64,000 nucleotides of DNA from Calditrichota bacterium. Lineage in GTDB: Bacteria; CLD3. A program made the translations under genes and the position numbers. The notes beneath the pieces were generated by a model. That model was not told the origin of the DNA and searched no databases. It saw only the letters and a program-made list of their open reading frames with translations. Shown here piece after piece: positions 1-64,000 of this stretch. Each line of letters begins with the position of its first letter. The first letter of the stretch is position 1. Location of the stretch: the NCBI GenBank assembly GCA_008501735.1, contig QQUF01000033.1, forward strand, positions 62,001-126,000, written 5' to 3'.

Positions 1-603
1 CATTAAAGCGTGATAAGAAAAACCAAAATTTTGAATTTGAAAACTTAAAGAAGGCAAAATCGTAATGTTATGATTTTTAGGATTATTGTTACTTCCTAAA
101 ATATTTTCAGCAAATTCACGTGGAAATTCCAAAGCTGAATTAATTTTATTTATTGCTGTTAATTTATCGTCAAAAGAAGCAGCATTTTCATATTCATTGT
201 AAGCACTTTCTAATTGTCTAAAATAATTTCCATTCGATAATTCACTACTGTTATCATTAATATAGCCCACTGCATCAATTGAAGATTTAGGAATTCCAAC
301 TTGAATTGAAAATAAATCAAAAGAAACTCTTTTTCTTGAAAGTAATGCAGGATTATCCATCATCGAATTAAACCTATATCCATTTGCAACTTGAGTTTTT
401 CCCATTCCAATCGCTTTTACATTCTGTGGATTTGGATTAACGTAAACTCCGCTTTTTTTTGCATTAATTGTCTCTGTAGGAAGAACTTCTTCTTCTCCAA
501 CTATGTATCCACCTCCGACTCCTTCTATTTGTGCTTGGGAAATCGTATAATTTGATGCCATTATTATTCCAGCTACTATTTGTATCAATAAATATTGTTT
601 CAT
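1..603 (-). CDS. PorV/PorQ-like outer-membrane protein, N-terminal part (runs off left edge)
   Basis: The minus strand is open from an ATG at 601-603 to the window edge, giving 201 codons with no stop. The product starts MKQYLLIQIVAGIIMASN, a signal peptide-like stretch, and matures near SQAQIEGVGG. Residues about 65-90 read GMGKTQVANG followed by MMDNPALLSR. This resembles the start of PorV/PorQ/UPF0164-type beta-barrels, where a 'GMGGA..A...NPA' pattern opens the barrel. That family serves as a shuttle or attachment protein of the type IX secretion system, which fits the many T9SS cargo proteins here. The C-terminal barrel lies outside the window, so the family call is tentative. The gene is divergent from prfB across a 100-nt gap. 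Confidence 0.6.
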   Translation of the reverse strand, partial: MKQYLLIQIVAGIIMASNYTISQAQIEGVGGGYIVGEEEVLPTETINAKKSGVYVNPNPQNVKAIGMGKTQVANGYRFNSMMDNPALLSRKRVSFDLFSIQVGIPKSSIDAVGYINDNSSELSNGNYFRQLESAYNEYENAASFDDKLTAINKINSALEFPREFAENILGSNNNPKNHNITILPSLSFQIQNFGFSYHALM

Positions 604-703
604 AGAGATATAATTTCTTACTTAAGATGTTATTTTAAGTACCTTCTTTTTTTTAGTTGGTTTTTTATTTAATTTCTGAGAATATAACAAAGGATAATTT
701 TTA

Positions 704-1814
704 ATGTTTGAAGAATTAAAAGAAAATATAAAAATCTCAGAAGACAAAATAAACAACCTATGGAGGTATCTTTGACATTCCTTCTTTACAGAAAGAAGTA
801 GCAAAGTTTCAGGTAAAAACTGAAGACCCTAATTTTTGGTCAAATAATCAAACTGCTCAAGTAATCATCAAAGAAATAAAAAAAAGAAACGATTGGATTG
901 AACCTCTTGAGAATTGTAAAATTACTCTAAAAGATTCATTAGAGTTTATTGAAATGGCAGAAATGGAGAACGATGAAACTTCTTTAGAGTTGGTTGTTAA
1001 TGACTTGAAGGAAGTTGACCAAAAAATTGAAGAACTTGAATTTAAAAAAATGCTCAGTGGAAAAGATGACCACAAAAATGCTATTTTAACAATTCACCCT
1101 GGAGCTGGCGGAACAGAAAGTCAGGATTGGGCTCAAATGTTAATGAGAATGTATGAGCGTTGGTCAGAAAAAAATAAAATGAATGTTGAAATTCTTGATT
1201 ACCAAGATGGCGAAACTGCTGGAATTAAATCTGTTTCTTTAGAAATTAAAGGTGAATATGCTTTTGGTTATCTTCAAGCAGAAATTGGTGTTCACAGACT
1301 TGTAAGACTTTCACCTTTTGATTCAAATCAACGAAGACACACTTCTTTTGCGTCTGTTTTTGTTTTACCTGAAATTGAAGATGATAATTCTGAAATTGTA
1401 ATAAATCCATCCGAAATAAGAATTGACACTTACAGAGCTTCTGGAGCTGGAGGTCAACACGTAAATAAAACAGAATCTGCGATACGTATCACACATTTAC
1501 CTACTAACACTGTTGTAACTTGTCAGACTCAAAGGTCTCAACACAAAAATAAAGAAAGTGCTATGAAACTTTTAAAATCGAGACTTTACGAACAGAAACT
1601 CAAAGAAGAGCGTAAAGAATTAGCAGTTTTGGAGGATTCAAAATCTGAAATTGGTTTTGGAAGTCAAATTCGTTCTTACGTTTTTCACCCTTACCAACTC
1701 GTTAAAGACCACAGAACTAAAGAAGAAACAGGGAATACTCAAGGTGTGATGGACGGAGGAATAGATTTATTTATCAAAGCATTTTTATCACAAAGAAAAC
1801 ATACAAATCTTTAA
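704..1814 (+). CDS. prfB: Peptide chain release factor 2, expressed by programmed +1 frameshift
   Basis: RF2 recognises UGA and UAA stop codons and triggers peptide release on the ribosome. The reading frame starts at ATG 704 and reaches an in-frame TGA at codon 24 (773-775). It continues in the +1 frame from GAC at 774, giving about 369 residues, close to the 365 usual for RF2. The stop-recognition tripeptide SPF is at about residues 203-205 and the catalytic GGQ at about 249-251, inside the typical SGAGGQHVNKTESA block. Reading only the downstream frame would give a false start at 954 and lose the first 83 residues. The cargo gene at 1839 follows after 24 nt and could share the transcript. 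Confidence 0.96.
762..776 (+). promoter_or_regulatory. prfB +1 frameshift (recoding) site
   Basis: The sequence GGAGG-TAT-CTT-TGA-C holds the classic RF2 autoregulatory signal: an internal Shine-Dalgarno-like GGAGG (762-766), three bases, then the slippery CTT (770-772), the UGA stop (773-775) and a following C. When RF2 is scarce, the slow UGA lets the ribosome slip +1 on CUU. The element matches the canonical bacterial arrangement in both order and spacing. Confidence 0.95.
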
Positions 1815-1838
1815 TTTTTTGATTTAGGAGATAATCAA

Positions 1839-2930
1839 ATGAAAAAACTCATTACTCTACTCTTAACTCTTGCATTTGCAAGTTTTAGTTTTGCTCAAGG
1901 TTTCAACCTTACAGAGCCAATTAACAGCGACACTGTTGAGGTCTTTGCTTTAGATTTCGATTGGAGTTCTGCCCCATCTGGTTCATTTAGTGGACAAGTT
2001 TACTATCACATTGAAGCTGGTGCAGATTCAACTTTTACGCTTCCGTCAATTGTTGATGTTGACAGTTTGACTTCAAGCTCTCATTCAGTAGATATGCTTA
2101 CTTTTATTACTGATTTTTTGAGTCTCTTCGATTCGCTTTCAGTTCAGCAGAAAAACAATGACAAAATTTCAGCAAATGATACATTTGCTGCTGATATGTA
2201 TTGGAGAGTTACAGCTTGGGATTCAAGTGGTTTTACAATGCCAGCTAACAATAATTTTGAACATTTTGTGTTTTCACCTGGAAGTTTCAATTTGAACACT
2301 CCTACTGATTCAACTTTCTACCAAGTCAATCCAAACTCAATTACTTTTAATTGGGATAAACCATCTGGAGTTTCAACATTTTCAATTTTAACTTACACTC
2401 TTTTTGTAACATCAGTTCAAAGTGCTATTGCACAAGGACCAACAATTGTTGGTCCAGTAATCGGAAGTACACTTTCTTCAACTCATACAGAAACTGTCGG
2501 AGTTGATTCACTTCCTGACGGACTTTACATTTGGGGAGTTTTGGCTTCTGTTACAAGTCTTTCGGGAACCGAACTTCATTTAAGTAAGCAACTTAATACT
2601 TTTATAATTGGTGATATTTTTTCAGATGTTGAAGAAATTGCAACTCTCAAACCCGAAGATTTTGTTTTAAGGCAAAACTACCCTAACCCATTCAATCCTT
2701 CGACAACAATTTCTTATTCTTTACCTCAAGGAAACAACTTGGGACAACTTACTATTTTTAACCTTCTTGGACAAGAAATCCAAAGCTTTAATCTTCAAAG
2801 CCAAAATGGCTCTGTTGTTTGGAATGGATTAAGTGCAAACGGAAAGCAAGTTTCAAGTGGAGTTTACTTCTACCAACTCAAATCTGAAAACGGTGTTAGT
2901 AATGTTAAAAAGATGACTTTGATAAAATAG
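1839..2930 (+). CDS. Secreted T9SS cargo protein of unknown function
   Basis: The 363-residue product has a clear signal peptide (MKKLITLLLTLAFASFSFAQ). Its middle looks like beta-sandwich or Ig-like segments, for example ITFNWDKPSG around residue 170, but matches no enzyme I recognise. A FlgD-like T9SS sorting domain runs from about residue 280 (NYPNPFNPSTTISYSLP) to the terminal KKMTLIK. The protein is therefore predicted to cross the outer membrane by the type IX system and be anchored or released at the surface. A GGAG ribosome-binding site precedes the ATG. A strong bidirectional terminator follows at 2970-3005. Confidence 0.85.
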   Translation: MKKLITLLLTLAFASFSFAQGFNLTEPINSDTVEVFALDFDWSSAPSGSFSGQVYYHIEAGADSTFTLPSIVDVDSLTSSSHSVDMLTFITDFLSLFDSLSVQQKNNDKISANDTFAADMYWRVTAWDSSGFTMPANNNFEHFVFSPGSFNLNTPTDSTFYQVNPNSITFNWDKPSGVSTFSILTYTLFVTSVQSAIAQGPTIVGPVIGSTLSSTHTETVGVDSLPDGLYIWGVLASVTSLSGTELHLSKQLNTFIIGDIFSDVEEIATLKPEDFVLRQNYPNPFNPSTTISYSLPQGNNLGQLTIFNLLGQEIQSFNLQSQNGSVVWNGLSANGKQVSSGVYFYQLKSENGVSNVKKMTLIK

Positions 2931-2969
2931 ATGATAAAGATTTTTGTTATTTACTCTTTACAAATTATA

Positions 2970-3005
2970 AAAAAAGCCAAATTCAATTTAGAATTTGGCT
3001 TTTTT
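2970..3005. terminator. Bidirectional intrinsic terminator
   Basis: A perfect 15-bp inverted repeat (arms 2970-2984 and 2991-3005, 6-nt loop) has a GCC/GGC core, an A-run on its left side and a T-run on its right side. It can stop transcription in both directions, between the convergent genes ending at 2930 (+) and 3021 (-). Confidence 0.85.
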
Positions 3006-3020
3006 GTTTTTAAACAAATT

Positions 3021-4397
3021 TTATTTCAAAAGAACCATTTTATTAGTTTGATTGAAATTTTCAGTTTGCAATTTATAAAAATAAACACCTGAACTTACTT
3101 GGTTTCCATTTTCATCTGTGCCATTCCATTTTAAAGAATGAGTTCCTTTAACAAATTCATTTCCACTTGCCAAAATTTTGATTTTTTGTCCAATTAAATT
3201 GAAAATTTCCAATTTCACTTTTTCAGTCTTTGGGATTCTGAATTGAATTGTCGTTTCAGGATTAAATGGATTTGGATAATTTTCAAAAAGCTCATACTCA
3301 GTTGCTTTAACAAAATTCACTTCTTCATTTACTTCAACAACTGTTACCAACTCGTAATGAATTAATTGTCCTTGTATCGCATAAATTGGTTCGTAATGTC
3401 CACCAACTCCATACTGACAATTATCACAAGTTAAGCCATCAATACAATTTGGGTTATTAGGGCGACAAGCATTTTCATAAGGAAAAAGTAAGTCTGGCTT
3501 GTATTCTAAAGTTGCAGAATCGCCTAAAGTAATCAAACTTGTTACGTCCCAAATGTAAGGATGACTTTTATCTCCCGGACACCAACCAAATCTTCCATAA
3601 AGCCAAGTTCCTCCTTGTGGCGAACAAGTATTTTGAGGGCAATCATAACGCCAAAAATTGTGAATTGACATTACACCATTAGCAAAAAAATAATGTGCAT
3701 TGTTATAAAACTCTGCTGCATTTCCAGTGTTTTGTTGTCCGTGACCTGTTGTAAAGATTTTCATTTTTACAGAATCAGTTGTTGCATCAATGAATCTTTT
3801 TTGTGGTGTTAACTTATCAGCAATTGGGTCATCTGGATTGCCATAAACTGTATAATAATTTTGCCAAAGATTTTCAACTTTAAATGGATATGAAACTGTT
3901 TCACCAATATCAGCTTCGATAAATTCAAATTCAGTTGTAACTAACCAGCCTCTTTCACCACCAATGTAACTTTCGATTCGGCTTCTCATTGTTACAGAAT
4001 CAGTAAGCATTGTTTGGTATTCGGTTACGTCCATTTCCCAAGTGCAAGAACCTGGTCCACCAGTTGTTTGCGGATTTATACTGTAAGGAGTGATGATTCT
4101 AGCAATTTCGTAGTAAGTAGTGTCATTAGTCCAAATATTAATGTAACCTGTTCTATCCCAAGGATCACAATCTGCACCTGGAGTTGAATATGGACAAGCA
4201 ATTGTGTAGTAAAGAGTTACTTTACTAAAAATTTTACCATTGTTGTCAGGAAAGACAAAAACTGAGTCGTGAGGGTCAGCCCAATTGTGAAATTCCTCAT
4301 CAAAAGTAGTTACATAAGTAGTATCGCCTGGAGCTGCAAATGAAAAATTTGCAACTGCGAGTAAAACGAAAATTAAAAGAGATAACTTTTTATTCAT
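3021..4397 (-). CDS. PNGase F-like peptide-N-glycosidase with T9SS sorting domain
   Basis: The family cleaves the amide bond between asparagine and the first GlcNAc of N-glycans. After a signal peptide (MNKKLSLLIFVLLAVANFSFA), the product aligns by eye with Elizabethkingia PNGase F. CDPWDR at residues 77-82 matches CDEWDR, which carries the essential Asp60. RIESYIGG with Glu142 matches the Glu118 region. AAEFYNNAHYFF with Glu229 matches AEWCFRTHTIA, which carries Glu206. FGWCPG matches AGWCPG. The spacing from the Asp to the last Glu is about 151, against 146 in PNGase F. All three active-site acids are thus apparently kept. A T9SS sorting domain (NYPNPFNPETTIQF to KMVLLK) ends the protein. 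The gene lies 28 nt behind the subtilase gene on the same strand. Confidence 0.88.
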   Translation of the reverse strand: MNKKLSLLIFVLLAVANFSFAAPGDTTYVTTFDEEFHNWADPHDSVFVFPDNNGKIFSKVTLYYTIACPYSTPGADCDPWDRTGYINIWTNDTTYYEIARIITPYSINPQTTGGPGSCTWEMDVTEYQTMLTDSVTMRSRIESYIGGERGWLVTTEFEFIEADIGETVSYPFKVENLWQNYYTVYGNPDDPIADKLTPQKRFIDATTDSVKMKIFTTGHGQQNTGNAAEFYNNAHYFFANGVMSIHNFWRYDCPQNTCSPQGGTWLYGRFGWCPGDKSHPYIWDVTSLITLGDSATLEYKPDLLFPYENACRPNNPNCIDGLTCDNCQYGVGGHYEPIYAIQGQLIHYELVTVVEVNEEVNFVKATEYELFENYPNPFNPETTIQFRIPKTEKVKLEIFNLIGQKIKILASGNEFVKGTHSLKWNGTDENGNQVSSGVYFYKLQTENFNQTNKMVLLK

Positions 4398-4425
4398 TTT
4401 GTACCTATAGATTTAAAACTAAAGA

Positions 4426-7400
4426 TTAATTATTTGCTGTAATTTTGTAAAAATATTTTGTATTTGCACCAACATTTGTATCCGTCCAAGAGTTGGTGTT
4501 TACATTTGCAATTTCTGTAAATCCCGAATTAGGACTTGTGCTTCTATAAATTTTGTAAGAAATGGCTCCTGCTGTTGGATTCCAACTTAGAACAACATTT
4601 GTATTTGATTTTGAAATTGAAACTGGTGTCATTTGTCCCAATGTTGAGCCAACAACCAATGTTACAGGAATTGTAATGTTTGCATTAGTTGTGTCGTCAG
4701 AATTTACCACTAAATCCACAGAATAATTTCCGTTTATTAGGTTCGCCGCATCAAAATTTAATGTCAAATTATCGGTAGAAAGTGCCGAAACTGTTCCGCC
4801 ATTTTGCGAAAGTGTCAACCAATTTGAAGTCTGTGTTGGTGGATAAAATTCAACTGCTAAATTATTTGTAACGTAAGCGGCATTTTGAACTACTTCAAGT
4901 CCGTCAGTTCCGCTTGAATTTTCAATTCCAACAACTGCTCCCGTTAAAGTTCCTGTAATATTTTCGTATTGAAATTTAATTTCGCCGTTTGAATTGAGAA
5001 TCATCTGAAATGTTGCACCGTTTGTTGTAGCGTATTCGGGCCAATCATCGAACTGAACAATAAATTCATTTCCATTTGTTTCGTAAAAAACGTCTCCTTG
5101 TGCACTTCCATCTAAGTCGTCCCAAAACCCTGCAATTAAATTATTTGGAGTTCCACCTGAGGGTAAAGATTGGTTTATGTAAGTATCTCCTGTGAAAATG
5201 TCAAAAGTCAAAAATCCGTTGCTTCCAATGTAAACGTCTGAATAACTGTTTCCATAAAAATCGAAGGCAAAACCAATCGGAACAAACGCATAACCTTCGT
5301 CTTCTCCGTCATAAGTCGAAGTCGCTGTCCAATTTGTAGCTAAAGTTCCTGTCCCCGAAATATCTGTCCAAGAGTAAGTTGGTCCGTTTGGCTCGTTGGA
5401 GTCTTTCCATTCGTAACCAAAAGTGTCAGGACCTCCTGCGGAATTTGTTTGCGGAGTTCCTGTTCCGGCAGCCGAATTGTTGCCTTTCGGCAATTTGGTT
5501 GCAGAGATTTGTGAAGTATTTTTCTTGCTCGAAATTGGTGAAGTAACTGAATAATTTTGCAAACTTGCTGTGTAAGTTAAATCCGAAGAACCTGCGTTTG
5601 AATTTGTAATTCCGATAATTTGAGAAGAAGTCTGGCCACTTGCTAAAGTTTCGGAAATTGAATTTTGGCTTACATAAATTGTCGGAGCTTTGTCGTTTAC
5701 AGTAATTCCAACAGTGCTTGCAGAGCTGCTCAAACTTCCGTCGTCAACAACAAGACTAAAAGTCAAAATTTCACTTCCGTTGATTTCTGGAGCGGTGAAA
5801 GTTGGATTTACAACTGAGTTTGAACTTAGAGTTACAGTTGTTCCGCTTGTTTGAGTCCAAGTATAATTTAATGGGTCATTCTCTGGGTCAGAGCTTCCTG
5901 AACCGTCAAGAGTAACTTGTAAACCTTCTGTAATTGTTTGATTTGAACCTGCGTTTGCTGTTGGAGGCTGATTTCCACCAGCGACAAGTGAGATTGGAAT
6001 CGTTACAATTGGATTACTTGAGTCATTTGAGTTAATTTGTAAATCCGCTGTATAAGTTCCGCTTGCTATTCCATTGGAATTGAAATCAAGTGTTAAATTA
6101 GTGCTTCCGTTTGCTGAAATAGCTCCACTAATCGGTGAAACTGAAATCCAATTTGTGTTTGCTGGAGTTGTAAACTCGATTGCCATTGAATTTGCAACAT
6201 AAAGTGCGTTGTTTATCACTGAAAGTCCATCAGTTCCATTAGCATCTTCAATTCCTACAGAACAACTGCTTGTTGATCCTAAAATATTTTCATATTGGAT
6301 TTTGATTGAGCCATTCGAATTCAAAATTACTTGGAAAGTATTTCCTGATGTAGTTCCATAATTTGGCCAATCGTCAAATTGAATTATAAATTCATTGCCA
6401 ATAGTTTGATAAAAAACGTCTCCTTGAGCAGTTCCGTTTAAATCGTCCCAAAATCCTGCAATTAAATTATCTGGAATAGTTGAGCTTGGCAAAGATTGAT
6501 TTGTCCAAGTATCTCCTGTGAAAGAATCGAAGCTTACAAAACCATTAGTACAAATGTAAACACTCGTGTAAGTATTTCCATAAAAATCAAAATTGAAACC
6601 AATTGGTGCTTGAGCAATTCCTTCATCTTTTGGGTCATAAGATGAAATTGCTGTCCAAGTTGCAAGATTTCCAGTTCCTGAAATGTCTGTCCAATTGTAA
6701 GTTGGTCCGCTGATTTCATTAGAATCTTTCCATTCATAACCAAAAGTATCAGGTCCTCCGAAAGAATTTAATTGTGGGTTTCCTGTTCCGCTTTTAGAAT
6801 TATCGCCTTTTGACAAGTTTTGAGTAATTTGTGAAATTACTGAATTGCCTTTTTTCTTTTGCGGTGAAGTCGAAGTTAAGTTTTGCAAACTTGCAGTAAA
6901 AGTCAAATCTGGTGAACCTGCTGCAATGTTAGAAACCATTACATTTTGGCTTGAAGTCTGCCCAAGAGCAAGATTTTCATTCACAGAACTTGGTGAGACC
7001 GAAATTGTAGGTGGAATTACAAATGAATTCTCGACTGAGACATCGTCAATACAAATATCACTTGTGTAACCTGAACCTGTAATGGCTCTAAATCTAACAC
7101 GAATATTCTCACCTGCAAAAGCTGAAAGGTCAACTGTTGCTTCTTGCCAAACATCAGAACTTGAAGTTTGCTGTTGTCCTGTAAGTGTAAAAACAGAGTT
7201 TGTGTAGGTGTTAGTTCCTAAGTCCAAAACATCAATGTCAAGACTTCCCATTTCCAGTCCGTAAAGGTGAAACCAAAATTTTAGCTCTGGAGAACTTATT
7301 GAAGTAAAATCGAAACAAGGAGAAAGCAAGTAAGAAATTTTGCTCGGATAGTTTGGAGAAGAAGATTCTGTATAAAGATAACTTCCACTTCCGCTTGTGT

Positions 7401-9537
7401 TGTCTCCATTTGGTCCTGTATTTGAAGAAGGTGTTGGACCAGAAATTACACTCCAATCAAAATCTTCACCGCTCACATTTTCCCAACCGTCAGCGGAAAT
7501 CGCTAAAGGTTCGGAAAAAGTATCAAAATTTTGTGCGTAAGGGTAAGCAGTGACACAAGGAGCAGAAATATTTATTTGAAGCGGGTTTGTAAATCCATTC
7601 GACGGAACAAGTGGAAACAGTCCGTTTGAACTTGTTTCATATTTCAAATAAATTGAGTACTGACCGCCAGGAGAAGTAATATTTGGTTTTGAAAAATTAA
7701 GAGTTTGCGTTGCACCGCTTACCAAAGTTTGGTTATTAAGAACATCTATGTCAGCAATAAAACCACCATTCACATCGTGAAGTGCTAAGTAAAAATTGCC
7801 GTTCCAAGTTTGTGAATCTGTGTTTTGAACTGAAACGGTTGCACTTACAGATTGTCCTGTTACCATAGGATTTGGAGTTACAGCAATTGCGGAAGTCATC
7901 ACAACAGTTGTTGGAATTGAAACAAATTGGACGGCAGACATTGCATTCACACTTCCGTAACCGAGTTCATTCGACCAAGTTCCGTTCGGCTGATTTGAAA
8001 CACCTGAATTGTAAGAGTAACCACCAACTTTATCGCAAGTTGACTCAATTGCGAAACGAGCCTGAGTTTCCGTCAAAGTTGGGTCTGCGGACAAAATCAA
8101 AGCCATTACTCCCGCCGCATTTGGGCAAGCACTCGAAGTTCCGTTAAAAGTTGCTGTGTAATCTCCACTGTTATAGCCAAGTACACCTGAAATATCAGTT
8201 GTATAAATTTTTACTCCAGGAGCAGCAATGTCAAGATTTGTTCCATAATTTGAACCCCACCAACTTTCGTTGTCGCAAGAAGAAGGGCTTTTTCTTTCGT
8301 TACACATACTCATTGCTGCAACAGAAATTACATCTGAAAGATAGGCTGGATAATTAACGGAAGAATCGTCATTTCCAGCTGAGAAAAGCACAGGTGAACC
8401 AAGTCCTCCTCTTCCACTTGTAATTGCACCATTAATTGCAGAATTTATTGCTGAAGAACTGCTTCCACCTCCCCAAGAATTGCTCAAAATATCTGCATTT
8501 CCTGTTTGCCAAGCCCAATTTGTTGCATTTGCAATCCAAGTATTTGAAGTTACCCAACCGCTTCCGTCGTCGTAAGCAATTCTTACAGGAACGATTTTGC
8601 AAGAGTAAGCGACTCCTGCGACTCCGATTGAATTATTTGCAGTTGCGGCAACAATTCCCGCACAAGCAGTTCCGTGAGCGTCATCGTTTGAAGGAGCTCC
8701 GTTACTTCCTTGTCCTGTTGCGTCGTAACCTGGAAGCAAATTTCCGACTAAGTCAGGGTGAACCAAATCAACACCTTCATCAAGAATTGCAACTTTTATG
8801 CTTGAAGAACCTGTTGTCATATTCCAAGCAAGGTCAACGTCCATATCTGCATCATTCACTCCGTTCCAAGTGCTTGTGTTTGTGCCTGTGTTTTCAAGCG
8901 ACCATTGATTTCCGTAAAAAGTGTCGTTTGTAAATTTTTTGAGTAAAAGAATAAAATTAGGCTCTGAGTATTCAAAAATACCAGTTTCATAAAATTTATT
9001 TGCTAATTCCAAAGCATTACCAGAAGAATTTTTGTCTGCTAAAAGCGTGTAAAGATTTGGTTGAAATTCGTTTTCGGCAAGAATCCTAACGTCATTATTT
9101 TTTGCTAATTTTTCAAGTTTTCCAAAGTCAGAATGGCTTCTAAGTTTTACCAAAAACTCTTCCCAAATTCCTTGATAGGTTCCGTCTTCATAAATTAGAA
9201 AAGGAGTTGCATAAAGGATTTCATTTTTGGCTTCAAGTCTTGCCAAAAGGCTTTCAATTTCTGAATCTGAAATTTTATCTTTTAATGTTACAATTGAAAT
9301 TTTCGGTGCAGGAAGTTCCATTTTTTTAGTAAAAAGATTTAGGCTTTTCTCATTTTTAAGTAGAACTTTCTTTTCCTCAAAGGTAAGATTATTGGAAAAT
9401 TTGATAATTATTTTGTCAGTTGCTAAATTTAAACTTTGTTCTCCATCGGGAGAATAATAAAAGTGATTTTTTGAAAAAATTAAATTTGATGATACAACAA
9501 TAAAAAAAAAGCAAAATGCTTTGGTAAAAATGTTCAT
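4426..9537 (-). CDS. Giant secreted subtilisin-like (S8) protease with MAM-like and duplicated nidogen-like modules
   Basis: The 1703-residue product has a signal peptide, a propeptide-like region to about residue 200, then a complete S8 catalytic domain. Asp253 lies in VAILDEGVD, His288 in DDAHGTACAG and Ser468 in FNGTSSACPNAAG. A MAM/choice-of-anchor J-type sandwich follows at about 660-840. Then come two copies of a roughly 340-residue module (about 841-1184 and 1283-1631) containing GGPDTFGYEWKDSNE and GFWDDL.G.AQGDVFY, which recalls nidogen/NIDO domains. They are separated by a PKD/REJ-like domain (NQPPTANAGSNQTITEG). The C-terminus is a fibronectin III domain (SYKIYRSTSPNSGF). No T9SS sorting domain is visible, so its export route is unclear. 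It is probably co-transcribed with the downstream PNGase F-like gene. Confidence 0.92.
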   Translation of the reverse strand: MNIFTKAFCFFFIVVSSNLIFSKNHFYYSPDGEQSLNLATDKIIIKFSNNLTFEEKKVLLKNEKSLNLFTKKMELPAPKISIVTLKDKISDSEIESLLARLEAKNEILYATPFLIYEDGTYQGIWEEFLVKLRSHSDFGKLEKLAKNNDVRILAENEFQPNLYTLLADKNSSGNALELANKFYETGIFEYSEPNFILLLKKFTNDTFYGNQWSLENTGTNTSTWNGVNDADMDVDLAWNMTTGSSSIKVAILDEGVDLVHPDLVGNLLPGYDATGQGSNGAPSNDDAHGTACAGIVAATANNSIGVAGVAYSCKIVPVRIAYDDGSGWVTSNTWIANATNWAWQTGNADILSNSWGGGSSSSAINSAINGAITSGRGGLGSPVLFSAGNDDSSVNYPAYLSDVISVAAMSMCNERKSPSSCDNESWWGSNYGTNLDIAAPGVKIYTTDISGVLGYNSGDYTATFNGTSSACPNAAGVMALILSADPTLTETQARFAIESTCDKVGGYSYNSGVSNQPNGTWSNELGYGSVNAMSAVQFVSIPTTVVMTSAIAVTPNPMVTGQSVSATVSVQNTDSQTWNGNFYLALHDVNGGFIADIDVLNNQTLVSGATQTLNFSKPNITSPGGQYSIYLKYETSSNGLFPLVPSNGFTNPLQINISAPCVTAYPYAQNFDTFSEPLAISADGWENVSGEDFDWSVISGPTPSSNTGPNGDNTSGSGSYLYTESSSPNYPSKISYLLSPCFDFTSISSPELKFWFHLYGLEMGSLDIDVLDLGTNTYTNSVFTLTGQQQTSSSDVWQEATVDLSAFAGENIRVRFRAITGSGYTSDICIDDVSVENSFVIPPTISVSPSSVNENLALGQTSSQNVMVSNIAAGSPDLTFTASLQNLTSTSPQKKKGNSVISQITQNLSKGDNSKSGTGNPQLNSFGGPDTFGYEWKDSNEISGPTYNWTDISGTGNLATWTAISSYDPKDEGIAQAPIGFNFDFYGNTYTSVYICTNGFVSFDSFTGDTWTNQSLPSSTIPDNLIAGFWDDLNGTAQGDVFYQTIGNEFIIQFDDWPNYGTTSGNTFQVILNSNGSIKIQYENILGSTSSCSVGIEDANGTDGLSVINNALYVANSMAIEFTTPANTNWISVSPISGAISANGSTNLTLDFNSNGIASGTYTADLQINSNDSSNPIVTIPISLVAGGNQPPTANAGSNQTITEGLQVTLDGSGSSDPENDPLNYTWTQTSGTTVTLSSNSVVNPTFTAPEINGSEILTFSLVVDDGSLSSSASTVGITVNDKAPTIYVSQNSISETLASGQTSSQIIGITNSNAGSSDLTYTASLQNYSVTSPISSKKNTSQISATKLPKGNNSAAGTGTPQTNSAGGPDTFGYEWKDSNEPNGPTYSWTDISGTGTLATNWTATSTYDGEDEGYAFVPIGFAFDFYGNSYSDVYIGSNGFLTFDIFTGDTYINQSLPSGGTPNNLIAGFWDDLDGSAQGDVFYETNGNEFIVQFDDWPEYATTNGATFQMILNSNGEIKFQYENITGTLTGAVVGIENSSGTDGLEVVQNAAYVTNNLAVEFYPPTQTSNWLTLSQNGGTVSALSTDNLTLNFDAANLINGNYSVDLVVNSDDTTNANITIPVTLVVGSTLGQMTPVSISKSNTNVVLSWNPTAGAISYKIYRSTSPNSGFTEIANVNTNSWTDTNVGANTKYFYKITANN
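4645..7015 (-). repeat. Intragenic duplication of a ~1-kb module in the subtilase gene
   Basis: Positions about 5985-7015 and 4645-5690 encode two clearly homologous blocks of about 340 residues. Shared landmarks in the same order are SGTG.PQ.NS.GGPDTFGYEWKDSNE, WTDISGTG.LAT, P.NLIAGFWDDL, GNEFI.QFDDWP, Q.ILNSNG.IK.QYENI and NGTDGL or SGTDGL. A PKD/REJ-like domain sits between them. The copies have diverged at many silent and amino-acid positions, so the duplication is not recent. Confidence 0.85.
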
Positions 9538-9624
9538 TTAAATGCTCCACAGCTTAAAGTTTTATTCTAATGAATTTACTTTAAGAGGATTCAAAAGTCA
9601 ATTTGCTTATTTTAGAGCATTTTT

Positions 9625-11073
9625 TCAGATATCGTCTAAATCTAATTTCTTCGGTAAATCCACCATATCAACATTATCTAAATATTTTACTAATTGAGGA
9701 TCTTTTACAGATTTAAACCTATCCAAAATTTCAATTATTTTTTTGACAGACTTTTCCAATTTGAGAAATAGGTTTTGTTCTTTTGTGCTTAATTCTATTT
9801 CTATTGACTCTTTAAGTAATTCAATTATTCCAATAATTACTGTAATTGGCTGGTTTAACTCGTGATTTGCTGTCACAACAGTTGCGAGGAATGTAGCCTT
9901 TCTTTCTGACTCAATTAACTGTTTCTGCATTTGTTTTAGTTTATTATTTGCCGATAAAAGTTCTACATTTTTGAATCTATATAACTCTGTTTCATACTTT
10001 TTTTGTATCTCAATTGATTTAATGTGAAAAATTTCATTTCTAAATTTAGTTTGTAATTCTAAAATCTTCTTTGATGATTCTTCGCTTAAAATTTCATCCT
10101 TAATTTCTGAATAAACTCTTTGATTCTCATATGCTAGTTCAAATTCTTTACTCTTAGCATAAACCTTTGATAACAAATAAGTTATATCCTTTAAAGTAAT
10201 TTTGTTTTTCAGTTCTTCTGCTATTTTTAAAGCAATTTGTAAGTTCTCGATAGCTTTTTCATAATTGCCTAGTTCGAAATAAGTATTTCCAATTATTTTG
10301 TAAGACTCTAAAATTCCAGTTTTAATATTATTTTTTTTATAAAAAGATAAAGCAAAATTTGAATTTGAAATCGCTAATAAATACTCTTTTTTTGCTAAAT
10401 GTAATGAACCTAATTTATTTAAAGAACTTGCTATTCCCTTAGAGTCATCTAATTTTTCTTTAATTTTGAGAGCTTTGTTATAAGCCTCAAAAGATTTTTC
10501 ATATTCTTTTAAGGCTAAAAATATATTTCCAATATTATCTAAGGTATATGTTATTAATCTTTTTTCGTCAACCTCCTTGAAACATTCTTTTGCTTCTTTG
10601 TAGTATTTAATCGCTTCTTCTAGTCTATTAATTTTTTTATAAATCACACCTATATTATTAAATGCTATTCCAATTTGCCTTTTATCTTGAGTTTCTTTAC
10701 AAATACTTAAAATGCGAAAATTTAATTCTAAGGTTCTCTCAAAATTTCCCAACTTAAAATAATAATCACTAATACAATTAATACTTTTAACTAAATTCTT
10801 TTTATCATTTAATCTTTTAAAAATTTTATAAGCTCTTAAGAAATATTTTAATGCTTCATATATATTCCCTTTTTCCACAAAAAGAATCCCAATGCAAATA
10901 TTACTTTTCCCCTCTCCAACTTTAAAATTAATCTTTTCTGAATCGGTTTTTGCTTTTTCAAAATAAAGTTGACTTTTATCAAAATCGCATGACTTTTGAT
11001 ACTCTTTGCCTTTTTGAATGAGCTCTTCAACTTCACTAAATTTATCAGAATTAATGTCTGTTTTGATTTTCAA
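9625..11073 (-). CDS. TPR protein ending in a HisKA-like histidine phosphoacceptor domain, no kinase ATPase domain
   Basis: The 482-residue product starts MKIKTDINSDKFSEVEEL and has no signal peptide, so it is probably cytoplasmic. From about residue 15 to 320 it holds about seven TPR repeats of the type GxxYxxLGNYEKAIENLQIALKIAE. A coiled coil (about 330-400) then leads into the H-box-like ANHELNQPITVIIGIIELL, with the candidate phosphoacceptor His near residue 403, and a second dimerisation helix. It stops at LDLDDI with no N, G1 or G2 boxes of a HATPase_c domain. The next gene starts 87 nt further on, so the kinase domain is not merely frameshifted away. It could be a phosphotransfer or scaffold partner for another kinase. 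A CRP/FNR-like palindrome lies 90 nt upstream. Confidence 0.75.
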   Translation of the reverse strand: MKIKTDINSDKFSEVEELIQKGKEYQKSCDFDKSQLYFEKAKTDSEKINFKVGEGKSNICIGILFVEKGNIYEALKYFLRAYKIFKRLNDKKNLVKSINCISDYYFKLGNFERTLELNFRILSICKETQDKRQIGIAFNNIGVIYKKINRLEEAIKYYKEAKECFKEVDEKRLITYTLDNIGNIFLALKEYEKSFEAYNKALKIKEKLDDSKGIASSLNKLGSLHLAKKEYLLAISNSNFALSFYKKNNIKTGILESYKIIGNTYFELGNYEKAIENLQIALKIAEELKNKITLKDITYLLSKVYAKSKEFELAYENQRVYSEIKDEILSEESSKKILELQTKFRNEIFHIKSIEIQKKYETELYRFKNVELLSANNKLKQMQKQLIESERKATFLATVVTANHELNQPITVIIGIIELLKESIEIELSTKEQNLFLKLEKSVKKIIEILDRFKSVKDPQLVKYLDNVDMVDLPKKLDLDDI

Positions 11074-11163
11074 TTTCAGTTTCTTTATTAAAAATTATTG
11101 TTATGTTTAGAAACAAATTAATGTTCAAATAAATTTCTGAAATTATCAAAAAAACTTCGTCAA

Positions 11164-11175
11164 TGACCTAAATCA
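11164..11175. promoter_or_regulatory. CRP/FNR-family-like palindrome upstream of the TPR-HisKA gene
   Basis: TGA-CCTAAA-TCA fits the TGA-N6-TCA half-site arrangement bound by CRP/FNR proteins, and the flanks (ATGA...TCACAT) extend it. It lies about 90 nt upstream of the minus-strand start at 11073. A stronger relative is at 17719-17732. The call rests on the pattern alone. Confidence 0.4.
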
Positions 11176-11195
11176 CATAATTTTACCTTTCATAA

Positions 11196-14100
11196 CTACT
11201 CAACAGTTACAACATAAAACCATTTCCCACTACTTACCGCACCAAAATCTGTAAAATTTAAATTCGTGGTTTGCCCGATTGGTGTTAACCCTGAAACATC
11301 GGTAATCGGTATTGATTCTCTATAAATTTTATAATTCGTTCCGCCACTAACAGCTGACCAATTCAAACTTATGTCGTTTCCATTCTCTATAATTTGTAAA
11401 TCTGTAATTGCAGGTAAAACCCCTGAACTTACAGTTATGTAATCCACTCTTAAAGTGTCATCAGAATTTGCTCCATTGAAAACTGCGAGACGAACCGAGT
11501 AAGTTCCTGCACTTGTGTAAATATGAGTAGGATTTTGAGTAGAATCGTCAACAACTCCATCGTTATCAAAATCCCATTGCCAAGTTTGAATTTGTTCAGG
11601 AAAGGAAAACGATAAATCCGTAAAATCAACACTCAAAGGAGCATTTCCACTTTGAACATTGCTTATAAAGTTTGCTTCCAAAGGAATTGGCAAATCATTA
11701 AAAGTTACTAAATCTAAAGTCTGCAAAGTCTGAGTTTCGTCTAAAATTAGTTGTCTATTTCCAATCGAATCTTCCCAGACAGTTGTTCCGGTACTCGTCA
11801 AGTAAATAAATTTGTATTCCTGTTGAATATCAGCACAAACTGGAAAATTATAAGTCCCTGCAAAAATGTCATCTGTAAGCTGTGTAAGCTGAAAATCAAA
11901 AACGTCCCAATTATTAAATGTTCCAACTACATAAGAACTTAATACATTGTCCTGAACTCCTCCAAGGTGAACTTGAAAATAAATATCAGAGGTTTGAGCA
12001 GTTTTCAAAATTGCCGAGTCATCAAAAATCACTTCATCTAAAACAGTGTCTCCGTTTGCTTCACTTAGTTGTAAAATCCTGTTCTGAATACCATTTTCCC
12101 ACTGAATCGTAGAGTCTCCGTCAGCGTAGAAAATAAATTTATACTCCTGACTTTTCGTATCACCAACTTGGAATTGATGAATTCCTTCAAAAACTAAATC
12201 TGAATTAGAATCCGTTAAAGTCATCGAATTGTTCAGCCAATCGGTAAAACTTCCAACAACTTTTACACTATCTAAAGTCGCATCGCAAAAATTATACAAA
12301 TTCACTTTAAATGTTGCGTTAATATTTTGCGTCAAAACATCACCAAAACTTGCCAAATCCAAAGTTTGTGAGTTGTTCAAGTCGTCAATCGTAAAACTTC
12401 GATTTCCAGTGTTTTCCCAAAAAATATCCGTTCCGTCAGAATAAGTAAATTTAAAATTTTGGACTTTCTCACTACAACTAGGAAAATTTAAAGTCAAATC
12501 GTAAATATTACCGCTCACCAAATTCATTTCCAAGCTATCGGCTTGCCAATTAGCAAAATCACCTGTTACAAAAATATTTGTAAAACCGCTTTGAATCGAA
12601 CTCACATCAACTTGAAAAGTAACGTCTACTCCTTGAGTAGTTACGTTTGTCGGCGGAATTTCATTGAAGAAAACTGTTGCCAAAGTCGTGTCAGAATTTG
12701 AATCGTCAATCGAAAGTAAACGGTTTCCGATTTCATCTTCCCAATGAATTTCAATTGTAGAATCCGAGTAGTAAACAAATTTAAATTCTTGTTCAGAAGT
12801 GTCTCCAATACTAAAAGTGTGAGAAATTTCATAAATATTATCGTTGTTCAAATCTTCCATTTTTATCGGAGAAACTGGCCAATTTGTGAAAGTTCCAACT
12901 AACTTCACGCTGTCAATCTGAACAGCACACAAAGCACTTAAATCAACTGAAAAATCAACTTCAACATTTTGCGAAATTCCACCTTGTTGGCTTGCGGCGA
13001 TGTAGTTTACTTTTGTCAAAGTATCGCTCAAAGTTCCGTCTGAAACGATTAAAGTAACGTCATAATTTCCGACTGTGTTAAACGCGAAATTTGGATTTTT
13101 ATCGGTTTTGTCAATTGTTCCGTCTGAATCGAAATCCCATTCCCAACTTGTTATCGGACTTGCTCCGTCAACCGAAAGGTCAACGAAATCAACGCTTAAA
13201 GGAACATTTCCACTCAAAGGAGTTGCGGAAAATCCTGCTTGCGGACTAATCGGCAAATTGTTGAAAGTAACTAAATCCAAAGTTTGAGTTGTGTCAGAGT
13301 CGTTAATTTGTAAGTTTCTGTTTGAGATTTGAGTTTCCCAAACAAAGTCTGTTCCGTTGTGATAAACGAATTTGTAATCTTGTTCTCCGTCTGAACATTC
13401 AGCAAAGAAATTGCTTCCTCCGTAAACGGTACCACTAATTTGTTCTAATTTCAAACCTGTTGGATTCCACCCGAAAAACTCACCAGTAACAAAAACCGAG
13501 TCAACATTTTCAGTAACAACACTCAAATCAACTTGAAAAGTAACTTCTACGCCTTGAGAAATTGAACTTGAGTAAGTGTCGTTAAAGAAAATGGTGTTTA
13601 AAGTAGAATCTGCAACTGTTTCGTCTAAAGTTAAAATTCTGTTAGCAACTGATTCCCAGTTCGGACTTGCGTTTCCATTCAAAAAATTAATAAACTTAAA
13701 TTCTTGGTTTACAACCGTTCCTGCAACAAAAAGATAACTTCCTGTAAAAATCAAATCTCCGTCAGAATCGGTTAATTCCAAGGCATTTGCACCTGAGTTC
13801 CAGCCTGTGAAAGTTCCAGTTGCTTTTACAGAATCAATTTGGTCGTTGCAAAAAGCACTCAAGTCAACTTGGAATGTAACCAAAACATCTTGGTCAACTC
13901 CGTCCAAAGCAACGTCAATGTGGTTATTTTTCGTTTCGGTCAAAGTTGTTGCTCCGTCTGAAACAGTTAGCGAAACCGTGTAAGAACCTTGTGAATTGTA
14001 AATGTAAGTTGCAGTTTGCCCTGTTGCATCGGTTGTTCCGTTTCCGTCAAAATCCCAGTTCCAAGACTGAATCGGATTTGCTCCGGCTTTTGCAAGGCTT

Positions 14101-17100
14101 ACAAAATTTACTTCCAAAGGCAAATTCCCAGAAGTTGGATTTGCACTAAAATCAACTGTTAAAGCACTTCCACTCGCTAAATCAGGAAATCCGTCGTTGT
14201 TTCCGTCAACCGTAAAAAGTGTTGAATTGTCAATTGTCGGTAAAAATGAAGTTGTGTTTGAAGGTGCAGAATCGCCACCAAGATTGTTTTGTGAAGCCAA
14301 AGAAACTGCAAGGCGGATTTCCGCTCCTGCTTCAACGATTCCATCTCCAAGTCCATAAAGTGCGTTCCAAGGAATTGCAATTTCTGTTCCTGTTAGGCTT
14401 CCAGTTAGAAAAGTTCTTGAAAGTGCATCAACAGAACTTGTTGAAATTGCCGATTCAATTTTCCAGAAATCACCATTCCCGCCAGCGTAAGAACCAAACT
14501 GAAAATCAGCTTTCATCAACGAATTTGCACTAAAAATTGCATTTCTATCCCAAACGTCAATGCTTGAAAGATTTGTTTGTCCGTTCAATCCATTTGGGTC
14601 AGTGTCCAAGTAAAGAATCCAAGAAATATTTGTTCCGACTGAGCCGTCAATTCCTAGGTAAAGGTAAAGCGAATCCCAATCCATAAAAACTGTTTCGATT
14701 TCATTACTAACTCCCCAAAACGAATCGTTGTTCGGGTCGTCTATTAAAACATTTGTAGAGTCCCATTCGTTTGCTTCAAAAAAACCATCAATCGTTTTCG
14801 TGTAGCCTTCAAGTTTATTCACTAAGTAGTAGTCAAAATGATAAAATCTCTCGTTTCCATTTCCAAAATTATTTGTAAAAGAATTCCAATCGGCAACCAT
14901 TCTTAAATCAGCAAAATTGGCATTTTCCAAACTGTCTTGAATCGCTTGGTCAAGCTGAATTCTTAGAAGATTTGTGTTTGAAGTAGTTAGTAAAGTTGCG
15001 TTAGAGAAGTTAAAATCGATTTGGCTGTCAAAATCCAAATCCATTCCGACATTGGTTAAATCAACTGTTGAAACATTAATTTGGTCGTCAAAATTTAAAA
15101 TTAGAATTCCTGTTTCAGAGAAGTAGTCGGTGGTTGTAAGTTTTGGTCTGTTTACAAGCTGATTTGCAAGATTGTCCAAATCAGGCGAAGTCAAGCCGTT
15201 TGGTTGTGCGTAACCTCCGTAAAGATAAAATTCAAAATCTCCGTTTCCTTGAATTTCGTCTCCTTCAATTAAAGTTGTGCTAAAAGTCGAAGAATGACTT
15301 GCTCCGCCACTTCCTACAACGTAAGCAGCTGTTGCATTTGTGCCAGTTTTTCTTTGTCCAAAGTAAGAACTTGAAGGCGAAAAAATCCTTTCCAAACCTT
15401 GTGCATCCCAAGTCAAAGCAACAAAATCAGGTGAAAATCCACTTTTAATGTAGGCTTGTCCAGGAGTATTGTAATTCACTCGTAAATAAGGTTCACCTTC
15501 AGCAAGTCGGATTCGTTTTTCCATTCCATCTTTAAAAAGTGTGAATTGAACCGCTGTACCACTACTTTCATCAACATTCCAACCGTAAGACTCATTCACC
15601 CAATTTGAATTTCCGTTCACGTAAGAGTCTGAAAGTCCTGCAATATGGTTAGCATCATTGAAATCTCCGTCTGTTCCTTCCCAATAAGTGTGGTCATTTC
15701 CAATAATCGGATAAGCGTAATCAGAACCTTTTCCAAACATCCAACAAAGTCTTCCTCCTGTTGCCTCAAAAACTGCAAAAACTCTGTCGTTATGAATTAC
15801 CATTTCATCTAAACCATCTTGGTCAATGTCAGAAGTAAAACAACCGTTTGTGTTTGTGTACCAACCAGCAGCCCATTTTGAGGCTTCTGCGTAAACGTTT
15901 GCATTTTTAATGTGTCCTGAATATTTGTGAATCCAACCTGAAATTGGTTGACCAAGTCCGTCGTGCCAAGCTGTTTCGTGAATGTTAATCATAAATGTGT
16001 ACCAACCAGCTTCCGAAATCGAATTTTGTGCAGAACTCATCAAATTATTGTAAGTATTCCACCAAACAGTTCCGTAATTCCACTTTGGAAAATGGTAATC
16101 AGAATGACTTTCAGTACTTGCCCAATCTGTGTACCAAGAGTTATTATTTCCACCGTAACCGTTTGTTCCACCAATTAAGTCATAAGTTCCGTTGTTAAGA
16201 GTAACTCCTGTTCCGTCGAATTGCCCAGATGAAATTGCACTTGAAAGTTTCCAAGCTCCTTGCCAAGATGAATTTGCAGAGAGTTGTTGATTGAGCCATT
16301 CAAAATTTTCAACTCCAGAAGAAATTCCTTGTCCTGAAACTTCTGCTAAAACTTCCCAATCTGTTCCATAAACTGTAATTCCGTTTGCACCAGTTGAAAG
16401 AATTGTGTTCCAAGCTTGACCTGCATCGTAGTTTACATTTCCAGTAAAAGTGTTGTCAATAGGAATCACACGAAGGTTAATTCCGTTGTTGTTGCTCATC
16501 CAATGAATTTTATGATTGTCTGCTCCGGGAAGATGAATGTAATCGTCAAGAACAACTGCATCAATTCCGTTTTGAGTCCAATTATCACCAAGCCAAGTAT
16601 CAGAAATTCCAGCTTCAGGATAATTTCCTCCTGAAAGCCAAACTCTTTCGGGAACCCAAGCAATAGAAGGGTTGTAGTTGTAAACAAAATCAACTAAATC
16701 GTGCTGAGTTTTCACAGATTTTGAATTTACGTTGTCAGGTAAAAAAGGCATAATGTGTTGACCGTAAGCAGAAGACATTATTTCCGCCCAACCTTGTTGG
16801 CCACCTTGTTCAAGCCAATCATTAAAACTTGGGTCGTGCCATTCTGCTGCCGTAATCAAAGTTCCTGACATATGATAATTTGCAGGAATTCCGTAAGTTT
16901 GAGAAATTGCCATTAATTCGTCAAATCCATTTCCGGAATTATTCGGGTAAGTTGTTCCTCCATCAGTTCCTCTAAAAACATCAGTGTATGTCAAACCTTG
17001 ATTTCCGTGAAGCACAAAGGCACAATGTCCTGTTTGATTCGAGATTTCATTTGAGCCTTTGAGGCTGTCAATCGGTTTTCCGTTTTGTTCGCTGATGACT

Positions 17101-17639
17101 AAGTATTCGATTGGAAAAGTTGTCTCTTCATCAAAAATGTTTTCAGAATATTTTTCAAGTTCAGATTTTAGTTGTTCTGAGTGCGGAATTGCAAGTTCTA
17201 CAAAATTAAATTCTCTTGTGATTTCGGTTTGAATAAATTCGTCTTTTATGAAATTTCTAAAAGTTCCCTTTTCTGTGGAAAATTCAATTACTTCGTCAAA
17301 GTAGAAGTCTTCATTTTGAACTTTAGTTTCTCTTGAAGTAGTGTAAGAAAGATAAACTTTAAATTTTGTGTTTCGGGTTTCAAAAAACTCTTCTTTTTTA
17401 TCCATCGATTGTAAAAGGAAAGAACCGATTCTTACTTTTAAGAATTCAGGTTCTAAATCTGTGTAAAGTGTTAACAAATCAGCAGATGGAGTTTTACGAA
17501 TTTCATCTGTTTCAACTGCTAAATCTGCTTTTTTGAAATGCTTTAGTTCGTATGATTTTGGATTTCCTAACTCAATTTTATTTTGAGCAAAAATATTTGT
17601 AAAAATCAAAAGTGTAAGTAGCGATAATTTTATTTTCAT
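11196..17639 (-). CDS. Giant secreted GH57-like alpha-glucan hydrolase with PKD and CBM20-like arrays
   Basis: The 2147-residue product begins with a signal peptide (MKIKLSLLTLLIFTNIFA). Residues about 200-600 resemble a GH57 (beta/alpha)7 barrel: HGNQ at 211, WVPERVW with candidate nucleophile Glu331, and YGTDWE with candidate acid/base Asp427. The usual first motif HQP is replaced by HGN. Residues about 950-1150 look like a DOMON/glucodextranase-C-like sandwich (LYLGIDG, WDRNAIF). PKD domains with W-x-WDFD follow at about 1160-1240, 1465-1550 and 1985-2070. Six CBM20-like starch-binding sandwiches (FQVDLS...GTFTGW) are interleaved, and a final fibronectin III domain (NYKIYRES) closes the protein. 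It likely degrades alpha-glucans outside the cell. There is no T9SS tail. The start is supported by the signal peptide. Confidence 0.8.
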   Translation of the reverse strand: MKIKLSLLTLLIFTNIFAQNKIELGNPKSYELKHFKKADLAVETDEIRKTPSADLLTLYTDLEPEFLKVRIGSFLLQSMDKKEEFFETRNTKFKVYLSYTTSRETKVQNEDFYFDEVIEFSTEKGTFRNFIKDEFIQTEITREFNFVELAIPHSEQLKSELEKYSENIFDEETTFPIEYLVISEQNGKPIDSLKGSNEISNQTGHCAFVLHGNQGLTYTDVFRGTDGGTTYPNNSGNGFDELMAISQTYGIPANYHMSGTLITAAEWHDPSFNDWLEQGGQQGWAEIMSSAYGQHIMPFLPDNVNSKSVKTQHDLVDFVYNYNPSIAWVPERVWLSGGNYPEAGISDTWLGDNWTQNGIDAVVLDDYIHLPGADNHKIHWMSNNNGINLRVIPIDNTFTGNVNYDAGQAWNTILSTGANGITVYGTDWEVLAEVSGQGISSGVENFEWLNQQLSANSSWQGAWKLSSAISSGQFDGTGVTLNNGTYDLIGGTNGYGGNNNSWYTDWASTESHSDYHFPKWNYGTVWWNTYNNLMSSAQNSISEAGWYTFMINIHETAWHDGLGQPISGWIHKYSGHIKNANVYAEASKWAAGWYTNTNGCFTSDIDQDGLDEMVIHNDRVFAVFEATGGRLCWMFGKGSDYAYPIIGNDHTYWEGTDGDFNDANHIAGLSDSYVNGNSNWVNESYGWNVDESSGTAVQFTLFKDGMEKRIRLAEGEPYLRVNYNTPGQAYIKSGFSPDFVALTWDAQGLERIFSPSSSYFGQRKTGTNATAAYVVGSGGASHSSTFSTTLIEGDEIQGNGDFEFYLYGGYAQPNGLTSPDLDNLANQLVNRPKLTTTDYFSETGILILNFDDQINVSTVDLTNVGMDLDFDSQIDFNFSNATLLTTSNTNLLRIQLDQAIQDSLENANFADLRMVADWNSFTNNFGNGNERFYHFDYYLVNKLEGYTKTIDGFFEANEWDSTNVLIDDPNNDSFWGVSNEIETVFMDWDSLYLYLGIDGSVGTNISWILYLDTDPNGLNGQTNLSSIDVWDRNAIFSANSLMKADFQFGSYAGGNGDFWKIESAISTSSVDALSRTFLTGSLTGTEIAIPWNALYGLGDGIVEAGAEIRLAVSLASQNNLGGDSAPSNTTSFLPTIDNSTLFTVDGNNDGFPDLASGSALTVDFSANPTSGNLPLEVNFVSLAKAGANPIQSWNWDFDGNGTTDATGQTATYIYNSQGSYTVSLTVSDGATTLTETKNNHIDVALDGVDQDVLVTFQVDLSAFCNDQIDSVKATGTFTGWNSGANALELTDSDGDLIFTGSYLFVAGTVVNQEFKFINFLNGNASPNWESVANRILTLDETVADSTLNTIFFNDTYSSSISQGVEVTFQVDLSVVTENVDSVFVTGEFFGWNPTGLKLEQISGTVYGGSNFFAECSDGEQDYKFVYHNGTDFVWETQISNRNLQINDSDTTQTLDLVTFNNLPISPQAGFSATPLSGNVPLSVDFVDLSVDGASPITSWEWDFDSDGTIDKTDKNPNFAFNTVGNYDVTLIVSDGTLSDTLTKVNYIAASQQGGISQNVEVDFSVDLSALCAVQIDSVKLVGTFTNWPVSPIKMEDLNNDNIYEISHTFSIGDTSEQEFKFVYYSDSTIEIHWEDEIGNRLLSIDDSNSDTTLATVFFNEIPPTNVTTQGVDVTFQVDVSSIQSGFTNIFVTGDFANWQADSLEMNLVSGNIYDLTLNFPSCSEKVQNFKFTYSDGTDIFWENTGNRSFTIDDLNNSQTLDLASFGDVLTQNINATFKVNLYNFCDATLDSVKVVGSFTDWLNNSMTLTDSNSDLVFEGIHQFQVGDTKSQEYKFIFYADGDSTIQWENGIQNRILQLSEANGDTVLDEVIFDDSAILKTAQTSDIYFQVHLGGVQDNVLSSYVVGTFNNWDVFDFQLTQLTDDIFAGTYNFPVCADIQQEYKFIYLTSTGTTVWEDSIGNRQLILDETQTLQTLDLVTFNDLPIPLEANFISNVQSGNAPLSVDFTDLSFSFPEQIQTWQWDFDNDGVVDDSTQNPTHIYTSAGTYSVRLAVFNGANSDDTLRVDYITVSSGVLPAITDLQIIENGNDISLNWSAVSGGTNYKIYRESIPITDVSGLTPIGQTTNLNFTDFGAVSSGKWFYVVTVE
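11690..13900 (-). repeat. Three A-B pairs of CBM20-like repeats within the GH57-like gene
   Basis: Six sandwiches of about 100 residues alternate between two subtypes. Subtype A has (F/L)C..(Q/T)(I/L)DSVK..G(T/S)FT.W, then LTDSD or NNDN, then EFKF or EYKF. Subtype B has a C-bearing NF..C or NFP.C strand, YKF or FKF, W(E)x(S/T)xxNR and QTLDLV(T)FND. The order is A1-B1-PKD-A2-B2-A3-B3-PKD. This pattern implies that a two-domain unit was duplicated twice. Confidence 0.75.
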
Positions 17640-17718
17640 TGCTTTGCCTATTAAAGATGTTCAAATTTAAGTAGGCATAATTTAAAACTAATTCTTAAGA
17701 TTGTTAAGTCAAAAAGAA

Positions 17719-17732
17719 GTGATTTAAATCAC
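17719..17732. promoter_or_regulatory. Perfect 14-bp CRP/FNR-like palindrome between divergent secreted-protein genes
   Basis: GTGATTTAAATCAC is a perfect palindrome. With its 3' A it reads AGTGA-N6-TCACA, one base from the enterobacterial CRP consensus TGTGA-N6-TCACA. It lies 80 nt upstream of the GH57-like start at 17639 (-) and 103 nt upstream of the ATG at 17835 (+), so it could control either or both genes. Confidence 0.5.
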
Positions 17733-17834
17733 ATTGAAAAAAGTATCGGCAATTAAATTTCTAAAGTTCTTTAATATTTTGGCAAAACCCCACTTTGTCA
17801 AAATTTGTTCTTTCCAAAATGTGAGGTAAGTAAG

Positions 17835-20800
17835 ATGAAAAATTTAAACAATTACCATTCTTTAAAAGGAAACTCTAAAATATTTTTTACAATATTGTTG
17901 CTTTTAGCATTTTCTACAAATCTCTTATCTAACACTTTTGACATCGGAACTGGAACTTCAAGTAATTCAGCAACAGGAACTCCTACTCCTCTTGGTGCTT
18001 ACTACGAAAGTCAAAAAGTCCAGTACCTTTATTTTGCAAATGAGCTAACAGCTGCAGGAATGGTAAACGGAACTGAAATAGGACAAATTGGGTTTTATGT
18101 CGATAACCCAAATTCTGTAGCAACAATTCAAAATTACACTATAAAAACTAAACTCACTACCAATTCAGGCTTAGCAACAAGTTTTGAAACAACAGGTCTT
18201 TCAAGCAATTATGGACCAACAACAGAAGTAGTTTCTGTTTCAAGTGGTTGGCATTTGATAAATTTGGGCAACTCATTTGTTTGGGACGGAACTTCAAATC
18301 TTTTAATTGAAACTTGTTCATTCACCCAACCTTGGATTACAAATGGAAATTACTCAATTCGTTACTCAAATGTTGTTGGTGGAGCAATGGAAAAGCACGA
18401 CGACGGTTTTTCGCAATGCGGAGAAACTTCTGGTGCAGTCAGTGATAAACGTGCAAACATTCGTTTGGTGGAATTGCAACAAGCTCCCGAAGATTTGGCA
18501 ATTGTCGGATTTACTGCTCCAAGCCCTGCTCTTTACAATTCAACTCAAGATTTTCAAGTTACAGTGTCAAACATTGGAAACTCACAAGTTGCTGCAAATG
18601 GAATAATTGAAATCGACATTGACAATGACGGAACTTTTGATGCGAGTACAAATATTTCAGGTTTGGCAAGTGGAACAACAAATACTTATTTAATTCCTGC
18701 ACAACTTCCTGCAATTTACGGAACACAAACAGCAGTTGCTCAAGTTACTCTCTCTAATGGAACTGACGTAAACTCTACAAACAACTCGCTGACAACTACT
18801 TACGATGTTGTTTCAAATAATGATGTTGGGATTATTTCAGTTACAGTAAATGGTTTTGGCGGAAATACCATTTCTCCAGGAGGGCAAATGAATGTTGCTG
18901 TTGTAATTTATAATTATGGGCAAACAGCAGCAGATGGAGATGTAGATATTGACGTTGATAATGATGGGATTTCTGATGGAAGTGTTTCTTTTACTGGATT
19001 AGCTCCAAACTCATATGTAAATCTAGCAGGAACAACCACTTCCCCAATAAATATTGGTAATTACGATTTGTGTGCATATGTAAATCTCGCTAGTGCAATC
19101 GACGAAAACACAAGTAATAACACTTCTTGCGTAAATTACACAGTTGGTCAATTTTGCATTGACACTTTTCCTTATTTAGAAAATTTCGATACTTGGGCAA
19201 CAGGCTCGAACATTGACCCAATTACTGGTTGGTCTCAAAGTGGAAATCCTTATTTAAATTGGACAGTTGCTAATGGAAGCACAGGTTCAGCTTCAACAGG
19301 TCCAATTCAAGATTATACAGAAGAAATAACAAATGGAACAGTTGTAGGGAATTATGTTTACACAGAATCATCAGGACCTTCTGTTGGTAATGAATTTGGA
19401 TTTCTAACTCCGTGCTTTGATTTATCCACAGTCAATTTCCCAGAATTAAATTTTTATTTTCATATGCATCATAATAACCAAACTAATGGTGAGATTCACA
19501 TTGATGTTCTTGATTTAACAACTGGAATTAATGATTTAAGTGTCTGGTCTCAAACTGGACAAACTCAGAGTGGTTTTAATCCGGATTGGGAAAAGATTAC
19601 TGTTTCTTTAGCAGCTTATGCAGGAAACGAAGTTCAGATAAGGTTTAGAACTATCGTCGGTGGTCCAACAGCTTTCGAAAATGACACTGGTATTGACCAA
19701 GTTTATATTGGTGAAGCAATTGCTGATGACATTGGAATTCAAACAATTACTTACAATCAACCGATTTTTGAAAACTTGCCATTTGATGTTTTTGTAAAAG
19801 TCCAAAATTACGGACAAAACGATGCAGACTTTGATGTAAATTTTGATACTGACGGAGACGGGCAAATTGATGTAACAAGCACTTTTAATGGACTTTTAGC
19901 AAATACTTTTACAATTGTAACTGTTCCAGTGAATAATCCTCCAAATGTTGGAAATTACACTCTTGACGCTTCAGTTTTTCTTTCAAGTGGTGTTGACCAA
20001 ATCTCATTTAATGATTCTCTCTCTGTCAATTATTCAATTATTCAAGATAACGACATCAGCCTTACAAACGTTAATGCAACAAACGGTTTACTTTATCCAA
20101 ACGACACTCTAAAAGTCGCCACAACTGTTTTGAATCAAAGCTCTTCGATTGCTGATGTAAAATTATTAATTGACTTTGAGAATGACGGAATTAATGACGA
20201 TTCAACTACAATAAATGGAATTCTTTCAACTTTAAACCAGTCTTACACTTTTGAAAAAGTATTAACAAATCTTTTCTCAGGAATCGAAACTGTAAAAGTC
20301 GAAGCTGTTTTACTTAGTGCAATCGACCCAAATCTCGCTAACAATGTTAAAACTGATGTTTATGAGGTTTTCCCAGATTGTCAATCATTTTACCCAAGTT
20401 TGGAATCTTTCGATACTTGGACAGAAGGAAACAACTTTCCAATTTCTTCTTTGTGGACAAAATCGGTTTCACCCCAAAATTCACAACTAAAGTGGAAAGT
20501 TGGAAAATTAGGAACTCAAAGCCAAAATACAGGTCCAGTTAGTGATGTTACTGCACAAATTGGTACATTAGATGGAAATTATTTATTCGTAGAGGCTTCT
20601 GGAGGTAGTGCAGGTGATACTGCTTTTTTGAATTCTAATTGTTTGGATTTTTCAACTCTTAGTTCTCCAACTATTAAATTTTATTGCCATATGTTTGGCG
20701 GAGCAATGGGAGATTTATACTTAGATGTTTTGGATTCAAATGATGTTCCAATTGCAAACTCAATTTGGAGTCAAATTGGCGAATTTCAAAATTCCTCTTC

Positions 20801-22163
20801 TGCACCTTGGGAGAAAGTAAAACTAAGCCTTGCATCTTTTTCTGGACAAACTGTAAAACTACGTTGGCGATACATCAAAAATGGTTTTATGGGTGATGCT
20901 GCAATTGACCATTTGGAAATCATAGAAAATGTTGACGACATTGGAATCTCAAATCTAAACTACTTTCCAAATTTCCAAACTGGTGCAACCGAATCAATCT
21001 CCGTCGAAGTTACAAATTATGGGGTTTTTGACGCTGATGGAGTCATCGAAATTGATTTAGATTCTGACGGAACTCCTGATGTAACTGAAAATTTTAATGG
21101 ACTTGGCTCTGGAACTTCACAAATAATTCCAGTTAATTTTTCTTCTTTGACAACGCTTGGGAATTACTCTGCAACAATTTCGCTAGACTTGACTAATGCA
21201 GTAGATGTGGAATCAAATGACAATACAAGGATAATTGATTACACTGTTTATCCAACAAACAACTCTCCGACTCTACTCTCTCAAATTCCCGATTTAGTTT
21301 TAAATGAAGATTTTATACAAGTAATAAAATTTGCTGATTTAGACACTGTTTTTAATGACGTTGATTCATTTGACAGTTTGACTTATGAAATAATTTCCCC
21401 AAATGACATTGTAGAAATTGTTCAAAATGATAATCTAATTGAGTTAATCGCGAAGCCAAATGCAAATGGGAGTCAAACTATTTCAATTCAAGCAACAGAT
21501 ATTTTTGGTGAAACAATCAACTCTACTTCACAATTGACAATTAATCCAGTAAATGATGCTCCAAGTTCATTTGATTTGGTTTCTCCAATTGATGCACTTT
21601 TACCAGCTATTAGCTTTTATTCAGTTGATTTCATTTGGGAAAATTCAATTGATGTTGACAATACAAATTTAGATTATACTCTTAAAGTTTTTAATCAAAA
21701 TTTTGATGCTACATTCACAGGAATTACGGACACGATTTTTACCCTAATGGATTCACTTGAAGAAGTTACTATTTACAATTGGTTCGTAGAAGTTACCGAC
21801 GGAGAATTTACGGTAAGTAGTTCAGACACCTTCGAATTCGAAACAACAATTGGTGCTTCAATTCAAGAAGAAGCTCAATTACCAGAAACATTTGCACTAA
21901 AACAGAATTTCCCAAATCCGTTTAACCCAACAACCAAAATCAACTTCGATTTACCAATTAGCTCCAAAGTTAAATTAGAAATTTTTAATTTACTCGGACA
22001 AAAGGTTAGGACATTAGTTGACAGAAAAATTAATGCTGGATTCAATTCAGTTACTTGGAATGGAAAAAATGATTTCGGGAACCAAGTGAGTTCTGGAATT
22101 TACATTTACAAAATTCAAACGGAAGACTTTACACAAAGTAAAAAAATGGTATTTTTAAAATAG
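17835..22163 (+). CDS. Large secreted T9SS cargo protein with CARDB-like and MAM-like domains
   Basis: I place the start at ATG 17835 rather than the in-frame TTG at 17805. GAGGT (17823-17827) is well spaced, and the N-terminus then gives a usable signal peptide (KIFFTILLLLAFSTNLLSN). The 1442-residue product has five CARDB-like sandwiches near residues 221, 327, 629, 738 and 1032. Each carries a D-rich loop such as IDIDNDG, VDVDNDG, FDTDGDG, IDFENDG or IDLDSDG, which looks like a calcium-binding turn. Two MAM/choice-of-anchor J-type domains begin near 441 (CIDTFPYLENFDTW) and 847 (DCQSFYPSLESFDTW). A cadherin-like domain precedes the T9SS sorting domain (NFPNPFNPTTKINF to KKMVFLK). It is probably an adhesin or substrate-binding surface protein, and no enzyme domain is seen. 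Confidence 0.85.
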   Translation: MKNLNNYHSLKGNSKIFFTILLLLAFSTNLLSNTFDIGTGTSSNSATGTPTPLGAYYESQKVQYLYFANELTAAGMVNGTEIGQIGFYVDNPNSVATIQNYTIKTKLTTNSGLATSFETTGLSSNYGPTTEVVSVSSGWHLINLGNSFVWDGTSNLLIETCSFTQPWITNGNYSIRYSNVVGGAMEKHDDGFSQCGETSGAVSDKRANIRLVELQQAPEDLAIVGFTAPSPALYNSTQDFQVTVSNIGNSQVAANGIIEIDIDNDGTFDASTNISGLASGTTNTYLIPAQLPAIYGTQTAVAQVTLSNGTDVNSTNNSLTTTYDVVSNNDVGIISVTVNGFGGNTISPGGQMNVAVVIYNYGQTAADGDVDIDVDNDGISDGSVSFTGLAPNSYVNLAGTTTSPINIGNYDLCAYVNLASAIDENTSNNTSCVNYTVGQFCIDTFPYLENFDTWATGSNIDPITGWSQSGNPYLNWTVANGSTGSASTGPIQDYTEEITNGTVVGNYVYTESSGPSVGNEFGFLTPCFDLSTVNFPELNFYFHMHHNNQTNGEIHIDVLDLTTGINDLSVWSQTGQTQSGFNPDWEKITVSLAAYAGNEVQIRFRTIVGGPTAFENDTGIDQVYIGEAIADDIGIQTITYNQPIFENLPFDVFVKVQNYGQNDADFDVNFDTDGDGQIDVTSTFNGLLANTFTIVTVPVNNPPNVGNYTLDASVFLSSGVDQISFNDSLSVNYSIIQDNDISLTNVNATNGLLYPNDTLKVATTVLNQSSSIADVKLLIDFENDGINDDSTTINGILSTLNQSYTFEKVLTNLFSGIETVKVEAVLLSAIDPNLANNVKTDVYEVFPDCQSFYPSLESFDTWTEGNNFPISSLWTKSVSPQNSQLKWKVGKLGTQSQNTGPVSDVTAQIGTLDGNYLFVEASGGSAGDTAFLNSNCLDFSTLSSPTIKFYCHMFGGAMGDLYLDVLDSNDVPIANSIWSQIGEFQNSSSAPWEKVKLSLASFSGQTVKLRWRYIKNGFMGDAAIDHLEIIENVDDIGISNLNYFPNFQTGATESISVEVTNYGVFDADGVIEIDLDSDGTPDVTENFNGLGSGTSQIIPVNFSSLTTLGNYSATISLDLTNAVDVESNDNTRIIDYTVYPTNNSPTLLSQIPDLVLNEDFIQVIKFADLDTVFNDVDSFDSLTYEIISPNDIVEIVQNDNLIELIAKPNANGSQTISIQATDIFGETINSTSQLTINPVNDAPSSFDLVSPIDALLPAISFYSVDFIWENSIDVDNTNLDYTLKVFNQNFDATFTGITDTIFTLMDSLEEVTIYNWFVEVTDGEFTVSSSDTFEFETTIGASIQEEAQLPETFALKQNFPNPFNPTTKINFDLPISSKVKLEIFNLLGQKVRTLVDRKINAGFNSVTWNGKNDFGNQVSSGIYIYKIQTEDFTQSKKMVFLK

Positions 22164-22292
22164 TATCACTAATTTGTCAAAAGAAATTTTATGCTTTCAC
22201 AAAATTTTATACGTTTTATTTTCATTAGACTTTATTAAAGTAAGTTAAATCTATTCTTCTAAGTTTCATTTTGTGGAGTAAACAAATACTAA

Positions 22293-25200
22293 ATGTTTGA
22301 CGAATTAGACGAGTTATTTGAAGAAATCTCGAACCAAGCAAAAACCGAAACCTTAAAGCTCAAAGAAGGCGAAAGGCGTTTCGTTTCAGTCCTTTTCGCC
22401 GATATTTCCAACTTTACTGAATTAGCCGAAAATTTGGACGGCGAACAAATCCAAACATTAATTGACAAACTTATGAAAGCCTTTAGCCTTTGTGTAAAAA
22501 ATCACGGAGGTTATATCGACAAGTACGAAGGCGATAAATTAATGGCACTTTTTGGTGCAATCGAAGCAAGTGAGAATGACACTGAAAAGGCAATTTTTTC
22601 AGCTCTTGATATTTTTGAGAAACTCAAGGAATTCAACCAAATTGTAAAAAAGATTCCATTCTTAGCAAATTTTGATGTGAACTTTTGTGTAAGAGTTGGA
22701 ATCAATTCTGGCTTAGTTGCAACAGGGAAAGTCGGTGAAGGAAGAGAAAAAGACTTCACCGTTTATGGAGATGCGGTTAATCTTGCTTCAAGAATGGAAT
22801 CAAATGCTCCTTTAAATTCAATAATGATTCCTGAAAACACTAAGAAAATTGTCGAAAATATCTTTGAATTTGAAGACAAAGGAATTCTCAAAGTAAAAGG
22901 TAAAAAAGAGCCTGTTAAAGTATTTTTAGTAAAAAAACCAACACATAAAACCGTATCAAATTGGAGTAAAAAGAATACGATTTTTGTTGGACGAGAAACA
23001 GAAATGAAATTCTTATCTGAGAAGTTTACAAATTCTCTAACTCTCTTGAAAAATGAATCAAATTTTTCAAAAACTTCGGTAATTGGAATTAATGGAAATG
23101 CTGGAGTAGGGAAATCAAGACTTGTTTACGAATTTTTGAAGAAATCACTTTCAAACTTAAAACACGAAAATATTTCACTCAAAGGAATTTGCTCAAGCGT
23201 AACTCCAAATCCTTACAATTTATTTATCAGTTTAATTCAAAAGGCTTTTGCAATTTCTCACTTTGATTCAAGCGAAGAAATTTCTCAAAAATTGCAATCT
23301 AATTTTCAAATTTTAAGTTCGTTTTTAGAAAATTCTGAAAATGAGAATTTAAATTCTTCTTTACCAATTATCACTTTCTTACTCGGTTGCAAAGTTGAAG
23401 ATTCGCGATTAAAAGCAAAGGGAAAAAATTTACAACTACACTTCCAAACTGCAATAAAATCTGTTTTTGAAGCTTTTTCAGTAAGGGCAAATAAATTGGG
23501 ATTTCCACTTTTGATAACTTTAGAAGATTTCCAACTGGTTGATATTCCTTCACTTGCAACTTTAGAATTTTTACTTCACACAATAAATCTGCAAGAAAAA
23601 CGCTCAGGCGGTCTAAAAAAACAAATGATGTTTCTGTTAGTTTTTAGAGATGAATTCAAAATTTCAAATCAAATATTGACAAATTCTAAATTTGAGGAGT
23701 TAAAACTTAACAAACTTGACGAAAACTCAACTTATGAATTAATTAAGCACGAGACTAAAAACTTGAAAATTGAGCCAAAAATTGAGCAACTCATTTTAGA
23801 AAAGTCTTTTGGAAACCCCTTTTTTATTGAAGAATGGATTGGATTAATTCAAGAGCAAAAAATTAACGATTTAAAAGAAGTTACAATTCCTCACAACTTG
23901 AATTCAATCATTCTTTCAAGAATTGATAAACTTGAAAATGATTTAAAAATGCTCCTTCAAAAGGCTTCTGTCATTGGAAAGGAATTTTACTTGGCAATTT
24001 TGGAAGACACTGAGAAACGTTTTGGAAATAATGAAAAACTGAATAGCTACTTAAGTATTTTAGAAGAAAAAGACTTTATTTACAAAATTCCAAATGAAAA
24101 CAATTTCTATTCCTTCAAGCATTCTTTAATCCACGAAGTCGCTTATAATACACTTTTAAAATCAAACCGTGTAGTTTTACACAACACTGTTGGTGAAGTT
24201 CTTGAAAATAAATTTCAGAATAATTTGGAAGACAATTCTTACGACTTGGCAAAGCATTTCGGCAATTCGGAAAATAACGAAAAAGCCATTAAATTTTTGA
24301 AAATGGCAAGTGCAAAAGCTAAAGCAAATTTTGATAACGACCAAGCCATTGAGTTTTTTGATAAACTTCTACTTAGATTTAAAAATAATACTCTTGATAA
24401 AATTAAAACTTTAATAAAGAAAGGAGACGTTTGTCTTTTAATTGGAAGGAGTGAGGAATCTGAAAAACTTTATTTTCAAGCATTAAAACTTTCAGAGGGA
24501 CTAAAGAACCAAAAACAAATTGCAAATTGTAACAGAGTTTTGGGAGCATTCTACACTTTTAGAAATGACTTTCAAAAAGTAGAAAAACACTCTCAGATAG
24601 CATTGGAAATCTTTACTGCCTTAAATGATAAAAGAGGAATTTCCACCTCACTTGGAAATATTGGAATCGCAGCTTTCTACAATCAAGAATTTGAAAAAGC
24701 AATGAAGTTTCATAAATCAGCATTGAAGATTTTTGAAGAATTAAAAGACAGTGTTGGAATTTCTAAAGCCTACGGAAATATTGGTTCAGTTTATCTAAAT
24801 TTGCGGAACTTTGATTATGCTATGAAATTCTATCATAGAAGAAGAATTCTTTGCGAAAAATTGGATGATAAACGAGGATTGGCTTCTGCTCTTGGAGATT
24901 TAGGAGTAGTTTATGATAACCAAAACATTCATACAAAAGCAATGGAATGTTATAAAAAGCAATTAAATTTGTGTGAAGAAATGAACGACAAAGAAGGAAT
25001 CTGGTTAGCTTATCTGAATATGGGAGTTGCTTATACTAAAATTGGCGAGTATGAAAAGGCAATCGAATCTCACCAAAGTCAAATCCAAATTTGCCAAGAA
25101 ATCGGCAACCAAAGAGGACTTGCTCTTGGCTACGGAAATATGGCAATGAGTCTTGTAAAAGAGAATAATTTTGAAGAAGCTCAAAAATCATTTAACAAAG

Positions 25201-25637
25201 CCATTGAGATCTCAGAAAAATTTTTATTCAAAACAGCCTTAGCTGTTTTTGGTATTGAAAAAGCATTTCTTTGTTTTAGGCAAAATAATTTTGAAGAAGC
25301 AAAAACATTAAACAATAAATTTTTGAAAGTTGCCAAAGAAGTTCCGTACCAAGAATATATTTTCATTGGGGAAGTTCTAGACAAGAAATTAAAATCAAAG
25401 ACTGGAAATAAATCAAACATCATTTCAAGTTTTAAAAAAATGTTAGAAAACTCTTCAAGTGATTCTGAAAAGGCAGTTTTAAATTCAGAAATTGCAAATT
25501 TATTAGAGCCAAATGAAGCAAAACCTTTTTTTAAAAATGCTTTAGAAATTTACCAATCTCTTTGGGAAAAAAACCTCATTTACGATTATAAAAAGCAAAT
25601 AGAGTTACTGAAATCAAAAATTAAAGAAATAGAATAG
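22293..25637 (+). CDS. Class III adenylate/guanylate cyclase fused to a STAND/AAA-type ATPase and TPR repeats
   Basis: The 1114-residue cytoplasmic protein has a class III nucleotide cyclase domain at about residues 25-210. Metal-binding Asp37 lies in LFADISNFT and Asp81 in KYEGDKLMALFG. DFTVYGDAVNLASRME holds the transition-state Asn and Arg. The Lys before EGD and the Thr in FTVYG favour ATP over GTP, by family rules. Residues about 225-700 form a P-loop NTPase (VGRETEMKFL, Walker A GNAGVGKS near 268) of the AAA_16/MalT-like kind. The C-terminal third is TPR repeats (ALGDLGVVYDNQNIHTKAME). This is a known architecture of signal-responsive cyclases. CRP/FNR-like sites lie in the neighbouring block, which makes local cAMP signalling conceivable. 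Confidence 0.92.
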   Translation: MFDELDELFEEISNQAKTETLKLKEGERRFVSVLFADISNFTELAENLDGEQIQTLIDKLMKAFSLCVKNHGGYIDKYEGDKLMALFGAIEASENDTEKAIFSALDIFEKLKEFNQIVKKIPFLANFDVNFCVRVGINSGLVATGKVGEGREKDFTVYGDAVNLASRMESNAPLNSIMIPENTKKIVENIFEFEDKGILKVKGKKEPVKVFLVKKPTHKTVSNWSKKNTIFVGRETEMKFLSEKFTNSLTLLKNESNFSKTSVIGINGNAGVGKSRLVYEFLKKSLSNLKHENISLKGICSSVTPNPYNLFISLIQKAFAISHFDSSEEISQKLQSNFQILSSFLENSENENLNSSLPIITFLLGCKVEDSRLKAKGKNLQLHFQTAIKSVFEAFSVRANKLGFPLLITLEDFQLVDIPSLATLEFLLHTINLQEKRSGGLKKQMMFLLVFRDEFKISNQILTNSKFEELKLNKLDENSTYELIKHETKNLKIEPKIEQLILEKSFGNPFFIEEWIGLIQEQKINDLKEVTIPHNLNSIILSRIDKLENDLKMLLQKASVIGKEFYLAILEDTEKRFGNNEKLNSYLSILEEKDFIYKIPNENNFYSFKHSLIHEVAYNTLLKSNRVVLHNTVGEVLENKFQNNLEDNSYDLAKHFGNSENNEKAIKFLKMASAKAKANFDNDQAIEFFDKLLLRFKNNTLDKIKTLIKKGDVCLLIGRSEESEKLYFQALKLSEGLKNQKQIANCNRVLGAFYTFRNDFQKVEKHSQIALEIFTALNDKRGISTSLGNIGIAAFYNQEFEKAMKFHKSALKIFEELKDSVGISKAYGNIGSVYLNLRNFDYAMKFYHRRRILCEKLDDKRGLASALGDLGVVYDNQNIHTKAMECYKKQLNLCEEMNDKEGIWLAYLNMGVAYTKIGEYEKAIESHQSQIQICQEIGNQRGLALGYGNMAMSLVKENNFEEAQKSFNKAIEISEKFLFKTALAVFGIEKAFLCFRQNNFEEAKTLNNKFLKVAKEVPYQEYIFIGEVLDKKLKSKTGNKSNIISSFKKMLENSSSDSEKAVLNSEIANLLEPNEAKPFFKNALEIYQSLWEKNLIYDYKKQIELLKSKIKEIE

Positions 25638-25684
25638 TAACTTGCTTAAAAGTTCTCAAATCTCAAATTTTTATTAACTTTACC

Positions 25685-25731
25685 ATTCTTAATTCTTAAT
25701 TCTTAATTCTTAATTCTTAATTCTTAATTCT
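25685..25731 (+). repeat. Heptamer tandem repeat (ATTCTTA, 6.7 copies) abutting the tex start codon
   Basis: Six complete ATTCTTA units plus ATTCT run without any error straight into the ATG at 25732. They replace any recognisable Shine-Dalgarno sequence. Change in copy number would alter the leader length of tex by 7 bp per unit without touching the reading frame. Confidence 0.95.
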
Positions 25732-27885
25732 ATGAAAAATATTGCACAACAAATTTCGACAGATTTAAATCTCAACTTTTCATTTGTAAGAAATGCTTTG
25801 AACTTGTTTGAAGAAGGTTCAACAGTACCATTCATCGCTCGTTACCGAAAGGAAAAAACAGGAAGTTTGAACGAAATCCAACTTCGAGAAATTTTCGAAA
25901 AATTCACTTACTACACTGAACTCGAAAATCGTAAACAAACAATTCTTCAAACGATTTCTGAACAAGGAAAACTCACTGACGAACTTAAAACCAAAATTGA
26001 AAGTTCCTTGTTAAAAAATGAACTCGAAGACCTTTACTTACCTTTTAAACCCAAACGAAGAACTCGTGCGACAATTGCTAAAGAAAATGGTTTAGAGCCT
26101 TTTGCAGAGTTTATCAAATCACAAAACGTCCACTCTTCGCCAAAAGTAAACTTAGTTTCAGAAGCAAAAAAATACTTGAGCAAAAATATCGAAACTCCAG
26201 AAGATGCAATTATCGGAGCGTCAGATATTTTGGCAGAAGAAATTTCAGAAATCATTGAACTTCGTTCGTTTGTACGAGATGAATTTTGGAAAAACGGTTT
26301 TCTTGTTTCAAAAAAGAAAGGCAAATTTGAAGGAGAACAAACAAAATTTGACTCTTACAAAAGCTACAAATCAAAATTAGGTTTCATCGCTCCACACTCT
26401 TTCTTAGCAATTTTGCGTGGAGAAGAAGAAGGCTTCTTAAGTGTAAAAATTGAAGTTGACGAAAATAAAATTCTTGACCATTTTGACCGAAAATTGATTT
26501 TTTCAAAAGACAAGGAACTTTACGATTTTTATCAAAAAACAAATTATGAAAGTTTTGACAGGCTTTTCAGAAATTCAATTTCTTCTGAAATCCGCCAAAT
26601 GAAAAAGGAGTTTTCGGACAAAGAATCAATCCTAAATTTTGGTAAAAACCTTAGAGATTTACTTCTTTCAAGTCCAGCAGGGATGAAAACAACAATCGGA
26701 ATTGACCCAGGATTTCGGACAGGTTGTAAAGTTGTAGTTATTGACTCAACAGGGAAATTTTTGGAATACCAAAATATTTTTCCGCACACTTCAAGACTTA
26801 GTGAAAGTGCAGTTGCTTACGACACTTTGTGTGAATTAATTGAAAAACACGAAGCGAAATTAATCGCAATTGGAAACGGCACAGCAAGTCGAGAAACTGA
26901 TAAATTTGTTACAGAAGTCCTTGAAGAATTTGAGGAGAAGCCAATAAAAGTTACCGTAAGCGAAAGTGGAGCTTCAATTTACTCTGCAAGCGAAGTCGCA
27001 ATTGAAGAATTCCCAAACTTGGATTTGACGGTTCGAGGAGCAATTTCAATCGCAAGACGTTTGCAAGACCCTTTAGCAGAACTCGTGAAAATTGACCCAA
27101 AATCCATTGGAGTTGGTCAGTACCAACACGATGTTGACCAAAAACTTTTAAAAACAAAATTAGACGAAACTGTTGAAAGTTGTGTGAATTTTGTTGGAGT
27201 TGACTTAAACACAGCTTCTAAAGAGCTACTGAGTTTTGTCTCTGGAATTAATAAAAGTGTTGCTCTTAACATCGTGAATTTTAGAAACCAAAACGGAGCT
27301 TTTCAGACAAGAGAAGAATTGAAAAAGATTCCACGTTTTGGAGCAAAAGCATTTGAACAAGCGTCAGGATTTTTGCGAATCAGAAACGGTGAAAATCCAT
27401 TAGACAACACGGCAGTTCACCCCGAAAGCTACTTTTTAGTGGAAAATATTGCCAAAGATTTAAAACTTCCTCTAAAATCAATTACTCAAAATCCTGCAAA
27501 GCTAAAAGATTTAGACATCAAAAAATACGTTACTGAAGAAATCGGTGAACCGACTTTGGTTGACATTTTGGAAGAGTTACAAAAACCTGGAAGAGACCCA
27601 AGAGAAGAATTTAGTTACGCAAAATTCGACGACAAAATCAATGAAATTTCTGACTTAAGTGTTGGAATGATTTTGGAAGGAATCGTTACGAACGTTACAA
27701 ATTTTGGAGCATTCGTTGACATTGGAGTTCACCAAGACGGTTTGGTTCACGTTTCGCAACTCGCAAACAAATTTGTAAAAGACCCAACTCAAATCGTGAA
27801 AGTTGGACAAATCGTGAAAGTAAAAGTTACAGAAGTGAATGAAAAATTAAAACGAATCCAACTCTCAATGAAAGCAGTATCTTGA
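25732..27885 (+). CDS. tex: Transcription accessory protein Tex (S1 RNA-binding)
   Basis: Tex is a conserved nucleic-acid-binding protein linked to transcription and RNA metabolism and related to eukaryotic Spt6. The 717-residue length is typical. The N-terminal Tex domain contains VPFIARYRKEKTGSL (about 32-46). A YqgF/RNase H-like domain starts at TIGIDPGFRTGCK (about 322). Helix-hairpin-helix motifs follow (NTASKELLSFVSGI, IPRFGAKAFEQASGFL), and a C-terminal S1 domain (GMILEGIVTNVTNFGAFVDIGVHQDGLVH) ends at MKAVS. The last coding bases and the TGA stop lie inside the first REP-like hairpin of a 99-bp tandem duplication. Confidence 0.97.
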   Translation: MKNIAQQISTDLNLNFSFVRNALNLFEEGSTVPFIARYRKEKTGSLNEIQLREIFEKFTYYTELENRKQTILQTISEQGKLTDELKTKIESSLLKNELEDLYLPFKPKRRTRATIAKENGLEPFAEFIKSQNVHSSPKVNLVSEAKKYLSKNIETPEDAIIGASDILAEEISEIIELRSFVRDEFWKNGFLVSKKKGKFEGEQTKFDSYKSYKSKLGFIAPHSFLAILRGEEEGFLSVKIEVDENKILDHFDRKLIFSKDKELYDFYQKTNYESFDRLFRNSISSEIRQMKKEFSDKESILNFGKNLRDLLLSSPAGMKTTIGIDPGFRTGCKVVVIDSTGKFLEYQNIFPHTSRLSESAVAYDTLCELIEKHEAKLIAIGNGTASRETDKFVTEVLEEFEEKPIKVTVSESGASIYSASEVAIEEFPNLDLTVRGAISIARRLQDPLAELVKIDPKSIGVGQYQHDVDQKLLKTKLDETVESCVNFVGVDLNTASKELLSFVSGINKSVALNIVNFRNQNGAFQTREELKKIPRFGAKAFEQASGFLRIRNGENPLDNTAVHPESYFLVENIAKDLKLPLKSITQNPAKLKDLDIKKYVTEEIGEPTLVDILEELQKPGRDPREEFSYAKFDDKINEISDLSVGMILEGIVTNVTNFGAFVDIGVHQDGLVHVSQLANKFVKDPTQIVKVGQIVKVKVTEVNEKLKRIQLSMKAVS

Positions 27886-28074
27886 GATTCTGACTCTAAG
27901 TCAGGTTCTCAATTCTAAATCTATAACTGAGAGCCTCATTTTGAATGAGACACTCAGAAAATTAAATTTGAAAATGTATCTTGAGATTCTGACTCTAAGT
28001 CAGGTTCTCAATTCTAAATCTAAAACTGAGAGCCTCATTTTGAATGAGACACTCAGAAAATTAAATTTGAAAAT
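27877..28074 (+). repeat. 99-bp tandem duplication carrying two REP-like hairpin pairs
   Basis: Copies at 27877-27975 and 27976-28074 differ at a single base (CTATAAC versus CTAAAAC). Each holds two 31-nt imperfect hairpins: 27882-27912 with 27927-27957, and 27981-28011 with 28026-28056. Each hairpin is 6 bp, a 2x2 mismatch, 6 bp and a 3-nt loop. Arms are TTGAGA-TT-CTGACT / AGTCAG-GT-TCTCAA and CTGAGA-GC-CTCATT / AATGAG-AC-ACTCAG. The first copy starts in the last codons of tex. The hairpins belong to the same family as those around the transposase at 54462-55010. No real gene is encoded here. Confidence 0.9.
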
Positions 28075-28079
28075 GAACT

Positions 28080-29201
28080 ATGAAATTATTATTAGCATTA
28101 ATCTTATTCTTCGCAGCTTTTGCCAACTCTCAAGCACAAAATAAACTTGGAATTTGGCTTTGGTTTATTGAAGGAACTGGTTTTACTCATTCCGAACTTG
28201 CAGACACTTTAGCAACAATTGGAGTCAAAAGAATTTACGTAAAAGTAGCTGATGGAAGTTTAAACACAACAACTTGGCCCGAAGTCGCAGACACAACATT
28301 AGTCCAAACTTACAAAAATGCAGGTTTGGAAGTTTGGGCTTGGTCTTACAACTACGACAATAATTACAACGCTCAAGCAAACGCTCTTACTCTTGCCGCT
28401 CAAACAGGTTACGAAGGTTACGTCGTTGACATTGAAACCGAATTCAACAACAAAACAACTGAATTGCACAGCCTTTTCAGCGAGTTTGAAAGTGCCAAAA
28501 ACAGTGTCATCGCAAATGGAACTGCAAACTCAGATTTCAAACTTTACTGCACAACTTGGGGAAATCCGATTACTCACAATATGCACATCGAAATTATTGA
28601 CCAATACGTTGATGGACATATGCCACAAACTTATGTTGAAAAATGGGGAATTTTTGCTTACCAAAATGTTGTTTACACAGTGAATCAAGGCACTTTAGAA
28701 TACCAAAGTTTTGGAATCCAAAATCCTGTTCACCACTTGGTTAGTGCAGAATTAAACGTGATTACTGCAACAAAGATTGATTCATTTTTTATGGCTTCTG
28801 GTTCTGAATCCGCACTTTGGCGAGTTCCGGGAGCTGGAACAACTTTGAACATTTGGAACACTTTAAACTCTGTAAATTGGAATGCCGATTTCTCTGTTTC
28901 GGCAAAAGAAAGAAACAACAAACCTCAAACAATTTCGCTTTCTCAAAACTATCCAAATCCTTTCAACCCTTCGACTTCAATAAACTACGAAATACAAATT
29001 ACGAATTACGATTCTCCGAGATTGAGCATCTACAATGTTTTAGGCAATAAAATTAAGGATTTTACATTAAGCAAAGCTAAGGGAAGTGTTGTTTGGGACG
29101 GAAAAAATTTTGAAGGGAAACAAGTTTCAAGCGGAAAATATTTCTATGAGCTAAAAAATGGAACTGAAAGAAAAGTACGTCAAATGACTTTGATAAAATA
29201 A
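28080..29201 (+). CDS. Secreted TIM-barrel-like protein with T9SS sorting domain
   Basis: The 373-residue product has a signal peptide (MKLLLALILFFAAFANSQAQ). Residues about 20-260 look like a glycosidase-type TIM barrel. IGVKRIYVKVADG, LEVWAWSYNYDN and GYVVDIETEF resemble successive beta-strand ends of GH18/GH25/DUF4434-like folds, with acidic residues in the DIETE strand. I cannot assign a substrate. The T9SS sorting domain (NYPNPFNPSTSINYE to RQMTLIK) marks it as cargo. The start codon lies 5 nt behind the second REP-bearing repeat, which therefore forms its whole leader. Confidence 0.7.
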   Translation: MKLLLALILFFAAFANSQAQNKLGIWLWFIEGTGFTHSELADTLATIGVKRIYVKVADGSLNTTTWPEVADTTLVQTYKNAGLEVWAWSYNYDNNYNAQANALTLAAQTGYEGYVVDIETEFNNKTTELHSLFSEFESAKNSVIANGTANSDFKLYCTTWGNPITHNMHIEIIDQYVDGHMPQTYVEKWGIFAYQNVVYTVNQGTLEYQSFGIQNPVHHLVSAELNVITATKIDSFFMASGSESALWRVPGAGTTLNIWNTLNSVNWNADFSVSAKERNNKPQTISLSQNYPNPFNPSTSINYEIQITNYDSPRLSIYNVLGNKIKDFTLSKAKGSVVWDGKNFEGKQVSSGKYFYELKNGTERKVRQMTLIK

Positions 29202-29212
29202 TTTACAGCTTT

Positions 29213-29245
29213 ACTTATCAGATGGCTTTGAGCCATCTGATAAGT
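29213..29245. other. Perfect 15-bp hairpin between convergent genes, overlapping the end of the DUF2784 gene
   Basis: Arms 29213-29227 and 29231-29245 (ACTTATCAGATGGCT and its exact complement) enclose a 3-nt loop. The right arm and loop encode the last residues and stop of the minus-strand gene. No T-run follows on either strand, so a simple intrinsic terminator is not supported, although it lies where one is expected. Confidence 0.7.
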
Positions 29246-29673
29246 TCAAAACCATTTGTTTTCTTAGGTCTGTAAAAAATAAAACTCAACACAACTACCA
29301 AACCGAAAACCGAATAACAAATTGTAAAAACCCATTCAGGTGCAGAATAAAATAAAATTTTGTGAACCCAAAGTGCAACGAAACTTGTTGCTTCGATTTT
29401 TTCCCCAAGACTTTCACGAAGTGCAAATTCCAAAGTTGTAAGAGGACAAGTGATTCCAAGCCAAGATTCCAAAACCACAAAAAGAATTGCAAATAAATGA
29501 GAAATTCTAAAAATTAAATTTCTCGTCCAACTCCACTTTTTTGCCCAGCCGATTAAAATTAAAACTTGCCCCAAAATTACAAAAAGAACAAATGCAAAAT
29601 GAAGTATTAAAACTAAATCTGCAAGAATTGAAGTTATTTCAGGTCTTAAATTGCTAAAACATTCTTGCAACAC
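29218..29673 (-). CDS. DUF2784 family integral membrane protein
   Basis: The 151-residue product has four likely membrane helices: LADLVLILHFAFVLFVILGQ, the RISHLFAILFVVLESWLG segment, a central helix near FVALWVHKILFY, and a C-terminal VFTICYSVFGLVVVLSFIF. The pattern ADLVLxLHFxFVLFV, then GITCPLTTLE and RESLG, is characteristic of DUF2784, whose function is unknown. The start overlaps the last 20 nt of the DUF5686 gene, which suggests translational coupling. The C-terminal codons form a perfect hairpin. Confidence 0.8.
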   Translation of the reverse strand: MLQECFSNLRPEITSILADLVLILHFAFVLFVILGQVLILIGWAKKWSWTRNLIFRISHLFAILFVVLESWLGITCPLTTLEFALRESLGEKIEATSFVALWVHKILFYSAPEWVFTICYSVFGLVVVLSFIFYRPKKTNGFELIRWLKAI

Positions 29674-32026
29674 TAACTCCGATTCTGAAATCTTTTTTGT
29701 CTAATCTTTGTGTAAAATCAATTCTCGCGAAATCGAAAATTCCATTCAACGAAAGCCCAATTTCGTGGTGAACTCCATTTGTCAAATTTGGGGCAAAATC
29801 TAAACCTGAAAGATTTTCTTTTTTAAACCAAGTTTTCCCGGAAGCTCCGTGAAGAATGATTCCAAGACCTTTTTTTGCAAACCAATTTAAACCGATTAGC
29901 TCGAAAGGAACTGTTCTAAAGTTATGTTCCCAAAATACTGAAACGTATTTATCGCCTTCGTAAGGATTGTCTTTCAGGGTCTTAAAAGTTCCGAACGGAC
30001 TTAAAGCAACAAGAACTCCGTCAAATGCAAAAAATCTTTGCGGTGGTAGTTTTCCTCTCGAAATTCCTGCCTGCAAACGGACATCTAAAGCGTTTGGCAA
30101 AAATCGCCTTTTTAAAAAAGTTAGGACTCTAAAATCAGTTCTAAATTCAACTTTTGTAAAATCAAAATCACTTCCCAAAAATCCATCTTGAGAATGCTCT
30201 ACTCTAACTTCAAAATTATTTTGTTCAGCAATCGGAACAAAAGTAAAATCATCTCCGAACTCAAATTTTGCTTGAACAGAACGAAGATTCCCTTCAAAAA
30301 TTGAAGGGTTTTTCCTTTGAACTAAACTTCTTCCGAATAAGTCAAAGTCAGTATTTTTTTCCAAAGAAGTGTGTTTTTCAACGTTCAAACCGACTTCAAC
30401 ACCAAAATCATTTTTAAATCCTAAAGCAGTAGAAAATTTCTGATTTTTGAAATAACCGAAGTAGTCTTCAAAGCCAATTAAATTTTGGACGCTGTTCAAG
30501 ATTTCAGCATAATTGAAAGACTTGAATCTCAAAACGCTACCTTGATAAAATGAATTTTTCCAAACCCATTTATTTTCTTTTCCAAATTTGTATTGGAAAT
30601 CCGAACCGTAAAAACCTTCTCTTAAACCTGTTGAGTAACCTCCGAGAACATCAATTTTTGTTTTCTTATTTTCAAACAAATCTAATTTAATTCCAAGTTT
30701 TCCCTCGTCAACTCTGTTGTAAGCAATATTTGGGGAAATTCTATCCAAGAAATTTTTCCCGTTTTTTTCACCCCCAATAACTTTTTCGTCGTTTGCTTCG
30801 ACTTCAATGTTTACCAATTTTGCTAAAGCACCTTTTGGCTTAAAGGCTTTTTGAAGCGTCAAAGTGCTATCAATTTCTTCGTAAGCAATTTGCTCTTCTT
30901 GTGTGTAAGGAATCAAATTTACGTTTTCAGCAAAAATACTATCACTTTTTGAAACAGAAACCGAATCCTCCAAAACAGTCCTGTCTTTCACAAAAAGTGT
31001 TTCAGGGATTTGAACATTCAACTCATAATTTTTTAAACTTGAGACTTGTGAAAATTTTATTGGTGGAAGAGAAAAACCTGTGATTCCAATGTGCATTTCT
31101 CCTTTTGTTCTGAGGTCAACCGGAAGCCAATATTTTTCGCCAAAATTTCTGAATTGTTGGGTGAAAGTTAAATCAAATTTTTTAATCGGTGTTGGGAAAA
31201 TTACGTATTTGCTTGGTTTGAGGCTGACTTCAAGTAAAATAAAATCTTCGTCCAAAACTGCAAGTGTTCCTTGTAAAAGTGGCTGTAATTTTGAATTCGG
31301 AATTACTTGAATGTCGTAAACTGTTTTCCCCGCAAAACTTCTTTCGCCGATTAGCTGAAATTTGTAATAATCAAATGCCTTGGGATTCGTCGGACAAATC
31401 ATATTATTTTCCATAATCTCAACGTCATCTTCGTAGAAATTCGGAACGTTCCCAATCTCAATTGAATTTATTGAAGGGTCAATGTTATTAGTTTGTTTTT
31501 TGGATTTTATGACCTCTACACTTCCCTTTTCCTTATCCCAATTAATTTCAGAAATGACTTCAAGAATCGAAACAATCCCTTCATCATTTTCAATTACGAT
31601 TCTTGAGTAAGCGTCATTTTTATAAGAAAGAATTCCTTCAAGCCTCATTTTTTTTCTTTTGATAACTTCTCTCATTATACGGTTTGCAGGATTTTCAGTT
31701 GTAATAATTACTGGTTTCACAAGAGTTTGTGTTGGTTCCAATTCTATTAAAATAAATTTTTGAGATAAATTTTTTACTTGTATTTTTTGGGATTCGTAAC
31801 CAATGTAATCAATTTGCAAGGTCGCAGGAATTGAGTTTAGGACAATGAAAAATTCGCCAAATTCATTTGCGATTGAGCCATTAAAAGTTCCTTCTTCCAA
31901 AACACTTGCAGCCGTCAAAGGCAGATTTGACTTTGAATCTACAACTTTCCCCTTTATAATATTTTTCGCAATTGAGAAATTTGGAAATGTGAAAATTAAA
32001 ATTATTAACGTGATAAGTTTTTGCAT
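29654..32026 (-). CDS. DUF5686 outer-membrane protein with carboxypeptidase-regulatory-like N-domain
   Basis: The 790-residue product has a signal peptide (MQKLITLIILIFTFPNFSIA). A CarboxypepD_reg-like sandwich follows at about 20-105 (IIKGKVVDSKSNLPLTAASV, IDYIGYESQ), as on TonB-dependent proteins of Bacteroidota. The DUF5686 region begins at NPANRIMREVIKRK and NDAYSRIVIEND. The C-terminal half alternates polar and aromatic residues like a beta-barrel (KFGKENKWVWKNSFYQGS, FRTDFRVLTFLKRR) and ends in an aromatic residue (ARMF), typical of outer-membrane barrels. The transported or sensed substrate is unknown. Confidence 0.85.
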   Translation of the reverse strand: MQKLITLIILIFTFPNFSIAKNIIKGKVVDSKSNLPLTAASVLEEGTFNGSIANEFGEFFIVLNSIPATLQIDYIGYESQKIQVKNLSQKFILIELEPTQTLVKPVIITTENPANRIMREVIKRKKMRLEGILSYKNDAYSRIVIENDEGIVSILEVISEINWDKEKGSVEVIKSKKQTNNIDPSINSIEIGNVPNFYEDDVEIMENNMICPTNPKAFDYYKFQLIGERSFAGKTVYDIQVIPNSKLQPLLQGTLAVLDEDFILLEVSLKPSKYVIFPTPIKKFDLTFTQQFRNFGEKYWLPVDLRTKGEMHIGITGFSLPPIKFSQVSSLKNYELNVQIPETLFVKDRTVLEDSVSVSKSDSIFAENVNLIPYTQEEQIAYEEIDSTLTLQKAFKPKGALAKLVNIEVEANDEKVIGGEKNGKNFLDRISPNIAYNRVDEGKLGIKLDLFENKKTKIDVLGGYSTGLREGFYGSDFQYKFGKENKWVWKNSFYQGSVLRFKSFNYAEILNSVQNLIGFEDYFGYFKNQKFSTALGFKNDFGVEVGLNVEKHTSLEKNTDFDLFGRSLVQRKNPSIFEGNLRSVQAKFEFGDDFTFVPIAEQNNFEVRVEHSQDGFLGSDFDFTKVEFRTDFRVLTFLKRRFLPNALDVRLQAGISRGKLPPQRFFAFDGVLVALSPFGTFKTLKDNPYEGDKYVSVFWEHNFRTVPFELIGLNWFAKKGLGIILHGASGKTWFKKENLSGLDFAPNLTNGVHHEIGLSLNGIFDFARIDFTQRLDKKDFRIGVSVARMF

Positions 32027-32104
32027 TAAAAGTGAATCCTTGTTAAAATATTTTCGAGACTACGAGAAAAATAAAAAATAAGTTCAAACATTTTGGAACT
32101 AAAA

Positions 32105-32887
32105 ATGAATAAAAAAAATACAACTTGGGACGCAAATCAATATTTGAAATTTGAAAACAAACGCCTTCGCCCAGCACTTGAGCTTTTAGACAGAATTCCT
32201 TTAAAATCACCTAAAAAAATTCTCGACTTAGGTTGTGGAACTGGAAATGTTACAAAAATTATTTCCGAAAGATGGCAAAGTTCTAAAGTCATTGGTTTGG
32301 ACAGTTCGCAGCAAATGTTGGAAAAAGCTCAAAAATTCTCAAGTGAAATAACTTGGCAACTTCAAGACATAAATTCTTGGAATCCTGATGAAACTTTCGA
32401 TTTAATTTATTCCAATGCGACTTTGCATTGGGTAAAAAACCACACTGAAATTTTCAGTCGTTTGCTTTCTAAAATCAATAAAAATGGCTTCTTAGCAATC
32501 CAAATGCCTTTAAATCAGAAAGCTCCTTCACACGCTCTAATGAGTAAAGTTTTAACAGAATTGAATTTTTGCAGTGAAGAATTTAGAGAAAATTTGTGGG
32601 CAAAAGCAGTTGAAGAACCTTCATTTTATTACGATTTATTAGCCCCGAAAGTCAAAATGATTGATATTTGGACAACAACTTACTATCAAATTATGGAAGG
32701 TGAAAATCCAATTTACGAATGGGTAAAATCAACTGGTTTGAGACCTGTTTTGAAAAATTTGACTGAAATGGAAAAAGAAATTTTTATTCCTGAATATCAG
32801 AAAAGACTTAGAATTGCTTACCCAAAACAAAAAGACAGAAAAACAATTTTCCCTTTTACAAGGCTTTTCATTGTGGCACAAGTTTAA
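32105..32887 (+). CDS. tam: Trans-aconitate 2-methyltransferase-like SAM-dependent methyltransferase
   Basis: I prefer ATG 32105 to the in-frame TTG at 32093, because it gives a 260-residue protein starting MNKKNTTWDANQYLKFEN, close to the 252 residues of E. coli Tam. The SAM site is ILDLGCGTGNVTKII (about 37-51), followed by the acidic VIGLDSSQQM. DLIYSNATLHWVKNH and IQMPLNQKAPSHALM match Tam-specific blocks. Tam methylates trans-aconitate, an inhibitor of aconitase. The substrate is inferred from family resemblance only. The gene is divergent from the DUF5686 gene. Confidence 0.85.
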   Translation: MNKKNTTWDANQYLKFENKRLRPALELLDRIPLKSPKKILDLGCGTGNVTKIISERWQSSKVIGLDSSQQMLEKAQKFSSEITWQLQDINSWNPDETFDLIYSNATLHWVKNHTEIFSRLLSKINKNGFLAIQMPLNQKAPSHALMSKVLTELNFCSEEFRENLWAKAVEEPSFYYDLLAPKVKMIDIWTTTYYQIMEGENPIYEWVKSTGLRPVLKNLTEMEKEIFIPEYQKRLRIAYPKQKDRKTIFPFTRLFIVAQV

Positions 32888-32892
32888 ACAAA

Positions 32893-32920
32893 AAAAGGAC
32901 ACAAAAACTTGTGTCCTTTT
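32893..32920. terminator. Bidirectional intrinsic terminator
   Basis: A 12-bp perfect stem (AAAAGGACACAA, arms 32893-32904 and 32909-32920) with a 4-nt loop sits between the convergent tam-like and dehydrogenase genes. It has A-runs and T-runs on both sides. Confidence 0.8.
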
Positions 32921-32942
32921 AAAATCTTAAGAAAAATATTTT

Positions 32943-34004
32943 CTAATTATTTTTTACGAAATCCACTAAGAACTTGCCGACTTCTTTTGTCGTTAAATTT
33001 CCGCCTAAATCTTTTGTAACATTCTTTGTAGAAATTGCTTCGAGAACTGATTTTTCGGCAAGTAAAGAGGCTTCTTTGAAACCTAAGTAATCCAACATCA
33101 TTTGCACTGTCATAACAGCTGCAAGTGGGTTTGCAATTCCTTTTCCAGCTATGTCAGGTGCACTTCCGTGAACAGGTTCAAAAAGTGAGACTTTGCCCGG
33201 ATTTAAATTTCCTGAAGCAGCCATTCCCATTCCACCTTGCAATTGAGCGGCTAAATCTGTAATTATGTCACCAAAAAGGTTACAAGTTACAATGACTTCA
33301 AATTCTTCGGGAGCTCTAACCAAATTCATTACAATTGCATCAACGAATTGGTGAGAAATTTCCATTTCAGGGTATTCGGCAGCAACGTCCTTGAAAGTTC
33401 GCATCCACAAATCACCTTCAAATCGCATCGCATTACCTTTGTCGCTCATACAAACTTTTGTCAAGTTATTGTTTTTTGCGTACTCAAATGCGTAACGAAT
33501 GATTCTTTCAACACCTTTGCGAGTGTTAATACTTTCTTGTAAAGCAATTTCGTCTGGAGTTCCTTTTTTGAAAGATGCACCTGCGGAAACATAAATTCCC
33601 TCTGTGTTTTCACGACAGACAACAAAATTAATGTCATCTTTTGTTTTGCCTTTTAAGGGGCAAAGGTTTTCATCGTAAACTTTTGAAGGTCTGAAATTCA
33701 CAAAAAGGTCTAATTTGAACCTTAAACCTAAAAGTATGTCTTTTGCGTGAACATTCGTTGGAACTCTCGAGTCTCCAAGTGCTCCAAGAAAAATCGCATC
33801 GTAATTTTGACGAAAGTTTTCAACCTCGTCATCAGGCAGAGTAATTCCTGTTTTTAGGTAATGCTCTGCACTGTAAGGAAAGTTGTCGATTTGGAAATCA
33901 AGGTTAAGTTTTGAACAAATCGCTTCTAAAACTTCAACTCCGACTTCGCAAACATCAACTCCAATTCCATCTCCTGGAATAACTGCTATTCGTTTTTTTG
34001 ACAT
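32943..34004 (-). CDS. Isocitrate/isopropylmalate dehydrogenase family enzyme (3-isopropylmalate dehydrogenase-like)
   Basis: This NAD(P)-dependent oxidative decarboxylase family has IAVIPGDGIG at the N-terminus, FVVCRENTEGIYVSAG, the metal-binding Asp in CNLFGDIITDLAA, and FEPVHGSAPDIAGKGIANPLAAV near the cofactor site. The substrate helix ILLGLRFKLDLFVNFRP carries leucines before the Arg, as in isopropylmalate dehydrogenase, and lacks the SxN of isocitrate dehydrogenase. No leuA, leuC or leuD lies nearby. The gene follows rplS by 8 nt and is probably read from the ribosomal operon. Tartrate or homoisocitrate dehydrogenase remains possible. Confidence 0.8.
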   Translation of the reverse strand: MSKKRIAVIPGDGIGVDVCEVGVEVLEAICSKLNLDFQIDNFPYSAEHYLKTGITLPDDEVENFRQNYDAIFLGALGDSRVPTNVHAKDILLGLRFKLDLFVNFRPSKVYDENLCPLKGKTKDDINFVVCRENTEGIYVSAGASFKKGTPDEIALQESINTRKGVERIIRYAFEYAKNNNLTKVCMSDKGNAMRFEGDLWMRTFKDVAAEYPEMEISHQFVDAIVMNLVRAPEEFEVIVTCNLFGDIITDLAAQLQGGMGMAASGNLNPGKVSLFEPVHGSAPDIAGKGIANPLAAVMTVQMMLDYLGFKEASLLAEKSVLEAISTKNVTKDLGGNLTTKEVGKFLVDFVKNN

Positions 34005-34012
34005 TAGAAAGA

Positions 34013-34369
34013 TTACCCTTTTCTAAAGGTATCTTTTTCTTTAATTCTTGCAGCTTTACCTCTAAGACTTCTTAAGTAGTAAAGTTTTGCTCTTCTAACA
34101 CTTCCGCGAGTCAAAACATCAATGTGGTCGATAATTGGTGAATTTAAAGGAAAAATTCTTTCAACACCGATTCCATTTGAAATTTTTCTAACTGTAAAAC
34201 ATTCAGAAATTTGTGAGCCTTTTCTTGAAATCACAACTCCTTGAAATAACTGAACTCTTTCTTTGTTACCTTCCACGATTTTTACGTGAACAGCAACTGT
34301 ATCTCCAGGGCTAAATTCTGGATGATCCGTTCTAATTTGGTCTTGGTTGAGTGAATCAACTTTATTCAT
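34013..34369 (-). CDS. rplS: Ribosomal protein bL19
   Basis: The 118-residue protein sits at the interface of the 30S and 50S subunits. Motifs are [50 protein letters not shown] and [19 protein letters not shown], all typical of bL19. It follows trmD by 20 nt in the conserved order rpsP-rimM-trmD-rplS. Confidence 0.98.
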
Positions 34370-34389
34370 TTTTATATCTCCTGTAATTT

Positions 34390-35070
34390 TTAATTTTCTA
34401 AAAGGTCTGGTCTATTTTTTTTAGTTATTTCTAATGATTTTTTATTACGCCATTTTTTAATATTTTCGTGATGCCCTGAAAGTAAAACTTCTGGGACTTC
34501 AATGCCTTTGAAATTCGCAGGTCTTGTGTAATGTGGATAATCTAAAACTTCGTTTTCAAAAGAATCAGTGTTAGCCGAATCAATATTTCCAAGAACTCCT
34601 GGAACTAAACGAGTAACTGAATCAACCAAAGTCAAAGCTGGAATTTCTCCACCTGTTAGAATAAAATCGCCTAAGGAAATTTCTTCATCAACAAGTTCGT
34701 CAATCACTCTTTGGTCAAGCCCTTTGTAATGCCCACAAAGAATTATCAGGTTTTCTTTTTCTTTAAGTTCACGCACTTTTTTCTGATTTAAAGGCTTTCC
34801 TGTTGGCGTAAAAAAAACTGTATGAAATTTTGATTTAGAATTTTTCACTAAATTTTCATAACAGTTAAATATTGGTTCAGGTTTCAAAATCATTCCTGCT
34901 CCTCCACCAAAAGGGTAATCGTCAGCTGTGTTGTGCTTGTCAGTTGCAAAATCTCTGAAATTGTGAAGCTCGACTTTAACAATTTTTTTCTCAATCGCTT
35001 TTCCAACCACACTTGATTGCAAAGGTGAAGTGAAAAAATCTGGAAATAATGTCAAAATATGAAACTTCAT
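34390..35070 (-). CDS. trmD: tRNA (guanine-N1)-methyltransferase TrmD
   Basis: TrmD makes m1G37 next to the anticodon and prevents frameshifting. The 226-residue product has the SPOUT-fold knot motifs [14 protein letters not shown] and [17 protein letters not shown], the N-terminal [11 protein letters not shown] and [15 protein letters not shown]. Its start codon is immediately adjacent to the rimM stop, so the two are translationally coupled. Confidence 0.98.
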
Positions 35071-35619
35071 CTAATCAATCATTCCGTCAATTGGTTTAAC
35101 AACAAGTAATGAATCTTTTAGGTTAATTGATTTAACAAATTCTTTTCGAGAAGGTATCAAAAATTCTTTTTTGTCTTCATCTCTTTTGATAACGTAAACA
35201 TCAGATTCACCAACAGGAATTAAATCCGTAACTTTGCCAAGATAAAAACCACTTTCAGTTTCAACTCTTAACCCAATTAAATCAAAAACAAAAAACTCAT
35301 CTTTTTCTAATTCGATAAGTTCAGTTTCTGAAATATTTAGGTAAGAACCAACCAAAGAATCTGAAGCATTTCTATCATTTATTCCATCAAGAACTAAAAT
35401 TAAGCCATTTGATGAATAGCGAGTTTTTTTTAGTTTAATTTCCATTTTATTACCGTTTGGATATTCAAGAGTTACCTTTTCAAGTTTCTCAAATCTTTCA
35501 GGATAGCTTGTCAATGGAAGAACTTTAACTTCACCTTTGAGTCCGTGGCTTTTAGAAATTTTACCAATAGTTACAAGTTTTGCCAACTTTTTTCTTTTTG
35601 TCAAAATTTTAATGAGCAA
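35071..35619 (-). CDS. rimM: 16S rRNA processing protein RimM
   Basis: RimM binds ribosomal protein S19 and helps mature the 30S head. The 182-residue product shows VTIGKISKSHGLKGEVKVLPLT at the start of the N-domain and a PRC-barrel C-domain (FDLIGLRVETESGFYLGKVTDLIP, EFLIPSRKEFV). The ATG at 35619 gives about 13 residues more than usual before LVTIG. A TTG at codon 12 is an alternative start. Unusually, the leader contains an inverted repeat and a terminator-like hairpin that separate rimM from khpA. Confidence 0.95.
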   Translation of the reverse strand: MLIKILTKRKKLAKLVTIGKISKSHGLKGEVKVLPLTSYPERFEKLEKVTLEYPNGNKMEIKLKKTRYSSNGLILVLDGINDRNASDSLVGSYLNISETELIELEKDEFFVFDLIGLRVETESGFYLGKVTDLIPVGESDVYVIKRDEDKKEFLIPSRKEFVKSINLKDSLLVVKPIDGMID

Positions 35620-35624
35620 AATTT

Positions 35625-35672
35625 AGGGACTGTAAACATCTAAATAAAATTTATCCGAAGTTCACAATCCCT
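35625..35672 (-). promoter_or_regulatory. Inverted repeat in the rimM leader
   Basis: Arms of 13 nt (35625-35637 and 35660-35672) pair at 11 positions around a 22-nt loop: AGGGACTGTAAAC against GTTCACAATCCCT. The structure ends 6 nt before the rimM start codon in the minus-strand transcript, so it could hide or expose the rimM start. Confidence 0.45.
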
Positions 35673-35683
35673 TAAAATAGTAA

Positions 35684-35718
35684 AAGGCGAAAAACACAAA
35701 AATTGCAAATTTCGCCTT
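35684..35718 (-). terminator. Terminator or attenuator between khpA and rimM
   Basis: On the minus strand a 9-bp stem AAGGCGAAA/TTTCGCCTT with a 17-nt loop is followed by TTACTATTTT. It lies 8 nt beyond the second khpA stop. It could end part of the rpsP-khpA transcript before rimM-trmD-rplS. The loop is long and the T-run interrupted, so termination is probably partial. Confidence 0.5.
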
Positions 35719-35726
35719 AATAATTT

Positions 35727-35957
35727 TTATTCTAAAATTTCGAGAACAGCTCTTTTACCAGCCTTTGCTGAAGCTGCATTTAGAAGTGTGCGAACTGCGT
35801 GTGCTGTTTGCCCTCTTCTACCGATGACTTTTCCTAAATCACCTTCACCAACTCGTAATTCGTAAACTACTGTTCTTTCGCCTTCAATCTCAGAAACACT
35901 TACTGAGTCCGGGTCATCTACTAAATGTTTTACAATAAATTCTACAAAATCCGTCAT
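35727..35957 (-). CDS. khpA: KhpA-like single-KH-domain RNA-binding protein, second copy
   Basis: The 76-residue protein is one KH domain with the RNA-binding GxxG loop GRRG in [21 protein letters not shown]. KhpA (YlqC) binds RNA, in several bacteria as a partner of KhpB/Jag, and is normally a single gene between rpsP and rimM. This copy is 68/76 identical to the gene immediately upstream, the differences being mostly at the N-terminus. The 36-nt spacer carries its own AGAGG-like ribosome-binding site. Confidence 0.95.
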
Positions 35958-35993
35958 CTTTTTTACCTCTAATTTTCTATTACTATAGTAAAG

Positions 35994-36224
35994 TTATTCT
36001 AGAATTTCCAAAACTGCTCTTCTTCCTGCTTTAGCCGAAGCTGCATTTAGAAGTGTACGAACTGCGTGTGCTGTTTGTCCTTTGCGACCGATGACTTTTC
36101 CTAAGTCACCTTCACCAACTCGTAATTCATAAACTACTGTTCTTTCACCTTCAACTTCTGAAACACTTACTGCATCAGGGTCGTCAACAAGATGTTTTGC
36201 GATGAATTCAATAAAATTTTTCAT
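35994..36224 (-). CDS. khpA: KhpA-like single-KH-domain RNA-binding protein, first copy
   Basis: This 76-residue KH protein has the GxxG loop GRKG and starts [17 protein letters not shown]. It follows rpsP by 31 nt behind a GGGAGG ribosome-binding site. It is a tandem paralogue of the next gene, with eight substitutions including GRKG/GRRG in the RNA-binding loop and GRR/GKR near the end. Retention of two nearly identical copies suggests a dosage effect or a heterodimer. Confidence 0.95.
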
Positions 36225-36255
36225 TCGGAAATTACCTCCCGGGTTTTAGAAAAGA

Positions 36256-36687
36256 TTAATTTTCAGAAGTAGTTTCTGTATTTTCAGGTTCAGCTACAAC
36301 TTCTTCTTTAGACGTATCTTTTGCTTTTGTCGCTTCTTTCTTTTCAGTTTTTGCGGCTTTCTTTGCTGCTTTTGCTTCTGACCATTTTTCCATTTCAGCA
36401 GCTACATCAGCTGGAGAAAGTCCTCTTTTAGTCAAAGCTCGTTTGTAAAGAATACCTTCAGCTTTTAATAAGTTAGAAACTGTATCAGTTGGGATTGCTC
36501 CGTTATCTAACCAATTAATTACTTTTTCTTCATCAATTTCAACAATCGGTGGATTATGAATTGGGTCGAAAGTTCCAACTCTTTCAATGTATCTACCATC
36601 TCTTTTCGCGCTATTTTCTGCGGCTACGATTCTGTAAAAAGGTCTTTTTGTGCGTCCAAATCTTGCTAATCTAATTTTAACTGACAA
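36256..36687 (-). CDS. rpsP: Ribosomal protein bS16 with acidic/lysine-rich tail
   Basis: The N-terminal 80 residues are classic bS16 (VKIRLARFGRTKRPFYRIVAAENSAKRDGRYIERVGTFDP, WLDNGAIPTDTVSNLL). At 143 residues it is longer than E. coli bS16 (82). The extension is rich in Ala, Lys and Glu (EAKAAKKAAKTEKKEATKA) and ends in an acidic stretch, as often seen in Bacteroidota relatives. It is a 30S assembly protein and heads the khpA-rimM-trmD-rplS run. Confidence 0.97.
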   Translation of the reverse strand: MSVKIRLARFGRTKRPFYRIVAAENSAKRDGRYIERVGTFDPIHNPPIVEIDEEKVINWLDNGAIPTDTVSNLLKAEGILYKRALTKRGLSPADVAAEMEKWSEAKAAKKAAKTEKKEATKAKDTSKEEVVAEPENTETTSEN

Positions 36688-36743
36688 TTTAGAATACCCT
36701 TGTTTTAATAGTTATTAATTAATTTATTAAATGTTTTCATACT

Positions 36744-38102
36744 TTACAAGCCCGGAATTTTGGGCATTCCTGGAAGCCCTTTTGCCATTTTCATCAAACC
36801 TTTTTTGCCTTTAGACATTTTACCAAATTGGTTCATCATCTTTTGCATCTGAGAAAATTGCTTTAAAAATTTATTTACTTCGTGTAAACTTGTTCCAGAA
36901 CCTTTTGCTATTCTTTTTCTTCTACCACCATTGAGGATTTTAGGTCTTGACTTCTCTTTATCGGTCATAGAACAAATTATAGCTTCGATTCTTTTGAATG
37001 AATCATCGTCAATTTTTGCGTCTTGAATCATTGATTGATTCATTCCTGGCATCATTCCGACCAATTGATTCAAAGGTCCAAGTTTTTTTATCTGCTGTAA
37101 TTGCTTATAAAAATCAGTAATTGTAAATTCATTTTTGAGAATTTTTTCTTCTAATTCTTTAGCCTCATTTTCGGAAAAAGTTTCTTGGGCTCTTTCAACA
37201 AATGAAACGATGTCGCCCATTCCAAGAATTCTTGAGGCTAAACGGTCAGGGTGAAAAATCTCTAAATCAGTTGGTTTTTCACCAACACCAATGAATTTTA
37301 TTGGTTTTCCTGTGATTGTGCGAATAGAAAGTGCTGCTCCACCTTTTGCATCACCGTCCATTTTTGTAAGAACAATTCCGTCGTAGTCAACTTGCTCCGA
37401 AAACTCTTTTGCACTGTTTACTGCGTCTTGTCCAGTCATTGCATCAACTACAAACAAAATCTCATTTGGATTTACAGAAGACTTTACTTCTTGCAACTCT
37501 GCCATAAGTTTTTCATCAATGTGCAAACGACCTGCAGTATCAAGAATTACGTAATCAGCGTAATTGTCAACTGCGTATTTAACTGCATTTTTACAAATTT
37601 GAACTGCGTCTTTCGAGTCATCAGTAACAACTGGAATTCCCATAGATTTGCCAAGAGTCTTAAGCTGGTCTTTTGCCGCAGGTCTGTAAACGTCTGCTCC
37701 GGCAAGAACTACACTTTTTTTCTCTTTCTTTAACTTGAGAGCTAATTTGCCACAAAAAGTCGTTTTTCCTGAACCTTGTAACCCGACAACCATTATTATT
37801 GTCAATGAACTTTTGTTTTCGTAAATCGGAACGTATTCTTTGCCTAAAAGATCAACTAACTCGTCGTGAATAATTTTAATGATTAATTGTCCAGGCTTAA
37901 TGGACTTGATTACTTCAGTGCCAACAGCTTTTTCACGAATTTTATCGATGAATTGCTTGGTAACTTTGAAGTTTACATCAGCTTCTAAAAAAGCCCTTCT
38001 AACCTCTCGAAGTGAGTCAGATATATTTTCCTCAGACAATACTCCCTGACCGCGAAGATTGCGAAAAACCGATTCTAACTTGTCTTGTAACTGTCCGAAC
38101 AT
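36744..38102 (-). CDS. ffh: Signal recognition particle GTPase Ffh (SRP54)
   Basis: Ffh binds signal sequences of nascent membrane proteins and delivers ribosomes to FtsY. The 452-residue product has the N domain (MFGQLQDKLESVFRNLRGQG), the G domain (GLQGSGKTTFCGKLA, DTAGRLHIDEKLM, LTKMDGDAKGG), and a methionine-rich M domain (QMQKMMNQFGKMSKGKKGLMKMAKGLPGMPKIPG). It precedes rpsP by 56 nt, as in many bacteria. Confidence 0.98.
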   Translation of the reverse strand: MFGQLQDKLESVFRNLRGQGVLSEENISDSLREVRRAFLEADVNFKVTKQFIDKIREKAVGTEVIKSIKPGQLIIKIIHDELVDLLGKEYVPIYENKSSLTIIMVVGLQGSGKTTFCGKLALKLKKEKKSVVLAGADVYRPAAKDQLKTLGKSMGIPVVTDDSKDAVQICKNAVKYAVDNYADYVILDTAGRLHIDEKLMAELQEVKSSVNPNEILFVVDAMTGQDAVNSAKEFSEQVDYDGIVLTKMDGDAKGGAALSIRTITGKPIKFIGVGEKPTDLEIFHPDRLASRILGMGDIVSFVERAQETFSENEAKELEEKILKNEFTITDFYKQLQQIKKLGPLNQLVGMMPGMNQSMIQDAKIDDDSFKRIEAIICSMTDKEKSRPKILNGGRRKRIAKGSGTSLHEVNKFLKQFSQMQKMMNQFGKMSKGKKGLMKMAKGLPGMPKIPGL

Positions 38103-38186
38103 TAAAAATTACTCTAAAATTAAAGTTTGTCAATTTAACATTTGAAAATTAACAAAGCAAGAAATTAGTTTTAGTAAATTTTATTA

Positions 38187-38414
38187 TTATTTAACAGGGT
38201 CAAAACCACCATTACTAAAAGGATTACACCTTAGAATTCGCCAAACCCCAAAACAAAAACCAATCACAAATCCTTTTTTCGTAAGGGATTGCAGAAAATA
38301 CTCTGAGCAACTTGGGTGATATTTACAACTCGCAGGGAACATTGGAGAAATTGCGAATTGGTAGAATTTGATTACCCAAACCAAAATGATTGTGAAAGGG
38401 TTTTTAATTTTCAT
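38187..38414 (-). CDS. yidD: Membrane protein insertion efficiency factor YidD
   Basis: The 75-residue product matches YidD throughout: IKFYQFAISPMFPASCKYHPSCSEYFLQSL with its conserved cysteines, then GFCFGVWRILRCNPFSNGGFDPVK. YidD is a small membrane-associated protein that helps YidC/Sec insertion. It is often beside rpmH-rnpA-yidC; here it is next to ffh, which is also membrane-targeting machinery. Confidence 0.96.
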   Translation of the reverse strand: MKIKNPFTIILVWVIKFYQFAISPMFPASCKYHPSCSEYFLQSLTKKGFVIGFCFGVWRILRCNPFSNGGFDPVK

Positions 38415-38498
38415 AGTTTTTATTGATTGAAATTTTTAAGCGTTACGACGACTGAAAGTCATTGCATCGCCTTTCTACTGGCTTCTGACTTCTCTCCC

Positions 38499-39293
38499 TT
38501 AAAAATTCACCATTGACCAGTCGCTTGGCTCTTTTTTTACAAAATTTCCAACGCCAAATTTACAGGCTTCTGTGCTTCGACTTAAAGTATTAACAGTAGC
38601 TGCATATTGAAGTGCAGACTCTAATCCCATTCCATTGATTTTTGACATCATTTCTAAAGTGAATCTCATAGAAGTGCCACTTGAATTTTTGACTAATGAA
38701 TTTGCTAATTGCTCTACTCTTTCATCAAGTTTTTCAAGCTCAACTGATTCATTTATTAAACGAATTTCTTTTGCATATTCAGCTGTTATTAATTTCCCCG
38801 TCAAAAAAAGGTCGAAAAGGTCTGTTTCTGAAACTCTTTGTTTTACAAAAAACATAATTTGAGCTGGAACAAAACCAATCTTGACTTCTGTAAATCCAAA
38901 TTTTGCCTCATTTGAAGAAACAATTAAATGACAAGCAGAAGCAAGTCCTGCTCCTCCTGCAATTGCGTGACCATTTACTTTTGCGATTACAGGTTTCTTA
39001 AGGTTCCTGATTGTCAAAAATAAATTCATTAATGCTTCTGAATCGTTTTTGTTTTCAACTGTCGAGTTTTCAAGAATTGAATTTAGGACTTTTAAATCTG
39101 CTCCTGCACAAAAGACTTTTCCGACTCCAGAAATTACAATTACCTTAATCCTTGGGTCTTCCTCAGCACGATTCAATGCATCTGTGAGTTCTTCAACAAT
39201 TTGAAAATTTAATGCGTTACCAACTTTCGGGCGATTTAAATAAAGATATGCAATCTTTCCATTTACGTCTTCAATTAGACTTTCAGAAATCAT
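38499..39293 (-). CDS. Enoyl-CoA hydratase/isomerase family protein
   Basis: This 264-residue crotonase-fold enzyme has the oxyanion-hole segment KVFCAGADLKVLN, the second oxyanion strand GHAIAGGAGLASACHLIVSS, and the catalytic Glu in KFGFTEVKIGFVPA. It starts directly after the stop of the AtuA-like gene with no gap, so the two are coupled. In AtuA-containing operons such hydratases act in acyclic terpene or leucine-type branched acyl-CoA breakdown (AtuE/LiuC-like). A methylglutaconyl-CoA hydratase role is possible but not proven by sequence. Confidence 0.9.
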   Translation of the reverse strand: MISESLIEDVNGKIAYLYLNRPKVGNALNFQIVEELTDALNRAEEDPRIKVIVISGVGKVFCAGADLKVLNSILENSTVENKNDSEALMNLFLTIRNLKKPVIAKVNGHAIAGGAGLASACHLIVSSNEAKFGFTEVKIGFVPAQIMFFVKQRVSETDLFDLFLTGKLITAEYAKEIRLINESVELEKLDERVEQLANSLVKNSSGTSMRFTLEMMSKINGMGLESALQYAATVNTLSRSTEACKFGVGNFVKKEPSDWSMVNF

Positions 39294-39635
39294 TTAAAAC
39301 TCCCTTTGAGCTTTAAAATTATTAGGAACTTCTATTTCCATTTGAAGGAGAGCTTGACCGTGAGTTTTACCTTGTGCATCAGTTTTCAAAGAAGCTGAAC
39401 CTCCACCACCGAGCGAATCATTTAAAATAAAATTTAGAGCTAACAAATTCGGAACTCTATATTTTTCAACTTCACCCAAACAAATTTTGTGGAAATGATT
39501 TTTCACTGTTTCTTCTGTAAGTTTCGAATCTAATATTTTATAAAATTCTTCGTTGTAAGCAATAACTCCAACATTTGAAGCTGCTCCTTTGTCTCCTGAA
39601 CGAGCGTGAGCAATTTGTCCGACTTTTATTTTCAT
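39294..39635 (-). CDS. Stand-alone AtuA C-terminal-like domain protein
   Basis: The 113-residue product resembles only the last about 100 residues of AtuA (DUF1446 family, acyclic terpene utilisation): VGQIAHARSGDKGAASNVGVIAY, VEKYRVPNLLALNFILNDSLGGGGSASLKTDAQGK and a LLQMEIEVP end. The large N-terminal DUF1446 part is not encoded next to it. Separate genes for the two parts are known in some bacteria, so this need not be a fragment. A stand-alone start is supported by its own ATG, and the enoyl-CoA hydratase follows immediately. Confidence 0.85.
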   Translation of the reverse strand: MKIKVGQIAHARSGDKGAASNVGVIAYNEEFYKILDSKLTEETVKNHFHKICLGEVEKYRVPNLLALNFILNDSLGGGGSASLKTDAQGKTHGQALLQMEIEVPNNFKAQREF

Positions 39636-39713
39636 TGTTAATCCTATAAGTTTTAAAGTTTGACAAATTTAATCAATTTTGGGGAATTAAACAAAAAATG
39701 AAAACTATTAGAC

Positions 39714-39752
39714 AAAAAAAATGGAATGTTTACAAAGGAAGTAAACATTCCA
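39714..39752 (-). terminator. Intrinsic terminator of the candidate ncRNA / DUF2807 transcript
   Basis: A perfect 12-bp stem TGGAATGTTTAC/GTAAACATTCCA (39722-39733, 39741-39752) with a 7-nt loop is followed on the minus strand by eight Ts (39721 down to 39714). There is no T-run on the plus side. Confidence 0.85.
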
Positions 39753-39938
39753 AACTGATTCTACCATTTGAAAGGAGGGAAATTTTTCGGTGGGTAATTA
39801 GATTGCTTCAAATCTAATGCCAAGAAAAACCCGTAACAAAAGGACTTTCAGCAACAGTAACAATTTTTTGAAAGGTAAAAAGACATCAATCCCTCAAGAC
39901 ACCAATCGACACAAATAACTATTTTTATTCTATTTCTA
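39714..39938 (-). ncRNA. Candidate structured small RNA of unknown family
   Basis: The 350-nt gap 39636-39985 has no credible gene. On the minus strand it holds a sigma70-like promoter: CTTGTT, 16 nt, TACAAT at 39950-39945. About 225 nt later comes a strong terminator. In between are a 7-bp hairpin TTAGATT/AATCTAA (about 39797-39816), an AGGGA/TCCCT pairing that could close the molecule, and CCTCCTTTC at 39778-39770, identical to the anti-Shine-Dalgarno tail of 16S rRNA. The size would suit 6S RNA, but I could not match its conserved bubble. A long 3' UTR of the DUF2807 gene is the alternative. Confidence 0.4.
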
Positions 39939-39985
39939 TAAATTATTGTAGCGTCTTTACCACAACAACAAGACTTGCATCAATG

Positions 39986-40639
39986 TTAGGAGCCTTTAAC
40001 AATTTTACCAGAACCATTTACAGAATTTGAAATATTAGTTGGATTCCCGTGATAGATAATTTTTCCACTTCCATTAATATCTGAATTTATGCTTCGTTCT
40101 GAACTGATTTCAACTTTTCCTGAACCGTTAATTTCAACATCAACATTTTCAGCTTTTAAGTTTTGACTTTCTACTTTCCCTGAACCATTAATTTCAACAT
40201 CAAAATCTTTAGTCTTTCCGTTTGCATAAATCTTACCTGAGCCATTCATCTCAACACTAAGTCTATCGTTCTGAAAATTATCAATTTCAATTTTACCCGA
40301 GCCATTCAATTCAACGTAATCAACTTCGTCAGAGCCAATTCTTACTTTGATAGTTTCTGTAGTCTGAACATTATTTTCCGTATAAATTCTCAAAACATCA
40401 CCACGAACTTCTGAAATAATATGAGGCAAAATGTTTTCTTCCGCTTCAATTTCTAAAGTTTCATTTTTGGAATGTTCTATAAAAACTTTGAAAGAGCCAT
40501 CAACAACAACTTTCTCAAAATTTGAAACATTTCGTTTTTCGGCGACAACATTACCATTCCCTTTGATGTTTTTCGCAGAAGCACAAGCTGAGATTAAACC
40601 CAAAATCAGAAAAAAATTAATTAGATTAAATTTTTTCAT
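39986..40639 (-). CDS. DUF2807 (head GIN domain) lipoprotein with NGSGK repeats
   Basis: The 217-residue product begins MKKFNLINFFLILGLISAC, a lipoprotein signal with Cys at about residue 19. The DUF2807 domain starts at GNGNVVAEKRNVSNFEKVVVDGSFKVFI. Its C-terminal half is a regular beta-helix-like repeat with six copies of (L/M/I/V)NGSGK(I/V) spaced about 18 residues apart. The family is common in Bacteroidota envelopes and is sometimes called a putative autotransporter adhesin. Its function is unknown. No T9SS tail is present. The divergent SGNH hydrolase gene starts 88 nt away. Confidence 0.88.
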   Translation of the reverse strand: MKKFNLINFFLILGLISACASAKNIKGNGNVVAEKRNVSNFEKVVVDGSFKVFIEHSKNETLEIEAEENILPHIISEVRGDVLRIYTENNVQTTETIKVRIGSDEVDYVELNGSGKIEIDNFQNDRLSVEMNGSGKIYANGKTKDFDVEINGSGKVESQNLKAENVDVEINGSGKVEISSERSINSDINGSGKIIYHGNPTNISNSVNGSGKIVKGS

Positions 40640-40727
40640 TTTGTTACCTATAAATTTTGTTTAGAATTTCACTCTCTTACACTTTTATTTTTTAAAAGTT
40701 TCATTTCACTTAATTGAAAAACTAAGA

Positions 40728-41729
40728 ATGCAAAATATCTCTAAAACTATTCTTATCAATATTCTAATTTTGTTTGGATTCTTTTTTATCCTTGAGATTG
40801 GAGCAAGGTTTTACGCTTCATTTTTTGTTGAAGGAAAATCCTTTTTTAGGGAAAGCACTTTCGTTTCACCTTGGATAACAAGTAATGATTTCCCACCACC
40901 AAAAATTGACGAAAATGGGAAATACTATTTTAGGCACAAAACTAAACCTACTCCAAAACAAAAGCCTGAAAATACTTTCAGAATTATTACAGTCGGAGGC
41001 TCAACAACTGCAAACGAAAGAGCTTTTTATTCGGATGAAGCAGACTACGCTATCGAGCTGGAAAAACTTCTGAGCCAAAATTCAAAAGGGAAAAATATTG
41101 AAGTTTTGAATGCTGGAGCTGATGCTTACTCAACTGCACAAAGTTTGATTAACATTCAATTTAGACTCTTAGAGTTTGAACCTGATTTGATAATTTTGAT
41201 GCACAATGTAAACGACCGTTCAGTTAATTATTTTGGGAAAGTTGTAGAGGGAGATTACTCAAATAAGTATTTGGAGGAAGTTTTTCTCAATCCTGAACTT
41301 CAAGTTGGTTACTCATTTTACGGTTTCATTTTCCAGTCAAGACTCTTGGCAAAATTCGGCCTTCCTGAACTTTTGGCAAGTAAAGGAAGCATTAATTACG
41401 ATAACAATATTGAAGATGGGATTAGGATTTTCAAAAGAAACCTAACTAGCATTTCTCAAATTTGTAAACAAAATGGTGTTGAATTAATACTTCTTTCACA
41501 ACCGAATTCATTTAGCAAATTTTACTTTGAAGGAGAAAAAGAACAGATAATTCTTTACGACCAAATTATTAAAGAAGTCGCTGAAGCAAACGAAGTAATT
41601 TTTGTCGATATGTTTTCAGAAATGGGTCAAGACAAAGAATTATTTGTTGACCCTGTTCACTACTCTTTAAAAGGAATTCAAAAATTTGCTAAAATCTTGA
41701 GTGAAGAAATTTCTGCAAACCTTGAGTGA
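40728..41729 (+). CDS. Membrane-anchored SGNH/GDSL-type hydrolase
   Basis: The 333-residue product has an N-terminal membrane helix (ILINILILFGFFFILEIGARF) and then an SGNH esterase domain. Block I is ITVGGSTTANE (Ser near residue 90). The oxyanion Gly lies in EVLNAGADAYST, the Asn in LIILMHNVNDRS, and the Asp/His pair in FVDPVHYSLKG. Such proteins deacylate or deacetylate surface glycans, lipids or alginate-like polymers. The substrate here is unknown. It is convergent with the mscS gene with a 7-nt gap. Confidence 0.88.
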   Translation: MQNISKTILINILILFGFFFILEIGARFYASFFVEGKSFFRESTFVSPWITSNDFPPPKIDENGKYYFRHKTKPTPKQKPENTFRIITVGGSTTANERAFYSDEADYAIELEKLLSQNSKGKNIEVLNAGADAYSTAQSLINIQFRLLEFEPDLIILMHNVNDRSVNYFGKVVEGDYSNKYLEEVFLNPELQVGYSFYGFIFQSRLLAKFGLPELLASKGSINYDNNIEDGIRIFKRNLTSISQICKQNGVELILLSQPNSFSKFYFEGEKEQIILYDQIIKEVAEANEVIFVDMFSEMGQDKELFVDPVHYSLKGIQKFAKILSEEISANLE

Positions 41730-41736
41730 CTTTTTT

Positions 41737-42777
41737 TTAACCCAAACTCCCTTCATTTGGAAAAAGATTTTCGGGCAACATTTTTTGTCGAATAAATTCT
41801 TTTTTAGCAATTTCAGTAATATCGCTTGCAAGTGCAGCTTCATAACGAATGTCGTGAACATAAGCCTTTACTCTTAACCTTGTTAAAAAAGTGTGGTTAA
41901 ATTCATCTTGAACAAGCACAACAACAGGTTTTTCTAAGAAAACATACTTTGAAGTAAAAGCTGCGTCCAAAGCAATTTGTTTTGCTTTTTGAACGTCAAC
42001 ATTCCCAGGCAAGTAAAGCGTCGTAACAACTTGACAATCCAATGCTCCTGCATTTGCATTTGAAACTGAATCGTTTATCACTTTGCTGTTTGGAACAGAA
42101 ACTAAATTGTCGTCAGGAGTTACAATTCTAACTGTTCTCAATCCCATATTTACAACTTCGCCGTAATGTTCACCAACTTGGATTTTATCTCCAACTTGAA
42201 ACGGCTTATCCATAATTATTAAAATTCCACCAAAGATATTTTGCAAAATGTCTTGAGAAGCAAAACCAATTGCAATTCCAGCAGAAGCAGTAAAAGCCAA
42301 AAGTGATTCTTGTGTTGGGTGAAAAATCGCAACAATTACAACATAAATTGCTGTCAGCCAAACAACAATCCGGACAATTGGAATCATTCCTTTAAGTGTA
42401 ATTCTGTAAGTAGTAAACCTTTCAGCCATTAAATCTAAAAAGTAGGTAAAAGATTTAACAAGAACAACCGTTACCAAAACCAATAAAATTGTGTAAATAA
42501 TTTGTCGAATTGGAAGAGCATCTTTGATTTTCTCAGCTTGTTCTTTGACACCTTTTCCTTCTTTTACAGGAGTTTTCTTACTTACAGCAATTGTTGAATC
42601 GTTTAAAGTTTTTGCTAAAATTGACGAGTCTAAAGCAACAACAACTAAAGTGTCTTTTATTCCTAAAGTATCTATTTTCGTAGAATCTTTTTCTTCGGCT
42701 TGCAATGAGAAAAATTGGTAGCTGACAAAGAATGTTGCAAAAAAGACTAACAAGAATTTTGTAGTAAATGATTTCAT
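41737..42777 (-). CDS. MscS-family mechanosensitive ion channel
   Basis: The 346-residue product has a signal-like N-terminus, a Ser/Thr/Lys-rich spacer to about residue 85, and three membrane helices: IIYTILLVLVTVVLVKSFTYFL, IPIVRIVVWLTAIYVVIVAIF and the pore helix ESLLAFTASAGIAIGFASQDILQNIFGGILIIM. The beta domain follows with KPFQVGDKIQVGEHYGEVVNMGLRTVRI and VSVPNSKVIN, then a C-terminal alpha/beta domain. MscS channels open under osmotic downshock. The gene lies 18 nt behind the 1045-residue ATPase gene and is probably in the same transcript. Confidence 0.95.
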   Translation of the reverse strand: MKSFTTKFLLVFFATFFVSYQFFSLQAEEKDSTKIDTLGIKDTLVVVALDSSILAKTLNDSTIAVSKKTPVKEGKGVKEQAEKIKDALPIRQIIYTILLVLVTVVLVKSFTYFLDLMAERFTTYRITLKGMIPIVRIVVWLTAIYVVIVAIFHPTQESLLAFTASAGIAIGFASQDILQNIFGGILIIMDKPFQVGDKIQVGEHYGEVVNMGLRTVRIVTPDDNLVSVPNSKVINDSVSNANAGALDCQVVTTLYLPGNVDVQKAKQIALDAAFTSKYVFLEKPVVVLVQDEFNHTFLTRLRVKAYVHDIRYEAALASDITEIAKKEFIRQKMLPENLFPNEGSLG

Positions 42778-42795
42778 TTAATATCTCAATGAACT

Positions 42796-45700
42796 TTAAT
42801 TTAAGATTTTGGCTGACTTTAAAACATTTACAATTGGAGTGTAAACAACAGGATTTAAAGAATAATGTAAAGTCGAAACTTTATCATTTACTTTCTTCTC
42901 CTCACGAATCAAACCGAGAACTAACAACGCTTCAACAATCAAACGACTTTGGGTTACACTCGAATGAAAAATCTCAGAATGTTCTTCCAAAGTGAGTTCC
43001 GAATGTTGAATAAAAGCCGCTAGAGAATAAAGGTAATCTTGAGGCAGTTTGTTTACGAACCTGAAATCAAGTTTAACTAATTCCTTGACATTAATTTGAT
43101 TATTCTCGCCTTCGGAAACTGACGAAAGCCAGTAAAAAATTGCTAAAAGCGGATTCCCTTCTGAAATTTCTAACAATGTATCGAAAAAATTTTCTTGAAT
43201 AATTTTCTGCTTTTCTTTTTCATCTTTAATCTTTTTCAGTTTGCGTTGCTCGGTGGCATTTTGAGGTTCATCAAAAAGCAAATTAAACCCACTGACGTTA
43301 TGCCTTACCAAAATTAGTTTTTCAATCTCTTCTCGATTCAAAGGTGAAAGATTAATTTTGTAATAGAAATGAGCTGAAATTTTTCCAATTTTTTCAAAGT
43401 AGCTCCAAGCATATTTTCTAACTGTTACAACCCAAAATAATTTTTCTGAAGTTTCAGAAATTAGTCCTAAAAGACCTTTCAAAGCACTTGTTCCACTAAC
43501 AACCCTCAAAAAAAGATTTTCAAAATTTTCGATAATTACGACTTTTTTCTTTTGTTTGAACAGAAGTTTTTTTACTAACTCAAATTCAGGTTGTTCTTCA
43601 ATTTCAAATGCTTGACACAAAATTTTACAAATTCCCTCTTCGGTGTGGTAAGAGCTTTTTAAATTTATTCGAATGATTTCCTCATTTTCAAAAATCAGAT
43701 TTTCAGCACAGTTGATTAGACTTGTTTTTCCATTTCCAACTTCACCAATTAATACCAAATTTGAATCTCGGCTCTCTTTCCAACGCATAAAAGCTCCGCG
43801 AATCCCAAAAATATTACTATCGCGAGCTACTAAGAAATTCTTAGCAGCAAGAGGCTCAATGTTAAAAAGTTTAGAATAAATTAATGGAAGTTTTGCTTTC
43901 TTGACTGACGCAATGTCGGTTTGGTCTTTGATTTGTATGATTTCATCTTTGCTAAATTCTTCAAATCCCAACCTCTGTGTAATCGACTTTTTCTTTAATT
44001 TAAAAAGCGTATAAAAAATTTCGAGTTTGCGTTTTGCTGTTGAAAAGTAAAGATTAGCTTTTGTTTGAACTAATTTTACAGAAGTATCGAACTTGTCCTT
44101 TGCACCACCTTTTAAAAGATGAAAACTTGTCTTAACATCGCTTTTAGTTTGGACTAATTCTTTAATTTTGTGAAAAGCATTTTTGAGACAAGAGACAACA
44201 TTTTCAGAAAATTCAATTTCGCTTTTCTGAATATTTTCCAAATGCTCTTCCATCTGCATTTTTGCACGTTCAATTCCACCAAGGACAAGGTCTTCAGCAT
44301 TTTTAAGGCGTTTTTTGCTAACTCTCTCTGAATCCAATTCTGACTGTGAAAGTTCTGAATTAAATCTAATAATTTCTTCAAAACGAATAAGTTCTTCAAG
44401 GAAATTATTTAGCTCAAGAGTAAGTTTTTGATAATTTTGGGTAATATTTTCAGGAACCTCTTTTTCGAGGTAAAGATTTACAATTCCCTGTAAAGAAAGC
44501 TCAACGTAATCACAATCGTAATCAATTTCATCTGCTTTTCTAACTTTGTCTTTTAAGGTAAGTTCAATATTTCTTGTATTTTTGACGTAATTGTTCAGGA
44601 CTAAAATGAATTCAGAAATTTGATTCTTAATCTTATTTTCGTCCATCGCTTTTTGCAAAATTTCTTTTGCTTCTGAAATCGAAACCAAAATCTCACCGAC
44701 TAAGCTCAGAACGCTTTCTTTCTTTTCTTCACCAGAATTTGAGTAATCAAATTCAGAATTGATTTTATCAAAATTTTTGTCTGTAATTTCAACAATATGT
44801 CTCAAAGGTTTTTCAATACAATCGTGCTTTAACTGACTGATTTCTGCAATGATTTCATTAAGCATTGCACCGATTCGGCTTGAAAGTTTATAAGTGTAAA
44901 GGTTTGCAAAAATTGAGTTTTGAAAAGCATCAGTAAACATTTCTGATTTCTTCAGAAAATTTTTATTCTTCTCATTTGTTTTTTCTAAGTGCTTTTCGGA
45001 TTTTGAAAGTTCCATTGAGACTGAAAACTCAAAAGTATTACATTTTGAAATTCCATTTTGGAAAGAGCCAAAATGTGAGATTAAATTTGCAATTAAATTG
45101 TCAGATAAAATTTGTTCAGATTCAGAAATTTTTGTTACAAAATTATTGGTCTCAGCAGAAAGTTTTTCCTTAGAATTTTCAATAATTTCTAAGATTTCTT
45201 CTAACTTAGCTTCTTCTGTGTCTAAGCGATCCAAAATCTCATTTGTTGACTCAATTACAACTTCAATATTTTCTTCGATAAACTTTAGGACGAAAACAGA
45301 AGAATCATTTAAAATGAATAATTCTTTACAACTATCAGCCAAAAAATTATTTTCAAAAATATTTTTTAATTTTTGGACTTCAATATTTCTTGAAGCACCT
45401 TTTTTAAATTTTCTTTTTAATAATTTTCCAGCATTTACAAAAACAGAATCACCAGTCTGAGTATTGTATCTTACTTGCTCTTGTGGAATTGAAAAAGAAT
45501 CTGAGTCTTGTTTTTTCAAAAAATTTTTCAATTTTTCAAATAACTCAGCTTGGCTTGGAATATCAAACTCATCAAAAGAATAAAGAAAATCATTCAAAAA
45601 CCATTCAGCCATCTCACGACGTGATTTACGAATTTCTGATTTTATTTTTTCTCGCAATTCATCTTCTTGGAGGCTTTCAACTTCAACAAAAGTTGCCAAA

Positions 45701-45933
45701 TCTTTAAAATAATTAAAAGATTTTTGCCGAAATTTGTAAACAAATCTTAAAAGCGAGAAACGCTTCTTTTCAATAGTTTCAATTTTAAAATATTTGAAAC
45801 TTCTTTTAATTTCATTTGAAAATTGAAGAACTGCTTTTCCGACTTCTTGGTTTTCAAATTCAGAAATCTTAAAAACTAATTCTTTCGAGTCTTGAGTTTG
45901 AGAATTACCAGACTCTTGAATTTTATCAGACAT
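42796..45933 (-). CDS. Large coiled-coil P-loop ATPase of unknown function, paired with MscS
   Basis: The 1045-residue product is Lys/Glu-rich with no signal peptide. Residues about 1-690 are mostly predicted helix with long coiled-coil character (for example LDRLDTEEAKLEEILEIIENSKEKL), and the segment around 650-690 is basic. A P-loop domain follows: VLIGEVGNGKTSLINCAENL (Walker A near 725), VVIIENFENLFLRV (Walker B-like near 801, Glu instead of Asp), a sensor-like FWVVTVRKYAWSYF, and SPLNREEIEKLILVRHNV. The last about 110 residues look like a winged helix (HSSVTQSRLIVEALLVLGLI). The C-terminal layout resembles AAA/ORC-STAND proteins, but I recognise no named family. It is the first gene of a two-gene unit with mscS. 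Confidence 0.8.
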   Translation of the reverse strand: MSDKIQESGNSQTQDSKELVFKISEFENQEVGKAVLQFSNEIKRSFKYFKIETIEKKRFSLLRFVYKFRQKSFNYFKDLATFVEVESLQEDELREKIKSEIRKSRREMAEWFLNDFLYSFDEFDIPSQAELFEKLKNFLKKQDSDSFSIPQEQVRYNTQTGDSVFVNAGKLLKRKFKKGASRNIEVQKLKNIFENNFLADSCKELFILNDSSVFVLKFIEENIEVVIESTNEILDRLDTEEAKLEEILEIIENSKEKLSAETNNFVTKISESEQILSDNLIANLISHFGSFQNGISKCNTFEFSVSMELSKSEKHLEKTNEKNKNFLKKSEMFTDAFQNSIFANLYTYKLSSRIGAMLNEIIAEISQLKHDCIEKPLRHIVEITDKNFDKINSEFDYSNSGEEKKESVLSLVGEILVSISEAKEILQKAMDENKIKNQISEFILVLNNYVKNTRNIELTLKDKVRKADEIDYDCDYVELSLQGIVNLYLEKEVPENITQNYQKLTLELNNFLEELIRFEEIIRFNSELSQSELDSERVSKKRLKNAEDLVLGGIERAKMQMEEHLENIQKSEIEFSENVVSCLKNAFHKIKELVQTKSDVKTSFHLLKGGAKDKFDTSVKLVQTKANLYFSTAKRKLEIFYTLFKLKKKSITQRLGFEEFSKDEIIQIKDQTDIASVKKAKLPLIYSKLFNIEPLAAKNFLVARDSNIFGIRGAFMRWKESRDSNLVLIGEVGNGKTSLINCAENLIFENEEIIRINLKSSYHTEEGICKILCQAFEIEEQPEFELVKKLLFKQKKKVVIIENFENLFLRVVSGTSALKGLLGLISETSEKLFWVVTVRKYAWSYFEKIGKISAHFYYKINLSPLNREEIEKLILVRHNVSGFNLLFDEPQNATEQRKLKKIKDEKEKQKIIQENFFDTLLEISEGNPLLAIFYWLSSVSEGENNQINVKELVKLDFRFVNKLPQDYLYSLAAFIQHSELTLEEHSEIFHSSVTQSRLIVEALLVLGLIREEKKVNDKVSTLHYSLNPVVYTPIVNVLKSAKILN

Positions 45934-46034
45934 TCACAACCTACTACTAAATGATTCAGTAATTATAACAAATGAATTTTAAAAATTTTAAAAAAGATTT
46001 TAAGTAATTTCTGAGTTTTATTACTCGAAAACAA

Positions 46035-46706
46035 TTACCAAAATAGGCTTTTAAAATAAATTTTTACGAAGTTTGAGATGTCGCGTAAAGCTCGAATTTC
46101 GCTTTTTTCATCTCCATAAATTGTAGGAATCTCTATAAAGGAAATTTTGAAATTCCTTATTCCCGCTTTAATCAAAATCTCTGATTCTAACTCGTAACGA
46201 GAAGTCGTAAGTTCAATTTTACTAAGCATTTTTGTCGAATAAAGCCTAAAACCAGATTGACTATCTTCGATTTTTTGCCCAGTTCTAATTGAAAGCAAAA
46301 ATGAAGTAATCGTATTTGAAGCTCTTCTGTGCATTGGCATTGTTTGCAAGTCCTTCATTCTTGAGCCAACCACTAAATCAGAACTTGTTTTTTCTTGACA
46401 TTCTAAAAAGTTTGGGATTTTTTCAGGCAAGTGTTGAAGGTCGGAATCAATTGTTAAAACGAAGTCAAAATCATTTTTGATTGCCCACGAAAAGCCATTC
46501 TTAAGAGCTTCACCTTTACCAAAATTTTTTTCGTGTAACAAAGTTTTAGCTCCAAAAGATTCAGCTATCTCCAAAGTTTTATCTTTTGAGCCGTCATCAA
46601 CAACTAATATTTTATCTCTATAAGGAAGAATTTTAGAAACTCTTGAAAGCAATTCTTCAAGAGTTCTTTCAGAATTGAAAGCAGGGATTAAAACACAAAA
46701 ACTCAC
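46035..46706 (-). CDS. Family 2 glycosyltransferase (polyprenyl-phosphate sugar transferase-like)
   Basis: The 223-residue product has a GT-A fold: FCVLIPAFNSERTLEELL, the nucleotide-binding ILVVDDGSKDKT, and the metal-binding DFVLTIDSDLQHLPE. The block QSGFRLYS is typical of the DPM1/dolichol-phosphate mannosyltransferase-like subgroup. It has no membrane helices, so it is cytosolic or peripheral. It starts 3 nt after the PorZ-like gene stops, so the two are in one transcript. Sugar and acceptor are unknown. Confidence 0.9.
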   Translation of the reverse strand: MSFCVLIPAFNSERTLEELLSRVSKILPYRDKILVVDDGSKDKTLEIAESFGAKTLLHEKNFGKGEALKNGFSWAIKNDFDFVLTIDSDLQHLPEKIPNFLECQEKTSSDLVVGSRMKDLQTMPMHRRASNTITSFLLSIRTGQKIEDSQSGFRLYSTKMLSKIELTTSRYELESEILIKAGIRNFKISFIEIPTIYGDEKSEIRALRDISNFVKIYFKSLFW

Positions 46707-46709
46707 AAC

Positions 46710-49064
46710 CTACTCACGAATAATTGCAACCTTAGATACTGCGGAACTTTCTTGGAATCCGTTGTCATAAAGAATCACAACGTAAACTCCAGTGGCAACT
46801 AATTTGCCGTCTGCATTTTTAGAATCCCAAACAATATTCCCACCTCCAGAAGGTGCTTCCAAACTTCTCACAAAACGTCCTGAGGAAGTGTAAATTTTGA
46901 CTTCTGAATTTGAAGGTGCAGGTCGGATTGTAATTGAATTTGATTTGCTCGGTGCAATTCTTGCTGGATTTGGGAAAATGTCAATTTCAGAAAGTTCGTC
47001 AGGTGTTGGAAATTTTCCCGTTGAAAGAATTGCAAGACCTGAATTTGTAGCGATGAATGCTTTTGTGTCTTCACCTTCAGGAGTGAAAAATTTTATATCA
47101 TTAATTGCATTTTCAGGCAAAGGGCTGTTACTTGTAGAATAATTTTCGATAAAATCGTAAGTCCCAGGATTCAGGACGCTAATTCCTCTGTCAGTCCCAA
47201 ACCAAACCTTACCTGTTGGGTCAACTTCAACACAAAAAATATTATCGCTTAGAATTCGATTTCCAGGTAGACCAAAAATTCTTTCAACAAAAGGCGAATT
47301 CGCAGAAGTGTTCAGTCTGTAAGCTCCGTCTGGAGTTCCAACCCAACCTTCTCCATTTTGGTCAATTTCAAAATCTCGAACTTTACTATTTTCTAAGCCA
47401 TTGTTAGTTTTGCTAATTGTGTAGTAAAAATCATCACTTTGGTCATCAAAAGTGTAATTGTGTTCTACTTGAACAATTGGATAATCAAAGTCATTAGTAA
47501 AAGATGTAACCCAAGCGTGTCCTTGAAAATCAAATCGGATTTCTTCAATTGAAGTCGTGTAAAGCCCTTCCAAATTAGAAAGTGTAGGAAAAGGAGCAAC
47601 TTTCATTCCACCAAGTTTAGTTTTTGTAGTGTCATTTTTTACAACAACAACAACGTCTTTAGTCTCAGGGACAAGTTTATTCGAAAGCCAAATATTTCCT
47701 CTTGGGTCTTCTGCAATTCCTTGAACAATTACAAAAGTTGTATCTCCACTATTCAAAAATGCTCCGCTCAAAATATCTGTATAAAAATGTGTGTAAGTGT
47801 CTTTTGTTGCCTCATTCTGTTGAACTCTAACAACTCCCTTTCCAGGGTTTCCGAGCCAAATATTATTTTTGGAATCTGCGAAAATCTCAAAATGTGAATT
47901 TGAAATAATTTCTGGGGTATTAGCCGTATTTAGGTGATTCCAAATTCCATTTTCATAAGTCATTACCCCAAAAGAAATCGGCTTTTCTGGTGAACGACCT
48001 GTCAAAACCCAAAGTTTACCTTTTGTATCAACAGCGATTTTATCGAAAAAATTGGTAACAGGAACATTCAAAGCAATTTCAGACCATTCAGTCTCAAACC
48101 TAAAAAAACCTTCTTTTTCGGTTCCAACTAAAAAATCTCCATTTTCTAATTGAACTAAATCTATTGGATTTGGTAAATTTTCTCCACCCATAATTTGTGT
48201 CCAATTGTTCCCGTCAAATTTAAAGATACCAGCGGAAGTACAAGAATAAAGTTCGGAATTGATAACTTTAAGGGAGTTTATATTTCCTGATGGAGAATTA
48301 ATTTCTTCAATTTCTAACTGAGTAACACTTAAATGAGTATCTAAAGTCAATTGAAAACTAATTTTAAAAATGCCTGACTCTGTATGCAAAAAGTATTTAT
48401 TTTTGTTAGAGACAGAATCAAAGTTTTTGGTAATCGAAAAAATATCGTTTGCTGTTGGAAGTAAAAAAGATGTCCAATTATTCGGGTCTTGAATGTTTGG
48501 AACAGTTAGTAAAGTTATTGCTAACCCTTTTTCTGTTCCTACAAGAAGAATATCTCCATCTTTGTAAAAAGAATAAATTTGAGGCTCAGTTCCAATCGCA
48601 GTTCCAAAATTTTGAATTGACTCGAGTACTTTTAAATCAGTTCTTGAAATAATATTGATTTGATTTAAAGTTGCTGCAATAACGGTATCAGATTTAGCAT
48701 CAATTTGAATTACTTCACTTCCACCAAAGTCTGCAAAAGATTGGATTGTTCCCGAAGCAGAATCCCAAATTTTTATTTTACCACTTTCTTGGAAACCAAG
48801 CCAAGTTTTACCTTCTGAATCAATTGAAACAGCTGTTAAGTCCAATTCGGTTAGCCCATCGTTTTTAGAAATAATTTCAACAGAATTTCCATTTTCGGTT
48901 ACAAGACCTCCATCAGTCGCAGCAAACCATTTTCCATTTTTGAAATCTAAATCTTTTACTGAGTTTACAGAAGTAAAGACTTGCCAATTTGAAAAGTCTT
49001 GAGAAAAAAGAGTGGGAATTTGAAGACTCAAACACAAACCCCAAAGACACATTTTTTTGAACAT
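46710..49064 (-). CDS. PorZ-like two-propeller protein with T9SS-type C-terminal domain
   Basis: The 784-residue product has a signal peptide (MFKKMCLWGLCLSLQIPTLFSQ). It carries many two-component-regulator propeller blades, each with a W(x)G or WVG turn, for example AVSIDSEGKTWLGF, IFADSKNNIWLGN, VEVDPTGKVWFGTDRGISVL. A C-terminal sandwich follows (IDIFPNPARIAPSKSNSITIRP, WDSKNADGKLVATGVYVV). This matches PorZ of Porphyromonas in length (about 776) and order: two seven-bladed propellers and a T9SS-type end. PorZ works in the T9SS attachment complex that adds anionic LPS to cargo. That specific assignment is by architecture; other propeller proteins could look alike. Confidence 0.75.
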   Translation of the reverse strand: MFKKMCLWGLCLSLQIPTLFSQDFSNWQVFTSVNSVKDLDFKNGKWFAATDGGLVTENGNSVEIISKNDGLTELDLTAVSIDSEGKTWLGFQESGKIKIWDSASGTIQSFADFGGSEVIQIDAKSDTVIAATLNQINIISRTDLKVLESIQNFGTAIGTEPQIYSFYKDGDILLVGTEKGLAITLLTVPNIQDPNNWTSFLLPTANDIFSITKNFDSVSNKNKYFLHTESGIFKISFQLTLDTHLSVTQLEIEEINSPSGNINSLKVINSELYSCTSAGIFKFDGNNWTQIMGGENLPNPIDLVQLENGDFLVGTEKEGFFRFETEWSEIALNVPVTNFFDKIAVDTKGKLWVLTGRSPEKPISFGVMTYENGIWNHLNTANTPEIISNSHFEIFADSKNNIWLGNPGKGVVRVQQNEATKDTYTHFYTDILSGAFLNSGDTTFVIVQGIAEDPRGNIWLSNKLVPETKDVVVVVKNDTTKTKLGGMKVAPFPTLSNLEGLYTTSIEEIRFDFQGHAWVTSFTNDFDYPIVQVEHNYTFDDQSDDFYYTISKTNNGLENSKVRDFEIDQNGEGWVGTPDGAYRLNTSANSPFVERIFGLPGNRILSDNIFCVEVDPTGKVWFGTDRGISVLNPGTYDFIENYSTSNSPLPENAINDIKFFTPEGEDTKAFIATNSGLAILSTGKFPTPDELSEIDIFPNPARIAPSKSNSITIRPAPSNSEVKIYTSSGRFVRSLEAPSGGGNIVWDSKNADGKLVATGVYVVILYDNGFQESSAVSKVAIIRE

Positions 49065-49112
49065 TAAGTTCTTCCTTTTTGGTTAAAAAATTACCCGTAG
49101 AACCAAAACAGA

Positions 49113-49580
49113 TTAAATTTGCTCAAATAGATTTGCCATTTCAATTGCTCCCAAAGCAGAATCCCAACCTTTATTTCCTGCTTTTGTTCCTGCTCTTTCG
49201 ATAGCTTGTTCGATTGTATCAGTTGTAAGAACACCAAAAGAAATAGGAATATCAGTTTCAATACTTACGTTTGCAATTCCTTTTGAAACTTCTGCAGAAA
49301 CATAATCGAAATGTGGAGTTGCTCCTCGAATAACAGCTCCAAGACAAATTATTGCATTAAATTTTCCTGATTTAGCAATTTTCTTAGCTACAAGTGGAAT
49401 TTCATAAGAACCTGGAACCCAAAAGATTTCAATATTTTTTTCATCAACTTTGTGCCTTGTAAGACAATCAATACTTCCGCTAAGAAGTTTTGAGCCGATT
49501 AGTTCATTGAAACGACTTACGATTACCGCAAACTTATGATTTTCATTTGCAACCAAATTTCCTTGAGTAACTTTTAACAT
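49113..49580 (-). CDS. ribH: 6,7-dimethyl-8-ribityllumazine synthase
   Basis: RibH catalyses the penultimate step of riboflavin synthesis. I place the start at ATG 49580, giving 155 residues beginning [26 protein letters not shown] lies just upstream, and the longer in-frame extension to 49724 would run through a terminator hairpin. Motifs are [43 protein letters not shown] with the catalytic His in the PHFD turn, and [25 protein letters not shown]. The gene is isolated from other rib genes. No FMN riboswitch is visible in the leader. Confidence 0.97.
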
Positions 49581-49683
49581 AAAAACCTCTAAAATTGTAT
49601 TTTTCACTTTTTTGTTAACGCAAAAGTCAATTGAGAATTTCACGTCGGGCAAAGTTAGTAAATTTTTGAAAAATTCATTTGGG

Positions 49684-49729
49684 AAAAATTGAGTAGAGAC
49701 GTAACAGACCACGCCTCTACTCAATTTTT
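49684..49729 (-). terminator. Intrinsic terminator with GTAGAGACG-type palindrome core
   Basis: A 15-bp perfect stem (AAAAATTGAGTAGAG, 49684-49698 and 49715-49729) continues with CGT/ACG after one mismatch, around an 8-nt loop. It follows the lipoprotein gene by 23 nt on the minus strand and ends in TTTTT. Its core (TAGAGACG...CTCTA, 26 nt) resembles the palindrome at 61646-61671. Confidence 0.75.
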
Positions 49730-49751
49730 GTAAAATCTAGAAATGTTCAAA

Positions 49752-51365
49752 TTATTTATTTAATTCGATTCCGTTAAAAAGTGGGTTTTCAAAATTTTCG
49801 ATTTTATGAAAGATGTAAGGGCTTGAAGGACCTAAAACTGTGTCTCCAGAAGAGTTCCAGCCTAAATCCCAACTTGTAAGCAAAGTATCATAAATTTCAG
49901 TTTCCGAAGTCAAGTAGGCAACATTTGGAATTGAACTTAAGCATTCTTCCCCTTTTGTATTTCCAAGAAATCTATTTTTAGACTCTTCATAAATAAAATG
50001 AACATCACAGCCTTCAGCCCAAATTAAGTCATCTTGACTTAAACCATCAAAATCAGAAGGTGTTTCCCACGAACCTACAAATTCTTCTGGGTTCGAAAGC
50101 CTATAAATTCTATCGAAAAGACCATTATTTTCATAAGTTAAATGATAAATTCTTTGCCTGTAAGGACTGCTTTGGCTTTCAAACTGAGCTTGTTCTACAT
50201 AAACCCAATAACCGTCTTTCCTCTCACTCCAAATTGTCGCAATTTTCATTCTTACATCAAAGATATAAGGATCATTTGAATTTTGTGCTTGTTCTTCACT
50301 ACTGAAAGAACCTGTCAACCAATCAGAAAGTAAATCCAAATCTTTACTTTTACCAAACCCATTGATAGGAATTACAACTAATGAATCAGTTTGTGAGTTA
50401 CTTTTAATTACTAATGAATCAGAGTGGGCATTAGTACTAATTGGTAAAAAAGTTACATTGAATGATTGAGACTCATTTGGAAGAATTGACATTGGAGTTG
50501 CTGCATCTGTTTCAAATCCTTTAAATTCATTTAAAAAATAAATTTCAGTGACTAATAATTCAGAATTTCCTTCATTTCTTAATGTTATACTTTTTGAAAA
50601 TGATTCGCCAATCTCTGTATCCTCAAATTCTATATTTGGAGTATCTGAAATAATTTGGCTAAAGGCTTCGTCTGCATTTCCGATAAATACTGTATGTTTT
50701 GGGTTTGCTTGATTACTAAAAATACTCATTTCGGCACTTGCTTGTCCGATTGCTTGTGGTTTGTAAGTAAAATTAATAAAAGATGAATCTCCATTTGATA
50801 TTTCAAGAGCTGTTACTAAAGCTGTTTCAAAGTTTCTAGGAGGTGTAAATACAATATTTGAGATACGAACTGGTGAGTTTCCTAAATTTTTCACTTTCAT
50901 ATTTTTAGTAATTTCATTTGGAAAAACGACCGTTCCGAAGTCCAAAGTATCAATTTCAGTTCCAAGTAAAAAAGTTTGTGCTAGTCCTTTCCCTCTTAAA
51001 GTCATAATATTTGAACCACCTTTTGCATTGCTCGAAACCGAAAGTTTCCCTTCGTAATTAGTTACTGCATTTGGTGTAAAATTTATTTCAATTTTATGAT
51101 TCTCACCACTTTCTAAGATTACTGGTAAAGAATCATTAGAAACACTAAAAATTAATGAAGAATCAATAGAAATTGAGTTTACTTCTAAAGGAAGGTCACC
51201 AACATTTTCAATTGTTAAAAATTGTGATGTTTTAAAAGTTACAGGAATATCGCTAAACTCCAATACTGCTGGGTTAAGATTAATTTCTGGTTTGCTTTCA
51301 ATTTTGTCCTCAGAACAAGAGAACAGAAAAGTTAAACTCAGAAGAAATAAATATTTAAAATTCAT
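49752..51365 (-). CDS. Lipoprotein with choice-of-anchor D (ASH-type) Ig-like repeats
   Basis: The 537-residue product starts MNFKYLFLLSLTFLFSCSE, with a lipobox Cys near residue 17. At least three ASH-like sandwiches follow (about 25-130, 135-230, 240-340). Signature strands are LEFSDIPVTFKTSQFLTIENVGDLPLEV, LDFGTVVFPNEITKNMKVKNLGNSPVRI and IEFEDTEIGESFSKSITLRNEGNSELLV. The last 190 residues (LLSDWLTGSFSSEEQAQN onward) form a different domain I do not recognise. It follows the subtilase gene by 10 nt, so the two are probably co-expressed at the cell surface. Confidence 0.85.
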   Translation of the reverse strand: MNFKYLFLLSLTFLFSCSEDKIESKPEINLNPAVLEFSDIPVTFKTSQFLTIENVGDLPLEVNSISIDSSLIFSVSNDSLPVILESGENHKIEINFTPNAVTNYEGKLSVSSNAKGGSNIMTLRGKGLAQTFLLGTEIDTLDFGTVVFPNEITKNMKVKNLGNSPVRISNIVFTPPRNFETALVTALEISNGDSSFINFTYKPQAIGQASAEMSIFSNQANPKHTVFIGNADEAFSQIISDTPNIEFEDTEIGESFSKSITLRNEGNSELLVTEIYFLNEFKGFETDAATPMSILPNESQSFNVTFLPISTNAHSDSLVIKSNSQTDSLVVIPINGFGKSKDLDLLSDWLTGSFSSEEQAQNSNDPYIFDVRMKIATIWSERKDGYWVYVEQAQFESQSSPYRQRIYHLTYENNGLFDRIYRLSNPEEFVGSWETPSDFDGLSQDDLIWAEGCDVHFIYEESKNRFLGNTKGEECLSSIPNVAYLTSETEIYDTLLTSWDLGWNSSGDTVLGPSSPYIFHKIENFENPLFNGIELNK

Positions 51366-51375
51366 TTTTAAATCC

Positions 51376-54282
51376 TTAATGAATCAATGTCATTTTTTTA
51401 ATTTCTTGAAATTTACCTGCACTTAATTTGTAAAAATAAATTCCTGAAGAAACAAGCGAATTTTTAGAATCCGTTCCATTCCAAATCACAGTTCCTTTTT
51501 TTTCCTCAAGTTCAAATTCTTTAACTGTTTCACCCAAAATATTAAAGATTACTAATTTCGCATTTTCAGAATTCGCAATTTCTAATTCATAATTAATTGA
51601 AGTTGTTGGGTTAAAAGGGTTTGGATAATTTTGACTTAATTTGAAACTAAAAGGAGAATTGCTAATTTCTTTTGAATCTGCCAAAACGTCCCACCAAATC
51701 AGTAAGCTTTCCATAAAATTTTCTAATCCGCTAAGACTTGGGTTTGGGGATTCCAAAATTGCCGACAGTGAGAAACCAGAAACAACCGTTTTCCAATTTG
51801 TTCCAGAATTGTAAACAACTGCAGGAGAGAAATTAGAACTTACTCCGTAGTTAAAAGCGGTTGTTCCATTCAGGTTTATCATTGCATCTTTTCCATTTTG
51901 CTGAACTCCGTTCACTGAATAAAGTTTGTCGTTTCCAAGAGGGTCGTTTTGAACACTTTTGATAAAACTGTTAGTTGTGCCATTTGCATCAATTTGGATT
52001 CCAAAAACATTGGTTCCCAAAATTGTTCCTGTTAAACTATTTACAACATCTTCACCAGTAAGAAAAATATTTCCACCATTGTTCAAGAACGTTTCAATTG
52101 AATTCAAGTTTGCTGAATTCAAAGGATTTGTTCCAAAATCACCAGTTTCCCAAATTACATTTTTATAAATTAATTGATTCAAAGTGTCTGCAGAAATTTC
52201 ACCTCTTTCTACAACATTCCAATAGTAAAAAGGAATTTCCAAATCTTCTAAGGCAGTCAAATAATTCGCCTCATAATTTGCACCAGTGTCGTCGTCAATT
52301 AGCAAAACTTGAGTAGTTTTCAAGCTAAAAGTTTCTTGCAATGGATTTGAGTTTGCTACTACAAAAGTGTCAGGTAAAGATTTAATCTCAAAATTTAATT
52401 TTGGAACTAAACTTAAGTTAGAATAATTCAAAAATTCACTGTACGAAACAGGAATTTGAGAAAAACTAAAGTTACCGTTTACATCACTCTGCACTGTTAA
52501 TTTAACTTCGTCAATATTTCCATAATTGGCAAACAACTCAACTTTGACATTTTCAATTGGTTGAGAATTATCAGAAAGAATCGTCCCATTAAAATCTCCA
52601 AGAACTGAATTTTGTAAAACTGTATCTTGTTGAACAAATTCACCTAAAGTTAGATTTTTTGAAATGATAAGTGGCTCAAATCCGAATTTGAAAACCTTTA
52701 ATTCTTGTGTTCCCTGTGGAATCAAAACAGAATAATTTCCTAATGAATCTGTAGTTGTAATTTTACTCTGAGTTTCAACTCTTGCTCCTTCAATCGGATT
52801 TCCGAATGAATCTGTAATTTGTCCTTGGATTGTTCCACCAAGCAAATTGTAAGCACCTTGAATGTTTGGTCTAACTCCAATTTGTTTAAAACTTTGAGCT
52901 TGAGGTGAGCCTGAAGCCATAAACAAATCACGCAAATCTAACGCAGAAAGTGTTGCTGTTCCACCTGATACATTTTTGTAAAATCCTTGCAAACTTGCCA
53001 AAGCTCCTGTAACAATCGGTGAAGCAGAAGAAGTTCCACCAAAAGAATTTGTGTACTCTTGGTTAACATCATTTGTGCCAAAAGTGATTTCTCCATAACC
53101 TGCTGTGTAAACTCCAGAACCCCAACCACTTAAGTCAACAGTTTCACCGTAATTTGTAAACCATTCAGGAGCATTTGCACTTGGAGTTCCTGCTCCAATC
53201 GTAACTGCTCCGCTGTCGTTTGATTTCAAGAACCAATCATTGTATTCAGGAGCATCTAAATCTTGTTGTCCATTTCCAGCAGCCTGAATCACAACTCTTC
53301 CGTCACCTGTTGCTGTTTGGATTGCAAAATATGCACTAATGTTCCACTCGCAAGGAACTAAGCCAAATTGTGATGTTCCGCCAGTGTGATTTGGTCCAGG
53401 AATGTGAACTTCAAGTAAAATAAAATCACCTTGATTTATTGAAAGTGAAGTTACCATTATTGTATTTCCAAATGAACCTCCAGCAGCCCAAGAATGAACA
53501 CCAGCTGTTGCATCAGGAACAATTCCTGTAATTCCATAACCATTATCTTGTCCGACCATTTCACCAAGAACCGCAGTTCCGTGGTCAAAATCCGAACCAC
53601 TTCCAGGACTTGTTCCATTCAAAACATAATTTGGGTCAATACAATAATCTTCGTGATTCTCGTTCCAAGCATTCTCTAAGTCAATTATAACAATTCCTTG
53701 ACCTGTTCCACCAGGAATTGTCCAACCAAAATTTGCGTCAACACCAAGAGGTGCAGGACTTAAGTAACCTTGTGAACCTTGATAATTTGGAGTTGTCGGC
53801 GAAATGTCAGAAACGTTACAAACAGGAACTTTTGGAATCGGACAAGGAAAAGCAACTTCAACAAAATCTAAACGATTTAAGTCGTCAATTAAATTTTGAA
53901 CTTCGGTTTTCGTACTTTTCTCAAATTCGGCAATAAAGAATAAATTTAAATCAGGTAGGATTTTGTTAAGATTCTGCTCTGCTCTACTTCGAGACGCATT
54001 CAATTCTTCTTTTGGAGAAGTGTAAGATTTTCTTAGCAAAGTTAATTTTTGAGAATTTAAAACAGAATTTAACTGTTCTAATTTTTCAATATTTGTTGAG
54101 ATTAGTTTTCCATCTACAAAATCAAATCCTTCGTTCTCCCAAATTTTGAATTCAATTTTATCTAAGTAAACGCCTTCAGTAACAAGGCTTTGATTTGGAG
54201 AATAGTTTACAATTCTACGTTCAGTTGAAAATAAATCTTGGGTAAGTAGTAGTGCTAAAAAGAGACTAAAGACAATTTGCAT
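51376..54282 (-). CDS. Secreted subtilisin-like (S8) protease with T9SS sorting domain
   Basis: The 968-residue product has a signal peptide (MQIVFSLFLALLLTQDLFS), a propeptide region to about 170, and an S8 domain. Asp201 lies in GIVIIDLENAW, His234 in DHGTAVLGEMVG, Asn in IQAAGNGQQDL and Ser near 418 in FGGTSSASPIVTG. The catalytic Asp motif, IDLENAWNENHEDY, is atypical. A carboxypeptidase-regulatory-like domain follows (IQGQITDSFGNPIEGARVETQ), then a region with LLIDDDTGANYEANYLTALEDL that resembles a ThuA/GATase-like fold. The T9SS sorting domain (NYPNPFNPTTSINYE to KKMTLIH) closes it. Unlike the protease at 4426, this one has a clear T9SS tail. Confidence 0.92.
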   Translation of the reverse strand: MQIVFSLFLALLLTQDLFSTERRIVNYSPNQSLVTEGVYLDKIEFKIWENEGFDFVDGKLISTNIEKLEQLNSVLNSQKLTLLRKSYTSPKEELNASRSRAEQNLNKILPDLNLFFIAEFEKSTKTEVQNLIDDLNRLDFVEVAFPCPIPKVPVCNVSDISPTTPNYQGSQGYLSPAPLGVDANFGWTIPGGTGQGIVIIDLENAWNENHEDYCIDPNYVLNGTSPGSGSDFDHGTAVLGEMVGQDNGYGITGIVPDATAGVHSWAAGGSFGNTIMVTSLSINQGDFILLEVHIPGPNHTGGTSQFGLVPCEWNISAYFAIQTATGDGRVVIQAAGNGQQDLDAPEYNDWFLKSNDSGAVTIGAGTPSANAPEWFTNYGETVDLSGWGSGVYTAGYGEITFGTNDVNQEYTNSFGGTSSASPIVTGALASLQGFYKNVSGGTATLSALDLRDLFMASGSPQAQSFKQIGVRPNIQGAYNLLGGTIQGQITDSFGNPIEGARVETQSKITTTDSLGNYSVLIPQGTQELKVFKFGFEPLIISKNLTLGEFVQQDTVLQNSVLGDFNGTILSDNSQPIENVKVELFANYGNIDEVKLTVQSDVNGNFSFSQIPVSYSEFLNYSNLSLVPKLNFEIKSLPDTFVVANSNPLQETFSLKTTQVLLIDDDTGANYEANYLTALEDLEIPFYYWNVVERGEISADTLNQLIYKNVIWETGDFGTNPLNSANLNSIETFLNNGGNIFLTGEDVVNSLTGTILGTNVFGIQIDANGTTNSFIKSVQNDPLGNDKLYSVNGVQQNGKDAMINLNGTTAFNYGVSSNFSPAVVYNSGTNWKTVVSGFSLSAILESPNPSLSGLENFMESLLIWWDVLADSKEISNSPFSFKLSQNYPNPFNPTTSINYELEIANSENAKLVIFNILGETVKEFELEEKKGTVIWNGTDSKNSLVSSGIYFYKLSAGKFQEIKKMTLIH

Positions 54283-54383
54283 AAGATTTCCCTGAAACTT
54301 TGGTTAAGGTTTTAAAAGTTAAGGATAGAAAATTGAAAAGATAATTTTTATTCCAATTATTAACAAGTTCAATTTCTCTTGGA

Positions 54384-54452
54384 GTGAGAACCCGACTCAG
54401 AGTCGGAATCTCACAACTCTTCTGAGATTCTCACTCCCAGTGAGGCTCTCAG
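54384..54452. repeat. REP-like hairpin pair downstream of the RAYT gene
   Basis: Two 31-nt hairpins, 54384-54414 (GTGAGA-AC-CCGACT, loop CAG) and 54422-54452 (CTGAGA-TT-CTCACT, loop CCC), are separated by 7 nt. Each has 6 bp, a 2x2 mismatch, 6 bp and a 3-nt loop. The pair ends 9 nt from the transposase stop codon. Confidence 0.9.
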
Positions 54453-54461
54453 TTTCTAAAA

Positions 54462-55010
54462 TCAAATCCAGTATTTTGCTTTAACTTCTGAAATTATCGT
54501 TTGCGAAAATTTGTAGTAGGATTTTGGGTTTTCAAATTTCGACAAAATTAGTTCTTTCTTAGGCAAACTTCCATTTCGCAATTCGACGTAATCTTGGAAA
54601 CTGCTAAACTCCCAATCTTCTTGTTTGTCAACTAAATTTGCTCGTAATGGGTTTTGGTGAATGTAAGTTACAAGGTTTACAAAATAGCTTGGTTCATCAA
54701 CCAATTTCATTTTCGCGTGTTTCTGAAACAAACTACCTTGCCTACGAAATCGTTTGTTAATTCCTCTTGTGTAAGAACTTTGTAAAGTGCCGATTTTACT
54801 TTTTAGCTCTGAAATGTCTTCTGAAATAATTTTAATCAAAAAATGAAAATGTGTTGGCATCAGACAGTAAGCAATTGTTTCAAGATGCTCGTCAAGGTGA
54901 AATCTGTATTTTCGTAAAAAGTAGATGTAGTTGTCTCTTTCTTTGAAAAGTAATTCACGATTGTTACTTCTGTTGTAAAAATGGTAGTAGTTGTCTTTGT
55001 AAAGTTCCAT
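54462..55010 (-). CDS. REP-associated tyrosine transposase (RAYT, Y1/IS200-like HUH family)
   Basis: The 182-residue product has the RAYT layout: YYHFYNRSNNRELLFKERDNY at the N-terminus, the HUH metal-binding motif in YCLMPTHFHFLIKI (HFH near residue 56), the basic RFRRQGSLFQKHAKMK, and the Tyr-bearing VTYIHQNPLRANLVDKQEDWEFSSFQDY. RAYTs act on single-stranded REP hairpins, and their genes are usually bordered by them. Here paired palindromes lie on both sides (54384-54452 and 55038-55184). The gene appears intact. No IS ends or target-site duplications are seen, as expected for RAYTs, which usually stay single-copy and vertically inherited. Confidence 0.9.
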   Translation of the reverse strand: MELYKDNYYHFYNRSNNRELLFKERDNYIYFLRKYRFHLDEHLETIAYCLMPTHFHFLIKIISEDISELKSKIGTLQSSYTRGINKRFRRQGSLFQKHAKMKLVDEPSYFVNLVTYIHQNPLRANLVDKQEDWEFSSFQDYVELRNGSLPKKELILSKFENPKSYYKFSQTIISEVKAKYWI

Positions 55011-55037
55011 TTATTCCTCATCTTCTGAGATTCATCT

Positions 55038-55184
55038 CTGAGATTCTCACTTCCAGTGAGGCTCTCAGTTTGATTTTAAAGTTTAGCGAGAAAGCCCGTT
55101 TTAATGTTTAGCGAGTGAGAGCCCGACTCAGAGTCGGAATCTCACAAAATCCTCTGAGATTCTCACTCCCAGTGAGGCTCTCAG
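55038..55184. repeat. REP-like hairpin cluster upstream of the RAYT gene
   Basis: Three 31-nt hairpins lie at 55038-55068 (CTGAGA-TT-CTCACT, loop TCC), 55115-55145 (GTGAGA-GC-CCGACT, loop CAG) and 55154-55184 (CTGAGA-TT-CTCACT, loop CCC). The last two form a pair with an 8-nt spacer, matching the pair on the other side of the gene. A remnant, CTGAGATTC, precedes the first. A 10-bp direct repeat GTTTAGCGAG (55081-55090 and 55106-55115) lies between, perhaps a scar of a deletion. Confidence 0.88.
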
Positions 55185-55194
55185 TTAAAGTTGT

Positions 55195-56580
55195 CTAATA
55201 AGCACTTTTATCGAAAAACACTTTTACGCAGGTGATTAAAATTATCTTGAAGTCAAATCTGAAGCTCCAATTTTCGATATAAAATGTGTCGTATTCAATT
55301 CTGCGTTGAATGGAAGAATCTCCTCGAAATCCATTTATTTGAGCCCAACCTGTAATTCCAGTTTTTACTTGGTGTCTGCTCATATAATTTTGGAAATCTT
55401 CTCGGAATTTTTCTGCAAAATGTGGTCTTTCGGGTCTTGGACCAACAACACTCATTTGACCTTTTAAAACATTCCAAAATTGTGGCAATTCATCAAGAGA
55501 AGTTTTCCTCAAAATTTTTCCAATTACTGTAACTCTTTTGTCATTTTCAGTTGTCCACTTTGTATCAGACTCTTTAACAATCTGCTCAAACATTGTTCTA
55601 AATTTATAAATTGAAAAAGGTTTATTGTCTAATCCTAACCTCTCCTGTTTAAAGAGAATTTTGCCTTTTGAAGTAAACTTTATCCCAAGAGCAATTAGTA
55701 AAAAAACAGGAGAAAAGACTATTAACACAAAAGAAGAAAAAAGAATATCAAAAATTCTTTTAAAGATTCGATTTCTAAATCTTGCTAATGGAGTCGGCTG
55801 TACGGAGACCAAAAAATTATCTACGACTCTTTCAATTTTAATATTCGAGTTATTAATCGCTTCACTAAAATTTGGCAAAATTTGAATCTTAATCCCTTCA
55901 CTATGACAAAAATTTATTTCCCTAAAGATATTCTCTGAATCACCTTTTTCAGGAATCGAAAAAAAGACGATTCTTGTATGATTTTGCTTCACGTAGTTTC
56001 TTAAATCAGAAATATTGCCCAAAAGATTTTTTTCTCCCGAATCGTCAAAAAAACCTAAAAAATTTAAGTCTTGAGTCGTGTCATTTATAAGCCTTTCAAC
56101 AAGATTAACTGCTTTTTTATCTTTCCCTACTATGACGAATCCTTCTCTACCTGACTTTGAGAAAATGAATTTTTTGTAAAGGGAACCAAAGAAAATGTGA
56201 ACTATTGAAGTAATTGAAAAATTCAGAAGCCAAAAATACCCGACAGTTAAACGAGAAAATGAAGGTCCTCGAAAAAAGAAAATGAATCCCAAAACTCCTG
56301 CAACTACAAGAGTTACTTTCAAAAAAGTACTTCTCAAAATCCAAGTAAATTGCTGTACCGGAAGATTTGAATAGTGGTCTTGATTCATAAAAATGAAGAT
56401 TTCTCCAATTGTAAAAACAAGACTTAAAAGAAAATAATACTGTGGGTCGTAAGGTGCAGGAGGAATTCCGCCAATCATTAAATCAAAGCGTAAAAACAGT
56501 GCAAGTTCAAATATTAATAGAATTGCGAAAAAGTCAACAACGATTAGAATTAATTTAAATTGATTTAATCGTTCTCGCAT
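55195..56580 (-). CDS. WbaP/EpsE-like polyprenyl glycosylphosphotransferase
   Basis: The 461-residue product starts a lipid-linked glycan by moving a sugar-1-phosphate from UDP-sugar onto undecaprenyl phosphate. It has four N-terminal membrane helices (about 10-130), a Rossmann-like CoA-binding-type middle (FVIVGKDKKAVNLVERL), a re-entrant helix (IFDILFSSFVLIVFSPVFLLIALGIKF), and the catalytic C-domain (LFKQERLGLDNKPFSIYKFRTM, KTSLDELPQFWNVLKGQMSVVGPRP, GITGWAQINGFRG). Its start overlaps the preceding glycosyltransferase by 26 nt. It closes the minus-strand surface-glycan run. Confidence 0.95.
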   Translation of the reverse strand: MRERLNQFKLILIVVDFFAILLIFELALFLRFDLMIGGIPPAPYDPQYYFLLSLVFTIGEIFIFMNQDHYSNLPVQQFTWILRSTFLKVTLVVAGVLGFIFFFRGPSFSRLTVGYFWLLNFSITSIVHIFFGSLYKKFIFSKSGREGFVIVGKDKKAVNLVERLINDTTQDLNFLGFFDDSGEKNLLGNISDLRNYVKQNHTRIVFFSIPEKGDSENIFREINFCHSEGIKIQILPNFSEAINNSNIKIERVVDNFLVSVQPTPLARFRNRIFKRIFDILFSSFVLIVFSPVFLLIALGIKFTSKGKILFKQERLGLDNKPFSIYKFRTMFEQIVKESDTKWTTENDKRVTVIGKILRKTSLDELPQFWNVLKGQMSVVGPRPERPHFAEKFREDFQNYMSRHQVKTGITGWAQINGFRGDSSIQRRIEYDTFYIENWSFRFDFKIILITCVKVFFDKSAY

Positions 56581-57448
56581 AATTTCTTGCTCTAAAGGGA
56601 GTTAAAATTAATTTTATTAAAAAACTTACAATTATGCCAATGTAAACAATAAATCCAATTCCAAGAGAATATTTTTGTGCAAAATGTTTGTTGAAAAATA
56701 TTAACATTGCCTTATAAAATTCCAAAAGCGCTTTAAAATTTGTTAGATTTTTACTGCTCACACTCTTGAGATGGGTTATTTGTACTTCACCAAAATAAGC
56801 GTTTTCAAATCCTGCTTTTTTCGCTCTTAAACAAAAATCTAGATCCTCACCATACATAAAAAAATCTTCATCAAAATATCCAATTTCCTCTAGCAAAGAC
56901 TTACGGCAAAGCATAAAAGCTCCTGAAATTGCATCAACTAAAAAGTTGTCTTTTTCTGGAAAAGTCGAAAGATTGTAAGCTGTAAACTTTGGATTTTTGG
57001 GAAAGAGTTTGTGTAAAAAGAAAAGCCTGTAAAATGACGTTTCAGGAGTTGGGAAACTTCTTTTACAAGCTGGGTCAATTTTCCCATCACTTAAAGTCAG
57101 TCTTGGAGTTACAAATCCGAATTTGTCATTTTTTTTAATGTTGGAAAGAAGGAAATCTAAAGCATTTTGGTTTACAATAGCATCAGGATTTAGAATTAAA
57201 ACAAATTCGCCTGTTGTTTGTTTTAAAACCAAATTATTAGCTTTTCCAAAACCTAAATTTTGAGAGTTTTGAGTGAATGTTACTTTTGGAAAATGTTCGG
57301 AAATAATTTTTTGAGTAGAGTCTTTTGAGTTATTGTCAACAACAAAAATTTCTTTTTTTATGAATTTTGTACTTTCAAAAAGTGCTTCCAAACAACTCTG
57401 AATTGTGGATTCTGAATTGTAAGTAACGATTACAACTGAAAGTAACAT
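56555..57448 (-). CDS. Family 2 glycosyltransferase (rhamnosyltransferase-like)
   Basis: The 297-residue product has SVVIVTYNSESTIQSCLEALFES, FVVDNNSKDST, NLGFGKANN and FVLILNPDAIVN (DxD-type), followed by GAFMLCRKSLLEEIGYFDEDFFMYGEDLDFCLRAKKAGF. This pattern is typical of WbbL/RfbF-like GT2 enzymes. A C-terminal membrane helix (GFIVYIGIIVSFLIKLILT) anchors it. It lies directly after the DPM1-like gene and overlaps the WbaP-like gene. Confidence 0.93.
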   Translation of the reverse strand: MLLSVVIVTYNSESTIQSCLEALFESTKFIKKEIFVVDNNSKDSTQKIISEHFPKVTFTQNSQNLGFGKANNLVLKQTTGEFVLILNPDAIVNQNALDFLLSNIKKNDKFGFVTPRLTLSDGKIDPACKRSFPTPETSFYRLFFLHKLFPKNPKFTAYNLSTFPEKDNFLVDAISGAFMLCRKSLLEEIGYFDEDFFMYGEDLDFCLRAKKAGFENAYFGEVQITHLKSVSSKNLTNFKALLEFYKAMLIFFNKHFAQKYSLGIGFIVYIGIIVSFLIKLILTPFRARNYARTIKSI

Positions 57449-58171
57449 CTACTTGTAATTACCAAAAATTTTGCCAAGTCTTAGTCGCCAAACCAAAAAA
57501 GCTGCTTCCCAAATTATATCAGGGTGCATTTTGGAAGTTCCTCTTTCTCGGTCTCTAAAAATTATAGGAATTTCTTTAACACGAAAATTTCTAACCCAAA
57601 TCTTGAAGTTAATTTCAATTTGGAAAGAATATCCATCGGAATGAACTCGGTTTAAATCTATCGCTTTAAGTGCTTCAATACGAATACATTTAAATCCGCC
57701 AGTTGCATCTTTGATTGGCATTCCTGTAATGATTTTTGAATAAACATTTGCAAAGTAGCTCAAAAGCAATCGGCTAAGAGGCCAGTTTACAACATTGACT
57801 CCAGTAATGTAACGTGAGCCAATTACTAAATCATTGTCTTTGATAGTTTCTAAAAATTGCCTTAGAACTTCTGGACTGTGCGAGAAATCTGCGTCCATTT
57901 GGCAAACAATATCATAATTATTTTCGATTGCCCATTGGAATCCTTTTACGTAAGCAGTTCCAAGACCAAGTTTGCCTTCTCTTTGCAAAAGGTGAATTTT
58001 AGGATTAATTTTGGAAAGGTCTTTAACGATTTCAGCAGTTCCATCTGGTGAATTGTCGTCAATTACCAAAATCTCAACACCCAAATTAAGATTTTCTATA
58101 CTTTCAAGAATTAGGGATATATTCTCTGATTCGTTGTAAGTAGGAATAATTACTAAAGTTTTCTCACTCAT
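57449..58171 (-). CDS. DPM1-like polyprenol-phosphate mannosyltransferase
   Basis: The 240-residue product has VIIPTYNESENISLILESI, EILVIDDNSPDGTAEIV, GLGTAYVKGFQWAIEN, IVCQMDADFSHSPEVL and VIGSRYITGVNVVNWPLSR, then ATGGFKCIR and IPIIFRDRERGTSKM. These are diagnostic of dolichyl/polyprenyl-phosphate-mannose synthases. It would charge a polyprenyl phosphate with mannose for transfer outside the cell. The polyprenyl synthase gene lies upstream in the same run. Confidence 0.93.
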   Translation of the reverse strand: MSEKTLVIIPTYNESENISLILESIENLNLGVEILVIDDNSPDGTAEIVKDLSKINPKIHLLQREGKLGLGTAYVKGFQWAIENNYDIVCQMDADFSHSPEVLRQFLETIKDNDLVIGSRYITGVNVVNWPLSRLLLSYFANVYSKIITGMPIKDATGGFKCIRIEALKAIDLNRVHSDGYSFQIEINFKIWVRNFRVKEIPIIFRDRERGTSKMHPDIIWEAAFLVWRLRLGKIFGNYK

Positions 58172-58180
58172 TAATTCAAC

Positions 58181-58756
58181 TTATAAATGTTTCTTAAGTT
58201 CGTTTTCAAAGACATCTTTGTCGCGATAACCAACAAAACGGTTTACAATTTTACCTTCTTTGTTCAAGACAAAGGTTGTTGGAATTGGTTTAACACCATA
58301 AGCAGCAATAACATCAGGTTTTACAACAACTTGCAAATAATTCATTTTATAACTTTTAACAAATTTTTCAACAACTTCTTTTCCTTGGTCAACACTGACA
58401 CCTAACATTACAAAATCCTTGTCAGCGAACTCTTTTGAAAGTTCAACAAAATGTGGGATTTCAGCTCTACAAGGTGGACACCAAGTTGCCCAAAAATCTA
58501 AAATGACGATTTTTCCCTTTAAGTCTTTGATAGATTTAAATTTGCCATTTTCATCTTGCCACTGAAAATTTGGTGCTTCTTGATTTAAAAAATTATAATC
58601 TGCAACTTTGTTTTTGGCAATTGATTTTCCTTCTGTAACAAAGCCGTACTTGATATTTTTATCATTTTCTGAATTTTCACTTTTCTTGTTCTCGGCACAA
58701 GAAACCAATGAAATAGAAACTATTAATAAGAAAAATAATTTTAGAGATTTTAACAT
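58181..58756 (-). CDS. TlpA/ResA-like thioredoxin-fold lipoprotein
   Basis: I choose ATG 58756, which gives a lipoprotein signal (MLKSLKLFFLLIVSISLVSCAE). ATG 58774, which overlaps the stop of the SPOR gene, is a coupled alternative. Longer extensions to 58849 would lie inside the SPOR gene and are unlikely. The thioredoxin domain has APNFQWQDENGKFKSIKDL, the redox motif FWATWCPPCRAE and the cis-Pro segment GVKPIPTTFVLNKEGKIVNRFVGY. It probably reduces disulfides or apocytochromes in the periplasm. The genes around it do not reveal the substrate. Confidence 0.92.
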   Translation of the reverse strand: MLKSLKLFFLLIVSISLVSCAENKKSENSENDKNIKYGFVTEGKSIAKNKVADYNFLNQEAPNFQWQDENGKFKSIKDLKGKIVILDFWATWCPPCRAEIPHFVELSKEFADKDFVMLGVSVDQGKEVVEKFVKSYKMNYLQVVVKPDVIAAYGVKPIPTTFVLNKEGKIVNRFVGYRDKDVFENELKKHL

Positions 58757-58766
58757 TTTAATACTT

Positions 58767-59534
58767 TCATTCATTTTCGACGACAAAAGGTTTGAGACTT
58801 TCACCATTAATTTGAAGATTTTTAAAAGTTTCGGTCGCAGCTTTTGCATCTACCCTATTTTTGAAATTTCCAACTTTTACTTTAGAAAGCCCGTCCATTT
58901 GTGAATATTCCACAGAAACTTGTTCACCAGAGATTTTACGAAGTTTTTCTGCAAAAGAATTTGCGTTTTTTTCAGTACCAGCAAAAACTTGCAAAGAATA
59001 TTTTTCTTTTAAAGTAGAAATATTTTCATTTTGCGTTGGTATTCCAATTTCTGAGGAAACTATAAAAGCACCTCCATAAAATTTCTCTTTCACTTCCATT
59101 TTAAATTTTTCAGCTTCATTCCTTGTCAAGAAATTACCCATTCGGACTTTCCAAAGTCCATTTTCTTCAATAACGTAACCTTGAGTGTTTAATTTCTTTT
59201 CAGCTTGAATTTTGATATTTTCAGCAGAAATCGAATTTTGGAATGCCTCAATTTGTACTCGAAATCCCATTAAGACATTTGATTTAACAGGAGTAATCTC
59301 TTCAACTTTTGAAGGTTCTTCTTCAATAATTGGTTGAATGTCAATTGGCTCTGACTCTGAAATTAAAATGTCAATTGGGTCGGTTTCACTTGCTTCTTTT
59401 GTAAGAAGCGTGTCAGCTTTTGGAACTTCTTTAATGTTAATTAGTGGTTCTTTTTCGATTAAGGCTTTTTTCTGAGAAAGCCCACAAGAACTGAAAATTG
59501 CTGCAATAAAAAATAATAAAAAATAATTTTTCAA
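58767..59534 (-). CDS. SPOR-domain lipoprotein
   Basis: The start is best placed at TTG 59534. An AGGGAG Shine-Dalgarno (59542-59547) lies 7 nt before it, and the product then begins MKNYFLLFFIAAIFSSCG, a clean lipoprotein signal with a lipobox Cys. ATG 59573 would add 13 residues that break the signal. Two SPOR-type repeats follow: MGFRVQIEAFQNSISAENIKI to YGGAFIVSSE, and YSLQVFAGTEKNANSFAEKL to KPFVVENE. SPOR domains bind denuded septal peptidoglycan. The region between the lipid anchor and the repeats is acidic. Confidence 0.9.
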   Translation of the reverse strand: MKNYFLLFFIAAIFSSCGLSQKKALIEKEPLINIKEVPKADTLLTKEASETDPIDILISESEPIDIQPIIEEEPSKVEEITPVKSNVLMGFRVQIEAFQNSISAENIKIQAEKKLNTQGYVIEENGLWKVRMGNFLTRNEAEKFKMEVKEKFYGGAFIVSSEIGIPTQNENISTLKEKYSLQVFAGTEKNANSFAEKLRKISGEQVSVEYSQMDGLSKVKVGNFKNRVDAKAATETFKNLQINGESLKPFVVENE

Positions 59535-59535
59535 T

Positions 59536-60510
59536 TTAATTCTCCCTTGAAACTGTAAACTGTAAAAGTTCAATTAGTGCATTTTTATATTTCGAATCGT
59601 CAAAAAAATCTAAACTTGAAATGCCTTTTTCGACAAATTTTTGTGCCATTAATTCTGATTTTTCAAGACCTTCGTAACGATTGATAAAGTTAATAAAATA
59701 TTCCAAATTGTTTAACTCAATTCCTTTTTTGACCTTAGAAATTATCTCTTTACGTTCTTTTTTATCACAAGTTTCTAAAGCTAAAATCATTGGTAAAGTT
59801 AGTTTCCCTTCCAAAAGGTCATTGCCTTGAGGCTTTCCTGTTTTTTCAAATTCACCCTGAAAGTTTAGCAAATCATCTTTAATTTGAAAAGCTATTCCAA
59901 GATTTTTTGCATAATTTTGGATTGCATTTCTTGCTTCAAGCGTATTATTCCCACTTGTGATTACTCCTAGTTTACAAGATGCCATAAAAAGAGCAGCCGT
60001 TTTTGCTTCAATTAATTTCAAATAAATTTCTAAAGGAATATCAACTTTACGTTTTGTCTCAATTTGTAAAAGTTCGCCCTCTGTCATAATTTGTGCAGTT
60101 TCGGCTAAAATTGAAATTGCTTCTAAATTGTTGAGTTGATTTAAAATTTTCAAAGTCTGAGCAAACATATGGTCGCCAACAAAAACTGAAAGTCTGTTTT
60201 TCCAAATTTTATTCACTGACTCTGAGCCTCTTCTTGTTGGTGCTTCATCAATCACATCGTCGTGAATCAAAGTTGCCGTGTGAAGTAATTCCATTGCAAT
60301 TGCTGACTTGATTGTTGAACCTTCTGTTTGACCACAAACTTTTGCAGAAAGGATTACCAAAATTGGTCTTAAACGTTTTCCACCTCTTTCAGAAACGTAC
60401 GTAAAAATCTCGTCTGAAAGGGCTACTTCACTTTTCAGAGTTTCTATGAGTTCCTTTTTTAAAATAGAAAATTCAGGCTCAATTGCTTCAAAGACTGCTT
60501 GTAAATTCAA
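59536..60510 (-). CDS. Polyprenyl diphosphate synthase (octaprenyl/heptaprenyl type)
   Basis: This 324-residue trans-prenyltransferase builds quinone side chains or carrier lipids from IPP and FPP. The first aspartate-rich motif is LIHDDVIDEAPTRRG, the second is QIKDDLLNF (DDxxN rather than DDxxD), and the IPP-binding region is GGKRLRPILVILSA. Length and motifs fit IspB/HepT-like enzymes. It overlaps the SPOR gene region by only a few bases and heads the polyprenyl-sugar genes downstream, which suggests a supply of lipid carrier or menaquinone. Confidence 0.95.
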   Translation of the reverse strand: MNLQAVFEAIEPEFSILKKELIETLKSEVALSDEIFTYVSERGGKRLRPILVILSAKVCGQTEGSTIKSAIAMELLHTATLIHDDVIDEAPTRRGSESVNKIWKNRLSVFVGDHMFAQTLKILNQLNNLEAISILAETAQIMTEGELLQIETKRKVDIPLEIYLKLIEAKTAALFMASCKLGVITSGNNTLEARNAIQNYAKNLGIAFQIKDDLLNFQGEFEKTGKPQGNDLLEGKLTLPMILALETCDKKERKEIISKVKKGIELNNLEYFINFINRYEGLEKSELMAQKFVEKGISSLDFFDDSKYKNALIELLQFTVSREN

Positions 60511-60534
60511 ATCTAATTTTTCTGGATTTTATTC

Positions 60535-61509
60535 TTAGAAATTTCCGAGTTCAGAACACCTAACCCAATGATTCGGCTCAATTTCGATTAATTCTGGTTC
60601 CGGTTCATTTTTGCATTTTTCAGTTGCGTATTTACACCTTGTATGAAAATGACAACCACTCGGAAAGCTCGTTGGATTTGGAACGTTTCCTTCAATAATT
60701 TCTAATCTTTCGACTTCCGCTCCAAGTTTTGGAATTGAGTTAATTAAACCTAATGTGTAAGGGTGTCTTGGATTTTTGAAAATTGTTCTCACATCACCAG
60801 TTTCTACAACTTTACTTGCATACATTACTACAACTCTATCACAAACCTCTGCGACAACTCCCAAATCGTGAGTAATTAAAATTACAGCCATATTCATTTC
60901 TGTTTGTAAACGAGCCATTAGTTCAAGAATTTGAGCTTGAACAGTTACGTCCAAAGCTGTTGTCGGTTCGTCAGCAATCAAAAGTGAAGGATTACAAGAA
61001 AGTCCCATAGCAATCATTACTCTTTGCCTCATTCCACCAGAAAGTTGATGCGGATATTCGTCAACTCTTTTTTCAGGGTCAGGAATATTTACTAAGTCAA
61101 GCATTTCAATTGCACGGTTTCGAGCTGCTTCCTTATCTAAATTTTGGTGAAGCATTACGGCTTCTTGAATTTGGTCTCCAACTGTAAAAACAGGGTTTAA
61201 CGAAGTCATCGGTTCTTGGAAAATCATAGCAATTTCATTTCCACGAATTTTTCTCATCTCGTCTTCTTCTAATTTTAGAAGATTTTGACCTTTAAAAATG
61301 ATTTCTCCGCTTACAATTTCTCCAGGAGGTTTTGGTATCAATTGCATAATCGAAAGTGAAGTAACACTTTTTCCACAACCTGACTCACCAACAATTCCGA
61401 GTGTTTCACCTTCGTTAACGAAAAAATCTACACCATCAACAGCTGTTGCAGTTCCACTGTCAGTTTGAAAATATGTTCTGAGATTATTTACTTCGAGGAG
61501 TTTACCCAT
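60535..61509 (-). CDS. Oligopeptide/dipeptide ABC transporter ATPase (OppD/DppD type)
   Basis: The 324-residue product has Walker A GESGCGKS, the Q-loop FQEPMTSLNP, signature LSGGMRQRV, Walker B LLIADEPTTALDV, and the H-loop LITHDLGVV. The C-terminal oligopeptide-transporter extension PTSFPSGCHFHTRCKYATEKC is complete. No permease, OppF or binding-protein gene lies next to it, so it is an orphan ATPase in this window. It lies 24 nt before the polyprenyl synthase gene. Confidence 0.95.
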   Translation of the reverse strand: MGKLLEVNNLRTYFQTDSGTATAVDGVDFFVNEGETLGIVGESGCGKSVTSLSIMQLIPKPPGEIVSGEIIFKGQNLLKLEEDEMRKIRGNEIAMIFQEPMTSLNPVFTVGDQIQEAVMLHQNLDKEAARNRAIEMLDLVNIPDPEKRVDEYPHQLSGGMRQRVMIAMGLSCNPSLLIADEPTTALDVTVQAQILELMARLQTEMNMAVILITHDLGVVAEVCDRVVVMYASKVVETGDVRTIFKNPRHPYTLGLINSIPKLGAEVERLEIIEGNVPNPTSFPSGCHFHTRCKYATEKCKNEPEPELIEIEPNHWVRCSELGNF

Positions 61510-61599
61510 TTTCTGTTTCCTGTAAACTTAGTTTTGGTTTGAGAATTGGACTAAAAATAAATGAAAAAAATAATTTTAGGTAAGTTTTTTAGAACAATA

Positions 61600-61706
61600 G
61601 TTCGGACATTTTTAAGATTTTCCATTTTTCAAAAAATAAACTGCGTATAGACGCACGGCTGTGCATCTCTAAAACATAAATTTCATAAAAATCTGAAATG
61701 TCTGAA
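61600..61706. repeat. Nested imperfect palindrome (~107 bp) in a 321-nt intergenic gap
   Basis: The gap 61510-61830 between the divergent oppD and response-regulator genes holds no credible gene. Outer arms GTTCGGACATTT...AAGATTTT (61600-61621) and AAAATCTGAAATGTCTGAAC (61687-61706) pair with one 2-nt bulge and two mismatches. An inner palindrome TATAGACGCAC / GTGCATCTCTA (61646-61671) lies almost exactly at the centre. The layout suggests a MITE-like remnant or a large control element. The rest of the gap is AT-rich with nothing I recognise. Confidence 0.6.
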
Positions 61707-61830
61707 CCATTTTTAGAATAAAAATTAAGTGTAAGCTTTAAATTTTGGGAAAGTTTTATCTTTTTAAAATCTTGATTTTTAAATTTCAATTTTAATCGTA
61801 TTTTCAAGTCAACTAGTAAGCGAGAAAAAA

Positions 61831-62262
61831 TTGAATACCAAACCCAAAATCCTAATTACAGACGATGAGTTTTCAAACACATTTGTCTTGAAGAAATTTC
61901 TTAGTAAAGAGTACGAAGTCAAAACTGCCAGAAATGGTAAAGAGACAATTGAACTCATAAAGACCTTTGAACCTGATTTATTACTTTTAGACATTGTTAT
62001 GCCTGAAATTTCCGGTTTAGAAGTCTGCGAAGTTCTCACACAAGATGAGAAGTTTTCAGATATGCCGATAATTTTGATTACTTCGAAATCGACTGCTAAC
62101 GATATTCAAAAAGGCTTTGAAGCAGGTGCAACAGATTATCTAGCAAAACCATTTTCCAAGGTTGAGTTAGAAGCTCGAATCAAAACTGCACTTCGATTTA
62201 GAAAAGTTGCACTTGAAAGAACTCAACTTAGAAAAGAATTTGAGAAACTAAATTCTAAGTAA
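61831..62262 (+). CDS. Single-domain response regulator (receiver only)
   Basis: The 143-residue product is a CheY-like receiver: acidic pocket ILITDDEFSN, phosphoacceptor Asp in DLLLLDIVMPEISGLEV (about residue 54), Thr/Ser in ILITSKSTANDI, and Lys in DYLAKPFSKVELEARI. It has no output domain, and a short coiled helix (ERTQLRKEFEKLNSK) closes it. The start codon appears to be TTG 61831, as no ATG precedes the first conserved strand. No kinase gene is adjacent; the TPR-HisKA protein at 9625 is far away. It is convergent with the HPr kinase-like gene. Confidence 0.93.
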   Translation: MNTKPKILITDDEFSNTFVLKKFLSKEYEVKTARNGKETIELIKTFEPDLLLLDIVMPEISGLEVCEVLTQDEKFSDMPIILITSKSTANDIQKGFEAGATDYLAKPFSKVELEARIKTALRFRKVALERTQLRKEFEKLNSK

Positions 62263-62272
62263 AAACATTAGT

Positions 62273-63190
62273 CTAATTTTCTAATAAATTTTCAAAGATT
62301 CTTGGAATTTCTTCAAAGTCCTGTCCAAAGTTCAATTCAAAACATTGGCAATCATTTAAAATTGATTGCATTTTACTTAGCTGAGATTTCACTGCTCTGA
62401 AATCGCTTAGCGTAAGCGAAAGCGACAGAAGTTTTGAAAATGCTTCTGATTTTTCTAATTTTGATAAACTACTTTTGCCTTTAATAATTTTTGGAAAAAC
62501 GAAAATTTTTGGAATTGCTTTTTCCGTCGTTTCGAAAGTATTTTTAGAAACTAAGGCTTTACCTTGATAAGAAACTTCTTCATTTAAATTAAGATTTAGA
62601 AGTCTTTGAGACTCTTCGGTAAGTTTCACAGGAGTTGGGAAAGCAAAACAGAAATTGCTCTCTTCTTCAAAAAATATCCTGTCATCAGAAACAAGTTTGA
62701 ATCCATTTTGGGAAAGAAGGTAAGAAAGTGTGGTTTTACCATTTCCAGAAGCTCCAGGAATCACGACACAAAAATCATTTTTTGCTACGCAACCTGCGTG
62801 CAGAAAATAATATCCATTTTTCCTCAAAACCTCAACAAGTGCAATCTCAAACATCCAATCAAAAAAAACATCAGTTCTTTCACACAAAAATTCTTCAACA
62901 TAAAATTTGCATTCATCGCTTTTAATTTCGCAGAAACTTCCGTCTCTTTTAAAAACGATGTAAAAAGAATCATTCTCACGATAATAATCTAAATTTGGAG
63001 TTGAGTGAACTTTTGGAGAATCTATTTGAAATTTAGAATTTGATTTTAAAATTTCAAATTTGAAGGAGGGTTTTACATTATTTTGCTTTGGAAAATATTT
63101 TTCAATTTCAGAGAAATACTTACTGTCAAAATCCGTAACAGAAAAAATAAATCTCTGAAATCGAAAAAATTTTATGTTCTTTTTGCTCAA
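62273..63190 (-). CDS. HPr kinase/phosphorylase-like P-loop protein
   Basis: The 305-residue product has a divergent N-terminal half (about 1-110) and an HprK-type P-loop domain: YYFLHAGCVAKNDFCVVIPGASGNGKTTLSYLLSQNGFKLVSDDRIFF, with Walker A GASGNGKT near residue 145 and the following SDD. AFPTPVKLTEESQRLL and IPKIFVFPKI match the later strands of this PEPCK-like fold. The HprK signature loops for HPr binding are not apparent, so the substrate is unlikely to be HPr. Related stand-alone kinases accompany peptide-modification clusters, but no such genes are visible here. It follows the zinc-ribbon gene by 15 nt. Confidence 0.8.
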   Translation of the reverse strand: MSKKNIKFFRFQRFIFSVTDFDSKYFSEIEKYFPKQNNVKPSFKFEILKSNSKFQIDSPKVHSTPNLDYYRENDSFYIVFKRDGSFCEIKSDECKFYVEEFLCERTDVFFDWMFEIALVEVLRKNGYYFLHAGCVAKNDFCVVIPGASGNGKTTLSYLLSQNGFKLVSDDRIFFEEESNFCFAFPTPVKLTEESQRLLNLNLNEEVSYQGKALVSKNTFETTEKAIPKIFVFPKIIKGKSSLSKLEKSEAFSKLLSLSLTLSDFRAVKSQLSKMQSILNDCQCFELNFGQDFEEIPRIFENLLEN

Positions 63191-63205
63191 AAGAATAATC
63201 TAATT

Positions 63206-63931
63206 TTATGCTTCTTCTGCTTCAATTTCAGGCAACAAAATGGCACTACAAGAAGAACAGAAAATATATCTGTCCATTGCACGAACATCAACAACAACTT
63301 GTGGCATTAATTTTCTAAAGCAAGCTCCGCAAGCAGATTTTGTAACTCTTGCAATTCCGACTCTGTTATTGCTTTTTGCTACTCTTGTATATTTTCTTAA
63401 TATTTTTGCGTCAATTTCAGGAACTAATTTCTCGCGTTTTTTAGTTAACTTTTTTTCATCTTTAATTGACTTCTCATCAGTTTCAGCTAATTCTTTTTCT
63501 TTCTCGTCAATTTCTTGTTGAATGTCTTTGGTTTCTTTTTCTAAATCTTCAATTTCTTTTTTGACTTCTTCTTCTTCAGCAATCAAATCGAGAATTTGTT
63601 TCTCTAAATCTTCAATTTTCTGTTCTTGAGTTTCAACTTCTGTATTTATTGCTTCGTACTCTTTATTTGTACTTACTTCATAACGTTGTGCTTGATATTT
63701 TTTAATTTTCTCACTTGAAATATCAATATCGCCTTGAATTTTTCTTTGTGATTTTTCGATCACTTCAATTTGGCTTTTAAGAGCATTCAAATTGGCATCT
63801 TTCAGTTCAAAATCTTCTTTAAGTTCTGAAATTTGTTCTGGTAATTTACCTCTAGTATTTTTAATGTATTCAAACCCTAAATCTATTTTTTGAAGTTCTT
63901 CTAACAATTCCAAATTTTTTCTAATTGGCAT
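63206..63931 (-). CDS. Coiled-coil protein with C4 zinc ribbon (CT398/DUF164-like)
   Basis: The 241-residue product is a long charged coiled coil (about 10-175, for example EEVKKEIEDLEKETKDIQQEIDEKEKELAE). It ends in a zinc ribbon with CGAC at about 206-209 and CSSC at about 228-231. This matches the widespread C4-type zinc-ribbon family that includes chlamydial CT398 and actinobacterial homologues, implicated in flagellar/secretion or nucleic-acid contacts but poorly understood. It shares a transcript with the HprK-like gene. The bases to its right (63932-64000) carry only a weak hairpin and a nine-base T-run. Confidence 0.88.
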   Translation of the reverse strand: MPIRKNLELLEELQKIDLGFEYIKNTRGKLPEQISELKEDFELKDANLNALKSQIEVIEKSQRKIQGDIDISSEKIKKYQAQRYEVSTNKEYEAINTEVETQEQKIEDLEKQILDLIAEEEEVKKEIEDLEKETKDIQQEIDEKEKELAETDEKSIKDEKKLTKKREKLVPEIDAKILRKYTRVAKSNNRVGIARVTKSACGACFRKLMPQVVVDVRAMDRYIFCSSCSAILLPEIEAEEA

Positions 63932-64000
63932 AATTTGACCTTTCTTGAGTGAATATTGAGCAAAAAAAAAGTGCCTTTACCGATTCGGTTAAAAAGTGCA

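Follow-up and report, generated by a model that had tools for sequence, protein, structure and literature searches.

To our knowledge, the recognition and spread of REP elements by REP-associated tyrosine transposases (RAYTs) have been studied in only three proteobacterial REP systems, and the hairpins of Bacteroidetes RAYTs have previously been set aside as atypical. Two recognition modes have been published, that of bulged hairpins for group 2 and that of perfect hairpins for group 3. The closest described system consists of the Escherichia coli REPs (y, z1 and z2) and TnpA-REP (RAYT group 2, subclass 2.2), whose elements, like the hairpins described here, are imperfect and carry a 2x2 flaw in the middle of the stem. 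In E. coli, this bulge is A12A13-G26C27, with C or T favoured at position 27, and its unpaired state rather than its bases is needed for TnpA-REP activity (PMC8266576); here, the flaw is T7T8-G24C25, with C or T at position 25 in all tabulated copies. The inverted BIME arrangement, the intergenic location and a cognate HUH RAYT of the same fold are common to both systems. Unlike the E. coli REPs, however, our hairpins have no GTAG foot, their 3-nt loop is closed by a T-A pair, and their flaw may shift by one pair. Unlike TnpA-REP, the RAYT studied here has 182 aa and the motifs THFH, FQ and YIHQNP. The best PDB match of its predicted structure (pLDDT 92.5) is 4er8, the complex of E. coli TnpA-REP with a REP hairpin (E 3.4e-8, about 19% identity in the structural alignment).

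In Stenotrophomonas and Pseudomonas, as here, the RAYT gene is flanked by cognate hairpins and stem changes are compensated; such changes were reported by Nunvar 2010 (PMC2817692) and called common by Bertels and Rainey 2011 (PMC3116915). However, the REPs of those genera have a GTAG or GTGG foot and are mostly perfect palindromes, and the REPIN doublet forms one long hairpin. The IS200/IS605 elements (IS608, ISDra2) share the Y1 HUH transposase fold and have flawed subterminal hairpins that are recognised as single strands, whereas in the present genome it is the hairpins that occur as many scattered copies, and not the RAYT. The main text of Quentin et al. 2018 places structures without GT[AG]G beside genes of subclass 2.6 (Bertels group 5), which come mostly from Bacteroidetes and encode proteins with NH[LIV]H, WQ and YIH[QN]NP and a median length of 179 aa; no hairpin grammar for this subclass was found in that main text (PMC6006769). 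The lack of a GT[AG]G tag, the copies elsewhere in the genome, YIHQNP and the length of our RAYT all resemble subclass 2.6, whereas THFH and FQ differ from its NH[LIV]H and WQ as given there, FQ agreeing with subclass 2.1 (PMC6006769). No published subclass fits the motifs completely. Judged by these motifs, we describe the protein as a probable close relative of subclass 2.6 rather than file it as a member.

Covarying REP stems and bulges required by the protein are already published. What we add is a quantified covariation, a correction of where the mismatch lies and a geometry common across a RAYT clade, which as a rule appears to be new. A positional rule across hairpins of unrelated sequence leads to a direct test of shape-based recognition, and ready-made substrates exist in the natural variants with compensated stems, from the two subtypes of one genome to dozens of RAYT loci.

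Hairpins at tex and at the RAYT gene

The window, that is, the whole 64-kb stretch of DNA that was analysed, contains hairpins at two places, and a first-pass annotation had proposed that they share one 31-nt geometry (6 bp, 2x2 mismatch, 6 bp, 3-nt loop) and are kept as structures. The features are as follows.

25732-27885, + strand: tex (Tex_N, YqgF-like, HHH and S1 domains), with its stop codon within the first tex hairpin
about 27877-28075, no strand: BIME-like tandem pair of 99-nt units, with one inverted A/B doublet per unit
27882-27912, + strand: hairpin A copy 1, 3' of tex, TTGAGATTCTGACTCTAAGTCAGGTTCTCAA
27927-27957, - strand: hairpin B copy 1 (canonical strand -), CTGAGTGTCTCATTCAAAATGAGGCTCTCAG; G7 pairs with C25 and the mismatch is at 6.26
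27981-28011, + strand: hairpin A copy 2, tandem duplicate with the same sequence as A copy 1
28026-28056, - strand: hairpin B copy 2, tandem duplicate with the same sequence as B copy 1
28080-29201, + strand: gene of a T9SS-sorted protein, on the far side of the tex hairpins
54384-54414, - strand: hairpin A, 3' flank of the RAYT gene, GTGAGATTCCGACTCTGAGTCGGGTTCTCAC
54422-54452, + strand: hairpin B, 3' flank of the RAYT gene
54462-55010, - strand: RAYT gene, 182 aa, HxH (H54/H56), YIHQNP tyrosine (Y116)
55038-55068, + strand: hairpin B, 5' flank of the RAYT gene
55115-55145, - strand: hairpin A, 5' flank of the RAYT gene
55154-55184, + strand: hairpin B, 5' flank of the RAYT gene

The geometry proved real, with four hairpins after tex and five around the RAYT gene. 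The window holds 7 perfect copies (12/12 pairs, the internal 2x2 unpaired) against 0.02 per window resampled from a first-order Markov model, and 10 hairpins with at least 11/12 pairs against 0.9 expected in the same way. All three compensated differences that had been reported between the two places (CCGACT to CTGACT, CTCACT to CTCATT and GTGAGA to TTGAGA) are present in the sequence; they concern pairs 1-31, 10-22 and 13-19. The tex hairpins do differ from those at the RAYT gene, but because the 99-nt unit is duplicated (27877-27975 and 27976-28074, with one difference, in the spacer), the four of them are only two sequences, and the duplicates provide no independent evidence. Moreover, the outer pair described as left unmatched in the second tex hairpin is the actual mismatch (6.26, T.T). 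The observation as a whole was thus confirmed in part. Adjoining a B hairpin, a short tandem repeat of TCATCTTCTGAGAT occupies 55018-55046 and is possibly the broken left arm of an element.

The RAYT protein scored above the cut-off for PF01797 (IS200-like transposase family) and reached 64 bits for NF047646 (REP-associated tyrosine transposase), below the curated cut-off of 80. It has the Y1 HUH fold, the HxH motif and the catalytic tyrosine of a RAYT, and H54, H56 and Y116 are invariant in 21 relatives. As is also typical of RAYTs, palindromes that recur through the genome lie on both flanks of the gene, which is itself low in copy number; a search of its own genome with the protein returned one further homologue, at 55% identity. 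A palindrome unlike the window's, about 85 nt long, lies on either side of this second RAYT (L010 1317-1456 and 2090-2190; G000:C44). Another RAYT-like gene, at a contig end (L173, G000:C48), lies among GTAGGGAACAAAAATTTTTGTTCCCTAC palindromes with GTAG at one end and CTAC at the other, and a further one (L175, G000:C55) lies near AGAGACGCACGGCGGTGCGTCTCT.

Covariation of the stems and the flaw in the helix

The genome (4.14 Mb in 59 contigs, with Bacteroidota-like relatives by RAYT and content) contains about 64 copies of the hairpin, all of which were read with their flanks. A search pattern with 16 fixed positions, which left pairs 1-31, 10-22, 11-21 and 13-19 wholly free and 9-23 free on one side, matched 45 places exactly and further ones at 1-2 mismatches, and degenerate copies were added by covariance model search. 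The weak copy C24:23861 (E 0.49), source of the single double change at 5-27, may be a chance match. On the common strand, the consensus is NTGAG-ATT-CNNACT-NNN-AGTNNG-GYT-CTCAN-T; type B mostly has CTGAG with CTCACT, and type A mostly has GTGAG or TTGAG with CTGACT or CCGACT. The 5' arm begins with NTGAG, the classical REP tag GTAG or GTGG being absent from the 5' foot, and a T follows the hairpin at +1 in 59/61 copies as a conserved foot of a single base. Beyond this, the 3' side is T-rich and the 5' flank is just T-rich. The elements are REP-like in the broad sense, being multicopy, extragenic, imperfect palindromes in inverted clusters.

Among 50 distinct 31-nt copies, 95.2% of the stem cells were paired (85.5% in shuffles) and 62 were changed on both sides, compared with 24.7 after shuffling (0/500 shuffles as high) and with at most 8 for slid pairings. 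Therefore, the stems covary and the hairpins are kept as structures. We also redistributed the substitutions on the copy tree, although the tree of 31-nt repeats is weak; against this null, the top 3 of 465 column pairs were the stem pairs 1-31 (E <0.01), 11-21 (E 0.03-0.06) and 10-22 (E about 0.3), and pairs 3-29, 7-25 and 13-19 were also within the top nine. Uncompensated cells numbered 5/50 at 1-31 and 5/50 at 11-21, and 41 of 122 inferred substitutions fell on the three loop bases. The copy search favoured stem similarity, but most copies fit the fixed stem pattern without mismatch, so this bias is unlikely to explain the contrast. Conservation holds for the family, not for the tex site in particular, and since these are the repeats of one genome, a few source copies may have acquired the compensated changes and passed them on.

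The internal 2x2 mismatch had been described as always at the same place; in fact, the defect shifts outward by one pair in one subtype, to which the second tex hairpin belongs. Across 56 copies, positions 6-8 and 24-26 read ATT/GCT in 20, TGT/GCT in 13 and ATT/GTT in 8, with minor forms besides. In the ATT forms, 6-26 is paired and 7.25 is T.C or T.T, whereas the TGT form has a G-C pair at 7-25 and T.T at 6.26; overall, pairing at 7.25 is seen in 17/56 copies and its absence at 6.26 in 18/56. Position 8.24, the seventh pair from the loop, is a T.G wobble on the common strand in 49/56 copies, which makes the defect a wobble plus a mismatch and not a double mismatch. In 53/56 copies, positions 6-8 retain at least one non-Watson-Crick pair, and 2-3 copies have no flaw. 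The conserved part is the T.G at the seventh pair from the loop together with one neighbouring mismatch, and despite the shift the flaw keeps to pairs 7-9. Of the two signs that the first-pass annotation had named as speaking against structural conservation, a lack of compensation in the stems was not borne out, whereas a drift of the mismatch was seen, by one pair only. DNA folding energy showed no strand preference (26/64 copies), and the wobble is accordingly no evidence for a single active strand.

Related RAYT loci and further palindromes

When 84,980 species genomes were scanned, 80 RAYT loci were recovered; the matches across phyla derive from metagenome bins that may be mislabelled. 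The flanks of the loci searched contained 130 hairpins with 3-nt loops, compared with 9.6 after shuffling. The geometry was counted at 36 loci with good hairpins from the broader clade of the window RAYT, and the stems there differ from those of the window. The pair closing the loop is T-A at 34/36 loci, and the next pair is C-G at 25 and T-A at 8. Non-Watson-Crick pairs are concentrated at pair 7 (12.75 of 37.4 by locus; 0/20000 permutations as high), with pair 9 ranking second. Counting by RAYT clade left the hotspot in place (8.15 of about 23), and it persisted more weakly when the window-like families were dropped from the grouped set (P=0.003). The position of the non-Watson-Crick pairs at a fixed distance from the loop (pairs 7-9) is thus supported for the hairpins of other RAYTs too. 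About half of the related loci nevertheless have a perfect stem without a flaw, and on the RAYT tree the flaw label calls for a minimum of 7 switches on well-supported branches, the label at L089 and L100 resting on one odd copy each. At 24 loci, from each of which one further copy was picked by similarity alone, 26 pairs were changed on both sides, and 23 of these were Watson-Crick (8.4 expected, maximum 17 in 5000 trials).

A second hairpin family in the same genome has the apical sequence ATGGCT NNN AGCCAT, at 8 exact places compared with 0 in the reversed control. In its outer stem, on which the search placed no constraint, two-sided changes number 9, and the 2 unpaired cells are in the outermost pair. 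A model search gave 51 strand-wise matches at roughly 28 places, with no RAYT linked to the family. In 12 copies, filtered to allow such pairs at pairs 5-9, non-Watson-Crick pairs besides the outermost occurred only at pairs 7 and 8. One member lies in the window between convergent genes (29213-29245), a perfect 15-bp hairpin with a 3-nt loop, ACTTATCAGATGGCTTTGAGCCATCTGATAAGT. Two other perfect 15-bp hairpins, AGACCTGACAGGTTTTGAAAACCTGTCAGGTCT and AGACCTGAAAGGTTTTGAAAACCTTTCAGGTCT (L192 1325 and L208 54), differ by a compensated pair and perhaps represent a third family. With covariation in the 50 genomic copies, in the second family and beside 24 other RAYT genes, the proposal that the hairpins are kept as structures was borne out, and the earlier interpretation as a whole is supported in part.

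The genomes available number two in the family and in the order and nine in the class. G001, a relative in the same family, carries 28 copies in a sister form, with inverted doublets, longer conserved flanks and some 4-nt loops. No RAYT was detected in its 270-contig assembly, and the copies are either orphan elements or reflect an assembly gap. The tex gene is present in G001, but no hairpin follows it.

Taken together, the related loci suggest a broader reading, which we put forward tentatively: RAYTs of one clade (Bacteroidota, Ignavibacteriota, Balneolota and a few other phyla) may read a common hairpin geometry, namely a 14-15 bp stem, a 3-nt loop closed by YT/AR and an optional flaw at the seventh pair, while the stem sequence drifts freely by compensation and close relatives among the RAYTs have repeatedly changed between flawed and perfect hairpins, so that both published modes would occur inside one clade.

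Reading of the elements and its alternatives

The 31-nt hairpins, which are scattered through this Bacteroidota genome as single copies and as inverted A/B doublets, are likely to be REP-like elements belonging to the RAYT of 54462-55010. What the data show directly is the kept structure, the link to the RAYT, the arrangement, the intergenic placement and the position of the flaw. In single-stranded DNA, each 31-mer would fold alone, and the RAYT, an HUH tyrosine endonuclease, would probably bind the folded strand and cut or join beside the hairpin, an action that would spread hairpin copies. Besides the shape, the protein would read several fixed bases, namely TGAG/CTCA, the side with GGYTCTCA, the T-A pair that closes the loop and the T 3' of the hairpin, as well as the helix flaw at about the seventh pair. 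Because it would read the shape, these few bases and the flaw, the stem sequence would be free to change so long as pairing is restored. By analogy with the E. coli bulge, recognition of the flaw by the RAYT is plausible. Several findings weaken this reading: the flaw shifts by one pair and is missing in a few copies and at about half of the related loci, G001 has its copies with no RAYT found, and folding energy is without strand preference. A further point against it is that the three other RAYT-like genes in the genome adjoin other palindromes.

The arrangement of the copies bears on the unit that is recognised. Another copy lies within 80 nt of 46 of the 64 copies, and neighbouring copies are inverted in 22 of 26 cases, with spacers of 6-16 nt (6-12 nt in divergent doublets, mostly 12-16 nt in convergent ones). 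Such an arrangement would suit a model like that of Pseudomonas REPINs, in which the doublet itself both moves and folds, and 4 of 16 doublets do fold best as one long hairpin. However, the other 12 fold as two hairpins, and for 18 copies no neighbour is listed within 80 nt. Additionally, A and B differ exactly at 1-31 and 11-21, where internal pairing is kept and pairing with the partner is broken; 17-20 of 24 stem positions match between partners, compared with 10-12 of 12 internal pairs. We therefore regard the doublet as an unlikely folded unit. The A/B differences and the folding of most doublets as two hairpins point instead to the lone hairpin as what is recognised, in contrast to the REPIN model (PMC3116915), although it could still be doublets that move.

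Compensated changes might also come from mutation rather than selection. Quasi-palindrome correction, in which a template switch by the polymerase within the hairpin repairs an imperfect palindrome and makes a double change in one step, is established in bacteria; several double changes on one branch of the copy tree would be in line with this. Yet such correction should erase the flaw first, and the flaw is kept in nearly all copies; moreover, hairpins of unrelated RAYTs carry it at the same distance from the loop. Template switching may contribute to the double changes, but we think it quite improbable that it accounts for the pattern.

The copies are largely intergenic (60/64, judged by computed rather than annotated ORFs), while 89% of random 31-mers from the same loci fall inside ORFs; most lie directly after stop codons, 15 between convergent genes and 2 between divergent genes. 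This placement, the T-rich 3' side and one terminator-like match in the tex region might suggest that the host keeps the hairpins for a role in RNA at gene ends, either as weak terminators or in protecting mRNA 3' ends, but this is very improbable: REPs show the same placement, doublets put the element on both strands without strand preference in folding energy, only one tex hairpin scores as terminator-like, the window gave 0 Rfam matches at the gathering threshold, and one doublet lies inside a coding frame. The terminator and Rfam readings did not hold up.

Two minor observations concern the placement of the elements. The doublet in a coding frame is an inverted B/A pair within an open 685-aa IspG-like frame (L024 1501-1575; G000:C44:187869-187943), where the elements would be translated. 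Elsewhere, hairpins of the family separate large, tandemly duplicated genes of T9SS-sorted surface proteins, about 2.35 kb apart (L021, G000:C37; L005/L015/L016, G000:C9).
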